Shown piece by piece: positions 1 to 45,832 of a stretch of 45,832 nucleotides of DNA; the first letter of the stretch is position 1, and each line of letters opens with the position of its first letter. The notes under the pieces were generated by a model, which ran no database searches, was not told the origin of the DNA, and worked only from the letters and a program-made list of their open reading frames with translations. The translations under genes were made by a program, and so were the position numbers. The stretch is taken from contig CAJCHR010000172.1 in assembly GCA_903970225.1 (NCBI GenBank), forward strand, positions 1-45,832, read 5' to 3'. Source of the DNA: Actinobacteria bacterium 21-64-8 (GTDB lineage Bacteria > Pseudomonadota > Alphaproteobacteria > Sphingomonadales > Sphingomonadaceae).

Positions 1-1674
1 GCGGTAGCCGACCTCTTCCGAGACAGAATATTCGTTCTTGAGCGCGGTCGTGCCCTGTCCGGTCAGCGCGCCACCGTCATAGACGTCGTAGAGCGTATAT
101 TCGTCCGGCGCGCGGAAGTTGGTGGTGACGTTGGCAAACAGCTGCTGCCGGTCGTTCAGCTGATAACGCACCGCGGCGCGCGGCAGCGCCGCGAAGCTGT
201 CGAAGCGGACGCCCGACTGTGGGCCGGGCAGATAGTTGCGGCCGTTGTGGAGCACGTCCACGCCCTTGAAGCCGACATCCACCGTCAGGCGCGGCGTCAC
301 CGCGACGCTGTCGGCGACGAAGAAGCCCTTGGTCACCGTGATCGTCCGCTCGTTCTCGTAAGCGAGCAGCCGTCCGTCGGCAGTGCGGATCGCCTTGTCC
401 TGATAGCCCCACTGATCGATCGGATGACCGTCGGGGCGGATCGTGGTGTAAGTCTGGAGGACGCGATCGGTCCCATAATCGAACCAGAGGCCGGCGGTGA
501 TCGTGTGCGCGCCCGCCTGAAGCGTGAGCTTGCTCACATTGCCGCCGCGGAACTGATCACCGGTGAAATTGCCGAGCACCGTCGCCACGCCGTCCTCGGC
601 GCCGGGCAGCGCGATCGGCGCCAGCGCTTCGGTGCCGAGGAAATTGCCTTCGGTGCCCAACTGCGTGCCGTAAGGCGAGTTGCCGTAGCCGAACTGCAGA
701 TAGGTCGTGCTGTCGAGTGCCAGCCGGTCGCCGAGCTTCAGATGCACCGGAGCCGAGACGTAGATGTTCCGGAACGGGCTACGGTAGAGGCGCCAGTAAT
801 TGGTGTCGCCGTCGGTATATTGCTCGTCGTAATTGAAGCCGCGCCCGGACTCCTGCCAGTCGGCCAGCGTGGGGCTCGGATACGTCGACGTATCGGCATC
901 GTTGAACGACACGGAGATGCTGGCGCGATTGCCGTCGCCCCATTCGTCGAGCAGCTTGGCATCGACATGCTGGCGCGTGTCGTAGCCCGCGCCGCGCCAA
1001 TTGTCCGCGCGGCTGCTCGAATAAGAGAGGAACGCCTTGAGCCCGCTCGTCCCGATCGTGCCGGTGTCGACGCGCACGAAGGCGCGCCGCTCATTGTAGG
1101 AGCCGAGCGAGAGATCGACCAGCGCGCCGCGGCGGGATTTGGGATCGTCGAGCCACAGCGAAAGCAATCCCCCCGCGCCCCCTACCGTCGGAGAATCGAT
1201 GTCGACCGCGCCCTGCGCCAGCGTGATCTGCCGGACATTCTCGGCATCGGCGAATTGCGAGGGATAGGCGTAGTAATAGCCAATGTCGTTCTGCGGAGCG
1301 CCTTCCATCAGTACGCCGATCTCGTCCTGCCCAAGCCCGCGCAGCGTCAGGCTCGAACTGTTCGAAAGACCGTAAGGATCGCTCGACGAGACGTTGGCGC
1401 CCGGAAGCAGGTTGACCAGCTGGAAGGCATTGAGTGTCGGTGCCTGCTTGGCAATGAAATCGGCGGAGATCGCGCTCACCGCCTTGGGCGCACTCTGATC
1501 GGGCAGCAGCCCCTCCGGATCGGGATTGCCGACGACCCTTATGTCCGTGCGATCGGTGTCGTCCGGCAGGGCATCGGCCCTTGCCCACGAGGCGAGCAGC
1601 AGGGTTGGGAGCGCCAGCGCAACCCATCCGGCCCTATGAAACGAGCGGCAGAAACGAAACTCGGCACCAGTCAT
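1..1674 (-). CDS. TonB-dependent receptor, predicted thiamin-related (3' end outside window)
   Basis: Outer-membrane TonB-dependent receptor. The frame is open from the ATG at 1674 to the window edge (558 codons), so the C-terminal strands are missing. The N-terminus has a signal peptide (hydrophobic stretch ALALPTLLLASWARA), then a plug domain with typical motifs: an FQLVNLLPGANVSSSD-like region, LTLRGLG, the QITLAQGAVDIDSPTVGGAGG segment, and barrel sequence ending in SEEVGYR at the window edge. A TPP riboswitch lies just upstream on the same strand, so the inferred substrate is thiamin, its phosphates or a precursor. The substrate comes from the riboswitch alone, not from the protein. The long plus-strand frame opposite it is a shadow. 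Confidence 0.93.
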   Translation of the reverse strand, partial: MTGAEFRFCRSFHRAGWVALALPTLLLASWARADALPDDTDRTDIRVVGNPDPEGLLPDQSAPKAVSAISADFIAKQAPTLNAFQLVNLLPGANVSSSDPYGLSNSSSLTLRGLGQDEIGVLMEGAPQNDIGYYYAYPSQFADAENVRQITLAQGAVDIDSPTVGGAGGLLSLWLDDPKSRRGALVDLSLGSYNERRAFVRVDTGTIGTSGLKAFLSYSSSRADNWRGAGYDTRQHVDAKLLDEWGDGNRASISVSFNDADTSTYPSPTLADWQESGRGFNYDEQYTDGDTNYWRLYRSPFRNIYVSAPVHLKLGDRLALDSTTYLQFGYGNSPYGTQLGTEGNFLGTEALAPIALPGAEDGVATVLGNFTGDQFRGGNVSKLTLQAGAHTITAGLWFDYGTDRVLQTYTTIRPDGHPIDQWGYQDKAIRTADGRLLAYENERTITVTKGFFVADSVAVTPRLTVDVGFKGVDVLHNGRNYLPGPQSGVRFDSFAALPRAAVRYQLNDRQQLFANVTTNFRAPDEYTLYDVYDGGALTGQGTTALKNEYSVSEEVGYR

Positions 1675-1683
1675 CTTCCGCGT

Positions 1684-1711
1684 CCACTCCATCGGAGGGG
1701 CAACGGAGTGG
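1684..1711 (-). promoter_or_regulatory. hairpin between riboswitch and start codon (candidate expression platform)
   Basis: CCACTCC (1711-1705 on the minus strand) pairs perfectly with GGAGTGG (1690-1684). The 3' arm contains the GGAG that is the best Shine-Dalgarno candidate for the receptor ATG at 1674. No T-tract follows, which suggests control of translation rather than termination. Its 5' arm abuts the P1 stem of the riboswitch, so the two structures could compete. The role is inferred. Confidence 0.5.
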
Positions 1712-1826
1712 CCGCCGACCCTCCCTACGCCGGTATCAACCGGATCAGGTTCAGCGGGTTGTGAGCTGCTGCCCACCTCTCAGCCGCGCATGAGCGGCCC
1801 CCCGGGGATGGACGGCCCCTAGGCGG
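1711..1826 (-). promoter_or_regulatory. TPP (THI-box) riboswitch
   Basis: Read on the minus strand, this holds the conserved thiamin pyrophosphate aptamer: GGCTGAGAGGT, then ACCCGCTGAACCTGATCCGG, then GATACCGGCGTAGGGA. The 5' part contains CTAGGGG, and CCGCC (about 1826-1822) can pair with GGCGG (about 1715-1711) as the P1 stem. It sits about 40 nt upstream of the TonB receptor start, so thiamin status should control that gene. Confidence 0.93.
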
Positions 1827-1987
1827 TATGATCGCGAAAGGAAAGGTTGCGCCGGCATCTCATGCCGCCTGCCGACGTCTGCCGCTTCTTCAGCGTTCGG
1901 TCCTGGCGCGGACCTGCCGACGCTGAGGGCTCCGGTGCCATCCGCAAGATGCAAGGATCAGGCGTGTCTTATCCGTCGCACTCGCCG

Positions 1988-2278
1988 TCATGATCTCCGG
2001 CGTTGACTTCGCGATGATCGGCCGGATGTCATCGGATCGGGTTTGATCGGCATCTGCCAACCCGGCGGGGGGGTCACCTGCTGCTGGCTGGTCCCCAGGC
2101 CCATAGCCCCTGGCTGCTGCCGCTCCAATCCTGCGAAATCCGCCTGCTCTGCGTCTGCCGGTGTTGCGCCGCCCCGAATCACGCTGATCATGTCGCGGCA
2201 CCGCTTCGCTTCTTCGAAATCCAGAGCGAGGGCGGCGGCCGCCATTTTCTGCTGAAGCGTTTCGATCGTCTCTGACAT
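1988..2278 (-). CDS. small UVR-motif (UvrB/UvrC interaction motif) protein
   Basis: A 96-residue protein beginning MSETIETLQQK. Residues about 7-35 match the UVR motif (LQQKMAAAALALDFEEAKRC), the helical hairpin through which UvrB and UvrC interact. There is no helicase or nuclease domain. The tail is Gln/Pro-rich and ends in basic residues. The start at 2278 puts the motif at the N-terminus as in other small UVR proteins. The frame could begin at 2353, but that extension looks unstructured. No strong ribosome binding site was seen. The role is probably accessory to DNA repair or protein interaction, and is unproven. Confidence 0.65.
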   Translation of the reverse strand: MSETIETLQQKMAAAALALDFEEAKRCRDMISVIRGGATPADAEQADFAGLERQQPGAMGLGTSQQQVTPPPGWQMPIKPDPMTSGRSSRSQRRRS

Positions 2279-2506
2279 TGGTCTACAACGCGCGGCCATG
2301 TCTTCGGGCAGCAACACCGTGCCCCGCCTGGCGCTCGACATCGACACCGTCATGGTCGACGGACAGCAGCCGGCGCGCGCCCTGCAGGGGCGTGGACTTG
2401 CCGTTAACTCGGGCTGACCAGCGGACGCTGCTCCCCATCAGCTGAACAAGCCGCCATTTCTCCACTGCAATCAGGAGCGAGAGCATAAAATTCCTCTGCT
2501 TTCCCG

Positions 2507-3049
2507 TCACGCCGCCGGATGAGCCACGCGCCAGGCCTTTACGGCCGCCATCGTCTTCTCAACGTGTCCAGCGGGATTGAGCGCGCTGTAGACAAACAGG
2601 ATCTTTCCGTCGGGAGCGATCACGTAGCTCGTGCGGTTCGAGCGCGAGAGCAGCGGAAACTTCACTTTATAGTTTGAGATGAGCTTGGCACTGGCCGAAG
2701 CGACCGCGAATTTGTTGCGGCATTCGCTCGCTGAGAACCGGTTGAGCTTGCCGATATTGTCGGCGGACACACCGATTACGGTCGCGCCCAGCGCACGGAA
2801 TTGATCGGTCGCCTCAGCGAAGTCGTGCGCCTCGATGGTGCAGCCGCTTGTGAAGGCGGCGGGGTAAAAATAGAGGACCACCGGTCCTCTTTTCAGCGCG
2901 TCGGCCAGATGAAAGGAGAACGCTTTTCCGGCGAGGCTGGCCTGCGCCGTGAAGTCGGGCGCTATGGCTCCGTCCGGGAGCGCAGCGTGGCTCGCCGAAC
3001 AGGCCGTCAGGCTAAGCGCGGCGGCCGTCAGGATCAAAGCTCTGCGCAT
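2507..3049 (-). CDS. peroxiredoxin (BCP/AhpC-TSA type), putative lipoprotein
   Basis: A thiol peroxidase of 180 residues. The start at 3049 is supported by GGAG eight bases upstream and by the signal peptide that follows. The lipobox LTAC places the lipidated Cys at residue 17, so it is likely anchored in the cell envelope. The peroxidatic centre is PAAFTSGCT (Cys70). In bacterioferritin comigratory proteins a resolving Cys usually lies five residues later; here that position is His75. Another Cys occurs at 110 (SASECRNKF). The role is reduction of peroxides using an external thiol; the electron donor is unknown. Confidence 0.87.
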   Translation of the reverse strand: MRRALILTAAALSLTACSASHAALPDGAIAPDFTAQASLAGKAFSFHLADALKRGPVVLYFYPAAFTSGCTIEAHDFAEATDQFRALGATVIGVSADNIGKLNRFSASECRNKFAVASASAKLISNYKVKFPLLSRSNRTSYVIAPDGKILFVYSALNPAGHVEKTMAAVKAWRVAHPAA

Positions 3050-3315
3050 CGAAAATCTCCCGCTACCGATGGCGAAGCTACGCCAGATCGTAGCGATCGG
3101 ATGCATCGCATTTTTCAGGTCACGACGCCCGCTTCTCGTCGAACCTTGAGAAAGCCCTCGCAAGCTGTTTGTAACCCAAGGGATATGCTGGAGCGCGGGG
3201 ACAAGGCTGAATTGGCCATCTTTCCGGATTTCGGCACGATCGCAGTCGGCGTTCGTTCGGCGTAGGAAATGAAGAACCGCAGCCTCCCGCTTCGGTTCTG
3301 TGCGGAACACGAAGC

Positions 3316-4674
3316 ATGGCGGACGATCTCCCGGATAAGCGCGGACGTGCAGTGCCAAGCGGCTGTTTATCACGGCTGAGCGTATTCGGACGACTCGCTG
3401 GCGGTATAGCAGGCGGCATGATGACCGAAGGGGTTCGTCGCCTGGCTTCCGGGGAGCGGCCGCGGATGAGCGACCTGCTGCTCACGCCCGGCAACGCGCT
3501 CAAGCTGGCCGACCGTCTTTCCCATCTGCGCGGTGCTGCGATGAAGCTGGGGCAGATGATCTCGATGGATGCCGGCGACGTGCTTCCGGCCGAGCTGTCG
3601 GAGATCCTTTCCCGCCTGCGCGACAATGCGCGCCATATGCCGCCCGCTCAATTGCAGAAAGTGCTCGCGCGGCAGTGGGGGCCCGATTGGCGGCGACGCT
3701 TTCGCCGCTTCGATGCGACGCCAATCGCCGCTGCATCGATCGGTCAGGTCCACCGCGCCATGACTCATGATGGCGATGAACTCGCGATCAAGGTTCAATA
3801 CCCCGGCGTCGCCGAGAGCATCGATGCCGACGTCGACAACGTCGCGACGCTGCTGCGGATCTCCGGCATGCTTCCGCGCGAGCTCGATATCACGTCGCTG
3901 CTGACCGAGGCCAAGCTGCAGCTCCACGAGGAAGCCGATTATCTGCGCGAGGGCGCGCAGATGACCCGCTTCGGCGAACTGCTGGCCGGCTCTCCCGAGT
4001 TCGCTGTGCCCACACTTTATCCGGCATTCACCACGGATCGCGTGCTGGCGATGAGCTTCATCGCGGGCGCCCCGATCGAAACGCTTGAGAGCGCCCCGCA
4101 GCAGACACGCGACACGGTGATGCGCACCCTGTTCGGTCTCGTGCTGCGCGAGCTGTTCGAATTCGGCGTGATGCAGACCGACCCGAACTTCGCCAATTAC
4201 CGCTATCAGGCCGACTCCGGCCGGTTGGTGCTGCTCGATTTCGGCGCCGTCAGACCGATCTCGCCTGCGACTTCCACTGGATATCTATGCCTGTTGTCCG
4301 CGGGCCTTACGGGAGACCGCGATCGGGTGCGCGATGCGGCGGTCGCTGCGGGCTTCCTCGGCGAGGCCGCGGTACGCCGGCACCGCGGCCTGGTCGACCG
4401 CATGATCGACGTGATCCTGGCCCAGCTCAATCGTCCCGGACCATTCGACTTCGGCGAACGAGCGTTCGTCGGCACGCTGCGCGAAGAGGGCGCCGTGATG
4501 GCGGCGGACCGGGCCAGCTGGCACATTCCGCCGGTCGACACGCTGTTCGCGCAGCGCAAGATCAGCGGCACCGCATTGCTTGCCGCGCGTCTCAAGGCGC
4601 AGGTCGACGTTCGCACGATGATCGCCGAGCGATTGGAGACGAACGGGAACGACCGCCTCTCCGCTTCGCTTTAG
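3316..4674 (+). CDS. ABC1/UbiB-family atypical kinase
   Basis: A 452-residue ABC1 (ADCK/UbiB, AarF) protein. Visible motifs are the KxGQ signature (KLGQ, 77-80), the Ala-rich loop AAASIGQV (138-145), the invariant Lys in LAIKVQYPGV (159), Glu in LHEEADY, the catalytic-loop equivalent QTDPNFANY and the metal-binding DFG (308-310). There is no C-terminal membrane hairpin, unlike Escherichia coli UbiB, so this is the soluble bacterial subfamily. These proteins are linked to quinone or isoprenoid lipid metabolism; the substrate here is unknown. It is followed by a glutaredoxin and a DUF427 gene in the same direction, probably one operon. Confidence 0.93.
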   Translation: MADDLPDKRGRAVPSGCLSRLSVFGRLAGGIAGGMMTEGVRRLASGERPRMSDLLLTPGNALKLADRLSHLRGAAMKLGQMISMDAGDVLPAELSEILSRLRDNARHMPPAQLQKVLARQWGPDWRRRFRRFDATPIAAASIGQVHRAMTHDGDELAIKVQYPGVAESIDADVDNVATLLRISGMLPRELDITSLLTEAKLQLHEEADYLREGAQMTRFGELLAGSPEFAVPTLYPAFTTDRVLAMSFIAGAPIETLESAPQQTRDTVMRTLFGLVLRELFEFGVMQTDPNFANYRYQADSGRLVLLDFGAVRPISPATSTGYLCLLSAGLTGDRDRVRDAAVAAGFLGEAAVRRHRGLVDRMIDVILAQLNRPGPFDFGERAFVGTLREEGAVMAADRASWHIPPVDTLFAQRKISGTALLAARLKAQVDVRTMIAERLETNGNDRLSASL

Positions 4675-4715
4675 GCAAGGGTAGCCGCCGGGGCTGCCGC
4701 GACCGGAGCCACGCG

Positions 4716-4961
4716 ATGACCGACAAGACCGCCATTCTCTATCGGATGGTGCTTCCCGACCATACCTGCCCGTTCGGGGTGCGCGCGAAGCAGATGCTCG
4801 AGGACAACGGCTTCACGCTCGACGAGATCATTCTTAAGTCGCGCGATGAGGTCGATGCGTTCGAGGCCGAACAGGGTGTCGGCACGACCCCGCAGATCTT
4901 TATCGATGGCGAGCGTATCGGTGGCAGCGACGAACTCGAGCAGTACCTTTCCGCGTCGTGA
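4716..4961 (+). CDS. glutaredoxin-like protein, monothiol CPFG motif
   Basis: An 81-residue thioredoxin-fold protein. The active site is CPFG at residues 18-21, so only one cysteine is present in the motif. The TTPQIFIDGERIGG segment is the cis-Pro and glutathione-binding region of glutaredoxins. CGGAG lies just upstream of the ATG. Its stop overlaps the GTG start of the next gene. Likely a cytoplasmic glutathione-dependent reductase or Fe-S handling protein. Confidence 0.88.
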   Translation: MTDKTAILYRMVLPDHTCPFGVRAKQMLEDNGFTLDEIILKSRDEVDAFEAEQGVGTTPQIFIDGERIGGSDELEQYLSAS

Positions 4962-5455
4962 TACGGCCCGCTCCCGATCCGTTCGGTCCGGGGCAGGAGA
5001 GCGTCTGGGATTATCCGCGCCCTTCCATCGCTCAGGCAATTGACGCGCATCTCGTCGTCGTGCTCGCCGGAGAGACGATCGCCGAAACCCGCCGCGGCGT
5101 CCGCACGATCGAGACGAGCCACCCGCCAACCTACTATTTCCCGCGCGAGGATATCGCCTCCGAAGCTCTGCGTCAGACAACCGGCGGCAGCTTTTGCGAA
5201 TGGAAAGGCGCGGCGATCTATTTCGATGTTGTCGTCGGCGACCAGGTGCGCCCGCGCGCCGCGTGGGCTTACCCGCAGCCCAGCGCTCCTTTTGCGATGA
5301 TCCGCGATCACGTCGCCTTCTATGCCGCCGCGATGGATGCCTGCTTGGTCGATGGAGAGCAGGTTCAGCCCCAGCCCGGAAATTTCTATGGCGGCTGGAT
5401 CACTGCAAAACTGACCGGCCCCTTCAAGGGTGTGCCCGGGAGCCTCGGGTGGTGA
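4958..5455 (+). CDS. DUF427 domain protein
   Basis: A 165-residue protein starting at a GTG that overlaps the glutaredoxin stop (GTGA), so translation is probably coupled. It shows the DUF427 pattern: a VVLAGETIAET strand, THPPTYYFPREDI-like sequence, CEWKGAAIYFDVV, and a conserved aromatic region ending in FYGGWIT. DUF427 proteins are small beta-rich proteins of unknown biochemical function. Coupling to an ABC1 kinase and a glutaredoxin suggests a shared stress or redox role, which is inference. Confidence 0.88.
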   Translation: MIRPAPDPFGPGQESVWDYPRPSIAQAIDAHLVVVLAGETIAETRRGVRTIETSHPPTYYFPREDIASEALRQTTGGSFCEWKGAAIYFDVVVGDQVRPRAAWAYPQPSAPFAMIRDHVAFYAAAMDACLVDGEQVQPQPGNFYGGWITAKLTGPFKGVPGSLGW

Positions 5456-5725
5456 GCCCAAAGCGGGCGTGATCAGTGTTGATGATCTGGGAGCGGATCG
5501 CCGGATCCCGCAACAGGATCAGGGTAGCGATCCAACACTCCGCTGGCGACACTGGGCGCGAGAGGCGTCCTTGATGCTGGCCGGCGCTTCTCGCGGGACG
5601 GCATCGGCAAAGGTCATGTTATCGTCGAAAAATCCGAATGCCGCTCGGCCTCAGGCGCCTAGCCGGAGTTGCGGCATTGCGCTTAGAGCGCTAGAACAGG
5701 CCGGGAACATTCAGCAGGGGCCGCC

Positions 5726-6463
5726 ATGCCGACGATCGCCGAGAAACGCGCCGCCTTTCGCGCGTTGCACGAAACGGGTTTCTTCGTTCTGCCCAATGCC
5801 TGGGATGTCGGCAGCGCCAAGCGTCTGGCAAAGCAAGGCTTCAAGGCAATCGCCTCAACCAGTGCAGGCGCTGCATGGGCGCTCGGCAAGGATGACGGAG
5901 AACTGAGCTGTGACGAGGTGATCGCGCATCTTCAGATGCTGGTCGGCGCGACCGACCTGCCGGTCAACGCGGACTTCGAAAACGGTTTCGCGGAGACACC
6001 GGGCAAGGTCGCCGCCAATGCGGTGCGCGCGGCAGCGACCGGCATAGCGGCGCTATCCATCGAGGACTGGTCCGGCAGCGCCCTTTACGACAAGAGCCTT
6101 GCCGCCGACCGTATCGCCGCGGTGCGCGAGGCGCTTGATCCCGAAGTGATGCTGGTGGGCCGAAGCGAATTTTTCCGTGCGCCAGACGTCACGCCCGCCG
6201 AATGGATCGCCCGTGCGGTTGCCTATGGCGAGGCGGGCGCGGATGTCTTGTTCGTTCCCTTCATGCTCGATCACGGCGCCGTCGCCGAATTGATTGCTGC
6301 CGTGTCGCCCAAGCCGGTCAACGTGCTGGTCGCCAGTTTCGATACGATCCCCGACTATGCCAGACTGGGCGCACGTCGCTGCAGTGTGGGCGGAGCGCTG
6401 GCTGGCATCGTGTGGAAGGCGTTCGACGAGGCAGCGGCAAGCTTGAAGGCGCTCGAGGGCTGA
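5726..6463 (+). CDS. isocitrate lyase/PEP mutase family protein
   Basis: A 245-residue TIM-barrel enzyme of the isocitrate lyase/phosphoenolpyruvate mutase superfamily. It has FFVLPNAWDVGSAK near the N-terminus, IASTSAGAAWALG, the catalytic-site strand VNADFENGF and ALSIEDWSG, where acidic residues hold Mg2+. It lacks the KKCGH lyase loop of isocitrate lyase, so it more likely acts on a 2-oxo acid C-C or P-C bond. The exact reaction cannot be assigned. It stands alone; the 270 bases before it hold no recognisable gene. Confidence 0.87.
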   Translation: MPTIAEKRAAFRALHETGFFVLPNAWDVGSAKRLAKQGFKAIASTSAGAAWALGKDDGELSCDEVIAHLQMLVGATDLPVNADFENGFAETPGKVAANAVRAAATGIAALSIEDWSGSALYDKSLAADRIAAVREALDPEVMLVGRSEFFRAPDVTPAEWIARAVAYGEAGADVLFVPFMLDHGAVAELIAAVSPKPVNVLVASFDTIPDYARLGARRCSVGGALAGIVWKAFDEAAASLKALEG

Positions 6464-6560
6464 TCTGCGTTGGCGAGCCCGAAAACCGATCGTGGTTCCG
6501 TCAAGATCGCAGGTGTTGAAGATCGCCGCATCGTTGCTCCGGCAATCTTCGAAGGGCGTC

Positions 6561-6971
6561 TCAATGCGACGTGAGGGCCATCATCGCGCGCGCGACTCTG
6601 AGTTCGTCGAGGCTCAGGACGCCGTCATGGTTGAGATCCGCCTCGTCGAAAAGCTGAAGAGGGTGCTGCTCAGCCATATCGAGCGTGACCTTTCCCGTTC
6701 CGTTGGGATCGGCATGATTGAACCAGTGGCCACCAATGTGCTGAAAGGGGTCTGTGGCGGCCGCCGCCGCACGGCCGGCTGGGCTGGCTTGAAAGCGGCC
6801 GAACTCGTCCAGCGTCACAACGCCATCGTGGTTGGCATCCAGCTCCGCGAACTGGCGCGTCGTCGCGGCGATGATCTCGCTTCTCCGGATCGGGCGATCC
6901 GGGATCGTCTGAGCCGCAGCTACGGCACTGATCGACACAAAGGCGAGTACAAGCAGGTTTCTGGTCTTCAT
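6561..6971 (-). CDS. secreted EF-hand calcium-binding protein
   Basis: A 136-residue exported protein. The start at 6971 has GAGG seven bases upstream and gives a clean signal peptide (MKTRNLLVLAFVSISAVAAA). It has two canonical EF-hand loops, DANHDGVVTLDE (45-56) and DLNHDGVLSLDE (112-123), and a third degenerate loop DPNGTGKVTLD near 88-98. It is likely a periplasmic calcium-binding or calcium-sensing protein. No partner is visible. Confidence 0.87.
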   Translation of the reverse strand: MKTRNLLVLAFVSISAVAAAQTIPDRPIRRSEIIAATTRQFAELDANHDGVVTLDEFGRFQASPAGRAAAAATDPFQHIGGHWFNHADPNGTGKVTLDMAEQHPLQLFDEADLNHDGVLSLDELRVARAMMALTSH

Positions 6972-7080
6972 CGCTGACCTCGATTGATGATCACTCGATG
7001 GCATCGGAACGATGGCCGGTTCCTGAATAAGGTTCTGCGAAGCTCGGCCTCATCCTGTGACAATTGGTGGTGCGGGCAGA

Positions 7081-7135
7081 TCAGCGAGCCAAGATCAGGC
7101 CGCCGTCTACCGGAATCAGCTGGCCGGGACGCGAG
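7081..7135 (-). pseudogene. C-terminal scrap of a short-chain dehydrogenase
   Basis: The minus strand reads PGQLIPVDGGLILAR then stop, which resembles the conserved C-terminal TGQ.I.VDGG motif of SDR enzymes. Just upstream, in another frame, is FNATASRLA, consistent with a frameshift. No catalytic region remains. The match is short, so the call is tentative. Confidence 0.35.
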
Positions 7136-7383
7136 CCGCGAGGCTGTCGCGTTGAAGGTGCCGATCGATTCGGAAGCCGTGGTTTGCCTAATAGGAACTA
7201 GACCATTTCACGCGAGTGCCGCGGAAAGGATCTCTGCGTTTAGAGCTTTCTGAGAGCGCACAAGCTCTCACCGTGCGCCTCTAACCACCAAATTCGGATT
7301 AGCCGATCTGCGTGGGTGGCGGTTTGCGAACGGGGCCAAATGAAGGTGAAAGCCTGAAGACGCTCTCCGTGCCGGTCGACAGA
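7136..7383. other. intergenic, no gene recognised
   Basis: No frame with a recognisable protein was seen on either strand. A 7-bp inverted repeat (AGAGCTT at 7242, AAGCTCT at 7262) could form a stem-loop. It lies downstream of the minus-strand LysR gene and could end its transcript, but no T-tract follows. Confidence 0.3.
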
Positions 7384-8307
7384 TCAGAAGCCGCCGAGCT
7401 TCCCGAGCAGCCACTTCACCGCCCCGTCACTGTCTGCGCGATGATGCCAGATTGCGGCCAGGTCGAACCTCGGCTCGCGCTCGACGGTGTCGAGGATGAT
7501 CACGCCCGGCGCTCCGCCCATGCGCTCGACCATCCGGCGCGGGACTTGTGCGAGCAGATCACTGCTGGCAACGGCCGCGATCGCGGTCGCCGTGTCATAG
7601 ACCACGCCGTTGATCGGCGCGCTCTCGCCTGCAAATCCCGTGATCGGTTCGGGACGCGGCCGGTTTTCGATCCCGCCTCCGGCCAGAAGATTGCTGGGGA
7701 TCCCAAACGGATTAGCCGTTCCCACCTGTAGCTTGGGATGACGATCGATCGTGTCGCGCGAGACCTTCGATCCCGCGAGCGGATGGCCCGCCGCGGCGAT
7801 CCAGACGAAGCCGTCGCCGAACAGCGATCGGGTGCGAAACCGCGGGGGAACCGTGTCGAATGCCCCTACCGCAAGGTCTATCGCTCCGCCTTCGAGCGAT
7901 TCCGGCAGATCGATATCCAGCGGCACGAGCCGCAGCGTCACGCCCGGCGCGGACTTGCGCGCGCCGGCGATCAACGCTCCTGCCGCGAGCGTGCAGAAGT
8001 AGGTTCCGGCTGCGATGGTCAGCGTTCGCCGCGCGGTTGCCGGATCGAAAGTGGTTGGCGCGATGGCACCGCGCAGTCTTGCCAGACCCTCACGCACGGC
8101 CGGTGCCATTTCGGTGGCCCTCGCCGTCGCCTGAAGCGCGCGTCCTCCGCGCACGAACAGCGGATCCCCGACCGCGGTGCGCAGCCGTCGCAGTGCGTGA
8201 CTGACGGCGGACTGCGTAAGGCCCAGACGGTCGGCAGCGAGCGTCGTGCTGCGCAGTTCGTAAAGCGCATCGAACGTGGCGAGAAGGTTGAGGTCGAGCA
8301 GCGGCAT
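7384..8307 (-). CDS. LysR-family transcriptional regulator
   Basis: A 307-residue LysR regulator. The N-terminal winged helix-turn-helix reads LDLNLLATFDALYE, then LTQSAVSHALRRLR (about residues 31-44), then a NodD-like PLFVRGGRAL. The C-terminal effector domain follows from about residue 90. It is divergent from the DHA2 exporter, with two inverted repeats between them, so by the usual LysR arrangement it probably controls that gene and itself. The ligand is unknown. Confidence 0.92.
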   Translation of the reverse strand: MPLLDLNLLATFDALYELRSTTLAADRLGLTQSAVSHALRRLRTAVGDPLFVRGGRALQATARATEMAPAVREGLARLRGAIAPTTFDPATARRTLTIAAGTYFCTLAAGALIAGARKSAPGVTLRLVPLDIDLPESLEGGAIDLAVGAFDTVPPRFRTRSLFGDGFVWIAAAGHPLAGSKVSRDTIDRHPKLQVGTANPFGIPSNLLAGGGIENRPRPEPITGFAGESAPINGVVYDTATAIAAVASSDLLAQVPRRMVERMGGAPGVIILDTVEREPRFDLAAIWHHRADSDGAVKWLLGKLGGF

Positions 8308-8347
8308 GAATCTGATTCATGATATAACGGCCAAATCGCCATTTGGC
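8306..8347. promoter_or_regulatory. two inverted repeats in LysR/exporter divergent promoter
   Basis: ATGAAT-CTG-ATTCAT at 8306-8320 overlaps the LysR start codon. GCCAAAT-CGCC-ATTTGGC at 8330-8347 lies between the genes. Both dyads are perfect. LysR proteins bind interrupted dyads as dimers, so these are the best operator candidates. A site over the regulator's own start would fit autorepression. Confidence 0.5.
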
Positions 8348-8446
8348 TAATTGCAGCTCAGCACTAGATCGGAGTTGGTCTCCATCGGCGTCGCCGTGGC
8401 GGTCACCCTCGAGAAGAGCGAAGTCACTTTGCACGCACCCGAAGTC

Positions 8447-10084
8447 ATGGAGACGACGGACGTCCGCCCCGCCTCGGACCAGCACGGCAGGGCGGGAGCG
8501 AACGATCGCCCCGTGAGTGCCGATGCCGTGCCGGTGCCTCCCGTGGTCGATCCGGGCGCAGGCGAGGCTTATCCCACGCCCGGGCGGCGCAAGCTCATCA
8601 CCGCCTCGGTCATGACCGCATCGATGATGAACTCGCTCGACAGCACGATCGCCAACGTCGCGCTGCCGCACATTCAGGGCGCGGTCTCGGCCTCGGCGGA
8701 CCAGATCACCTGGGTGCTCACATCGTACATCATCGCCGCGGCCATCATGACTCCGATGACCGGCTGGCTCGCCGGCAGGTTCGGCCGCAAACGGCTGATG
8801 CTCGCCTCGCTGCTGGGCTTCGTCGCGGCCTCGGCGCTGTGCGGCATGGCGACCGGGCTGTACGAGCTGGTTGCCTTCCGGCTCCTTCAAGGTGCGTGCG
8901 GTGCGGCCTTGGTGCCGATGAGCCAGGCCATTCTGCTCGACATCAATCCGCCCGAGCGACACGGCCCGGCGATGGCGATCTGGGGCATGGGCGCGGTGCT
9001 TGGTCCGATCATCGGTCCTGCGCTGGGCGGCTGGCTGACCGAGAACTACGACTGGCGCTGGGTGTTCCTGATCAACATTCCCATCGGTGCGCTGGCGTTC
9101 GTGGGCATGGTCATGTTCCTTTCAGAGAGCAAGGCTCTCGAAAAGGTGCGGCTCGACTTGTTCGGGTTCGGACTGATCTCGCTCGCGCTCGCCTCATTAC
9201 AGCTGCTCCTTGATCGCGGCCAGCAGCTCGACTGGTTTTCGTCGCAGGAAATCTGCATAGAGGCCGGGCTCGCTGCGCTGTTCTTCTACCTTTTCGTCGT
9301 GCACACGCTCACTGCGCAGTGACCTTTCATCGCGCCTTCGCTGTTCAAGGATGTCAATTTCGTCGCGGCAAGCGTCGTGGGGTTCATGCTTGGCGTGTCG
9401 ATCTATTCGGTGCTCGCGCTCCTGCCGCCGATGCTCGAGAGCCTGATGGGCTATCCGGTGCTTCTGACCGGCCTGGTCACCGCGCCGCGCGGGCTGGGGA
9501 CCATGGTGTCGATGCTCGTCGTCGGACGGATCATCGGACGCATCGATGCCCGTTACCTGATCGGGGCTGGGCTCCTCATCATCGCGCTGTCGATGCGCAT
9601 GATGAGCGGCATTTCGCTGGAGATGAACTCAAACCTCGTGCTCATCACCGGCGTGATCTCCGGGGTCGGCAGCGGCCTGATCTTCGTCCCGCTCTCGACC
9701 GTGGCCTTCGCCACGCTCACGCCCGAGCTGCGCAACGAGGGCGCGGCGATGTTCACGCTGATCCGCAACCTTGGCTCGGCGGCGGGGATCTCGGTGATCC
9801 AGTTCCTCACCATCCGCAACGGTGCGATCGTCCATTCGCGTCTTGCCGAGGGCATTCGCCCGGACAATACGGTGCTCTCCAGCGCCATGCCCAACCTCGA
9901 CCTCGGCTCGATCAGCGCGATAGCGAACATCAACCAGCAGGTGACCCGGCAGGCCTCTATGGTGGCCTATGTGGACTCCTTCCACGCGCTGTTCGTGGTC
10001 ACGCTCCTGTTCGTCCCGCTCGTATTTCTCATTCGGCGATCATCGCGTGGCGCCGGAGCAGCGACCCTCGTCCACATGGATTGA
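8447..10084 (+). pseudogene. DHA2-family (EmrB/QacA-type) MFS exporter, interrupted by in-frame TGA
   Basis: A 14-helix drug:H+ antiporter gene. The first part (ATG 8447; an upstream TTG at 8351 is possible) runs through MNSLDSTIANVALPHIQ (motif D1), a WLAGRFGRKR loop (motif A) and GAVLGPIIGPALGGWLTE (motif C) to a TGA at 9320-9322. The same frame continues directly with PFIAPSLFKDVNF and a normal second half to 10084, so only the stop separates the halves. The homologous position is usually R/Q-x-PF. The gene may be inactive, or the stop may be a sequencing error or be read through. A LysR gene is divergent. Confidence 0.85.
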
Positions 10085-10249
10085 GCCGACACCAAATGCC
10101 CCGATGGTGCATCAAAGGCCGATCGCGGCCCAAAGCGCCGTGGTCGCACGTCAGAACGCCAAGCTTGCCGCGATGAGGAAGGTCCGGCGGTCGCGGTAAG
10201 GCTGCGTACCTTGGCCTATAAGGCCTGCGGCGATGGACGAGTTTGGCAC

Positions 10250-10386
10250 GTAGAGGGTGTTGATCGTCTCAGCCAAAACATTGTCTTAGCTATCGCCGAC
10301 GCTGCCGACCGAGCGCTCGATCCCTGCCTCGGCCAGGCGTTCGGTGTACGTGATGAACACGCGTCCACTACCGGCTTTTGACGTAT
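10250..10386 (-). mobile_element. IS3-family transposase remnant (OrfB, end of integrase core)
   Basis: The minus strand reads YTERLAEAGIERSVGSVGDS, then a TAA stop, then DNVLAETINTLY. This is the IS3-family motif YTERLAEAGIEPSVGSVGDSYDN.LAETIN, with the Tyr codon turned into TAA. The final catalytic Glu region is kept. The HSDRG Asp motif upstream is degraded (HTSKAGS). Beyond LY the similarity ends. No terminal inverted repeats were found. It is a dead fragment. Confidence 0.75.
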
Positions 10387-10510
10387 GCGCCGGCCACGAG
10401 ATGCGCGTAATGTGGATGGGAGGGAGCGAGCCCGGTGCTTTGGTGAGCCAGAGTAAGCTACCAAGACCGTTCCATCGGCGTGAACTGGGGATGTTACGAA
10501 CCAGGCAGCG

Positions 10511-10566
10511 GTGACAGCGGTTCGGCAGACGTCGGCGCAGCCGTTCAACTGTCATAAAAGTTGAAT
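10511..10566. promoter_or_regulatory. two Pho-box-like sequences upstream of pit
   Basis: 10549-10566 reads CTGTCATAAAAGTTGAAT: a perfect first half of the PhoB consensus and a poor second half. 10511-10528, read on the minus strand, is CTGCCGAACCGCTGTCAC with a perfect second half. The Pit start codon is 30 bases after the first site. The same place also holds the dyad TTCAAC/GTTGAA (10544-10565), an alternative operator. Confidence 0.4.
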
Positions 10567-10595
10567 ATGGCCGTGCCGATTAGCGGAGATCAAAC

Positions 10596-12197
10596 ATGAA
10601 CGCGACGATGGCAAACGCGCCCAGTGCTGGCCGGGCAGACTTAGACAGAGGGCTCGGACCGGCCGGCAAGATCGGCTTCCTGGCGGCGATAGTGGTAGCA
10701 ATCGGCTATGTCGCCATGAGCATATTCAGCGACGCCTCAGCGGCTCACGTGCAGGCGACCGCGTTTCTTCCGTTCGCACTGCTGTTCCTAGCGCTGCTGA
10801 TCGCGCTCGGATTCGAATTCGTGAATGGTTTTCACGACACCGCTAACGCAGTCGCGACCGTGATCTACACGAACTCGATGGCTCCTAACGTAGCGGTCGT
10901 CTGGTCGGGGTTCTTCAACTTCCTGGGCGTGTTGCTCTCGACCGGTGTGGTCGCGTTCAGCATCGTCTCGCTGCTGCCGGTCGAACTGATCCTGCAGGTC
11001 GGGTCGGGCGCAGGATTCGCGATGGTGTTCTCGCTGCTGATCGCGGCGATCATCTGGAACCTGGCGACCTGGTACTTCGGCATCCCGAACTCGAGCTCGC
11101 ACACGCTGATCGGATCGATCATCGGTGTCGGCGTCGCCAATGCGCTGCTGCACGGCCGGGGCGGCACCGCGGGCGTCGAGTGGGGACAGGCCACCACGAT
11201 CGGTGAGGCGCTGCTGCTCTCGCCCGTCATCGGCTTCTTCGGATCGCTGCTGCTGTTCCGGATCTCGAAAGCCCTGATCAAGAACAAGGCGCTCTACGAA
11301 GAGCCGAAGAACGGATCACCGCCGCCGCTGTGGATCCGCTGCCTGCTGATCTTCACCTGCACGGGCGTCAGCTTCGCGCATGGATCGAACGATGGTCAGA
11401 AGGGGATGGGCCTGATCATGCTGATCCTGATCGGTACGGTGCCCACCGCTTATGCGCTCAATCGCGCGGTTCCCCCTGCGTACACGGCGCAGTTCCACAC
11501 GGACAGCGCGGCCGCGGTGCACGTGCTGACCACGCACGCCGGTGCCACGACCGGTCCGATCAACGGGCGCGACGTGGTGACCCGGTATCTGACCACGAAG
11601 AAAGCTGACTCCACGACCGTGGGCGGACTGGCCGCGCTGGTCGGTGAAATCGACAAGCAGGTGAGCGATTACGGTACGCTGGCGCAGGTGCCTGCGGCTG
11701 CGACACGCAACATGCGCAACGACATGTATCTCGCCTCCGAGGCGATCAAGCGCCTGACCACCGACAAGACTGCCTTCCCGGACGATCAGGGCAAGGCCCT
11801 CGCGAGCTACAAGAGTGATCTCGATAAGGCGACCCGGTTCATTCCGACCTGGGTCAAGGTTGCGGTGGCCATTGCGCTCGGCCTTGGCACGATGATCGGG
11901 TGGAAGCGCATTGTCGTCACGGTGGGCGAGAAGATCGGCAAGACCCACCTCACCTATGCACAGGGTGGGGCGGCCGAACTCATGGCGATGGCCACGATCG
12001 GACTTGCGGACGGCTTCGGCCTGCCGGTCTCCACGACCCACGTGCTGTCATCGGGCGTCGCTGGCACGATGGCCGCGAACGGCTCGGGCCTTCAGGTGTC
12101 GACGCTGCGCAACATGGTCATGGCATGGGTGCTGACCCTGCCCTGTTCGATGTTGCTGGCCGGAATCCTTTACGTCATCTTCAGCGCGCTGTTCTGA
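10596..12197 (+). CDS. pit: inorganic phosphate transporter, Pit family
   Basis: A 533-residue inner-membrane phosphate permease. It has both PiT signature repeats: GFEFVNGFHDTANAVATVIYT near residue 72 and FAHGSNDGQKGMG near 261, with a late ADGFGLPVSTTHVLSSG segment. A soluble loop of about 120 residues splits the two halves (about 290-410), as in many proteobacterial Pit proteins. It is the low-affinity, proton or metal-phosphate coupled route, complementing pstSCAB 4 kb away. Candidate Pho boxes lie upstream, although Pit is often constitutive. A CorA-like gene follows after 14 bases. Confidence 0.95.
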   Translation: MNATMANAPSAGRADLDRGLGPAGKIGFLAAIVVAIGYVAMSIFSDASAAHVQATAFLPFALLFLALLIALGFEFVNGFHDTANAVATVIYTNSMAPNVAVVWSGFFNFLGVLLSTGVVAFSIVSLLPVELILQVGSGAGFAMVFSLLIAAIIWNLATWYFGIPNSSSHTLIGSIIGVGVANALLHGRGGTAGVEWGQATTIGEALLLSPVIGFFGSLLLFRISKALIKNKALYEEPKNGSPPPLWIRCLLIFTCTGVSFAHGSNDGQKGMGLIMLILIGTVPTAYALNRAVPPAYTAQFHTDSAAAVHVLTTHAGATTGPINGRDVVTRYLTTKKADSTTVGGLAALVGEIDKQVSDYGTLAQVPAAATRNMRNDMYLASEAIKRLTTDKTAFPDDQGKALASYKSDLDKATRFIPTWVKVAVAIALGLGTMIGWKRIVVTVGEKIGKTHLTYAQGGAAELMAMATIGLADGFGLPVSTTHVLSSGVAGTMAANGSGLQVSTLRNMVMAWVLTLPCSMLLAGILYVIFSALF

Positions 12198-12211
12198 GCC
12201 TGTGAGGACGT

Positions 12212-13228
12212 TTGCTGACTGACGATTACGCCAAAGATCGCGGGGGCTCGCCGCAGCCGAATATGGCGAGCCCCTGCTTCGTGTGGTGCTACAGTCTCAC
12301 CGACGAGGGCCAGCGCTCGATCGGGATAGAGGAACCGGCTGCAGAGCGGCCGTTCCGCTGGCTCCATCTCGATCTTTCGGATCAGCGCACCGTCCGCTGG
12401 CTCCAGACGTCGGCAAAGCTGCCGCCGAAGCTCCACGCGCTGATGTCCAGCCGCGACGGGGAAGAACACTTCGCCGTGCAAGACGGCGGGATCGCACTGG
12501 TCGTTCACGATTTCGAGCGCGGACTCGATCCCGGTGCCATCGGCCACATCGGAACCCTCCACCTGGCGCTGGTCGATGGCATGCTGCTCACCGGCCGGTA
12601 CGTTCCGTTGCGCGGTGCCACGTTGATCCAGAGCCGCCTTGCTCTGAGCACGGAGGTCGTCGACGCACCGTCTGCGCTCGCGTTCCTGCTCGGATCGCTG
12701 ATCGACAGCTTCTCGGCGCTCGTGATCGACCTCAACCGCGACCTGCTCAAGACCGAGACCGAACTCCTGGCGGATGAAGCCGCCCCCGACACACGCGAAC
12801 TGGTGTCGGCGCGGCGCCGACTGGCGCAGTTGCACAGGGTGGTCGGCGGTCTTCGCGCGACGCTGATGCGGATCACGCCCGATCCCCAACTCCCCGCATC
12901 GCTCGCTCCGGTCATGATCGAGGCGCAGCCGCGGCTGGCGGCACTCGAAGGAGAGGTCCTGCTGGCCCAACAACAGCTTCGCATGCTGCGCGAGGAGGTG
13001 GATCTCCAGACGGCGCAGCGCACCAACCAGAACGTTTACCTGCTCTCGATCCTGACTGCGATCATGATGCCGGCAACTCTGGTGACCGGGTTCTTCGGAA
13101 TGAACACATCCGGCCTGCCGTTCTCGCAGGGAAGCCATGGTACGCTGCTGGCAACGGGAACGGCGGTGATCGGGTCGGCGGCGACGTATTGGCTACTGAA
13201 GAGGCTGGGGCTCATCCGCAGCCGCTGA
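12212..13228 (+). CDS. CorA/ZntB-family divalent cation transporter
   Basis: A 338-residue CorA superfamily protein. The long soluble and helical N-terminal region is followed by two C-terminal membrane helices. The first ends in the family motif FFGMNTSGLPF (GMN at about 298-300). The TTG start at 12212 has TGAGGACG just upstream; an ATG at 12263 is an alternative. Placement directly after pit suggests a metal partner for phosphate uptake, since Pit carries metal-phosphate complexes. Mg2+ versus Zn2+ cannot be decided from sequence. Confidence 0.9.
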   Translation: MLTDDYAKDRGGSPQPNMASPCFVWCYSLTDEGQRSIGIEEPAAERPFRWLHLDLSDQRTVRWLQTSAKLPPKLHALMSSRDGEEHFAVQDGGIALVVHDFERGLDPGAIGHIGTLHLALVDGMLLTGRYVPLRGATLIQSRLALSTEVVDAPSALAFLLGSLIDSFSALVIDLNRDLLKTETELLADEAAPDTRELVSARRRLAQLHRVVGGLRATLMRITPDPQLPASLAPVMIEAQPRLAALEGEVLLAQQQLRMLREEVDLQTAQRTNQNVYLLSILTAIMMPATLVTGFFGMNTSGLPFSQGSHGTLLATGTAVIGSAATYWLLKRLGLIRSR

Positions 13229-13233
13229 CCGGA

Positions 13234-14133
13234 TCAGAAGAGCTCGGGGACGTACATTTCCGCCGGCACCGCGTGCCGGATGTAATCCTCATGCCGCACG
13301 CGATCGGGCAGCACGACCGGATCCTTGCGGACCTCGTCATAGTCGATTTGCGACAGGAGATGCGCGATGCAGTTCAACCTCGCACGTTTCTTGTCCCCGC
13401 CCTCGACAATCCACCAGGGTGCCTCGGGTATGTGCGTGCGCTGGAGCATGTCCTCCTTGGCGCGCGTGTAGTCCTCCCATTTGCGCCGTGATTCCACGTC
13501 CATCGGCGACAGCTTCCACTGCTTGAGCGGGTCCTTTATGCGCATGTTGAAGCGGAACTGCTGCTCGTCGTCGGTGATCGAGAACCAGTACTTGATCAGG
13601 ATGATCCCCGAACGGACCAGCATGCGCTCGAATTCAGGAACCGAGCGGAAAAACTCTTCAACGTCCGCCTCGGAGCAGAAACCCATCACGCGCTCGACGC
13701 CGGCGCGGTTGTACCAACTGCGATCGAGCAGCACGATCTCGCCGGCGGCCGGCAAGTGGGGAACATAGCGCTGAAAGTACCACTGCGTGCGCTCGCGCTC
13801 GCTCGGCGCGGGCAGAGCGACGACGCGGCAGACCCGGGGATTGAGGCGCTGGGTGATGCGCTTGATCGCGCCGCCTTTGCCGGCCGAATCGCGGCCCTCG
13901 AAGACGACGACGACTTTCAGGCCCTGCTGCTGCACCCAGTCCTGCAAGCGGACCAGTTCGTGCTGCAAACGAAACAACTCGCGGAAGTAGGCCTTGCGGC
14001 CGATCGGGGCATCACCGGAAGCTTTCGCCGGGTCAGCGCCGAGGTTATCGAGCCGCTCCTCCTCGATCTCCATCTCGAGCTCTTCGTCGAGGGTGTCGAG
14101 CAGTTCTTCGCGGATCCGGGTGAAGTCGTCCAT
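13234..14133 (-). CDS. ppk2: polyphosphate kinase 2
   Basis: A 299-residue PPK2-family enzyme that transfers phosphate between polyphosphate and nucleotides. It shows the Walker A FEGRDSAGKGGAIKRI, Walker B LLDRSWYNRAGVERV and the lid region YWFSITDDEQQFRF. It has one kinase domain, as in class I enzymes. The start at 14133 (MDDFTRIREELLD) is preferred because GAAGAG lies upstream; an ATG at 14166 adds 11 residues without a clear ribosome site. It converges with the CorA-like gene and lies among phosphate transport genes, consistent with polyphosphate storage. Confidence 0.93.
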   Translation of the reverse strand: MDDFTRIREELLDTLDEELEMEIEEERLDNLGADPAKASGDAPIGRKAYFRELFRLQHELVRLQDWVQQQGLKVVVVFEGRDSAGKGGAIKRITQRLNPRVCRVVALPAPSERERTQWYFQRYVPHLPAAGEIVLLDRSWYNRAGVERVMGFCSEADVEEFFRSVPEFERMLVRSGIILIKYWFSITDDEQQFRFNMRIKDPLKQWKLSPMDVESRRKWEDYTRAKEDMLQRTHIPEAPWWIVEGGDKKRARLNCIAHLLSQIDYDEVRKDPVVLPDRVRHEDYIRHAVPAEMYVPELF

Positions 14134-14194
14134 GATGTCGATCTCTTCGCACGGCGCTCGCGCCATCGGTTACGATTGGACGCTCCGCTGCCAG

Positions 14195-14232
14195 GCCGTT
14201 GCCCCCCACACCGCCGGGCGCGAGGGGCAAGC
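14195..14232 (-). terminator. possible hairpin after the porin gene
   Basis: TTGCCCC and GGGGCAA flank a GC-rich loop just downstream of the porin stop codon at 14243. No T-tract follows, so Rho-independent activity is doubtful. It may stabilise the 3' end. Confidence 0.3.
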
Positions 14233-14242
14233 GATCAGGTCA

Positions 14243-16024
14243 TCAGAACGGGTAGTAGCGGAACGCCACGAAGACCATGTTGTTGTCGGCCTGCGGCATG
14301 CCGGCGTAAGCGGGCAGGTTGGTGGTGACCCCGGTGGTGTTCGTGCCGCCCGCGCCGCTGCCGTCAAATAGCTGGCGCTGCGTGTAGCTGTACTGCACAC
14401 CGATCTGCGCACGGCCGAACGAGCCGACGTAGATCTTGTCCCAGAAACCGGCAGTGATCTGACGGATACGGCGAGTGGCGCCGGCGCAGTTGTTCAGCAG
14501 GCCCGGGTTGGCACTTGTACCGACTGCTTCCATGAAGCATCCCGAGTTGTCAGCATTGAGTACGCCGTAACCGGCGGTGTTGCCGTCATAAAGCTGGCGC
14601 TGCTCCTGCTCTTCGCCGGCAAAGCCGTAGATGTCGAGGCGCTTGGTCGCGTGGAGCGTCGCACCGGCCAGGAGCATGAACTCCTTGATCGCGTGCAGAT
14701 TGCCTTCCTTGTCTGAGGTCACGTCGGGGAGACCGGCCGAACCGTAACGACCGATGCCCTTGCCGCCGATGCCCGAGAACTGCAGGTCAAGGACCTTGGG
14801 GATCAGGCCGAACGCGATGCTGCCACCGTAACCGAAGCCATGCTCCGCATTGTTGGTGCTGGTGCCGTCGAGGTGGGTGTTGAAGGTCCGGTAGATGCCG
14901 AAGCCTTCGATGTGCAGGGTGTGGCCGGCGATGGTGTCTTCGTAAGCCGCCTTGCCGATGAAGTCGGGCACGTTGCTCAGCGAGAGCGACGAACCGGCGC
15001 CGTTGTAGAACTGCTGGAAGCCGCCGGTCGGGTTGATCTGGTTGGAGCCCGACTGGCTGCTGCCCTGGCCGCTGATGACCGAGACGTAACCGGCCGGAAC
15101 GGGCGTGCCGCCGAACGTCGTCTGCGCGTTTTCGGCCGCGGCCGCGAGCCACAGCTTGTGGTCGTCAAAGTCGACCGCGACGCGAACGCCGGGCTGACGG
15201 GCCCAGGCGAAGCCGGGAACGTATTGCGCGTCGATCTGCGGCGGGGTGACCTCCGAACGCGGGCTCATGCCCTTGCCCTGGAACGTCAACAGCGACCAGT
15301 TCTGGCCCGCGAGGACGTGGATGCCGTAGCTGCCCTTGTCCCAGTCCAGAGTGCCGTAGAGGTTGCGGATACGCGGAACGTAGCTGTTCGACTGGTTCGA
15401 GTTCGAGGTCTGGGCGCCGCCCTGGAAGTCGAACTCGCCGTACATGGCAAGCGTGGTGTGGGCGTCGGGTTTGCCCTGCGCAAGGAACGACACGCGGCTC
15501 TGACGGGCAGAGAAGCGGCCCTCGCCGATGTTCGCGGCGTGGCTCTGGCCCGGGAAGGGGATGTTGAAGCTCGATGCGATGTCGTCGCCCTGGAAGTGGT
15601 TGCGGTAGATCCCCGAGAGTTCGAGGAAGCCGCCGGGCGTGATCGTGATGCCCTTGAAGTAGAGTTTGTCGTTGTGATGCTCTTTCTCGATCGCCGATGC
15701 GATCTGCGTCTTCACCTGGTCGTTGGTGACGGGCGCAGCTGCCGCGACCTGAGCCTGCACGGCATCGACCTGTGCGGCGGTCGTCTGCACTTGCGCGGTG
15801 GTGCTTGCCACCTGATGCTGGGTGTTGACCTGCGCCGAGGTTTGTTCGTTCACCTGCTGCCGCAGGTTCTCGACCTCGGAGCGAAGCGACCGGACCTCTT
15901 CGAGCAGCTCCTGGTTGGCGGAACGCGCAGCCGCGTGATGCTTCTTCGCCGGCGCAGCGTTAGCCGTCCCGGTAAGCACGGATGTGGCCGCGACGGTGGT
16001 CAGCAATACAGCACGAATATTCAT
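14243..16024 (-). CDS. outer-membrane porin with N-terminal coiled coil (DcaP-like)
   Basis: A 593-residue exported beta-barrel. There is a signal peptide (residues 1-23, ending TANAA), then a coiled coil (LLEEVRSLRSEVENLRQQVN), a Gln/Val/Ala-rich linker with repeated AQV units, and a barrel ending in aromatic FRYYPF, the usual outer-membrane sorting signal. This matches trimeric DcaP-type porins more than the classic OprO/OprP phosphate porins. It is divergent from pstS and has its own Pho-box-like site, so it probably admits phosphate or organic phosphorus compounds. Substrate choice is inferred. Confidence 0.88.
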   Translation of the reverse strand: MNIRAVLLTTVAATSVLTGTANAAPAKKHHAAARSANQELLEEVRSLRSEVENLRQQVNEQTSAQVNTQHQVASTTAQVQTTAAQVDAVQAQVAAAAPVTNDQVKTQIASAIEKEHHNDKLYFKGITITPGGFLELSGIYRNHFQGDDIASSFNIPFPGQSHAANIGEGRFSARQSRVSFLAQGKPDAHTTLAMYGEFDFQGGAQTSNSNQSNSYVPRIRNLYGTLDWDKGSYGIHVLAGQNWSLLTFQGKGMSPRSEVTPPQIDAQYVPGFAWARQPGVRVAVDFDDHKLWLAAAAENAQTTFGGTPVPAGYVSVISGQGSSQSGSNQINPTGGFQQFYNGAGSSLSLSNVPDFIGKAAYEDTIAGHTLHIEGFGIYRTFNTHLDGTSTNNAEHGFGYGGSIAFGLIPKVLDLQFSGIGGKGIGRYGSAGLPDVTSDKEGNLHAIKEFMLLAGATLHATKRLDIYGFAGEEQEQRQLYDGNTAGYGVLNADNSGCFMEAVGTSANPGLLNNCAGATRRIRQITAGFWDKIYVGSFGRAQIGVQYSYTQRQLFDGSGAGGTNTTGVTTNLPAYAGMPQADNNMVFVAFRYYPF

Positions 16025-16080
16025 TTAACGGCCCCTCTGAGCTCGGCGCTTGACGAATGTCGGCGCCCTAACGAGGCTGC

Positions 16081-16098
16081 ATGACGAACTTGTGACAA
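16081..16098 (-). promoter_or_regulatory. Pho-box-like site for the porin gene
   Basis: The minus strand reads TTGTCACAAGTTCGTCAT: two TGTCA-like cores spaced 11 bp, as in the PhoB consensus (CTGTCAT repeats). It is 57 bases upstream of the porin ATG and nearly identical in design to the pstS site on the other strand. Confidence 0.62.
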
Positions 16099-16266
16099 AA
16101 CCGGCGCCTGGGCGCTCCCAGCCGCACTTGGGCAAAAACAGCATTTTGATGTGGCCGGAACACCACACCCACGACGATGTCGATTACTGGTTACTTGGCT
16201 TGACTGCCACGGGGTTAGATACATCTTGTTACCGCGGCCACGGGCGCCGCGAATGAATGGCGGCCT

Positions 16267-16290
16267 AATTGTCGTAGTTTAGCGACAATT
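16267..16290. promoter_or_regulatory. 8-bp inverted repeat in the porin-pstS intergenic region
   Basis: AATTGTCG, an 8-base spacer, then CGACAATT: a perfect dyad midway between the two Pho-box-like sites. It could be an operator for another regulator. No known consensus was matched. Confidence 0.4.
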
Positions 16291-16350
16291 GTATGACGCT
16301 CGCCGGCAAAGGTATCGGTTTAGGCGCCTTGCCGAACGTTGAGCATCGGA

Positions 16351-16368
16351 ATGTCACAATAGCGTCAT
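16351..16368 (+). promoter_or_regulatory. Pho-box-like site for pstSCAB
   Basis: ATGTCACAATAGCGTCAT has TGTCA and CGTCA cores 11 bp apart. It is 51 bases upstream of the pstS ATG, a normal place for PhoB to replace the -35 contact. An AT-containing stretch that could serve as a -10 follows. Confidence 0.65.
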
Positions 16369-16418
16369 AAGCTTAGCCTAGCCGGCGACCGGAACGAACG
16401 CCCATTGGGAGAATCGCC

Positions 16419-17453
16419 ATGTTCAAGAAATTCGCGCTCGCCGCTGCGGCAAGCTGCCTGCTGGTCAGCGCCGTGCATGCCGATACCATCACCGGTGCCG
16501 GCGCAACCTTCCCTGCGCCTGTCTATACCGCCTGGGCCGCGGCCTACAGGACCGCATCCGGTATCGAACTGAACTATCAGGCGATCGGATCAGGTGGCGG
16601 TATTCGCCAGATCAAGTCGAAGACCGTCGATTTCGGCGCTTCCGACAAGCCGTTGAGCGTGGCTGACCTCAACGCGTCGGGTCTTATCCAATTCCCGACG
16701 GTCATCGGCGGCGTGGTTCCGATCGTCAACATCGGCGGCATTCGTCCGGGCCGTCTGCGCCTGACCGGCGCGGTGCTTGGCGAGATCTACATGGGCCACA
16801 TCACTCGCTGGAACGATCCGCAGATCGCCAAGCTCAATCCGCAGATCCGCATGCCTGGGCTGCCGATCACCGTCGTCCACCGTTCGGACGGTTCGGGCAC
16901 CTCGTTCATCTTCACCTCGTTCCTCGCCAAGAAGAGCGCGGGCTGGGCCAAGAGCGTCGGCGCAAGCGACTCGGTCAGCTGGCCGGTCGGCCTGGGCGGC
17001 AAGGGCAACGACGGCGTCGCCGCGTTCGTGAAGCAGACCGAAGGCTCGATCGGCTACGTCGAATACGTCTACGCGCGTAAGAACGATGTCGCCTACACAC
17101 TGGTGCAGAACGCCGCCGGTCAGTTCCCGATGCCAGCAGCCCCCGCGTTCGCCGCCGCGGCCGCCAAGGCCGACTGGAACCACGCACCGGGCAACTACGT
17201 CCTGCTGATCGATCAGCCGGGTGCCGGTTCGTGGCCGATCAGCGGCGCGACCTTCATCCTGATGTACAAGAACCCGAGCAACCCGGCGCAGTCGGCCAAG
17301 GTTCTCAAGTTCTTCGACTGGTCGTACAAGAGCGGCGATGCAACGGCGAGCAACCTCGACTACGTGCCGCTGCCGACGCCCGTGAAGAACATCATGCGTC
17401 GCCAGTGGGCAACGATCACGGCCGGTGGCCGCCCGGTCTACACAGGTAAGTGA
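16419..17453 (+). CDS. pstS: phosphate ABC transporter substrate-binding protein PstS
   Basis: A 344-residue periplasmic phosphate-binding protein, first gene of pstSCAB. A signal peptide ends at VHAD, then the hallmark ITGAGATFPAPVYTAW, the SGGGIRQIKSKTVDFGASD ligand region, and the VVHRSDGSGTSFIFTS motif that contacts phosphate. GGGAG lies nine bases before the ATG. A Pho-box-like site lies 51 bases upstream. The permease gene pstC starts 13 bases after the stop, with a strong hairpin just inside it. Confidence 0.97.
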   Translation: MFKKFALAAAASCLLVSAVHADTITGAGATFPAPVYTAWAAAYRTASGIELNYQAIGSGGGIRQIKSKTVDFGASDKPLSVADLNASGLIQFPTVIGGVVPIVNIGGIRPGRLRLTGAVLGEIYMGHITRWNDPQIAKLNPQIRMPGLPITVVHRSDGSGTSFIFTSFLAKKSAGWAKSVGASDSVSWPVGLGGKGNDGVAAFVKQTEGSIGYVEYVYARKNDVAYTLVQNAAGQFPMPAAPAFAAAAAKADWNHAPGNYVLLIDQPGAGSWPISGATFILMYKNPSNPAQSAKVLKFFDWSYKSGDATASNLDYVPLPTPVKNIMRRQWATITAGGRPVYTGK

Positions 17454-17466
17454 TCGAACACCCGCA

Positions 17467-18447
17467 ATGAACATGACGACTTCCATGATTGCGCCCGATA
17501 CCCCGCGAGCCAGTGGCTCGCGGGGTCCTCGTATTTCGTTTGGCGGTGACGGCGCATTCAGGCTGCTTTGCTTCAGCGCAGCGATGAGCCTTATGGTCGG
17601 GCTGGCCGCGCTGATCGTCTCGCTCGCATGGGGCGGGTGGCCGGCGCTTTCGACGTTCGGCTTCTCGTTCTTCACATCGAGTGAATGGAACCCGGTCACC
17701 GAGCAATACGGCGCTGCGGGCCCGATGGTCGGCACGCTGATCACGGCCACGCTCGCGCTGGTCTTTGCGCTTCCGCTCGCGTTCGGCGTCGCGATCTTCC
17801 TCGTCGAATTCTGCCCACAGCGCATCGCGCACTGGCTGGCGATCGCGGTCGAACTGCTCGCGGGCATCCCCTCGATCGTCTACGGCATGTGGGGGCTGTT
17901 CGTCCTCGCGCCGTGGTTCGCCAAACATGTGCAGATGCCGCTGATGATGGCGGTCGAGCCGGGATCGTTCCTCGATCACTTGTTCACCGGCGTTCCCAAT
18001 GGCGCCAACATCTTCACGGCATCGCTGATCCTCGCGATCATGATCCTGCCGTTCATGGCATCGGTGTTCCGCGAATTGCTGATCGCCGTACCGCCGCAGA
18101 TGCGCGAAGCCGCGTACGGCATCGGCTGCACCCCGCTCGAAGTGGTGACGTCGATCCTGCTGCCGTTCATCCGTACCAGTGCGATCGGCGCGGTCATGCT
18201 CGGCCTCGGCCGCGCGCTGGGCGAGACGATGGCGGTGACGTTCATCATCGGCAACAGCCACGGCTTTCCGACCAGCCTGTTCGCGTCGGGCTCGACGATC
18301 GCCTCGACGATCGCCAACGAGTTCACCGAAGCCACCGGCGACCTTCACGTGTCCGCACTGATCGCGCTGGGCTTCGTACTGTTCGTTATCACCTTCGTGA
18401 CGATTGCGGCGGCCCGGCTTCTGCTTGGCGGAGACAAGTACAAATGA
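17467..18447 (+). CDS. pstC: phosphate ABC transporter permease PstC
   Basis: A 326-residue inner-membrane permease. The N-terminus is cytoplasmic and Ser/Gly-rich, followed by about six helices and the EAA loop REAAYGIGCTPLEVV with ALGETMAVTFIIGN after it, typical of PstC. The ATG at 17467 is the first in-frame start after pstS and has a weak ribosome site; ATGs at 17473 and 17485 are alternatives. Codons 12-20 coincide with a perfect hairpin at 17500-17526. It overlaps pstA by ATGA. Confidence 0.95.
   Translation: MNMTTSMIAPDTPRASGSRGPRISFGGDGAFRLLCFSAAMSLMVGLAALIVSLAWGGWPALSTFGFSFFTSSEWNPVTEQYGAAGPMVGTLITATLALVFALPLAFGVAIFLVEFCPQRIAHWLAIAVELLAGIPSIVYGMWGLFVLAPWFAKHVQMPLMMAVEPGSFLDHLFTGVPNGANIFTASLILAIMILPFMASVFRELLIAVPPQMREAAYGIGCTPLEVVTSILLPFIRTSAIGAVMLGLGRALGETMAVTFIIGNSHGFPTSLFASGSTIASTIANEFTEATGDLHVSALIALGFVLFVITFVTIAAARLLLGGDKYK
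17500..17526 (+). terminator. strong hairpin at the pstS-pstC junction (attenuator or mRNA-end candidate)
   Basis: CCCCGCGAGCCA, one base, then TGGCTCGCGGGG: a perfect 12-bp palindrome, extended by one A-T pair. It is followed by a T-containing stretch (TCCTCGTATTTCGTTT). It sits within the first codons of pstC. Such a structure can end part of the transcripts or protect the pstS message, giving more PstS than permease. Confidence 0.55.
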
Positions 18448-19319
18448 ACGCGAACGCCGCCAGCATGGCGCGGCCTCATACCGCGCGCGCCTTTCGGCGC
18501 AAACTAATCAACTATCTGTTTGTGGGCCTGACCTGCATCGCGACCCTTATCGCGCTGGGCGCGCTGTTCCTGATCATGTGGTCGCTAATCGCTAACGGGA
18601 TCGGCGGACTTTCGCTGCACATCTTTACGATGGACCAGCCCCCACCGGGAGATGCCGGCGGATTGCGCAATGCGATCGTCGGCTCCGTCGCGATGTGCGG
18701 CCTGGCGATGATCATCGCACTGATCTTCGGGATCCTCGCGGGCACATGGCTGGCCGAATACGGCGACGGTACGAAGCTCGCGGCGGTCGTTCGCTTCCTC
18801 AACGACGTGCTGCTGTCAGCACCGTCGATCCTCGTCGGCCTGTTCGTTTACGAGGTGCTGGTTCGGCCGTTCCAGGGCTTCTCGGCGATCGCCGGCTCCG
18901 TCGCCCTTGCCTATCTGGCCATTCCGGTGGTCACCCGTACGACCGAGGACATTCTGCGGCTGCAGAGCAGTTCATTGCGTGAAGCCGGCATGGCGATCGG
19001 TGCGAATCGGGGCAAGGTGATACGCGCGATAATCTGGCGGGCGTCCAAGTCCGGTCTGATGACGGGCGGTCTTCTTGGCTTCGCAAGGATCAGCGGCGAA
19101 ACCGCGCCCCTGTTGTTCACCTCACTCGGCAACTCGTTCCTGAGCTTCAGCCCAACCCAGCCGATCGCCTCGCTTCCGACGACGATCTTTCAATTCGCCC
19201 TTTCGGCGTATGATGACTGGCGGCAACTGGCCTGGGTTGGGGCGCTGCTGATCGCGGTCACGGTTCTGAGCATAAATATACTCGGGCGCTCGCTCGCCCG
19301 TGGGAGCATCGTCAAGTGA
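18444..19319 (+). CDS. pstA: phosphate ABC transporter permease PstA
   Basis: A 291-residue inner-membrane partner of PstC. The ATG overlaps the pstC stop. It has about six helices, the loop [17 protein letters not shown], the EAA-type region [16 protein letters not shown], and [15 protein letters not shown], characteristic of PstA. It overlaps pstB at the 3' end (GTGA). It forms the membrane channel of the high-affinity phosphate importer. Confidence 0.96.
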
Positions 19320-20221
19320 GCTTTGTTAACCAATACGACCAGGGATCGGTGATCGTCGGTCCTTCGCCCGAACAGCGCGTGATCGACGTCCTCGGGTTGA
19401 ACTTCTTCTACGGCAAGAGCCAGGCTCTGTTCGGTGTCGATCTTCCGGTCGCGCGCAACAAAGTCACCGCGCTGATCGGCCCTTCGGGCTGCGGTAAGTC
19501 GACGCTGCTGCGCACGCTCAACCGCATTTACGAGCTCTATCCGAACCAGCGCGCCGAAGGGCAGATCATGTTCAACGGCGAGAACGTGCTCTCGTCGAAG
19601 CGCGCACCCGAGGGGCTTCGCGACCGCGTCAACCTCGCGGTCGAAAGCGGCCCCCACGTCGATCCGATCGAAGCCGAAGGCGTGATGCGCATCGGTGGCG
19701 ACCTCGCGCGCCTGCGCTCACGCATCGGCATGGTGTTCCAGCGGCCTACCCCGTTCCCGATGTCTATCTATGAAAACGTCGCCTTCGGTGTGCGACTTCA
19801 GCGCAAGGTCGGCAAGGCCGAGCTCGACGAGATCGTCGAGCGCGCGCTGACTCGCTCCGCATTGTGGGACGAAGTCAAAGACAAGCTCCATCAGTCGGGC
19901 CTTGGCCTGTCGGGCGGGCAGCAGCAGCGCCTGTGCGTCGCACGCGGCATCGCGGTTGAACCCGAAGTCCTGCTCCTCGACGAGCCGGCCTCCGCACTCG
20001 ATCCGATGTCCACGGCCAAGCTTGAGACGGCTCTGGTCGAGCTGAAGGACACTTTCACAATCGTGATCGTCACCCACAACCTTCAACAGGCCGCGCGTAT
20101 TTCTGATTACACCGCGTTCATGCTGCTGGGCCGGCTTGCGGAGATGCGCCCGACTAACGAAGCATTCCTCAATCCCGAAACCGATGCAATGCGCGACTAC
20201 GTAACAGGCCGGTTCGGATAA
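19316..20221 (+). CDS. pstB: phosphate ABC transporter ATPase PstB, with insertion
   Basis: A 301-residue ATPase of the Pst importer. Walker A GPSGCGKS (55-62), Q-loop [18 protein letters not shown], signature LSGGQQQR (198-205), Walker [14 protein letters not shown] and the switch His in VTHN are intact. PstB is usually about 250-260 residues. The extra length is mostly a roughly 35-residue insertion at about 92-127, between the NGENV strand and the [10 protein letters not shown] segment. The GTG start overlaps the pstA stop. No phoU or phoBR follows. Confidence 0.95.
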
Positions 20222-20236
20222 CCTCAGGCCGCTCCA

Positions 20237-20533
20237 TGTTTTCGAGGGCTTTCCCGCAGCAGCCGACCGCCTATCTCCAGCGATCCTGTCTGGCACGTCC
20301 TCGACCACATTGACGACTCAGACCACTACATCCTCGGCGGCTGCGCAGAGGATCTGTGGTTAGGCGAGTCAGCTCTCGCTCAGCTCGTTCCAGGCATCAG
20401 GGGGCGGATCGCATATAGCGGCATCAGCTTCGGCGGCGGCATCGGCGCCCTGGCGATCACGCCTTCGACGAGCGCATCGCTCGCGGTCATCCTCGCGCTG
20501 CCGACAGTCGGCAACGGGCGCTTCCCCGGGTAG
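20237..20533 (+). pseudogene. decayed acetylxylan esterase (AXE1 family) fragment
   Basis: A plus-strand frame without a start codon reads SSDPVWHVLDHIDDSDHYIL, GGCAEDLW and GRIAYSGISFGGGIGALA, the last holding the Gly-x-Ser-x-Gly nucleophile. This resembles the core of AXE1/cephalosporin deacetylase-type esterases. After GALA the homologous text shifts frame (FDERIARGH in another frame, then LPTVGN). The N-terminus and the catalytic Asp/His region are missing. It is a relic. Recognition rests on motif memory, so moderate confidence. Confidence 0.55.
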
Positions 20534-20784
20534 GCTGAGAGACGACCTTTCCCGGACAGCGACTGCCGCGTCGGCCGCCTGCTTGCCGAGAAGGCTGTAC
20601 CCATCAACTCCACATCTTGGATGGCCGAACATCGAGGAAGATGGCGCCGCTTCATGTTCGACCCGCGTACGCTCGGTCTGCACCGAACCCTCTAAAACAA
20701 TGCCGTTCGGGAAAAATCGGACCTGGCGAACCGATGGTGCGGCGCTTGGGTGGGATTCGCCAGCGTCAGCGCTTTCTCCGAGAC
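20534..20784. other. no gene recognised
   Basis: Two overlapping minus-strand frames (20369-20683 and 20380-20655) cross this stretch, but neither resembles a known family and both run opposite the esterase relic. Nothing else was seen. Confidence 0.3.
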
Positions 20785-21024
20785 TTATGCGTTAGACCTG
20801 GCCTTGGCGATTTGCCGATCAATCCGCTCGACGAGCTTGTCGTGACGCTTGCGGACCGATGCTACGATCGCGTCCACTTGCTTCTCTTTGATTTCAGGGA
20901 GCGCGCGCATGCCCGCCTCCGTGGTCATCATATGTTCATTCAATGCGTCCTTTATGCCATGCAGGTAGGCGAGACGCATTTCACTCTTTTTTTGGTGTAC
21001 GGGCTCCATGATTGGCGAGCCCAT
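20785..21024 (-). CDS. small hypothetical protein, helical and charged
   Basis: A 79-residue frame rich in Lys, Arg, Glu and Ala, predicted to be mostly helical (KEKQVDAIVASVRKRHDKL). No family recognised. The start is uncertain: ATGs at 21024, 21009 and 20976 are possible, the last with GAGTGAA directly upstream. It lies between two pseudogenes, so it could itself be a remnant. Confidence 0.45.
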   Translation of the reverse strand: MGSPIMEPVHQKKSEMRLAYLHGIKDALNEHMMTTEAGMRALPEIKEKQVDAIVASVRKRHDKLVERIDRQIAKARSNA

Positions 21025-21244
21025 AACGCAAGTGATGAATCCTGGATAGCCAAACTACCGTTTCCGGACTGTTGGCCAGATATGTGACGGTGCAAGCTGT
21101 TCCGCTGCCCCTCGGTCCATCGGCTCCGACTGCTGTGCGCACGAACGCCGGATTGAGATGCAACGCTGACGCACGGGGCCGCCACGCAATAGCAATTGTC
21201 GAATCGATCCGAGGGCGATGACCTCGGAGTGATTACATGCCGGG

Positions 21245-21631
21245 CTACAACCTTGCTCTCAGCGAACGGATGAGTTGGCTTAGACCCTCTTCGGCGACGG
21301 CGTTTGCAGCTTCATCAACGGCGAACCATCGCTTTTCGCGTTCATGCTGCTCCGGCCGGCTCGGCGCGGTTTCGATCACCGCCAGCGGGAACACGCCGGC
21401 GCGGGTGGTGCGCTGTCGTCCATCCTTGCAGTGCTTCGTGCAGGTGAACACGCCGAGCGCCTTGCGTTCTATCGTGCTGCTCACAAATGCTTCCCGCGCG
21501 GGTTCTCATAAGGCCGGAGACCGGGAAGGGATTTCCCTTCGTTATTATCCAGCGTTTCGTATCACGCGAGGTAATCAGCAATATGCGAGCGCCTCGTCTT
21601 GCGCGTGGCGATATGGAAGAGCGGCGAACAT
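21245..21631 (-). pseudogene. NUDIX hydrolase pseudogene, paralog of the gene at 32.3-32.7 kb
   Basis: The minus strand carries MFAALPYRHAQDEAL, then after a one-base loss LLITSRDTKRWIITKGNP, then after a net 20-base deletion LGVFTCTKHCKDGRQR to the end LRSLRARL. Each block matches the NUDIX gene at 32267-32690 in order. The deletion removes most of the NUDIX box (the EAFEEAGV part), so catalytic activity is lost. At least two frameshifts are present. Confidence 0.85.
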
Positions 21632-21653
21632 GTGCTCCCGCTTCCGCCGATGA

Positions 21654-22961
21654 TCACATCGGGTTGTCGAGACTGAACAGATCGCGATCCTCGTCATAGG
21701 CAAAGACTTCGGCGTAGCGGCCCCAGTGGGTCACCGCACGCAGCGTCTGATCAGCATAATCTTCCGACATGTGATCCTCGAGTTCGTCGCGGAAACGGCG
21801 CGCTGGTGCCTCGTGGCTAGACCTATCATCGAGAATCCGTCGGATATGCTGGGCAAGCGGCACATGGGCGAGAAGCGCTTGGGCGAAAATTGCTTTGCGC
21901 CGATCGACGTCCGCGTTCGCGTATTGGCGCGACGCCGGCGTCAATTTCACGTCGCCCCCCGACAAATCCGCAAAGCGCATGAGCTGAAGCGTCTCCGCGA
22001 TAGGGAAGAGCTCGTCAATCTCGAGCTGGAGCGAGTCCGCGAGTTCCGCCATGCTTGCGTTGCCGTTGAAGGGCGCGGCATCGACTTCCTCGATCAGGCC
22101 GGCCATCGCATTGGTCGACACGATCGGCAGCGACATTGTGATGCCGGTCCCGGGGAACAGACCATCCTTCCCTGGAAGGGCGACCGGCCTTGCGGTCATC
22201 TGGGCATAGATAGCGTCGACAAGCGCGCGAAACGGCGGATCGAGCCGATCACGTGGCTGCGGCAGATCGACGGTAATTTCCGCCGCGACCCGCCCGGGGT
22301 TCGATGAGAAGACCAGGATGCGATCGCACATCAGCACGGCTTCCTCGATATTGTGCGTGACGATCAGGATCGACTTGATCGGCATTCGCCCTTCCGACCA
22401 CAGATCGAGCAGATCGGTGCGCAATGTCTCGGCGGTGAGGACGTCCAGCGCCGAGAACGGCTCGTCCATGAGCAGCAGCGACGGGTTGACCACGATCGCG
22501 CGCGCCAGGCCGACGCGCTGCCGCATGCCGCCTGATAGCTCTTTTGGATAGGCATTCTCAAACCCGTCGAGGCCGATCAGATCGATTGCGGCAAGCGCCC
22601 GGGTACGGCGCTCTGCGGGGGGCACGCGCTGCGCCTCGAGACCAAGTTCCACATTTTGGAGCACGGTGAGCCACGGAAAGAGAGCGAACGTTTGGAATAC
22701 CATCGAAACACTCGGCGCCCTGCCGGATGCGTCTGGCAGCAGCACTACCTCGCCCTCGCTTGGACGAATGAGGCCGGCGATCGAGCGAAGCAGCGTTGAC
22801 TTACCGGATCCCGACCGGCCTAGCAGACCGACGATCTCGTATTCGTCGAGGGTCAGATCGACGTTTTCGAGTACCTGGCCCGTAGCCCCGGAGCGGCCGT
22901 AGCTGTGGCTGACGCCCCGTACCTTGACGAGTGGGCGAGCGGTCGGCGCGATGGTGGCCAT
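21654..22961 (-). CDS. ABC transporter ATPase with AAA-associated C-terminal domain (NitT/TauT type)
   Basis: A 435-residue ATPase. Walker A GRSGSGKS (48-55), Q-loop MVFQTFALFPWLTVLQNV, signature LSGGMRQR, Walker B LLLMDEPFSALD and VTHNIEEAV match the nitrate/sulfonate/taurine group. Residues about 285-435 form an extra C-terminal domain of the AAA-associated type seen on ATPases that pair with duplicated anion permeases. The permease gene is 24 bases upstream on the same strand. No binding protein is encoded nearby. A Pho-box-like site before the operon suggests a phosphorus-containing anion, which is inference. Confidence 0.9.
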   Translation of the reverse strand: MATIAPTARPLVKVRGVSHSYGRSGATGQVLENVDLTLDEYEIVGLLGRSGSGKSTLLRSIAGLIRPSEGEVVLLPDASGRAPSVSMVFQTFALFPWLTVLQNVELGLEAQRVPPAERRTRALAAIDLIGLDGFENAYPKELSGGMRQRVGLARAIVVNPSLLLMDEPFSALDVLTAETLRTDLLDLWSEGRMPIKSILIVTHNIEEAVLMCDRILVFSSNPGRVAAEITVDLPQPRDRLDPPFRALVDAIYAQMTARPVALPGKDGLFPGTGITMSLPIVSTNAMAGLIEEVDAAPFNGNASMAELADSLQLEIDELFPIAETLQLMRFADLSGGDVKLTPASRQYANADVDRRKAIFAQALLAHVPLAQHIRRILDDRSSHEAPARRFRDELEDHMSEDYADQTLRAVTHWGRYAEVFAYDEDRDLFSLDNPM

Positions 22962-22985
22962 GGGAGTAACTCCGGTCTTGAGACA

Positions 22986-24731
22986 TCAGGCGAGGCGGAG
23001 GCGGCGTTCGGCAAAGGCGTACATCGGTCGCCACACGAGCCGGTTGAATGCGATCACGAACACCGACATCGTGGCGATGCCAAGCGCAACACGCGGATAG
23101 TCGCCGGCCACGGTCGCGTCGGCGATGTAGGAGCCGAGCCCTGCCGCCTCGAGATGGCGATTGCCCCACGAGACCGCTTCGGCAACGATGCTGGCGTTCC
23201 AAGACCCGCCGGACGCGGTCAGCGCGCCGGTGACGTAGTATGGGAAGATCGCCGGCAGCGCGACGCTGCGCCACCACTGCCAGCCCTTCACTCCGAACAT
23301 CGAAGCCGCCTCGCGCATGTCGGTCGGGATGACGCTTGCTCCGGCGATGACGTTGAACAGGATGTACCACTGCGTGCCCAGCACCATCAGCGGCGATAGC
23401 CAGATTCCGGGGCTGAGATGCCAGCGCACGATCGCCAGCACCGCGAACGGAAACAGCACGTTGGCCGGGAACGCGGCGAGGAACTGCGCGACAGGCTGGA
23501 GCCGTTCGGCCCAGCGCGGACGCAGTCCGATCCAGACGCCGATCGGGACCCAGATCACGCTCGCAACCGCGATCAGGACGATCACGCGTAGCAGCGTCAG
23601 GCAGGCGTAGCCGATCGCGATGACAGCGTCGCTCCAGCTCAGCGTACGGCTCACGTAATCGATGATCAGCCATGTCGCAGCAATCAGCGAGATCCCGACC
23701 AGCGCCTTCCAGAGGATATTGCCGATCGGGCTGGCTGCGCGTTCGACCGGGGCCGACTTTGCGCCGGGCATGCGATCGAGCATCATCAGCACCCGGCCGA
23801 GGCCGAGCAACGGCATCATCAGGACCTTGAGCATTCTCGTACGGCGGAACAGGTCGTAGGCCCAAGAGCCGGGCTGCTCGGCACTTGCGGTCTGCTCGAA
23901 ACGATAACGGTCGGCCCATGCGACGATCGGGCGGAAGAAGAGCTGATCGTAAAGCAGGATCAGCACCCCCATTGCGCCCACAGCCCATGCGACGGCGCGC
24001 GCATCCTGCTTCTCGATGGCGAGCGCCAGCCAGGAGCCGATGCCCGGCAGCGCCACGGTGGTGTTGCCGACCGTGATCGCCTCCGAGGCGACGACGAAGA
24101 ACCAGCCCCCCGACATCGACATCATCGCGTTCCAAACGAGGCCGGGGATAGCGAACGGCAGCTCGAGGCGCAGGAAGCGGCGCATCGGCGATAGCCCGAA
24201 CCCGCGCGACACCTCCTCGAGATCGGACGGCACCGAGCGCAGCGACTGATAGAAGCTGAACGCCATGTTCCAGGCCTGACTGGTGAAGATCGCGAACACC
24301 GCTGCGCATTCGACGCCGAGTTGCTGGCCCGGAAACAGATGCATGAAGAAGGTGACGGTGAAGGTGAGGAAGCCGAGGATCGGCACCGACTGCAGGATGT
24401 CGAGCGCCGGCACGATGATCTGTTCCGCCCGCTTGCTGCGCGCCGCCATCGTCGCGACGATCAAGGTGAAGATCAGCGAGGCGAGAAGAGCGGCGAACAT
24501 CCGAAGCGTGGTGCGCAAGGCGTACGAGGGCAAATTCCGGGGATCGAGCGCGACAGGCGTGATCGAAAGCCGTGAGAGCGGCTCCGCAACGCCGACGGCG
24601 CCGCGCACGACCAGAACCGCTCCTCCGGCCAAGAGGATGAAGGCAATCAGGTCGGCCATGTTCGGCGGCGTTACGCGCAGGATTCGAGAGAAGGGTCGAA
24701 CCGCGCGAGCGGGAAGGCTTCGTGCTTTCAT
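22986..24731 (-). CDS. ABC transporter permease, duplicated (fused) anion-type
   Basis: A 581-residue inner-membrane protein made of two binding-protein-dependent permease modules in tandem (about 70-280 and 370-570). Each has an EAA-like loop: LEEVSRGFGLSPMRRFLRLE in the first and MREAASMFGVKGWQWWRSV in the second. This is the duplicated permease architecture of COG4986-type anion transporters. It is followed by its ATPase gene. The ATG at 24731 has only a weak GGTAAG ribosome site. The substrate is unknown. Confidence 0.9.
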   Translation of the reverse strand: MKARSLPARAVRPFSRILRVTPPNMADLIAFILLAGGAVLVVRGAVGVAEPLSRLSITPVALDPRNLPSYALRTTLRMFAALLASLIFTLIVATMAARSKRAEQIIVPALDILQSVPILGFLTFTVTFFMHLFPGQQLGVECAAVFAIFTSQAWNMAFSFYQSLRSVPSDLEEVSRGFGLSPMRRFLRLELPFAIPGLVWNAMMSMSGGWFFVVASEAITVGNTTVALPGIGSWLALAIEKQDARAVAWAVGAMGVLILLYDQLFFRPIVAWADRYRFEQTASAEQPGSWAYDLFRRTRMLKVLMMPLLGLGRVLMMLDRMPGAKSAPVERAASPIGNILWKALVGISLIAATWLIIDYVSRTLSWSDAVIAIGYACLTLLRVIVLIAVASVIWVPIGVWIGLRPRWAERLQPVAQFLAAFPANVLFPFAVLAIVRWHLSPGIWLSPLMVLGTQWYILFNVIAGASVIPTDMREAASMFGVKGWQWWRSVALPAIFPYYVTGALTASGGSWNASIVAEAVSWGNRHLEAAGLGSYIADATVAGDYPRVALGIATMSVFVIAFNRLVWRPMYAFAERRLRLA

Positions 24732-25184
24732 ATCTTACCCGGGCAAGGCCATCGCTGGTTCTCCAGGCTAGACTGAGATCAGTCCCGCGCGAAGACCGCC
24801 GATGGCCGTCGATTGCTATCGCTTGGCATGGTTATTGTGACATCTGTGTGACCCTCGGCACTCGGGGCTGGCCTGGCTCCATTGCTCTCCGCCGAACGTA
24901 TCGTTCATGGCGACATCCCTGCGCGTACAAACAAGCCTGTTGCCCGCGGTGTTTCTCTAGGCGCAGATGGCGGCTTCCGAAACAAGCAGCCGTTGGCAGA
25001 CTTGCGGGGAACGACCGGCACCGGCGCACTACGGCCGTCGACCCTGTACGGCCCTTGTGCCCCTTAAAGAGACGTTCAGCGCCCTCCCTAGCACCAATCC
25101 CTTGACGCCCATTCAGGTGCATGCGGGCTGTTCTGCGCGACCGCAGACCGCCAAAAACAATGGCGAGTGGTTGAAAAAGGCCAG
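24732..25184. other. intergenic region with promoter of the ABC operon
   Basis: No recognisable gene in six frames; the open frames are short and resemble nothing known. The notable content is a Pho-box-like repeat at 24837-24854. The rest separates the ABC operon from the end of the minus-strand LysR gene. Confidence 0.5.
24837..24854 (-). promoter_or_regulatory. Pho-box-like site upstream of the duplicated-permease ABC operon
   Basis: The minus strand reads GGGTCACACAGATGTCAC: GGTCA and TGTCA cores spaced 11 bp, matching 12 of 18 consensus positions. It is about 106 bases before the permease start and points toward it. If real, the transporter belongs to the phosphate-starvation regulon. 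Confidence 0.48.
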
Positions 25185-26096
25185 TCAGCGCACGCCGATT
25201 GTATCGGAGTAAAACCGATGATCTCCATTCCGTTCCCCGGCATGCTCGACCGCGTCAAGGAAGGCGGCGATGGGCTTGCTGCTCTTCCGCTCACGCAGGC
25301 AGCAGACGTGGATCGATGTGACGACAGGCTCACCTTCGATCATGAGCGGGTGCAGCCGTTCGTCTGAGATGTATTCCGATTGGGACACGGTTCCCACACC
25401 CAGGCCCCGGGCCACCGCTTCGCGCAGGGCTTCGCGGCTCCCAATCTCCATTGCCACGCGCGGACTGAGCGAGAGCCTTGCAAAGCCTTCGTCGAGCGCC
25501 CGGCGGGTCGTCGATCCGGGTTCGCGCATGAGCAGGCGTTCGCGGGCCAGTTCCTTCAACGAGACCGACGCCTGCCGGGCAAGCCGATGATCCCGATGGA
25601 CGAAAGCGATAACCGGGTACGTCGCATAGGGCCTCATGTGGAAGCGTTCGTCGGATACGGCTTTCGCGATGACGCCGATCTCGCAGGTGTAGTCCTCCAG
25701 ATCGCGGAGCACGCTCTCCGAATTGCCCAGTCGCATAGACAGGTGCATGTCCGGATACCGGTTGTGATAGACCTCGATCATCTCGATGACATGATAGGGG
25801 CTCACCGCACCCAGACGCAGCGAGCCGCGGCGCAAGGCACCGCCTTCGCCGAGTATCAGCCGCGCGTCGTCCTCAAGACCGATCATGCGGCGCGCGATTT
25901 CCAGGAACTCTTCCCCAACGGACGTCAGTTCGACGCGCCTGCCGCGACGTTCGAACAGCTCGACGCCGTGCTCCTGCTCGAGCGCTTGGATCTGCGAGGT
26001 GATCGTGGTCTGGCTCGTCTGCAGGACGCGAGCAGCAGCGGTGAAGCCGCCATGACGCACGACAGCGAGAAAGCTTCGGATCTGCGTCAGTGTCAT
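25185..26096 (-). CDS. LysR-family regulator of the phosphonate operon
   Basis: A 303-residue LysR protein, divergent from the phosphonate operon. The HTH reads LTQIRSFLAVVRHGGFTAAA, then QTSQTTITSQIQALE; the effector domain includes GSTTRRALDEGF and ALREAVARGLGVGTV. It resembles the LysR group associated with aminoethylphosphonate catabolism (TIGR03339 type). The ATG at 26096 starts directly at MTLTQIRSF; an ATG at 26156 would add 20 residues. Likely an activator of the operon responding to a phosphonate or its aldehyde; the ligand is unknown. Confidence 0.9.
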   Translation of the reverse strand: MTLTQIRSFLAVVRHGGFTAAARVLQTSQTTITSQIQALEQEHGVELFERRGRRVELTSVGEEFLEIARRMIGLEDDARLILGEGGALRRGSLRLGAVSPYHVIEMIEVYHNRYPDMHLSMRLGNSESVLRDLEDYTCEIGVIAKAVSDERFHMRPYATYPVIAFVHRDHRLARQASVSLKELARERLLMREPGSTTRRALDEGFARLSLSPRVAMEIGSREALREAVARGLGVGTVSQSEYISDERLHPLMIEGEPVVTSIHVCCLRERKSSKPIAAFLDAVEHAGERNGDHRFYSDTIGVR

Positions 26097-26115
26097 GGTC
26101 GGACTCAGCGAAAAA

Positions 26116-26184
26116 TTCGATGGATCGAACGTATAAGCACGGCGCTTTCGATGCAATTCCCGTCATACGTCGCGCTTAAAGCGC
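26116..26184. promoter_or_regulatory. two palindromes in the LysR-phnX divergent promoter
   Basis: TTCGAT-GG-ATCGAA at 26116-26129 is a perfect dyad and a good LysR operator candidate; a TTCGATGCAA half-like copy occurs 23 bases later. GCGCTT-A-AAGCGC at 26172-26184 abuts the first possible phnX ATG (26185), which argues that translation really starts downstream at 26215. No convincing Pho box is present here. Confidence 0.5.
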
Positions 26185-26214
26185 ATGCCGTTCCCTGATT
26201 TGGATCGGCCGAAA

Positions 26215-27063
26215 ATGATGCACGTCGACACAGCCCTGCCAGCGCCTTACCGCATGTACGACGGTCCGTTGACTACGGCGATCTTCGATTGGGCCGGCAC
26301 GGTGCTCGACTTCGGATGCCTCGCGCCGGTCAAGGCGTTCGTTGCCGCGTTCGAGCAGCACGGTGTCGCCATTTCCGAAGCCGAAGCGCGCGTGCCGATG
26401 GGGGCGGCCAAGCGCGAGCATATCGAACAGCTCCTCGCGATGCCGGCGGTGCAGGAGCGCTGGACCCGGCATCACGGTGCTGCTTCGACCCAGGCCGATG
26501 TCGGCGCGCTCTATGCGGTGTTCCTGCGCAGCGATGCCGAGAACGTCGCTCGTTATAGCGACCTCATCCCCGGTGCGCTGGAGGCGATCGATGCCCTGCG
26601 TGCCCGAGGAATCGCGATCGGAAGCACAACCGGCTATCCGCGCGAAGTGATGACGGCGCTCGTCCCGCTCGCGCACGCGCAAGGCTATCGGCCCGATCAC
26701 CTCTGCACCGCCAGCGACGTCGCGCGGGGGCGGCCTTGGCCCGACATGGTGCTCGCCAATGCCGTCGCGCTCCGAGCGCCCGATGTGCGGGCCTGCGTGG
26801 TCGTCGATGACAGTCCCAGCGGCCTTGCGTCCGCCCGCGCAGCCGGGATGTGGGCGGTCGGGATAGCGGCCAGCGGCAATGAGGTCGGGCTGTCGCTCGC
26901 CGACTGGTCGGCTCTCGATGATACTGCACGCCGTGAGCATCTCGCCCCGGCTCGCGAGCGCCTGCACGCCGCTGGGGCGCAATTCGTGATCGACAGCCTC
27001 GCCGACCTGCTTCCCGTCATCGACGCGATCGAACAGCGCCTGCGCGCGGGCGCCGCGGCATGA
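26215..27063 (+). CDS. phnX: phosphonoacetaldehyde hydrolase (phosphonatase)
   Basis: A 282-residue HAD-superfamily enzyme that cleaves phosphonoacetaldehyde to acetaldehyde and phosphate. Motifs: the nucleophile loop FDWAGTVLDFG, the cap with EARVPMGAAKREHI carrying the Schiff-base Lys (K of AAK, equivalent to Lys53), then STTGYPREVM and the VVVDDSPSG acidic motif. Several ATGs exist (26185, 26215, 26218, 26254). I chose 26215 because a palindrome occupies the bases before 26185. It overlaps the dehydrogenase gene by ATGA. No phnW transaminase is in the window. Confidence 0.93.
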   Translation: MMHVDTALPAPYRMYDGPLTTAIFDWAGTVLDFGCLAPVKAFVAAFEQHGVAISEAEARVPMGAAKREHIEQLLAMPAVQERWTRHHGAASTQADVGALYAVFLRSDAENVARYSDLIPGALEAIDALRARGIAIGSTTGYPREVMTALVPLAHAQGYRPDHLCTASDVARGRPWPDMVLANAVALRAPDVRACVVVDDSPSGLASARAAGMWAVGIAASGNEVGLSLADWSALDDTARREHLAPARERLHAAGAQFVIDSLADLLPVIDAIEQRLRAGAAA

Positions 27064-28178
27064 CGGGCTGGACCTTTCACAATCCGGTCAACGTGACCTT
27101 CGGCATCGATGCGTTCGACGGGATCGGGCGCCTGGCCAATGGCCGCAGCTATGTCCTCGTCACTTACCCGGGCTCGCTGTTCGAGCGGCTTGCCGAACGT
27201 GTCGCGGCTTTGGCGGGCACGCCGCTCGCCGTCATCGACGCGATTGAGCCCAATCCTTCACTCGCCAGCCTCAATTCGATTTGTGCGCAGCTCGGCGCCT
27301 TGCCCCAACCGCCGGAATTGCTGATCGCGCTGGGCGGTGGCTCGGTGATCGATTCTGCGAAGTTCCTAGCCGCCGGGCACGGCCAGTGGCAGCCGGTCCT
27401 CGACTATATCGAGAATGGGCGTTCCATAGGGTGCGCAGCGCTACCCATCCTTGCGATCCCGACCACGTCGGGAACCGGAAGCGAGGTCACCAGCTGGGCG
27501 ACGGTCTGGGACCCGGAGAGAGACCGCAAGCTCTCGCTCGCCAGTGCCGACCTCTATCCCGAGACGGTGGTGGTGGACCCCCGGCTGGTCGTCGGCCTGC
27601 CGTGGCAGATCACTCTTTCCAGCGGTCTTGATGCGCTTTCGCACGCGCTCGAAAGCCTCTGGAACGTCAACGCCAACCCGGTAACGCGCGGCTTCGCCAT
27701 TCCCGCCGCACGCGACATCATGGACGCGCTGGTCCGGTTGCACGATGATCTGGATGACCTCGATGCACGCAGCCAGGCCGCGTTCGGATCGCTTCAGGCC
27801 GGCCTCGCCTTTTCCAACACCAAGACCGCGCTCGCGCACAATATCTCCTATCCGATCTCCCTCAGGCACGGCGTCGCGCATGGCATCGCCTGTTCGTTCT
27901 GCCTGCCCGATGTCATGGCCGCCGCGCTCGGCACGGATCCGGTCTGCGATGCCGCGATCGGGCAGATCTTCGGCGATATCGCCTCGGCGCCTGCGCGCCT
28001 GCGCGCTTTCCTCGATACGATGGGCATCGCCGGTGATCCGGCCGACTACGGCATCGGCCCGGGCGAGTGGCGGGAGATCGTCACGGATGCCTTTGCCGGG
28101 CCACGCGGCCGCAACTTCATCGGATCGATCGACCGCTTCCCATTCGGCTCGCCGGTCCTCGCTGCCGAAAGGACATGA
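27060..28178 (+). CDS. phosphonate-associated iron-containing alcohol dehydrogenase
   Basis: A 372-residue group III alcohol dehydrogenase. The NAD-binding motif is LLIALGGGSVIDSAK; PTTSGTGSEVTSWA binds the nicotinamide side. Metal ligands are visible in GLDALSHALES (Asp and His) and LRHGVAHGIACSF (His). It resembles the family tied to phosphonate metabolism (TIGR03405 type). Overlap with phnX on one side and with the MFS gene on the other implies one coupled operon. The likely reaction is interconversion of 2-hydroxyethylphosphonate and phosphonoacetaldehyde; in this catabolic setting oxidation is expected. That substrate is inferred. Confidence 0.88.
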   Translation: MTGWTFHNPVNVTFGIDAFDGIGRLANGRSYVLVTYPGSLFERLAERVAALAGTPLAVIDAIEPNPSLASLNSICAQLGALPQPPELLIALGGGSVIDSAKFLAAGHGQWQPVLDYIENGRSIGCAALPILAIPTTSGTGSEVTSWATVWDPERDRKLSLASADLYPETVVVDPRLVVGLPWQITLSSGLDALSHALESLWNVNANPVTRGFAIPAARDIMDALVRLHDDLDDLDARSQAAFGSLQAGLAFSNTKTALAHNISYPISLRHGVAHGIACSFCLPDVMAAALGTDPVCDAAIGQIFGDIASAPARLRAFLDTMGIAGDPADYGIGPGEWREIVTDAFAGPRGRNFIGSIDRFPFGSPVLAAERT

Positions 28179-29632
28179 TGATGGCGCCGACCCAAGTCGT
28201 CCGGACGGACGCGTTGACCCGCCTCGACAACATGCCCTGGACGCGTTTCCACACGACGCTCACGATCGCGCTGGGGATCGGCTGGGCGCTCGATTCCTTC
28301 GAAACCAACATCATCGGCAGCGTCTTCGCGGTGCTCAAGGCGCAGTGGCACCTGACTTCGGCGCAAGGTTCGCTCGCCGTGAGCGCCTGGGTGGTCGGCA
28401 TGCTGATCGGGGCGATCGGTTTCGGCTATCTCGCCGACCGTTTCGGTCGCAAGCGCCTCTTCCTGGCGACACTGCTCTGGTACGCGCTCTTTAGCATCGG
28501 CACGGTCTTCTCGTGGGACTACAATTCGTTCCTGTTCTTCCGCGTGATGACGGCGCTTGCGGTGGGCGGCGAATATTCCGCCGTCACCGCCACGATGGGA
28601 GAGTTCTTCCCGAAAGCGCATCGCGGACGCACCGATGCACTGATCCTTTCCGGCTTCCCCCTGGGCGCGATGGCATCTGCCGGAATTACCTGGATCCTGC
28701 TTGATCAGCTGCCACCCGGAATCGCGTGGCGTCTGGGTTTCGGTTTCGGCACGACGCTCGCGCTCCTGTTCTTCTGGATACGCCGCACGGTGCCGGAATC
28801 GCCGCGCTGGCTTCTCCAGCAGGGCCGCATCGACGAGGTCGAGCGGATCGTTGACCAGATTGCGGCGAGCGCGGCGAAGCAGGGTTTCGTCCGCGAGGCT
28901 GGGCGGCGCTATCCCCTTACGGAATACGCTCCGCAGCAGGCTGCCGTCTTGCGCAACCTGCGCACGCTGCTCGGAGCCTACCGGGCGCGCTGTGCGCTTG
29001 CCAGCGCGCTGAACTTCTCCCAGGCCGCGGTGGTCTACGGCGTGCTGTCGCTGATGGCGCTGGTCATCCTGCCCTATCTGAAGGTGCCGGCGGCCGACAT
29101 GCCGCTCTACTACGTCTTCGGTAACGCGGCCGCCTTGCTGGGCGGACTGACCGGAGCATACATGGTCGATGCCTGGGGACGGCAGAAGTCGCTCGTCGCC
29201 AGCTACAGCCTCACCGTGCTCGCCGTGATCCCGCTTTATGCGATCATGAACCTGCCGGCGGTGGTCCTGAGCTATTGCCTGATCCAGTTCGGCGTCACCT
29301 GGGCCTACATCACCGCTTATGTCGTCTCGGCCGAAGTGCTGCCCACGCACGCCCGCGCGACCGGCCTCGGCATATCGGTCGCGGTTGGAAGAGTCGGCGC
29401 CATGTTTGCACCGGTTCTGTTGACTTCGGCTTACCAGAGCTCGGGTACGCCGGCATTCGCGCTGCTCACGCTGATCCTGCTTGCGCTGCCTGGCCCCGTT
29501 GCCGCATTTGTATGGTGGTGGCTGGGCAAGGAGACCCGCGACATTTCACTGGAAGAAGGCAGCGTCGCGCCGTCGCTGCAGTCTCATCTCCCGTTCGAGG
29601 CAAGCAAAGCACCTCTCGCAGGGGCGGGTTAG
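28175..29632 (+). CDS. MFS transporter, putative phosphonate permease
   Basis: A 485-residue, 12-helix major facilitator protein. It has the motif A loop GYLADRFGRKR, ALAVGGEYSAVTATMGEFFP in the fourth helix region, RTVPESPRWLLQQGR in the central loop, and AWGRQK in the second half, all typical of the metabolite:H+ symporter and sugar-porter-like groups. The ATG overlaps the dehydrogenase stop; two further ATGs follow at once. Third gene of the phnX operon, so it probably imports the operon's phosphonate. No such substrate is established for this family as far as I know. Confidence 0.9.
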   Translation: MMMAPTQVVRTDALTRLDNMPWTRFHTTLTIALGIGWALDSFETNIIGSVFAVLKAQWHLTSAQGSLAVSAWVVGMLIGAIGFGYLADRFGRKRLFLATLLWYALFSIGTVFSWDYNSFLFFRVMTALAVGGEYSAVTATMGEFFPKAHRGRTDALILSGFPLGAMASAGITWILLDQLPPGIAWRLGFGFGTTLALLFFWIRRTVPESPRWLLQQGRIDEVERIVDQIAASAAKQGFVREAGRRYPLTEYAPQQAAVLRNLRTLLGAYRARCALASALNFSQAAVVYGVLSLMALVILPYLKVPAADMPLYYVFGNAAALLGGLTGAYMVDAWGRQKSLVASYSLTVLAVIPLYAIMNLPAVVLSYCLIQFGVTWAYITAYVVSAEVLPTHARATGLGISVAVGRVGAMFAPVLLTSAYQSSGTPAFALLTLILLALPGPVAAFVWWWLGKETRDISLEEGSVAPSLQSHLPFEASKAPLAGAG

Positions 29633-29951
29633 AATTCACCGCGCTGCGATCTTTTGCGCACGTGAAGGTAACCGGTTTTCCCCATCCACCATCGTCGTTT
29701 ACGTTGGAATCCGACTCTCGATGGGGGCGGGGCTAACGCCTGACTTTGGCCGACGCCTCCAGAAGCTCCATCGCTGAGATGACCCATAAGTCGACATCTA
29801 AAGGCACTTTCGAGCCTTCCCAAACCGGCCGTTCGTTCATCTCGAGCAACGGCAAGTTTCGGCGCGCCAGCAGAGCCGGTGAAATGGTATGCGGTGGTGC
29901 GAAGCAGTAAGTCTGCTACCAATTTACAATCTGCGGAAAACTGCCGTTTCC
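29633..29951. other. intergenic, no clear gene
   Basis: Convergent gap between the MFS gene and the BON gene. A 42-codon plus-strand frame (29779-29907, MTHKSTSKGTFE) has an ATG but no good ribosome site and no recognisable family. I do not call it a gene. Confidence 0.4.
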
Positions 29952-30185
29952 CTATGGCTCATTGACGATGAGATCGTTCTGGACATCGACAATGCCCTCA
30001 TGGGCCCAAGCAGCGGCGGCAGCCATGCGCCGTTCTCGCGACGAGCGAACCTGGCCTGAGAGAACCACTTTCCCATTTTGTATCGACACGTTGATGGTAT
30101 GCGGATCAAAGAACCACGAATGACCGAGCGCATGGCCAATATCATCGCTCAAAAGTTCGGTGTCGGGTGCGTGTTCATGGACCAT
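29952..30185 (-). CDS. single BON-domain protein
   Basis: A 77-residue protein consisting of one BON domain: an acidic N-terminal helix (LLSDDIGHALGHSW), the strand VSIQNGKVVLSGQV with its conserved Gly, and a helix ending VDVQNDLIV. The start at 30185 has GGAAGG nine bases upstream; an upstream ATG at 30212 lacks one. There is no signal peptide, so it is probably cytoplasmic. BON domains bind lipid or cell-envelope surfaces, and small BON proteins are often osmotic-stress genes. Confidence 0.82.
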   Translation of the reverse strand: MVHEHAPDTELLSDDIGHALGHSWFFDPHTINVSIQNGKVVLSGQVRSSRERRMAAAAAWAHEGIVDVQNDLIVNEP

Positions 30186-30371
30186 CAGCTGTGCCTTCCA
30201 ATTCGGATACAACGCTACCTAGCGGAAGTTTAAGACATATCGGTGATGAATGCATCGCATTGCAAACGTCCCTTCGTTGCGCTCTCTGGAATCTGAATGG
30301 CCGCCGTCGGGTGCGACCTTGGTACACGTTCGCGAGCGCCTTCGAATGGCGCGACCGTCATCGCGGCGGTG

Positions 30372-30642
30372 ATGGGACCAGATGACGTCTATCAAGGCCG
30401 GATCTGGGAGGTCAATGTCTTCTGCGAACCCGCCCATGGATTGATCGTCGCCAAGATCGAGCATCCCCGATGCCGAGCAGCTCGTCTCCATTCACGGCTG
30501 GAGTGGGTCCGAAAGTACCGACGATCCGCGCTATCCCAGGTCGGCGACCGTTAAGGCACCGCATGAACTGCTCGAGAACCAGCCTCTGTGGGAAGAGCTA
30601 TGGCTGTTCAGTTCATCGCCAGAAGCGCTTCATTCCGATTAG
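30372..30642 (+). pseudogene. CYTH-domain protein remnant (C-terminal half, frameshifted)
   Basis: The plus strand reads YQGRIWEVNVFCEPAHGLIV, then AKIEHP, then after a one-base shift DAEQLVSIHGW and TDDPRYPRSATV, ending at a TAG at 30640-30642. The pattern WEVDVF..GLVVAEIEL...DDPRY is the C-terminal half of short CYTH (class IV cyclase/triphosphatase-like) proteins. The N-terminal EIERKFL part is absent. Its end overlaps the end of the intact CYTH-CHAD gene on the opposite strand. Confidence 0.68.
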
Positions 30643-32088
30643 ATCATGATGGGCGTGTTCGGCGTCGGCCAGCAGGTGCTTCCTATCGCTCTTCTTGCTG
30701 GCCGCGAGGATCGCATCGGCATCGGCTATGCCCAATTCCTCGAGCAACGCGCGCCCGCTGGCGAGGTCGTTCAGATGGCCGAGCGCGGTCTGGAGATCCT
30801 CTATTGCTTCGAGAAATGCTTCGCGACGATGTACCGCCTTTTTGCCCGGGTAAAGATCCGCAAAGAATTCCGCCGTGTAGCGCAGTTTCTTGCCGACAAT
30901 CCTAACCCGGTGGCGCTCATGTTCGTTGAGTTTGGCAAGATGCTTGCCGCGACGCTTGATCTTGCGTCTGAGCTGATCCAGCATCTCAGCCGCAGTCTCC
31001 CGCGCGGGGGCCTCCCGAAGCTCGATCGTATCGTCACGCTTTCGCCATCCGCCGATCGATAGCCATTCGACGAAATCAAGCATGAGCCCGCGGACGGCGT
31101 CCGAATTCAGCGTTTGCTCGACGGTGTCATAGCGCTGGGTTCGCGCGGCGTGCAGGCGCTCGAGTGCCTGCTCATGGTCGATCTTCTCGATCATCACATC
31201 GACATCGCGAACCTTGCCAAGCGTTCCGGCAAGTGAACGGAAGTCCGACTGGAAGCGGTCGAGATCCGGGCCCGCCAGCATATCTTCGAACGTAGACAGA
31301 GCCGAGCGGAGCCGGCGCAGCCCCACGCGGGCCTGATGCAGCGATGCAGGTGATCTGGAGGAAAGAAGATTGTCCTCGTTAAGCCGGAACTGGCGGATGC
31401 AGGAGCCTGCCACTCTCTCGAAAAGGCTCGCGGTATCGCCGCCGCGCGAGAGCGCGATCGGCTCCGCCTTCACCGACCGCGATCGCTTACCCGCGAGAAG
31501 CGCATAGCCGCGTTCGCTCTTGGTCTGCACGCCAAGGCGGACCGGAACGAGGGAGGCCAAATGCTGCGCCAGATCGAACAGCGCCTCGCGGCTGCCGTCC
31601 AGCAGCTCGAGTTCGAGCTCGGAGATGGGTGCGGCCTTGTCACCGACGACGGCTCGGCCCCGATCGGCCACGAGTTCGATGCGGCCCGTTCCGTTCTGAT
31701 GAACAACGGTGGTTCGATTGATTTCGACCGTGAAGGCCGGGGCGAGGCTTTCCGCCGTCCTGTCGGTCAGCGTCTCGGCAAGCGCTGGCGCTGCATCGTC
31801 AAGCACCGGCGTGTCGCTTTCCAGCGCGCGCTCCCACTCGCCTCTCGCGAAGAGGCTGGCGGCAGCGTTGCTTTCGGTCTTGATGGTCTGGATCCGCTTG
31901 CCGGCCGAGGTTCGGATACGCAGCGACAGGCCGGCGGCTTTAAGCGCCTGTGTCTCGGTATCGAAATAGACCGAGAGCTGATCCCGCGAAACGGGATCGT
32001 GATCAGCGAAGATGGGATCGGCGAGCAATGTCGCGATGTCTGCCAGGCCAAGCTGGAGCTTCAGCTCGACCTCTTCTGCGTCGCTCAC
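30613..32088 (-). CDS. CYTH and CHAD domain-containing protein
   Basis: A 491-residue two-domain protein. The N-terminal CYTH domain (about 5-200) begins EVELKLQL, the EXEXK motif of triphosphate tunnel enzymes, and may hydrolyse inorganic triphosphate. The C-terminal CHAD domain (about 225-485) is a His/Arg/Lys-rich helical bundle (HQARVGLRRLRSALS, HRVRIVGKKLRYTAEFF); CHAD domains bind polyphosphate. The GTG at 32088 has GGAGGAGAG upstream and starts just before the CYTH motif; the longer frame from 32208 is unlikely. It fits the polyphosphate theme set by PPK2. Confidence 0.92.
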   Translation of the reverse strand: MSDAEEVELKLQLGLADIATLLADPIFADHDPVSRDQLSVYFDTETQALKAAGLSLRIRTSAGKRIQTIKTESNAAASLFARGEWERALESDTPVLDDAAPALAETLTDRTAESLAPAFTVEINRTTVVHQNGTGRIELVADRGRAVVGDKAAPISELELELLDGSREALFDLAQHLASLVPVRLGVQTKSERGYALLAGKRSRSVKAEPIALSRGGDTASLFERVAGSCIRQFRLNEDNLLSSRSPASLHQARVGLRRLRSALSTFEDMLAGPDLDRFQSDFRSLAGTLGKVRDVDVMIEKIDHEQALERLHAARTQRYDTVEQTLNSDAVRGLMLDFVEWLSIGGWRKRDDTIELREAPARETAAEMLDQLRRKIKRRGKHLAKLNEHERHRVRIVGKKLRYTAEFFADLYPGKKAVHRREAFLEAIEDLQTALGHLNDLASGRALLEELGIADADAILAASKKSDRKHLLADAEHAHHDLIGMKRFWR

Positions 32089-32126
32089 GCTGCTCTCCTC
32101 CGGGTTGAGACCAACCTTAGCGCATG

Positions 32127-32146
32127 ATGGGAGAAGAAGCTCCCAT
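32127..32146 (-). promoter_or_regulatory. 7-bp stem-loop upstream of CYTH-CHAD
   Basis: ATGGGAG-AAGAAG-CTCCCAT is a perfect inverted repeat about 40 bases before the GTG start. It may be an operator or a 5'-leader hairpin. No known consensus fits. Confidence 0.3.
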
Positions 32147-32266
32147 TGTCCGATACGTGGACGAAGCCGCGGGCGCCGCAATTTCTTTTCACTGGCGGAA
32201 CCGTCCAATCGTCACAATCGCTTGATAGGGCAGGAGACCAGCCTCGGCCCGAGGCAGGTCAGGCGA

Positions 32267-32690
32267 ATGCGAGTATCGGTCGATCAAACAGTTTGGTGCT
32301 CTCCCTTATCGCAGCGAAGATGACGGGACGCTTCGCATCTTGCTGATCACCTCGCGCGACACGCGCCGCTGGATCATCCCGAAGGGAAACCCGATCAGCG
32401 GCCTTCGCCCTCACGAGACTGCAGCACAGGAAGCGTTCGAGGAGGCCGGGGTCCGGGGTGCAGTGAACCGTACCGCCTTGGGCGCGTTCACGTACACCAA
32501 GCACGGCAAAGACGGCCGGCAGCGCAGTGCGCATGTCAGAGTCTATCCGCTCGCGGTGACCGAGATCGCGGAGACGTGGCCCGAACAGCACGAGCGGGAA
32601 CAGCGCTGGTTCGAGGTTCATGCGGCCGCCGATGCGGTTGACGAGGAAAGTCTCCGCCATCTTATCCGCGGCTTCCCGGCGCGGGTCTAG
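32267..32690 (+). CDS. NUDIX hydrolase (diphosphoinositol/polyphosphate-type), apparent 5' frameshift
   Basis: The conserved part runs SIKQFGALPYR, LLITSRDTRRWIIPKGNP and the NUDIX box region LRPHETAAQEAFEEAGV, to LRGFP at the end. This resembles the small NUDIX group that includes diphosphoinositol-polyphosphate hydrolases. The conserved frame starts after a TAG at 32226 and contains no ATG, GTG or TTG before the TTG at 32340, which lies inside the domain. The ATG at 32267 (MRVS) is one base out of frame; removing one G near 32278-32279 joins it to SIKQF. So the gene may be damaged or the read wrong. If started at TTG 32340 it is 116 residues. Confidence 0.75.
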
Positions 32691-32713
32691 CAGGGCAGCG
32701 ACTCGCTGACCCG

Positions 32714-33115
32714 CTACTTCTTCCTGGATTTCTTCGGCCGGGATTTGGTCTTCTTGTCCTTGCCGAGGGCATGAGCCGCGACCGCCTTGATCTGTTCGAT
32801 CGTCGGCACAATTCGATCGGCAAGGATGTCGGCCGCGAGAGTCGTGATCGCTTCGGTCGTGTGCCTCGCGAACTGCGCGATCCCTGACGTTGACGCTTCC
32901 GCTTTGGCCGGCTTGGACTTCGGGTCCTTCTTCGGCTTGGCGACAGAGACGGTCTTTACCGATGCAGCTTTCGGCTTCTTGGCGTCCTTACCGGTCTTGA
33001 TGTCCTTGTTCGTGCCTTGAACGGTGCTGCCTATCTTCGACTTGGCAGGCGCCTTGGGCTTTGCGGGCGCCTTCGCGGCCGGCTTGTCCGCAGGCTTGGC
33101 CGAGGTTTTCGCCAT
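32714..33115 (-). CDS. Lys/Ala/Pro-rich histone H1-like protein
   Basis: A 133-residue very basic protein. The first half is built from PAK/KPAAKAP repeats, the middle (about 75-118) could form helices (IAQFARHTTEAITTLAADIL), and the end is KKTKSRPKKSRKK. This resembles bacterial H1-like/AlgP-type tails that bind nucleic acid. In a region with polyphosphate genes, Lys-rich tails are also possible polyphosphate targets, which is speculation. GAGGGAG lies 13-19 bases upstream. Confidence 0.72.
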   Translation of the reverse strand: MAKTSAKPADKPAAKAPAKPKAPAKSKIGSTVQGTNKDIKTGKDAKKPKAASVKTVSVAKPKKDPKSKPAKAEASTSGIAQFARHTTEAITTLAADILADRIVPTIEQIKAVAAHALGKDKKTKSRPKKSRKK

Positions 33116-33269
33116 GGCATTTCCGCTCCCTCGATCGGATTATCGTGTGTCCGCGATGGTAACATAACACGGGAGTGACCGGCTCGTCGAATGATCCCAT
33201 ATCCCGCCCCCCACCAGCAAGCCTGAGCAATTCCGGCCCGGCACGTTCCGGGGGCAGGCACGGGATAGC

Positions 33270-33526
33270 TTCCGTTCGCAGGCGTCGTTGCTCACGACCA
33301 AGCCCATCACACCAAACCGCTCGCTTGCCTTAGCCATCGAAGGGGGCAGCGACGGCGCATTCACCAACGTCAGGCGCAGAGCGAGCATCTGACTACCGAA
33401 GCTATCCGAAAGAAGGTTCAGTCAATCGCGCCTGCGCGTCGTAGCGGCGATGCGATTACCCCGCTCCAGCGCAACCCCCGCGATTGCCCGGCCAGCCTTG
33501 CTTCCGCGCCGGTGACCGGCCAAGCC
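33270..33526 (-). pseudogene. short-chain dehydrogenase remnant downstream of the Rieske gene
   Basis: Directly after the Rieske stop, the minus strand reads AGRAIAGVALERGNRIAATT, RRRD, a TGA (33422-33424), then in the same frame SFGSQMLALRLTLV, MAKASERFGVMGLVVSNDA. This follows an SDR Rossmann fold (GxGRAIA, ATTRR, a D-V strand position, and a VNNAG-like end). The expected VTGA start lies in another frame. The Tyr-x3-Lys active site is not found, so the gene is dead. Confidence 0.62.
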
Positions 33527-34936
33527 TTAAGCTTCTTTGCGCAACGGTTGCGGCGCACCGGTGCCCATGTACTCGGCCAGCGTCTTGTGGAAATTGTAAA
33601 CCGGCACTTCCTGGCGCGGGTTTGGCCGCGCGCCTTTGAAGCCGCGCGATTTCATGCCCCGTTGGACGTAGGGCATATTGCCGAAATCCTGCTGCAGCAC
33701 CTCTGGCCAGCGCGGATCAGTTGGATCGGGCACGTTGACCCACTCGGTGCTCGGCGCCTCCCCCTCTCCGTAGCGCTCGATCACATAGGTCTCGAAGATG
33801 CAGCTATTGGGGTCCGCACCATTTGGTCGCGCGCGGTAGCACAGTGCGTAGGTGATCCCCTGCAGGATTACGGCGTTAGGGAAAACGTGCCAGTCGTGTC
33901 CCGTCTCAGGCAGTAGATCGGGATCGAGCTCGGGCCAGGTGATGCCGCGCTCGGCGTCGATTTCCTGCGCTACCTGATTGAAGCGCTCCGCCACCACGTC
34001 CGCAGGCGTTCCGGGCGGCAGTTCCTCGACCACTCGGGCGGCGGCGGCAAGCATCGTGTCGGTGGTGCAGGAATTGACCCCTTCCATGATCGCATTGAGC
34101 GATTCCGAAAGCGTGACGCGCGGGTCGCGTACATCGGGTGGCTGGATGGAAGAGTCACACGTCTGCGTACCTGGCTTGCCTGGCCCGTTGCTGATTGCCG
34201 GACCGTGCCAGGCATGTTTGCCCGCGGTGCGGCACCAATAGAATGGCGTTGTTCCCCATTCGCAAAGCTGCGGATGCGATATCGCAGCGTGATGACTCTC
34301 GTTGAACGCTTCGAGCGCGGTTTTCCAGTTGCAGGGAAAGACCAGCCACTGCCGCCAGCGATAGCGCATCTTCTCGAGCTGATAGGGATCGAGCAGGGTG
34401 GCGACCGGCTCGAGGTAATCACGCAGCGGCTCACTGTCCGGATCCATGTTGACCCATATCCATCCGCCCCAGCTCTCGACCTTGACGGGCTCTAGGCTGG
34501 TGTTCTCATTCGTGAGGTAGCCGTCGTAACCCTTTCGATCGTTGATGAACGCAGTCTCGCCGGTGATCTTCCAGCGCCAGCCGTGAAACCTGCAGATGAA
34601 CTGCTTCGCGTTGCCGCAGCCTTTGGTGATCTGGCGTCCACGATGCTGACAGACGTTGTAGAATGCCTGGACCTCGTCAGGCGCGGTGCGCACGACGATG
34701 ATGGACTCGTCTACGATGTCATAGGTTACGTAATCGCCGACGTTGGGGATCTCCTCCTCCCGGCACGCCTGCTGCCAGACCTTGCCCCAAAGGTGTTCGC
34801 TCTCCCGTGCGGCATATTCGGGCGAAGTATAGGCTTCTATCGGGATGAGCGCGGGAGCCACAGGACGCATGTCGATCCCGGTCGGAACCTCGGCGTCCTC
34901 GAACGCGATCTGGCCTGCATGCCCGGCTTCCATCAT
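33527..34936 (-). CDS. Rieske non-heme iron oxygenase, large subunit
   Basis: A 469-residue ring-hydroxylating oxygenase alpha subunit. The Rieske [2Fe-2S] ligands are CQHRGR and CRFHGWRW (Cys-x-His and Cys-x2-His). The catalytic Fe site is NESHHAAISHPQ (N-E-x2-H-x4-H). The start at ATG 34936 has GGAGAGG just upstream; the TTG at 34948 lies in that site. It would oxidise an aromatic or similar hydrophobic substrate with ferredoxin and reductase encoded elsewhere. No beta subunit is nearby. Divergent from the VOC-TIM barrel pair, with an SDR relic downstream. Substrate unknown. Confidence 0.93.
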   Translation of the reverse strand: MMEAGHAGQIAFEDAEVPTGIDMRPVAPALIPIEAYTSPEYAARESEHLWGKVWQQACREEEIPNVGDYVTYDIVDESIIVVRTAPDEVQAFYNVCQHRGRQITKGCGNAKQFICRFHGWRWKITGETAFINDRKGYDGYLTNENTSLEPVKVESWGGWIWVNMDPDSEPLRDYLEPVATLLDPYQLEKMRYRWRQWLVFPCNWKTALEAFNESHHAAISHPQLCEWGTTPFYWCRTAGKHAWHGPAISNGPGKPGTQTCDSSIQPPDVRDPRVTLSESLNAIMEGVNSCTTDTMLAAAARVVEELPPGTPADVVAERFNQVAQEIDAERGITWPELDPDLLPETGHDWHVFPNAVILQGITYALCYRARPNGADPNSCIFETYVIERYGEGEAPSTEWVNVPDPTDPRWPEVLQQDFGNMPYVQRGMKSRGFKGARPNPRQEVPVYNFHKTLAEYMGTGAPQPLRKEA

Positions 34937-34990
34937 TTGCCTCTCCAACGTATTTTTCGGTATCTTCAGCCGAACTTGTCGGCATGTGAA

Positions 34991-35016
34991 GCAAAATAAA
35001 GCGTAAAATCATTTGC
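34991..35016. promoter_or_regulatory. weak inverted repeat in the Rieske-VOC divergent promoter
   Basis: GCAAA and TTTGC flank a 16-base AT-rich spacer in the 175-base gap between the two divergent transcripts. It is a possible operator; arms are short and no regulator gene is adjacent. Confidence 0.25.
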
Positions 35017-35111
35017 ATGGCAGGAGCGATGCTGGAGCAAATCGTCCGGGGTTGATTTCATAAACTGCAGCGAGGATCGTGACAGAGAGAATAACGAGGA
35101 AGGAGAATGAC

Positions 35112-35489
35112 GTGCTCAGAACAGCCCGCTACGGCACGCGCGACCTGGACAGGGCACGCACCTTCTACGACGCAGTGACTGCGCTTCTCGACGCCAAGCG
35201 AGTCCTCGATATGAACAACCTGAGCGGTTACCAGGGACCGAACGGCGGAATGTTCGTCATCGGTGAACCGCTGCAGGGTGAGCCGACATCTGGCAACGGC
35301 ACGCAAGTCGTGTTCGAGGCGCCGAGCCGCTCTGCTGTCGATGCCGCTCATGCCAAAGCGCTCGAACTCGGCGGGACGTGCGAGGGCCCTCCAGGCTTGC
35401 GCGGACCCGCGGAGATGAACTTCTACGCAGCCTACTTTCGCGATCCCGAGGGCAATAAGCTCGTGATCGTCAAACAAGGATCGGAATAG
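35112..35489 (+). CDS. VOC-family (glyoxalase/dioxygenase-like) protein
   Basis: A 125-residue vicinal-oxygen-chelate protein. It has ARYGTRDLDRARTFYDAVT at the start and NFYAAYFRDPEGNKLVIV near the end, the paired beta-alpha-beta motif. The first metal ligand, usually His in the first strand, appears replaced by Arg/Tyr, so it may not be a classic glyoxalase. The GTG at 35112 has AAGGAG six bases upstream; the longer frame from 35079 is less likely. The next gene starts two bases after its stop. Confidence 0.85.
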   Translation: MLRTARYGTRDLDRARTFYDAVTALLDAKRVLDMNNLSGYQGPNGGMFVIGEPLQGEPTSGNGTQVVFEAPSRSAVDAAHAKALELGGTCEGPPGLRGPAEMNFYAAYFRDPEGNKLVIVKQGSE

Positions 35490-35491
35490 CC

Positions 35492-36325
35492 GTGCTCGAA
35501 CAGCGCCCGATCGGTCTGTGCTGGGGCACGATCCACCAGGCCAATCTCGAACAGACGATCGAGCTTGCTGCTCGCCATGGCTTTCCCACGTTGCAGATCC
35601 CGCCCGACATCCTGCTCGAGCACGGCGACGCGGTCGCGATCCGCCGCCAGTTGCGCGACGCCGGGATTCAGGTCCGCCTCATCGACGCAATCACCGCCGG
35701 CCTACCCGGCGTCCGCACCGAACCGGTCGTATTCCGTGGCCGGGAAATGCCGCGCCACGACGCTGCTGCCTGCATCGAGGTAGCCAACGCGCTCGAGGCT
35801 CCGCTTGTGAATATCTCGCATTATCTCGGCTCTCCTGTCCCGCTCGAGCAAATGGCGGAGGGTGTGGCCAGCGTCTGCCGTCTGGCGGCCGCGAATGGCG
35901 TGACGATCGTGCTCGAGTTCGTTCCCGACAGCGGCATTCGCACCATGAACGAGGCGGCCGAAATCGCGCTTGCCAGCGGTGAGGCCAATTGCAAAGTACA
36001 CCTCGACACTTGGCACTTGGCCCGTACCGGCGGTTCAGCCGAGACAATCCGGCAGCTTTCGCCAGGCGTGATCGGCGCCTTTCAAATCTCGGACAGAAAG
36101 ACACCGGACACTGGCGCAGCCTACGTCCCTATGTCGGGGCGGCTACTTCCCGGCGAGGGCGAACTGCCACTCAAAGAGATCGTTGCCGCAGCGCTCGCAA
36201 ATAGTCCTGCCCTGACGATTGAGGTCGAAGTGTTCAGCGAAGAGCTTGCCGCAATGTCCCCTGACGATGCCGCGAAGAGGGTTGCCGATGCGGTAGCGAA
36301 CTGGCGTGCAGATGTGATTGGTTAA
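35492..36325 (+). CDS. sugar phosphate isomerase/epimerase-type TIM barrel
   Basis: A 277-residue xylose isomerase-like TIM barrel. Probable metal ligands lie in IVLEFVPDSG (Glu), VHLDTWHLARTGG (Asp and His), and IEVEVFSEE (Glu). The GTG start is two bases after the VOC stop, so the two are co-transcribed. With the Rieske and VOC genes it may belong to a small catabolic route. The reaction cannot be assigned from sequence. Confidence 0.88.
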   Translation: MLEQRPIGLCWGTIHQANLEQTIELAARHGFPTLQIPPDILLEHGDAVAIRRQLRDAGIQVRLIDAITAGLPGVRTEPVVFRGREMPRHDAAACIEVANALEAPLVNISHYLGSPVPLEQMAEGVASVCRLAAANGVTIVLEFVPDSGIRTMNEAAEIALASGEANCKVHLDTWHLARTGGSAETIRQLSPGVIGAFQISDRKTPDTGAAYVPMSGRLLPGEGELPLKEIVAAALANSPALTIEVEVFSEELAAMSPDDAAKRVADAVANWRADVIG

Positions 36326-36501
36326 GCCAGCGCGCGCCATGATAGCAGCCCGATGTCTCATGATCATCATTAACGGTGCTGAGCGGTCAACGTGGGCCGA
36401 TTGCATCCGGCAAGTTCCGGCGCTGCCGTGCGATAGCTGCCGTTAGACCGCACGGTGGCGACTGAGCGTGCGGCGATGCGTGAGGGGGAGGATAGGACTC
36501 A

Positions 36502-36774
36502 ATGAAAGTCGACCGATGGCAGAAGACTACGCTCACGGACGGCGTGATGGACTGCGAATGGCTTTGGGCCATCCGAGCGGCGGAAGATGCAAAGTGGGTG
36601 GCATTGCTTCGCAAAACCCCGTCATGGTGTACGGATTCCGTCTGTGAGGTGCGTTTCAAGGCGCTGAAGGCGGCGAAGCGGCAACCACGCACCGTGCTGA
36701 ACCGCCTGACTCCTAAAATCACAGGAAGCATCAATCGCGAGTTGGCAACGGCGCTGGATGAGACCGGACCGTGA
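36502..36774 (+). CDS. hypothetical protein, coupled to DUF3253 gene
   Basis: A 90-residue basic protein (MKVDRWQKTTLTDGVMDCEW). GGGGGAGG lies about 11 bases upstream of the ATG, and the stop overlaps the GTG of the DUF3253 gene, which supports real translation. Trp, Cys and Lys are frequent; no family recognised and no membrane segment or signal peptide. Confidence 0.55.
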   Translation: MKVDRWQKTTLTDGVMDCEWLWAIRAAEDAKWVALLRKTPSWCTDSVCEVRFKALKAAKRQPRTVLNRLTPKITGSINRELATALDETGP

Positions 36775-37037
36775 CCGGCTCCGGTGTCGAAAAGGCGAGT
36801 GCCATGATTGTATCGCTGCTCGCCAAGCGCGCGGCCGACGCAACCCTTTGCCCAAGCGAAGTGGCCCGAGCGATGGCACTCGAAAACCACAGTGGCGAAT
36901 GGCGCACCGCGATGCCACTCGTTCACGAGGCGGTTGATGGACTGCTGCATACCGGAGCCGTGCGATTGAGCTGGAAAGGTAAGCCTCTGGAAACCCGCAC
37001 TGGCCCCTATCGGATTATTCTCGGCAAAGGCGTGTAG
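36771..37037 (+). CDS. DUF3253 domain protein
   Basis: An 88-residue protein with the DUF3253 pattern: a helix SAMIVSLLAKRAADATLCPS, then EVARAMAL, EWRTAMPLVHEAVDGLL, and RLSWKGKPLETRTGPYRI. It looks like a small winged-helix protein; function unknown. GTG start overlaps the preceding stop, so the two form a small operon. Confidence 0.85.
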   Translation: MTGSGVEKASAMIVSLLAKRAADATLCPSEVARAMALENHSGEWRTAMPLVHEAVDGLLHTGAVRLSWKGKPLETRTGPYRIILGKGV

Positions 37038-37228
37038 TGAAAGGCTAGCGCCTACTCCCGCAGGCTGCGCCTGGATCGCGGATATCACTGTTACGGTCAC
37101 GATGCTGCAAACCGGTCGCCCGTCGCGAGGTATGCGCCAAGCCCCGAGGTTTATCGTGCTGGGCCGCTTGGCGCTCGTCTTTCACCGTAAAATGAATGCG
37201 ATAGATCGCGAGACCAGGACGATGGCCG

Positions 37229-37348
37229 ATGGTCAATGCCGAAACAGAGCTGCTCCTGCGAGAATTGGTCGACGAGCAGCACATCACCGAAGCGTTATAC
37301 ACTTACTTCCGCGCGGTCGATCGTATCGACCGTGAACTGGGTTACTAA
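37229..37348 (+). pseudogene. SnoaL-like (NTF2-fold) protein, truncated after 39 codons
   Basis: MVNAETELLLRELVDEQHIT followed by EALYTYFRAVDRIDRELGY and TAA. The end matches the first helices of SnoaL-like proteins, which normally continue for about 100 more residues. Nothing downstream continues it. SnoaL-like proteins often accompany aromatic or polyketide catabolic genes, as with the Rieske gene 2.3 kb away. The fragment is short; confidence moderate. Confidence 0.5.
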
Positions 37349-37450
37349 CACCAGGCGTATAGAAGTCTCGAAGCTCACGGTTCCACGCCAGCGTCGCCAC
37401 CACGGGGATCCATGACCATCGCTGTCAGCGGCCAGAGAAAAGCCCGACAT

Positions 37451-39481
37451 TCAAGGTCGCTTACTGAAACCGGAGATGTCGTCCAGAAGCTTCTCAAGAT
37501 CAGCCAATCGAAATGGCTTGGTGAGGCGAGGCAATTTTTCCGCCTCAGTTTCTGATAGTTTCGCAAATCCCGTAATCAAAGCCACGGGAAATTCCGGCCG
37601 GGCATCTCTTACCCGCTCGATGAGTTGCGAGCCGGTCATGCCTGGCATCATGTAGTCGGTCAAAAGGACGTCGATATCTTCGTAAGTCGATAACACTTCC
37701 AGCGCCTCGAAGCCTGAGGAGGCTTCTATGACGTTGTGTCCCATTGTTTCGAGCATGTCCGCGGTGCCCATGCGAACGAGCGGCTCGTCATCGACCAGCA
37801 GGATAGTGAGAGCCTTACCTTCCGTTCGCCCAGTCGCCTGGACGAGAGGCGAAGGTTGAGCGGCGACGGCTCTTGGTTCCGATGGAAGCCACAGGTGTGC
37901 GGTGGTGCCAAGCCCCGGTGAACTGTCGATGGTGAGCATGCCGCCCGTTTGTCTGGCGAGACCATCTACCATCGACAGCCCCAAGCCTGTGCCCGTTCCC
38001 GTTCCCGTCCTTTTCGTCGTGTAGAACGGCTCGGCGGCGCGAGCGAGCGTTTCAGCGGTCATGCCGCACCCGTTGTCGGTCACGTGCAAAGCCACGTAGT
38101 CACCGGCCTGCAGAGCGCCGCCCGGACTCACCTGCTGAACATCCGCAAATATCGTGAGCACGCCGCCATTGGGCATGGCATCTCGCGCGTTGATCGCAAG
38201 ATTGAGTAGCGCGAGTTCCAACTGATTGGGATCGACCCGTACGCAGGGCAGGTCATCGGCAATCTCGATACGAACGTCCACGCCGGCCGCTGACCGAATG
38301 ATCAGCTCAGTCATGTCGCGGACGAGATGAGCAAGGTCGATCGATTTGGGCACCAGAATCTGGCGACGTGCGAACGATAGCAGCTGGCTAACGAGGACGC
38401 GGGCGCGCTCCGCGGATTCCTGCGCTCCGGAAATCATCCGGGCGGCTCGGGGGTCCTCCTGATATTTTCGATTAAGCAAATCGAGTGTCCCGACGATCGG
38501 GGTCAGGAGATTGTTGAAATCGTGGGCAATGCCGCCCGTCAACTGGCTGATCGCTTCGAGCCGCTGCATCTCATAAACTTGTGTGAGCGCCGTCTCGCGA
38601 TCGACAACGGCGGCTGCTATCCGCTCGGTAAGGGTAACGTTGATCCGCTCAAGTTCAGCCTCAGCGGCCTTACGTGCCGTGATATCGACAGAGGCTCCGA
38701 TCAGCCCGATGGTCTCGCCAGACGCGCTGCGCCAAGGTGCCTTTGTGGATAACCAGATGGCTTGCGTTCCGTCGGGCAGACTTACCGCCTCCTCGACCTG
38801 CTCCGCGACGCCTGCCTCCATGATACGGCGATCTGTCGCCATCAAAGCCTCAGCCTGATCTTTGTCGTCAAGATACTCGACGTCGGTCTTGCCCAGGAAA
38901 AAGCTTGGCGGCTTTCCAATGAGGGCGGCGGTGCCTTGGTTGGCGGCCAGCATCCTGCCATCGCGATCTTTGGCATAAACGACACCTGGGAGAGCATCGA
39001 TCACCGCACGGCTAAGGTCGCGCTCCTGTTCAAGGGCATGCTCCGCCTGGACCTGCGCAGACATCTCGATGTTGACGCCAAACCATCGGACCACCGCGCC
39101 CGTTTCGTCGCGCACGGGCTGAACCCGAGTCAGGAAGGGCCTTACGATTCCGTCTGCGCCGCGCAGTGGAAAGGTCATCTCGAACGGTACCCCGGAGATG
39201 ATCGCGCCCTGCCAGCGGGTCTTAACGTCGGGCAATGATGCCGGATCGCAGACGGATTCCCAGCCGCGAGCCATCACTTTTGGTGTGCTGCCACAATAGT
39301 CGTGCCAGCGGCGATTGTACCAGGCGATATATCCGTCGCCGTTAGCGATCCAGCACAGCGTCGGAATATTCTCGGCAAGAAGCCAGAGGGTTTCGGTATC
39401 GATGGAAGACTCTGCTAGCGCGGGCAGGGGACCATCTGTAACGACTTCTGACCGCCAGAATCGGTTCTCGAATTTATTCAC
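37451..39481 (-). CDS. PAS-PAS hybrid histidine kinase with receiver domain
   Basis: A 676-residue soluble sensor kinase. PAS 1 spans about 30-140, PAS 2 about 150-270, a short coiled linker follows, then the HisKA box LTGGIAHDFNNLLTPI (phospho-acceptor His320). The ATPase has N-box NLAINARDAMP (Asn431), DNGCGM and a Gly-rich lid GTGTGTGLGLSMVDG. The receiver (about 557-670) has acceptor Asp609 in LLTDYMMPGMTG. No transmembrane segment, so it senses an internal signal. A tandem hexamer encodes the lid repeat. Partner unknown; AT-rich DNA lies upstream. Confidence 0.93.
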   Translation of the reverse strand: MNKFENRFWRSEVVTDGPLPALAESSIDTETLWLLAENIPTLCWIANGDGYIAWYNRRWHDYCGSTPKVMARGWESVCDPASLPDVKTRWQGAIISGVPFEMTFPLRGADGIVRPFLTRVQPVRDETGAVVRWFGVNIEMSAQVQAEHALEQERDLSRAVIDALPGVVYAKDRDGRMLAANQGTAALIGKPPSFFLGKTDVEYLDDKDQAEALMATDRRIMEAGVAEQVEEAVSLPDGTQAIWLSTKAPWRSASGETIGLIGASVDITARKAAEAELERINVTLTERIAAAVVDRETALTQVYEMQRLEAISQLTGGIAHDFNNLLTPIVGTLDLLNRKYQEDPRAARMISGAQESAERARVLVSQLLSFARRQILVPKSIDLAHLVRDMTELIIRSAAGVDVRIEIADDLPCVRVDPNQLELALLNLAINARDAMPNGGVLTIFADVQQVSPGGALQAGDYVALHVTDNGCGMTAETLARAAEPFYTTKRTGTGTGTGLGLSMVDGLARQTGGMLTIDSSPGLGTTAHLWLPSEPRAVAAQPSPLVQATGRTEGKALTILLVDDEPLVRMGTADMLETMGHNVIEASSGFEALEVLSTYEDIDVLLTDYMMPGMTGSQLIERVRDARPEFPVALITGFAKLSETEAEKLPRLTKPFRLADLEKLLDDISGFSKRP
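37991..38008. repeat. three-copy hexanucleotide repeat in the kinase ATP lid
   Basis: GCCCGT-TCCCGT-TCCCGT on the plus strand; on the coding strand it gives alternating Gly-Thr in the G2 box of the hybrid kinase. Related kinases usually show a single GTGLGL. Confidence 0.7.
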
Positions 39482-40109
39482 GATGTGTAATAGCCTTTTA
39501 CAAGCATCTTTATTGAATGAATTTAGAAGAGAACTTCTTAAGAACGAAGCGCATCACATAATTTCAGTTACCAATAAATATCATTTATCTTAACTTGTGT
39601 GGTATGGAAGAATCGGTTAATCTGAAATCTCCTTCCAACAAGCGCGGCATCTGGACGGCTTCAGAAAGCCGGCATCGCCCTTGAGCGACCGCGACTGGGC
39701 GTAATAGCAGGCATCCAGCGAAGCGGTCGCCGAATAATTGCAGTGCGAGGTGTACGCGCACGCTCACATCGACCGCTGCGGGATACCTGTCGCGCGAGCC
39801 ATTCGCCACTGCCAAGCCAGGCGCGGTCACTTTGCCTTGCGAACCCACTGCCTGAAATGAGACATCCTCCAATGCGAAGGCATTGCGCACCGCGACGGCA
39901 TGACCCGTGTTCGTTTGGTTAAGATTGGATTTTGTGCTTTTTGCACCGCTGACATGTCAACACGCCCATAGAGGCAAACATGCGCGTCTTTCTTATGCTG
40001 CGACCCGCCTTACGTTGCTGCTGCGCAGACCAGGCGCAACGCAAAAGCACAAAGGCTGATCGGACGTGTGGTATCTGCATCTGAGAATTATCCCGCAATC
40101 GGCGGACAC
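39482..40109. other. gap with AT-rich promoter island; no recognised gene
   Basis: Bases 39482-39600 are about 30% GC, far below the surroundings, and include the palindrome TTCTTAAGAA (39535-39544). This is upstream of the hybrid kinase. A 101-codon minus-strand frame (39585-39890) follows, which resembles nothing I know. The rest up to the DUF3429 gene shows nothing recognisable. Confidence 0.45.
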
Positions 40110-40601
40110 ATGACCGCCGGCGGCGATGGCTCAACAGGGCCGACCACGACGGTCGAAGCCCGTTTACCACTGATTTCGACCTGGCTGGGTTATGCCGGCC
40201 TGGTCCCGCAGATCGCGGCGGTGACGGTCCTGGCGTCGGGTAGCGCCTATTGGCGCTTCACCGCACTGGCGCTCGCCTACGCATATGCCGCGCTGATTCT
40301 CAGTTTCCTGGGTGGGTTGTGGTGGGGGCTTGCCGCGCGGTCGGCGGGACGCGCGCCCAACTGGTCCTGGGTGGCAGCGGTCCTGCCGTCACTTATTGCA
40401 CTCATGTCGGCCGTCCCCTGGGCGATCGGAGCGCCGTGGCCGGGCCCGTCGCTCGTGTGGCTTGGTCTGTCCATTCTTTGCTCGCTGATCGTCGACCGCA
40501 AACTGTCCACGCTGGGCCTGGCTCCCGTGGGCTGGATGGCGTTACGGGCGCCGTTGGCGATTGGCCTCGGCGTCCTCACGCTGGCCGCGGCGTTCCTCTA
40601 G
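40110..40601 (+). CDS. DUF3429 membrane protein
   Basis: A 163-residue inner-membrane protein with about five hydrophobic helices (LGYAGLVPQIAAVTVLASG at the start, YAALILSFLGGLWWGLA in the middle). The FLGGLWWGLA segment and overall size match DUF3429. The ATG at 40110 is preferred over a GTG at 40068. Function unknown. It converges with the DUF393 gene. Confidence 0.85.
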   Translation: MTAGGDGSTGPTTTVEARLPLISTWLGYAGLVPQIAAVTVLASGSAYWRFTALALAYAYAALILSFLGGLWWGLAARSAGRAPNWSWVAAVLPSLIALMSAVPWAIGAPWPGPSLVWLGLSILCSLIVDRKLSTLGLAPVGWMALRAPLAIGLGVLTLAAAFL

Positions 40602-40665
40602 GCACCTGTTTGGAGCCACCGAGGGGCTCGGCATCATCCGCCGCGTTGGGATTATCGCCGTGCTT

Positions 40666-41073
40666 TCACTTCCATCGCTTCGCCTCGAGCCGATACGCGA
40701 GACGTTGCAGTGCCGGGCGCACGCGAAGGAAGCACCGGTACGCGAACTCGAGAACCGAAAGAGTGACGGTATTGCGCGCCGCGAAGCCGAAAGGTCGCAG
40801 CACCGGGATCGCGCGCCACATCGCGGCGAAGGCGGCCGCGCCCGTCAGCAAGCGCCCGTTTTCTTCGGCATGGAAGCGGTTCAGCCGCGATGACCGCTCG
40901 GCGGGGCTCATGTCATCGGACTTGCGGACATCGACGAAACGGATGGCTCCGCCTCGATCGAGACCCCGCATCACGGCGATCTCACGGCGACAAAGCGGAC
41001 AGGCGCCGTCGTGCCAAACGGTCACCGGCTGCGGGTCCGGGCGAACAGGACGCTCGGGCTGCTCTGCCGTCAT
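40666..41073 (-). CDS. DUF393 thiol-disulfide oxidoreductase-like protein
   Basis: A 135-residue protein with the DCC-family motif WHDGACPLCRREIAVM (Cys-x2-Cys), then FVDVRKS. DUF393 proteins are predicted small thiol-disulfide oxidoreductases. The ATG overlaps the stop of the FAD oxidoreductase gene (ATGA), so it is the last gene of the operon that includes folE. No signal peptide. Confidence 0.88.
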   Translation of the reverse strand: MTAEQPERPVRPDPQPVTVWHDGACPLCRREIAVMRGLDRGGAIRFVDVRKSDDMSPAERSSRLNRFHAEENGRLLTGAAAFAAMWRAIPVLRPFGFAARNTVTLSVLEFAYRCFLRVRPALQRLAYRLEAKRWK

Positions 41074-42053
41074 CGGGACTTGTTTCCCGAAGTTTGCGAG
41101 GACCTTGCGGCAAACACGTGATCGCCGCAAACGCGCTCCGCCAGCGCCTTGCCCGAGAGCCAGGCGCTTTCGACCCTGGGTCCGAGCAGCCAGTCGCCGC
41201 AGGCGCCAACGCCGACCTGCGCATTCCACAAGACACCCTCGCTCAACCCTGCGGACATGGCATAACGCCAGCGATGGGCGGCCGATGCGATCGGGGTGCC
41301 AAGGTCGAGTTCGAGCGCCTCGCCCATCGCCGCCAGCAGGCATTTTTCGACATCCGCCTCGCAGTCTTCGAGATGCTCGGCCGACCACGAGCCGGTGGCC
41401 TGGACGACCCATGCCTCGGGTCCGCCGCGGCCCGGCTTCGCGCTGTTGCGGGCGGCCCAACTGATCAGGCCCTTGTTGCGCACAATCGGGCTGTCGGTGG
41501 GTAAGCGTTCAGCAAAGGCGAACATGCCCGTCCAGCATGGCTGCGAACGTGCCATGACCGCGTGCCTCGCCATTCCGAGATCGATCGGACCCAGCAAAGC
41601 CGCCGCCTGCTCGGCCGGCAGCGCCACCAGCACGGCGTCGAAGCGCTCCGCCTGGAGCTGCTCGGTCACCATCTGCCAGCCGCGGTCGGTGCGTATCGCG
41701 CCGCGCACGGTCTGGCCGTAATGCGTGTCATGACCCTGGGCCATGTCACGGATCACCGCGCTCATGCCGGGGACGCCGACCCAGGCGTCGTGCCCTGCCG
41801 GCGGCCACGGCTGAGCCAGCCCGCGCTGCGACCAGCTGGAGACGAGCTGTGTGAAATCGGGGTCCCGGACCGTGAAATATTGGGCGCCATGATCGAAGCT
41901 GGCGCTGCCGACCGGCGTTTGGATCCGCCGCGTCGACATCCTGCCGCCCGGCCCGCGCCCTTTGTCCAGCAGCGTCACGTCATGTCCGGAGCCGACCAGC
42001 ACGTCGGCGCAGGACAGCCCCGCCATGCCCGCGCCGACGATCGCGATGCGCAT
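41070..42053 (-). CDS. FAD-dependent (renalase-like) oxidoreductase
   Basis: A 327-residue flavoprotein. The Rossmann dinucleotide motif IAIVGAGMAGLSCA starts at residue 3; GRGPGGRMSTRR and FDHGAQYFTVRDPDF follow, and a late GVGACGDWL carries the second FAD contact. This is the NAD(P)-binding, renalase-like amine oxidase group. It lies between folE and the DUF393 gene. In other bacteria similar genes accompany photolyase or carotenoid loci, but its substrate is unknown. Confidence 0.9.
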   Translation of the reverse strand: MRIAIVGAGMAGLSCADVLVGSGHDVTLLDKGRGPGGRMSTRRIQTPVGSASFDHGAQYFTVRDPDFTQLVSSWSQRGLAQPWPPAGHDAWVGVPGMSAVIRDMAQGHDTHYGQTVRGAIRTDRGWQMVTEQLQAERFDAVLVALPAEQAAALLGPIDLGMARHAVMARSQPCWTGMFAFAERLPTDSPIVRNKGLISWAARNSAKPGRGGPEAWVVQATGSWSAEHLEDCEADVEKCLLAAMGEALELDLGTPIASAAHRWRYAMSAGLSEGVLWNAQVGVGACGDWLLGPRVESAWLSGKALAERVCGDHVFAARSSQTSGNKSR

Positions 42054-42080
42054 CTACCAGGCCCCGCCCGACATGACGGC

Positions 42081-42689
42081 TCAGCCGCGCAGCAGTGCGA
42101 GGACTTCCGATCGGCTGCCCGCATCGTCGCGAAAGCAACCCAGCATGCGGCTCGTGACCATCGAGACGCCGTGGGTCTTGACGCCGCGAGCGGTCATGCA
42201 GCCGTGCTGCGCCTCGATCACGACCGCAACGCCGCGGGGTCTCAGTCCATCCCAGATGCACTGCGCGACCTGGGCCGTCAGCCGTTCCTGGATCTGGAGA
42301 CGGTTCGCGAACCCGTGCAGCACGCGGGCCAGTTTCGATATGCCGACGACCTCGGTCCCGGGTAAGTAGGCGATCGAAGCCGTCCCGATGATCGGCGCGA
42401 GATGATGCTCGCAGTGCGACTGGAACGGGATGCCGCGCAGCAGGACGATATCGTCATAGCCGCCGACTTCCGCGAACGTCCTGGCGAGATGGGAGCCCGG
42501 GTCTTCCTGATAGCCGCTGCAATATTCAAGCCAGGCGCGCGCCGCGCGAGCGGGGGTGTCGGCGAGGCCTTCGCGATCGGGATCTTCGCCGACCCACTGG
42601 ATCAGCGTGCGGAACGCGCGCTGGACCTCGGGCGGGACGGCGTCTTTGACCGCCGGAACGGGCAGGATGGCCCGGGTCATGTAGTTCAT
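42081..42689 (-). CDS. folE: GTP cyclohydrolase I
   Basis: A 202-residue type I enzyme that converts GTP to 7,8-dihydroneopterin triphosphate, the first step of folate and pterin synthesis. The zinc ligands appear in FQSHCEHHLAPIIG (Cys, His) and EAQHGCMTARGV (Cys). The VVGISKLARVLHGFANRLQIQERLT helix is typical. Placement in a light-associated operon suggests a second copy for pterin cofactors such as a photolyase or cryptochrome antenna rather than housekeeping folate; that is inferred. Confidence 0.95.
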   Translation of the reverse strand: MNYMTRAILPVPAVKDAVPPEVQRAFRTLIQWVGEDPDREGLADTPARAARAWLEYCSGYQEDPGSHLARTFAEVGGYDDIVLLRGIPFQSHCEHHLAPIIGTASIAYLPGTEVVGISKLARVLHGFANRLQIQERLTAQVAQCIWDGLRPRGVAVVIEAQHGCMTARGVKTHGVSMVTSRMLGCFRDDAGSRSEVLALLRG

Positions 42690-42714
42690 GGCGCGAACCT
42701 CTCAAGGAGCCGGG

Positions 42715-42900
42715 TCACTGCTTCGGGGCCGCGGGCGCAGGAACCACGATGAAGACGATCGGGACGCTTTGAACCATCATGCGCCGCATCATCATCCGGT
42801 GCTGAAGCTCGCCATGACGAATGAGCATCAGGGCGAGAACCAGGACCGTGGCGGTCGCCAGGACATACGCCGCCGAGTATACCACGAGGATCGCCAACAT
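42715..42900 (-). CDS. small single-pass membrane protein
   Basis: A 61-residue protein with one strong N-terminal helix (LAILVVYSAAYVLATATVLV), a Met/Arg-rich stretch (RMMMRRMMVQS) and a second hydrophobic segment. GGGAG lies upstream of the ATG at 42900. It begins the minus-strand operon toward folE, 25 bases away. Function unknown. Confidence 0.55.
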   Translation of the reverse strand: MLAILVVYSAAYVLATATVLVLALMLIRHGELQHRMMMRRMMVQSVPIVFIVVPAPAAPKQ

Positions 42901-43038
42901 GCCTGCCACTCCCTTGCCCTGACGCTGCCTGCCGGGAGCAATCGATGGGCCGGTTGTCACGGCCAAAGCGCCCGCCGCCTAGATGCACGAATGGGCAGTT
43001 GGCGCCGGGACCCGGAACCCGCTATTGCAACATAGCCC
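42901..43038. promoter_or_regulatory. divergent promoter between the folE operon and the LOV regulator
   Basis: The only gap between the two transcripts. It contains the perfect dyad CCGGG-A-CCCGG (43005-43015), 23 bases before the LOV-gene ATG. As the regulator is a DNA-binding light sensor, this is the first place to expect its binding. No consensus match is claimed. Confidence 0.4.
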
Positions 43039-43629
43039 ATGTCTTTATCTGGAATGATCCAGTCGAGCGCTATTGCTGCGGTCATCAGCAATCCCAGGCT
43101 CAGCGACAATCCGATCGTGGAATGCAACGACGCGTTCAGCCAACTCACCGGTTATGCACGTGAGGATATTCTAGGGCGCAATTGCCGCTTCCTGACCGGG
43201 CCCGCGACCGAACCGGCGCTGATCGAGCGCCTGCGGTCCGGCATCCGGGACCGGCGCCCCACGATGGTCGAAATCCTGAATTACAAGAAGGATGGCACAC
43301 CCTTCCGCAACGCCGTTTTGGTCGCGCCGATTTTCGATGCGGTGGGTGAGCTGGAGTATTTTCTCGGCTCGCAAGTCGAGATGGCCGAGGACACCTCGAC
43401 ATCGACCGAGCCCGCGAAGCCCGACGCCCGGGCGCGGATCGAGTCGCTGAGCCCCCGCCAGCGCGACGTCGTCGTGCAGCTTGCGGGCGGCAAGCTCTAC
43501 AAGCAGATCGCTTACGAACTGGGCATAAGCGAGCGGACCGTGAAGATGCACCGTGCAGCCGTATTGCACGCCCTGGAACTGCGCACGACGGCCGACATCA
43601 TTCGGCTGGCGTTCGAAGCGGGCTATTGA
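43039..43629 (+). CDS. LOV-domain LuxR-type (EL222-like) blue-light transcription factor
   Basis: A 196-residue photoreceptor. The LOV/PAS domain (about 10-115) has the canonical flavin motif GRNCRFLTG with the adduct-forming Cys49, plus EILNYKKDGTPFRNAV and YFLGSQVEM, as expected for flavin binding. A LuxR helix-turn-helix follows (about 135-196; LSPRQRDVVVQLAGGK, ISERTVKMHRAAVL). This order matches EL222 of Erythrobacter litoralis, in which blue light forms the Cys-flavin adduct and frees the HTH to dimerise on DNA. Likely targets are the flanking folE and carotenoid genes. Confidence 0.95.
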   Translation: MSLSGMIQSSAIAAVISNPRLSDNPIVECNDAFSQLTGYAREDILGRNCRFLTGPATEPALIERLRSGIRDRRPTMVEILNYKKDGTPFRNAVLVAPIFDAVGELEYFLGSQVEMAEDTSTSTEPAKPDARARIESLSPRQRDVVVQLAGGKLYKQIAYELGISERTVKMHRAAVLHALELRTTADIIRLAFEAGY

Positions 43630-43635
43630 GCCCGC
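43618..43635 (+). terminator. hairpin overlapping the LOV gene stop
   Basis: GCGGGCT-ATTG-AGCCCGC, a perfect 7-bp stem with the TGA stop inside it (43627-43629). No strong T-tract follows. It lies in the 43-base convergent gap before crtI and may separate the transcripts. Confidence 0.4.
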
Positions 43636-43672
43636 ACCTCTTCGACACGGCTGCGAGCGCCGGCAGCACCAT

Positions 43673-45301
43673 TCAAGATAGTACGCGAGGCCGTCCTCCG
43701 ACGATCTGCGGATCGATCGCGAAGTCGCGTGCGATCTCCCGCGCGGTCATCTTGGCCGACATCATGACCGATGGCGTCCCGCCGCCCGGCTGGGTGCCCT
43801 GCCCGACGAGGTAGAGGTTGCTCACGTCCTCGCTGCGATTGTGCGGGCGGAAGAACGCGGTCTGGGTCAGGCGCGGCTCGACGCCGAAACCGTTTCCGAC
43901 GTGCGATCCCAGCACGTCCTCGAAATAGTCGGGCGTGACGAAGCTGCGATGCACGATCCGGTCGCGCAAATCCGGGATGTACCCCCGCTCGTCGAGAAAT
44001 CTCAGCACGGTATCGGCGAAGCCCTCGCCCACCGCATCCCAGTCGATCGCACTGTGGTTGTTGGGCACGGGGATCAGCGTGTACGCGGCATGGTGCCCGG
44101 GCGGCGCCAGGCTCGGATCGGTGATCGTGGGGATGTGGAGATATTGCGAGAAGTCCGCGGCCAGGATTTTTCGCTCGAAGATGTCGGTGAGCAGTTCCTC
44201 ATAGCGCGGACCCAGGATGATGTTGTGGTGCCGCAGATCGGGATCGCCAGCCTGCATCCGATAGCCGAAATAGATCACCATCAGCGACATGCTCTGCTTG
44301 CGAAAGCGCACCAGCGCATCGCGATTGATCCGCCGATGCGCCTTGTCGACGAGCTTCAGATACGTCGTTGCGTAGTCGGCGTTGGACACGACCAGGTCGG
44401 ACGGCAGCACCTCGCCGTCCGCCAGGGTCACGCCCGTCGCCGCGCGCTGGCGCCCACGCTTCTCGACGTCGATCCGCGCGACTTTCGCGTTCAGCCGCAG
44501 CGTCCCGCCGAGTTCCTCGAACTTGCGCACCAGCCCCGCCACCAGCGCGCCGGTGCCGCCCATCGCGAAATGCACGCCCCAGGTCTTCTCGACGAAATGG
44601 ATCATCGCGTAGATCGCCGGCACCTTCAGCGGATTGCCGCCGATCAGCAACGGCTCGAAGCTGAACACCTGCCGCATCTTGTCGCTCTTGAAATACTTGC
44701 TGACGAGCGAGAACAGCGGCTGGATCGCGCCGAGCCGGAGCAGGTCCGGCAGGACCGACACCATCGAGCCGATCGACCCGAAATAGGTGTAGCCCAGTTC
44801 GAGAAAGCCGCGCTGGAAGATCGCGCGCGCGGCCTCGTGAAAGCGCTCGTAGCCCGCAAGATCCTCGGGCGCGAGCCGCGCGATCTGCGCGCGCACGTTG
44901 GCCGGATCGGCGTCGTAATCGAAGAAGGTGCCGTCATCGAAGTAGATCCGGTAGAACGGCAGGATCGGCACGATATCGACGTAGCGGCGCGTATGGGCGC
45001 CGCCGCTGCCACCCGGGCACAGGCTTTGCCCTTCGGCCAGCACCGCCGGCGGAAAGTCCGGTTCATCGAGCATCGCCGCGTCGCGTTCGAGCGCGAACAG
45101 TTCCTCGATGAAATGCGGGACGGTGATCACCGTCGGCCCCATGTCGAAAGTGAATCCATCGACGCGGCGGACGAAGGCCCGGCCGCCGACATCGGCGAGC
45201 TGTTCGACGATCTGTGTGTCGAATCCCAGGCTCTGGAGACGGATAGCACAAGCTATGCCTCCGATCCCGGAGCCGATCACGATCGCGCGTTTGCGGGTCA
45301 T
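43673..45301 (-). CDS. crtI: phytoene desaturase-type carotenoid enzyme
   Basis: A 542-residue CrtI-family flavoprotein. The FAD-binding motif is [20 protein letters not shown] at the N-terminus; [20 protein letters not shown] follows, and the C-terminal FAD contact is [20 protein letters not shown]. It desaturates phytoene to lycopene or a related carotenoid; a 3,4-desaturase role cannot be excluded. Its ATG overlaps the stop of the Blh gene, so the two are one operon. Confidence 0.93.
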
Positions 45302-45832
45302 ATCATCTGTCTTTCGGTTGGGTTGGCGTCTGCGCGGGCAAGCTGGCGCTCGATCCAGCGTGAAAACAGCAAGTGAGGAACGGCTACGGCGGCGAGCAGC
45401 TGAAACGCCTGAGCTGTGCGGTCGGGCGTGATCGCACGTCCCACGCCTGCCGCGAAGAGCAGCCAGGCCGTGACCGCGACGACAGACATGCCCGCGCCGA
45501 TCGCAACCCAGCGCAGTCGCGACACGTCGCTCAGCCTCTCACGCGCCGCGATGAGGTGCGCCGGCGCATGAAGGAATACGAAGAACAGCGCGAACGCAGC
45601 CACGGGCGGTGCGACGAGCAGGCCCAGGATCGCGACCGCCATCGCGGCGGCCCACTCGCGCGAGCCGTCCTGCCAGGCAACGAGGATGCCGATCGCCGTC
45701 ATCAGCAGCGCAACTGGCGCAAGCGCGACCGCGGCGCGAGCGACGATCGCGCCGTCCTGCCCTCCGGCCATCGCCGCGAACAGGCGCGCGACGTCGGCGG
45801 GATGGCTGATCGCCGGCGCGGCGATGACCGCC
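45298..45832 (-). CDS. blh: Brp/Blh-family beta-carotene 15,15'-dioxygenase (5' end outside window)
   Basis: The frame is open to the window edge; 177 residues of the C-terminal part are present. Several membrane helices and the family motif [21 protein letters not shown], containing a conserved His, identify the Brp/Blh family that cleaves beta-carotene to retinal. A later [15 protein letters not shown] holds another likely iron-ligand His. It overlaps crtI by ATGA. Retinal production implies a microbial rhodopsin, not seen in the window. Confidence 0.88.

Follow-up and report, generated by a model that had tools for sequence, protein, structure and literature searches.

A phnX operon carrying an iron-type alcohol dehydrogenase instead of PhnW: a predicted hydrolytic route for 2-hydroxyethylphosphonate

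Phosphonoacetaldehyde is the compound that PhnX and PhnY share. Its hydrolysis by enzymes of the PhnX family is established; PhnA and PhnY yield acetate and no acetaldehyde. Phosphonoacetaldehyde reductases of the PhpC/FomC type, which belong to the superfamily of iron-type alcohol dehydrogenases (ADHs), act in phosphonate biosynthesis. In the PhnW-PhnX system for 2-aminoethylphosphonate, PhnX is clustered with a LysR regulator and a transporter, and phosphonoacetaldehyde is the intermediate. In the HpnW/PbfD-PhnX clusters, the entry enzyme that supplies PhnX is not PhnW but a flavin enzyme with an amine substrate (excerpts of PMC10590968 and PMC11203657). The corresponding alcohol, 2-hydroxyethylphosphonate (HEP), is broken down by C-P lyase with release of ethylene (excerpts of PMC5649143), and together with methylphosphonate it is called the most abundant phosphonate of high-molecular-weight dissolved organic phosphorus (excerpts of PMC8931226). 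The reductase gene phpC is named in excerpts of PMC9381506. Excerpts of PMC8316502 describe AepP, a GlpT-related member of the MFS, as a 2-aminoethylphosphonate permease.

The window, i.e., the whole stretch of 45,832 nucleotides that was analyzed, contains a locus that resembles the PhnW-PhnX system in its clustered phnX, LysR, and transporter genes and in its predicted phosphonoacetaldehyde intermediate. It differs in carrying an iron-type ADH in the place of PhnW, which was not found in the assembly, and a LysR protein from another clade. The features are as follows:

25185-26096, minus strand: LysR-type regulator, proposed phosphonate sensor (ATG at 26096)
26116-26129, no strand: perfect dyad TTCGATGGATCGAA in the 88-base gap, candidate LysR operator
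26172-26184, no strand: perfect dyad GCGCTTAAAGCGC in the 88-base gap, directly abutting the phnX ATG
26185-27063, plus strand: phnX, predicted phosphonoacetaldehyde hydrolase (open frame; later in-frame starts possible)
27060-28178, plus strand: iron-type (group III) ADH, proposed HEP dehydrogenase (open frame)
28175-29632, plus strand: MFS permease, proposed importer (open frame)

The coordinates and open frames confirmed the order given in the initial annotation, with a LysR gene divergent from phnX, ADH, and MFS genes that overlap by ATGA at both the phnX/ADH and the ADH/MFS junction. An alternative TTG start at 26156 would give a longer LysR protein. The same annotation had placed one perfect dyad between LysR and phnX; a dyad is indeed present there, but the 88-base gap holds two. 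At least two such dyads occurred in 0.8% of 3000 random 88-mers from the window and in 0.4% of 3000 shuffles. The relatives back only the first one (26116-26129): of 214 loci, four (L040, L043, L045, and L119) carry the 11-mer TTTCGATGGAT, which has one mismatch to the window, in each case directly ahead of the LysR gene. The second was absent among the dyads listed for relatives and may be a chance occurrence.

The phnX product scored 324.3 bits against TIGR01422 (curated cutoff 220), and its nearest solved chains were 3iru and the phosphonatases 2iof and 1rql. It contains D35, C45, M72, K76, and H79, whose spacing we take to be that of D12, C22, M49, K53, and H56 in the Bacillus cereus enzyme, and these presumably correspond to the active site with its nucleophilic Asp, Schiff-base Lys, Cys, Met, and His. 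The protein is a PhnX, and hydrolysis of phosphonoacetaldehyde is predicted from its family and conserved residues.

The ADH exceeded the curated cutoff of TIGR03405 ("PsrA"; 475 versus 423.7 bits) and also matched the Pfam Fe-ADH family. In an alignment of 86 ADHs, D191, H260, and H274 were present in all rows and H195 in 85, the exception being L123 with Q at this position; we take these four residues to be the metal ligands of iron-type ADHs. The outgroup columns of this alignment are rough (20 rows from 24 loci, with L014 and L018 probably misread frames). A TIGR03405 E value of 1e-126, which is about the cutoff, was reached by 82 of the 86 proteins, and L122 (413 bits) and L123 (276 bits) were two of the four below it. 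Our literature search found neither a source for the NCBIfam name PsrA nor a characterization of the TIGR03405 enzyme family.

The MFS protein matched PF00083/PF07690 and reached no NCBIfam cutoff among the 25 families listed (best TIGR00895, 176.4 versus 418.55 bits), while the LysR protein matched PF03466/PF00126 and scored best with TIGR03339 (phn_lysR) at 298.7 bits, below the cutoff of 341.1. Because the best NCBIfam scores of both proteins lie under the cutoffs, they are assigned at the superfamily level only. Against TIGR00881, which represents the OPA/AepP-type permeases, the MFS protein obtained 35 bits as compared to 176.4 for TIGR00895, placing it outside the OPA family to which AepP belongs. 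The initial annotation had called its importer role new. This holds for the particular MFS branch and for HEP as an MFS substrate, which would be new if the reading is true, but not for MFS import of a phosphonate as such, which excerpts of PMC8316502 already report for AepP.

The absence of phnW, claimed from the locus, held when the whole assembly (96.7% complete, 5.5% contaminated, 525 contigs) was searched. No protein in it exceeded the cutoffs for PhnW (best 94.4 versus 360.8 bits for TIGR03301 and 72.6 versus 400.8 for TIGR02326), for the HpnW/PbfD-type flavin oxidase TIGR03364 (60.6 versus 285.1), for phosphoenolpyruvate (PEP) mutase (117.4 versus 319.55), or for PhnA. The C-P lyase subunit PhnJ gave no matches in the assembly, with a positive Escherichia coli control. 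Three class III aminotransferase genes were best named ArgD or HemL-like. With PbfA judged by family naming only, the ADH is by its predicted function the sole known source of phosphonoacetaldehyde found in the assembly.

The locus shares features with the other described systems and differs from each of them. As in the HpnW/PbfD-PhnX clusters, a non-PhnW entry enzyme would feed PhnX, but here it is an NAD(P)-type Fe-ADH, presumably acting on an alcohol. The PhpC/FomC-type reductases share with it the superfamily and the HEP/phosphonoacetaldehyde pair; they work in the opposite direction and accompany PEP mutase and a decarboxylase. Genes of the PhnY-PhnA route, which runs via phosphonoacetate, stand beside relatives of this ADH in 17 of 80 loci, whereas the window uses PhnX. 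Finally, C-P lyase acts on the same proposed substrate, but the route in the window is hydrolytic and would give acetaldehyde and no ethylene.

We propose that the operon encodes a hydrolytic phosphonate pathway in which the ADH replaces PhnW as entry enzyme, a reading that its sequence and context make probable. HEP would be imported by the MFS protein, a step that we regard as plausible and somewhat favored. The ADH would then oxidize HEP with NAD(P)+ to phosphonoacetaldehyde. We consider this step likely, because HEP is the alcohol of phosphonoacetaldehyde and the genome searches yielded no other known source of this aldehyde. PhnX would split phosphonoacetaldehyde into acetaldehyde and phosphate and in this way pull the unfavorable oxidation. 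The divergent LysR protein would sense HEP or phosphonoacetaldehyde and act at the TTCGATGGATCGAA site.

Comparison of gene neighborhoods, mapped by tblastn with reference sequences taken from loci, supported the suggestion that the ADH feeds PhnX by oxidizing HEP. Among 80 ADH loci, PhnW was nearby in none, PhnX in 10, and PhnA together with PhnY in 17 (the cutoff check for the latter covered one locus, L098); the 53 with neither PhnX nor PhnA and PhnY within the set limits count against the suggestion. Conversely, the ADH was found in none of 38 other PhnX loci from the class sample, which contained PhnW in at least 10 and an FAD oxidase in at least 17 cases; the counts for these 38 are lower bounds, as some stretches end near PhnX (e.g., L199-L201). 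Ten of the 17 FAD oxidases were scanned, and all 10 exceeded the TIGR03364 cutoff. PhnW was nearby in 0 of 15 ADH-linked and 10 of 38 other PhnX loci (Fisher p 0.046). We rejected the missing PhnW as a stand-alone proof, since PhnX without PhnW nearby is common among the 38 other loci.

At the genome level, PhnW over the cutoff was absent from 12 of the 15 ADH-PhnX genomes and present in those of L040-L042. Seven of the 15, namely those of the window, G253, G163, G144, L044, L113, and L115, lacked PhnW, HpnW, PhnJ, and PEP mutase. The other eight, which weaken the case, had another known aldehyde source, either elsewhere or beside the pair; the HpnW/PbfD type occurred in the genomes of G234, L039, L043, and L045 and in the same locus in L109. 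L043 is the operon of a cultured relative, Sphingomonas kyeonggiensis DSM 101806. For ADH loci with an ABC transporter alone or with nothing, 41 of 49 genomes contained PhnA and 3 of 49 PhnX over the cutoff (the 53 loci minus L053, L062, L069, and L080), as compared to 43 and 39 of 385 genomes in the class sample. This enrichment of PhnA fits the HEP idea; we give it little weight because many rows are Reyranella kin and PhnA sometimes lies beside PhnW (e.g., G690).

The remaining parts of the locus vary among relatives. A relative of the window MFS protein lies directly 3' of the ADH in 6 of the 80 loci and in L119, and the transporter slot is otherwise refilled by unrelated importers, including OPA-like proteins in L120 and L121. 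The trees count in favor of the proposed pathway. In the ADH tree, PhnX-linked rows fell in three separate places and the starred branches force two changes; in the PhnX tree, ADH-linked rows likewise fell in three places, with three forced changes. Both trees were built by a quick method with SH-aLRT as the only support, and the ADH outgroup comprised 8 of 20 rows, among which L014 and L018, with extreme branches and odd composition, are probably misread frames. The LysR tree, a quick tree with the same type of support and 12 of 41 ABC-type loci chosen, separated 41 ADH-linked rows (the window and 40 others) from seven ADH-free PhnX-locus rows with 99% branch support; the latter came from five loci with PhnW and two with an FAD oxidase, and several of these rows have long branches.

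The same comparisons bear on other roles for the ADH. It could reduce acetaldehyde, the PhnX product, to ethanol, with 2-aminoethylphosphonate as the pathway substrate and PhnW missing from an assembly that is 96.7% complete. Other iron-type ADHs do reduce acetaldehyde, and AdhE-type chains are among the distant relatives of this one. We disfavor this role because the ADH also stands with PhnA and PhnY (17 of 80 loci), where no acetaldehyde is made. Moreover, it is found in none of the 38 other PhnX loci, though 10 of them have PhnW, and PhnW is near none of the 80 ADH loci and over the cutoff in only 3 of the 15 ADH-PhnX genomes, which leaves acetaldehyde reduction improbable. A reductase of the PhpC/FomC kind, turning surplus phosphonoacetaldehyde into HEP that the MFS protein exports, has a slimmer chance still. 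It is brought to mind by the biosynthetic-looking cluster L123, in which a distant cousin of the ADH neighbors PEP mutase and phosphonopyruvate decarboxylase and would be expected to work as a reductase. Yet L123 is far off in the tree and has Q instead of H195, the genome searches turned up no known source of phosphonoacetaldehyde, and any such aldehyde would be consumed by the PhnX of this operon. L123 had also been considered as a third pillar of the argument and was demoted to a hint, as its best family, TIGR03405, is matched at 276 bits, under the cutoff, and it sits with the outgroup.

The substrate might also be another phosphonate, such as an HEP ester or a longer hydroxy-phosphonate, converted to phosphonoacetaldehyde by the ADH with or without an enzyme encoded elsewhere. 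Several related operons adjoin phosphoesterase genes (PF01663, PhoD, and CehA/McbA) and TonB receptor genes, which hint at extracellular esters, but tblastn found no gene of either kind anywhere in the window. As HEP is the only alcohol that gives phosphonoacetaldehyde in one oxidation step, we consider such a substrate unlikely, and HEP oxidation by the ADH remains our preferred reading.

We found no description of a hydrolytic HEP pathway of this type in the literature, although the name PsrA may point to an earlier paper; excerpts of PMC8154272, PMC10708946, PMC6754898, and PMC9426474 mention no HEP dehydrogenase in catabolism. In a broader view, for which we see about even chances, LysR and the ADH would form the core of a widespread hydrolytic HEP module that plugs into either PhnX or PhnY-PhnA and varies in its importers. 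In some sphingomonads, TonB receptors and presumably secreted phosphoesterases would free HEP from esters, and the module as a whole would be independent of C-P lyase and free of ethylene. If the proposed pathway is true, cells would gain phosphorus from HEP without ethylene, also in genomes lacking C-P lyase, and gas yields or phnJ counts would therefore miss the hydrolytic route. The TIGR03405 enzyme family would gain a substrate, and LysR together with TIGR03405 would provide a marker pair for finding HEP-using bacteria.

The operon consists of phnX, an iron-type (group III) alcohol dehydrogenase gene (ADH), and an MFS gene, with ATGA overlaps at both junctions (phnX/ADH and ADH/MFS) and a divergent LysR gene upstream:

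26096 down to 25185, minus strand, LysR gene, below the cut-off of its best NCBIfam family
26185-27063, plus strand, phnX, TIGR01422 with 324.3 bits against a cut-off of 220
27060-28178, plus strand, iron-type alcohol dehydrogenase (ADH), TIGR03405 with 475 bits against a cut-off of 423.7
28175-29632, plus strand, MFS gene, below the cut-off of its best NCBIfam family

These coordinates bear out the gene order, overlaps, and divergent regulator described in the initial annotation. The PhnX protein contains D35, C45, M72, K76, and H79, at the spacing known from the Bacillus cereus enzyme, and the solved structures closest to it are the phosphonatases 3iru, 2iof, and 1rql. The ADH, whose family is named "iron-containing alcohol dehydrogenase PsrA," retains all four metal-ligand residues characteristic of its superfamily. 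Judged by sequence, the operon is taken to be intact and both enzymes to be of active kinds. The adjoining stretch at 30613-32690 encodes a protein of the CYTH-CHAD type and a small one of the NUDIX type, which may be chance neighbors; these domains are often tied to polyphosphate or nucleotide phosphates.

PhnX needs phosphonoacetaldehyde. The whole-genome search for PhnW proposed in the initial annotation found nothing over the cut-off for TIGR03301 or TIGR02326 in the organism's own assembly (4.09 Mb, 525 contigs, 96.7% complete, 5.5% contaminated). In the same assembly, nothing exceeded the cut-off for the flavin oxidase HpnW/PbfD (TIGR03364), PEP mutase, or PhnA, and PhnJ had zero matches. 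The three class III aminotransferases scored best as ArgD or HemL-like; thus, judged by family naming, no PbfA was seen. Because these rival entry enzymes were not found, ADH is left as the only candidate source of phosphonoacetaldehyde in the assembly. As the assembly is incomplete, the relatives weigh more than the genome itself.

Within the sampled family, ADH is an accessory gene, since 4 of 298 genomes, own genome included, passed the TIGR03405 cut-off; the ADH of genome G234 (413.5 bits) fell slightly short. A scan of species genomes yielded 171 ADH relatives, and the analysis retained the best 80; together with six more, 82 of 86 reached an E value of 1e-126 for TIGR03405, which is about the cut-off. 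Comparison of the neighbors, also proposed initially, covered the 80 loci: PhnX lay no farther than 3 kb from ADH in 10, whereas 17 had both PhnA and PhnY at up to 8 kb, a distance over which no locus had PhnW. These counts are lower bounds because some loci are short. Neither partner was near ADH in 53 loci, one of which (L083) weakly matched PhnX at a distance of about 7 kb. The PhnX-ADH pairing also occurred in four family relatives (L119-L122), which with the 10 loci and the window makes 15 cases.

Several loci showed other arrangements. In many Reyranella loci (among L046-L094), ADH precedes a PhnD-type gene with no adjacent PhnX, PhnA, or PhnY, and PhnA was found elsewhere in 41 of 49 genomes searched in which ADH precedes such a gene or is partnerless. 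The Rhizobium locus L109 (8001-11132) carries ADH, an HpnW-type FAD oxidoreductase, and PhnX consecutively, so that perhaps two entry enzymes serve one hydrolase. In five assemblies of Roseovarius and its kin (L106, L107, L108, L110, and L111), no more than 3.6 to 3.9 kb of contig follows ADH, the break in L107 coming directly past the second permease gene, and Rfam detected no ribosomal RNA in these loci.

One ADH family pairs with either PhnX or PhnA-PhnY (the latter identities confirmed by cut-off on one locus, L098). Phosphonoacetaldehyde is common to PhnX and PhnY, and its alcohol is 2-hydroxyethylphosphonate (HEP). An ADH reducing acetaldehyde, the product of PhnX, would have no task in the PhnA-PhnY loci, since PhnY and PhnA together yield acetate. 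Nor is ADH a general companion of PhnX: the class sample has 38 further PhnX loci, none of them with ADH, and in these PhnW lay nearby in 10 and a FAD oxidase in 17. We infer that the ADH substrate is HEP and that the reaction runs toward phosphonoacetaldehyde. A weaker hint than these partners comes from L123, where a distant ADH cousin (276 bits, below the TIGR03405 cut-off), with Q replacing one metal-ligand histidine, adjoins PEP mutase and phosphonopyruvate decarboxylase. This minus-strand cluster (8999-12601; the mutase has a cytidylyltransferase-like domain), from a relative belonging to the window's own family, likely makes HEP.

PhnW over the cut-off was absent from 12 of the 15 ADH-PhnX genomes, the remaining three being Burkholderiaceae (L040-L042). 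Five of the 12 carried an HpnW-type gene (G234 and the genomes of L039, L043, L045, and L109), and seven lacked PhnW, HpnW, PhnJ, and PEP mutase: the window's genome (96.7% complete), G253, G163, and G144 (99 to 100%), and those of L044, L113, and L115. Among the 17 PhnA-PhnY genomes, 10 lacked PhnW and nine of these also HpnW; PhnJ was present in four of the nine (L048, L071, L095, and L103).

In quick trees with SH-aLRT support and no bootstrap, PhnX-linked ADHs fell at three places: a clade of 12 including the window (96%), two Acidobacteria, and one Rhizobium, with two changes forced by well-supported branches alone. The same rows again occupied three places in the PhnX tree (clade of 12 at 99%), with the Acidobacteria amid PhnW-linked enzymes, the Rhizobium amid FAD-oxidase-linked ones, and three changes forced by well-supported branches. 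Thus, ADH and PhnX of different descent were probably joined repeatedly, a point in favor of a common function.

The tree of LysR proteins placed the 41 linked to ADH, whether their loci carry PhnX or PhnA-PhnY or include an ABC transporter, on the other side of a 99% branch from seven of ADH-free PhnX loci, and a window-like LysR gene lay within 3 kb of ADH in 64 of 80 loci. This suggests a regulator tied to ADH and its substrate, with HEP or phosphonoacetaldehyde as its putative effector. The 88-base gap between LysR and phnX holds two perfect dyads; at least two occurred in 0.8% of random window pieces of this kind. The core of the dyad at 26116-26129 recurs as TTTCGATGGAT in 4 of 214 loci, always directly upstream of the LysR start; in L043, L045, and L119, the site sits in the gap toward a TonB receptor gene.

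The slot after ADH held a relative of the window MFS in 6 of 80 loci and L119, and an OPA-like MFS (TIGR00881 as best match, under its cut-off) in L120 and L121. The 17 PhnA-PhnY loci had an OPA-like MFS in 10 and a PhnD-type gene in five (within 9 kb); PhnD-type genes lay within 8 kb of ADH in 46 of 80. Because unrelated importers occupy one slot, its role is likely import. The solved structures closest to the window MFS are SLC22 carriers, with SV2 and phosphate transporters weaker, and do not indicate its substrate. Upstream of the LysR gene (21654-24731, minus strand) lies an ABC transporter pair, a double permease and an ATPase carrying an AAA-associated domain (PF09821) at its C terminus, with no sign seen linking it to phosphonates. 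In some related operons, TonB receptors are accompanied by phosphoesterases (PF01663 or PhoD) or by hydrolases of the CehA/McbA type, and no gene for any of these was found in the window; those bacteria would release HEP from esters.

The consulted portions of the literature searched yielded no HEP dehydrogenase in catabolism. PMC12366243 mentions, as a less probable option, that another enzyme, PbfF, might oxidize HEP to phosphonoacetaldehyde, but PbfF turned out to be a racemase. PMC11203657 describes a PhnX operon without PhnW but with HpnW; and PMC5649143 reports that C-P lyase use of HEP gives ethylene. The words hydroxyethyl and HEP were not found in a review of phosphonate degradation (PMC10574752). 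The origin of the name PsrA was not found in the literature searched, and a paper behind it, if existing, could lower the novelty of the pathway.

The gene identities, the ADH partners, the lack of rival entry enzymes in the assembly, and the linkage in separate lineages indicate that the core idea of the initial annotation, ADH feeding PhnX from HEP, is very likely right. By our judgement, the ADH step merits high confidence, and HEP import by the MFS protein is fairly probable. With almost the confidence given to the ADH step, the operon as a whole would import HEP, oxidize it by ADH, and hydrolyze the product by PhnX.
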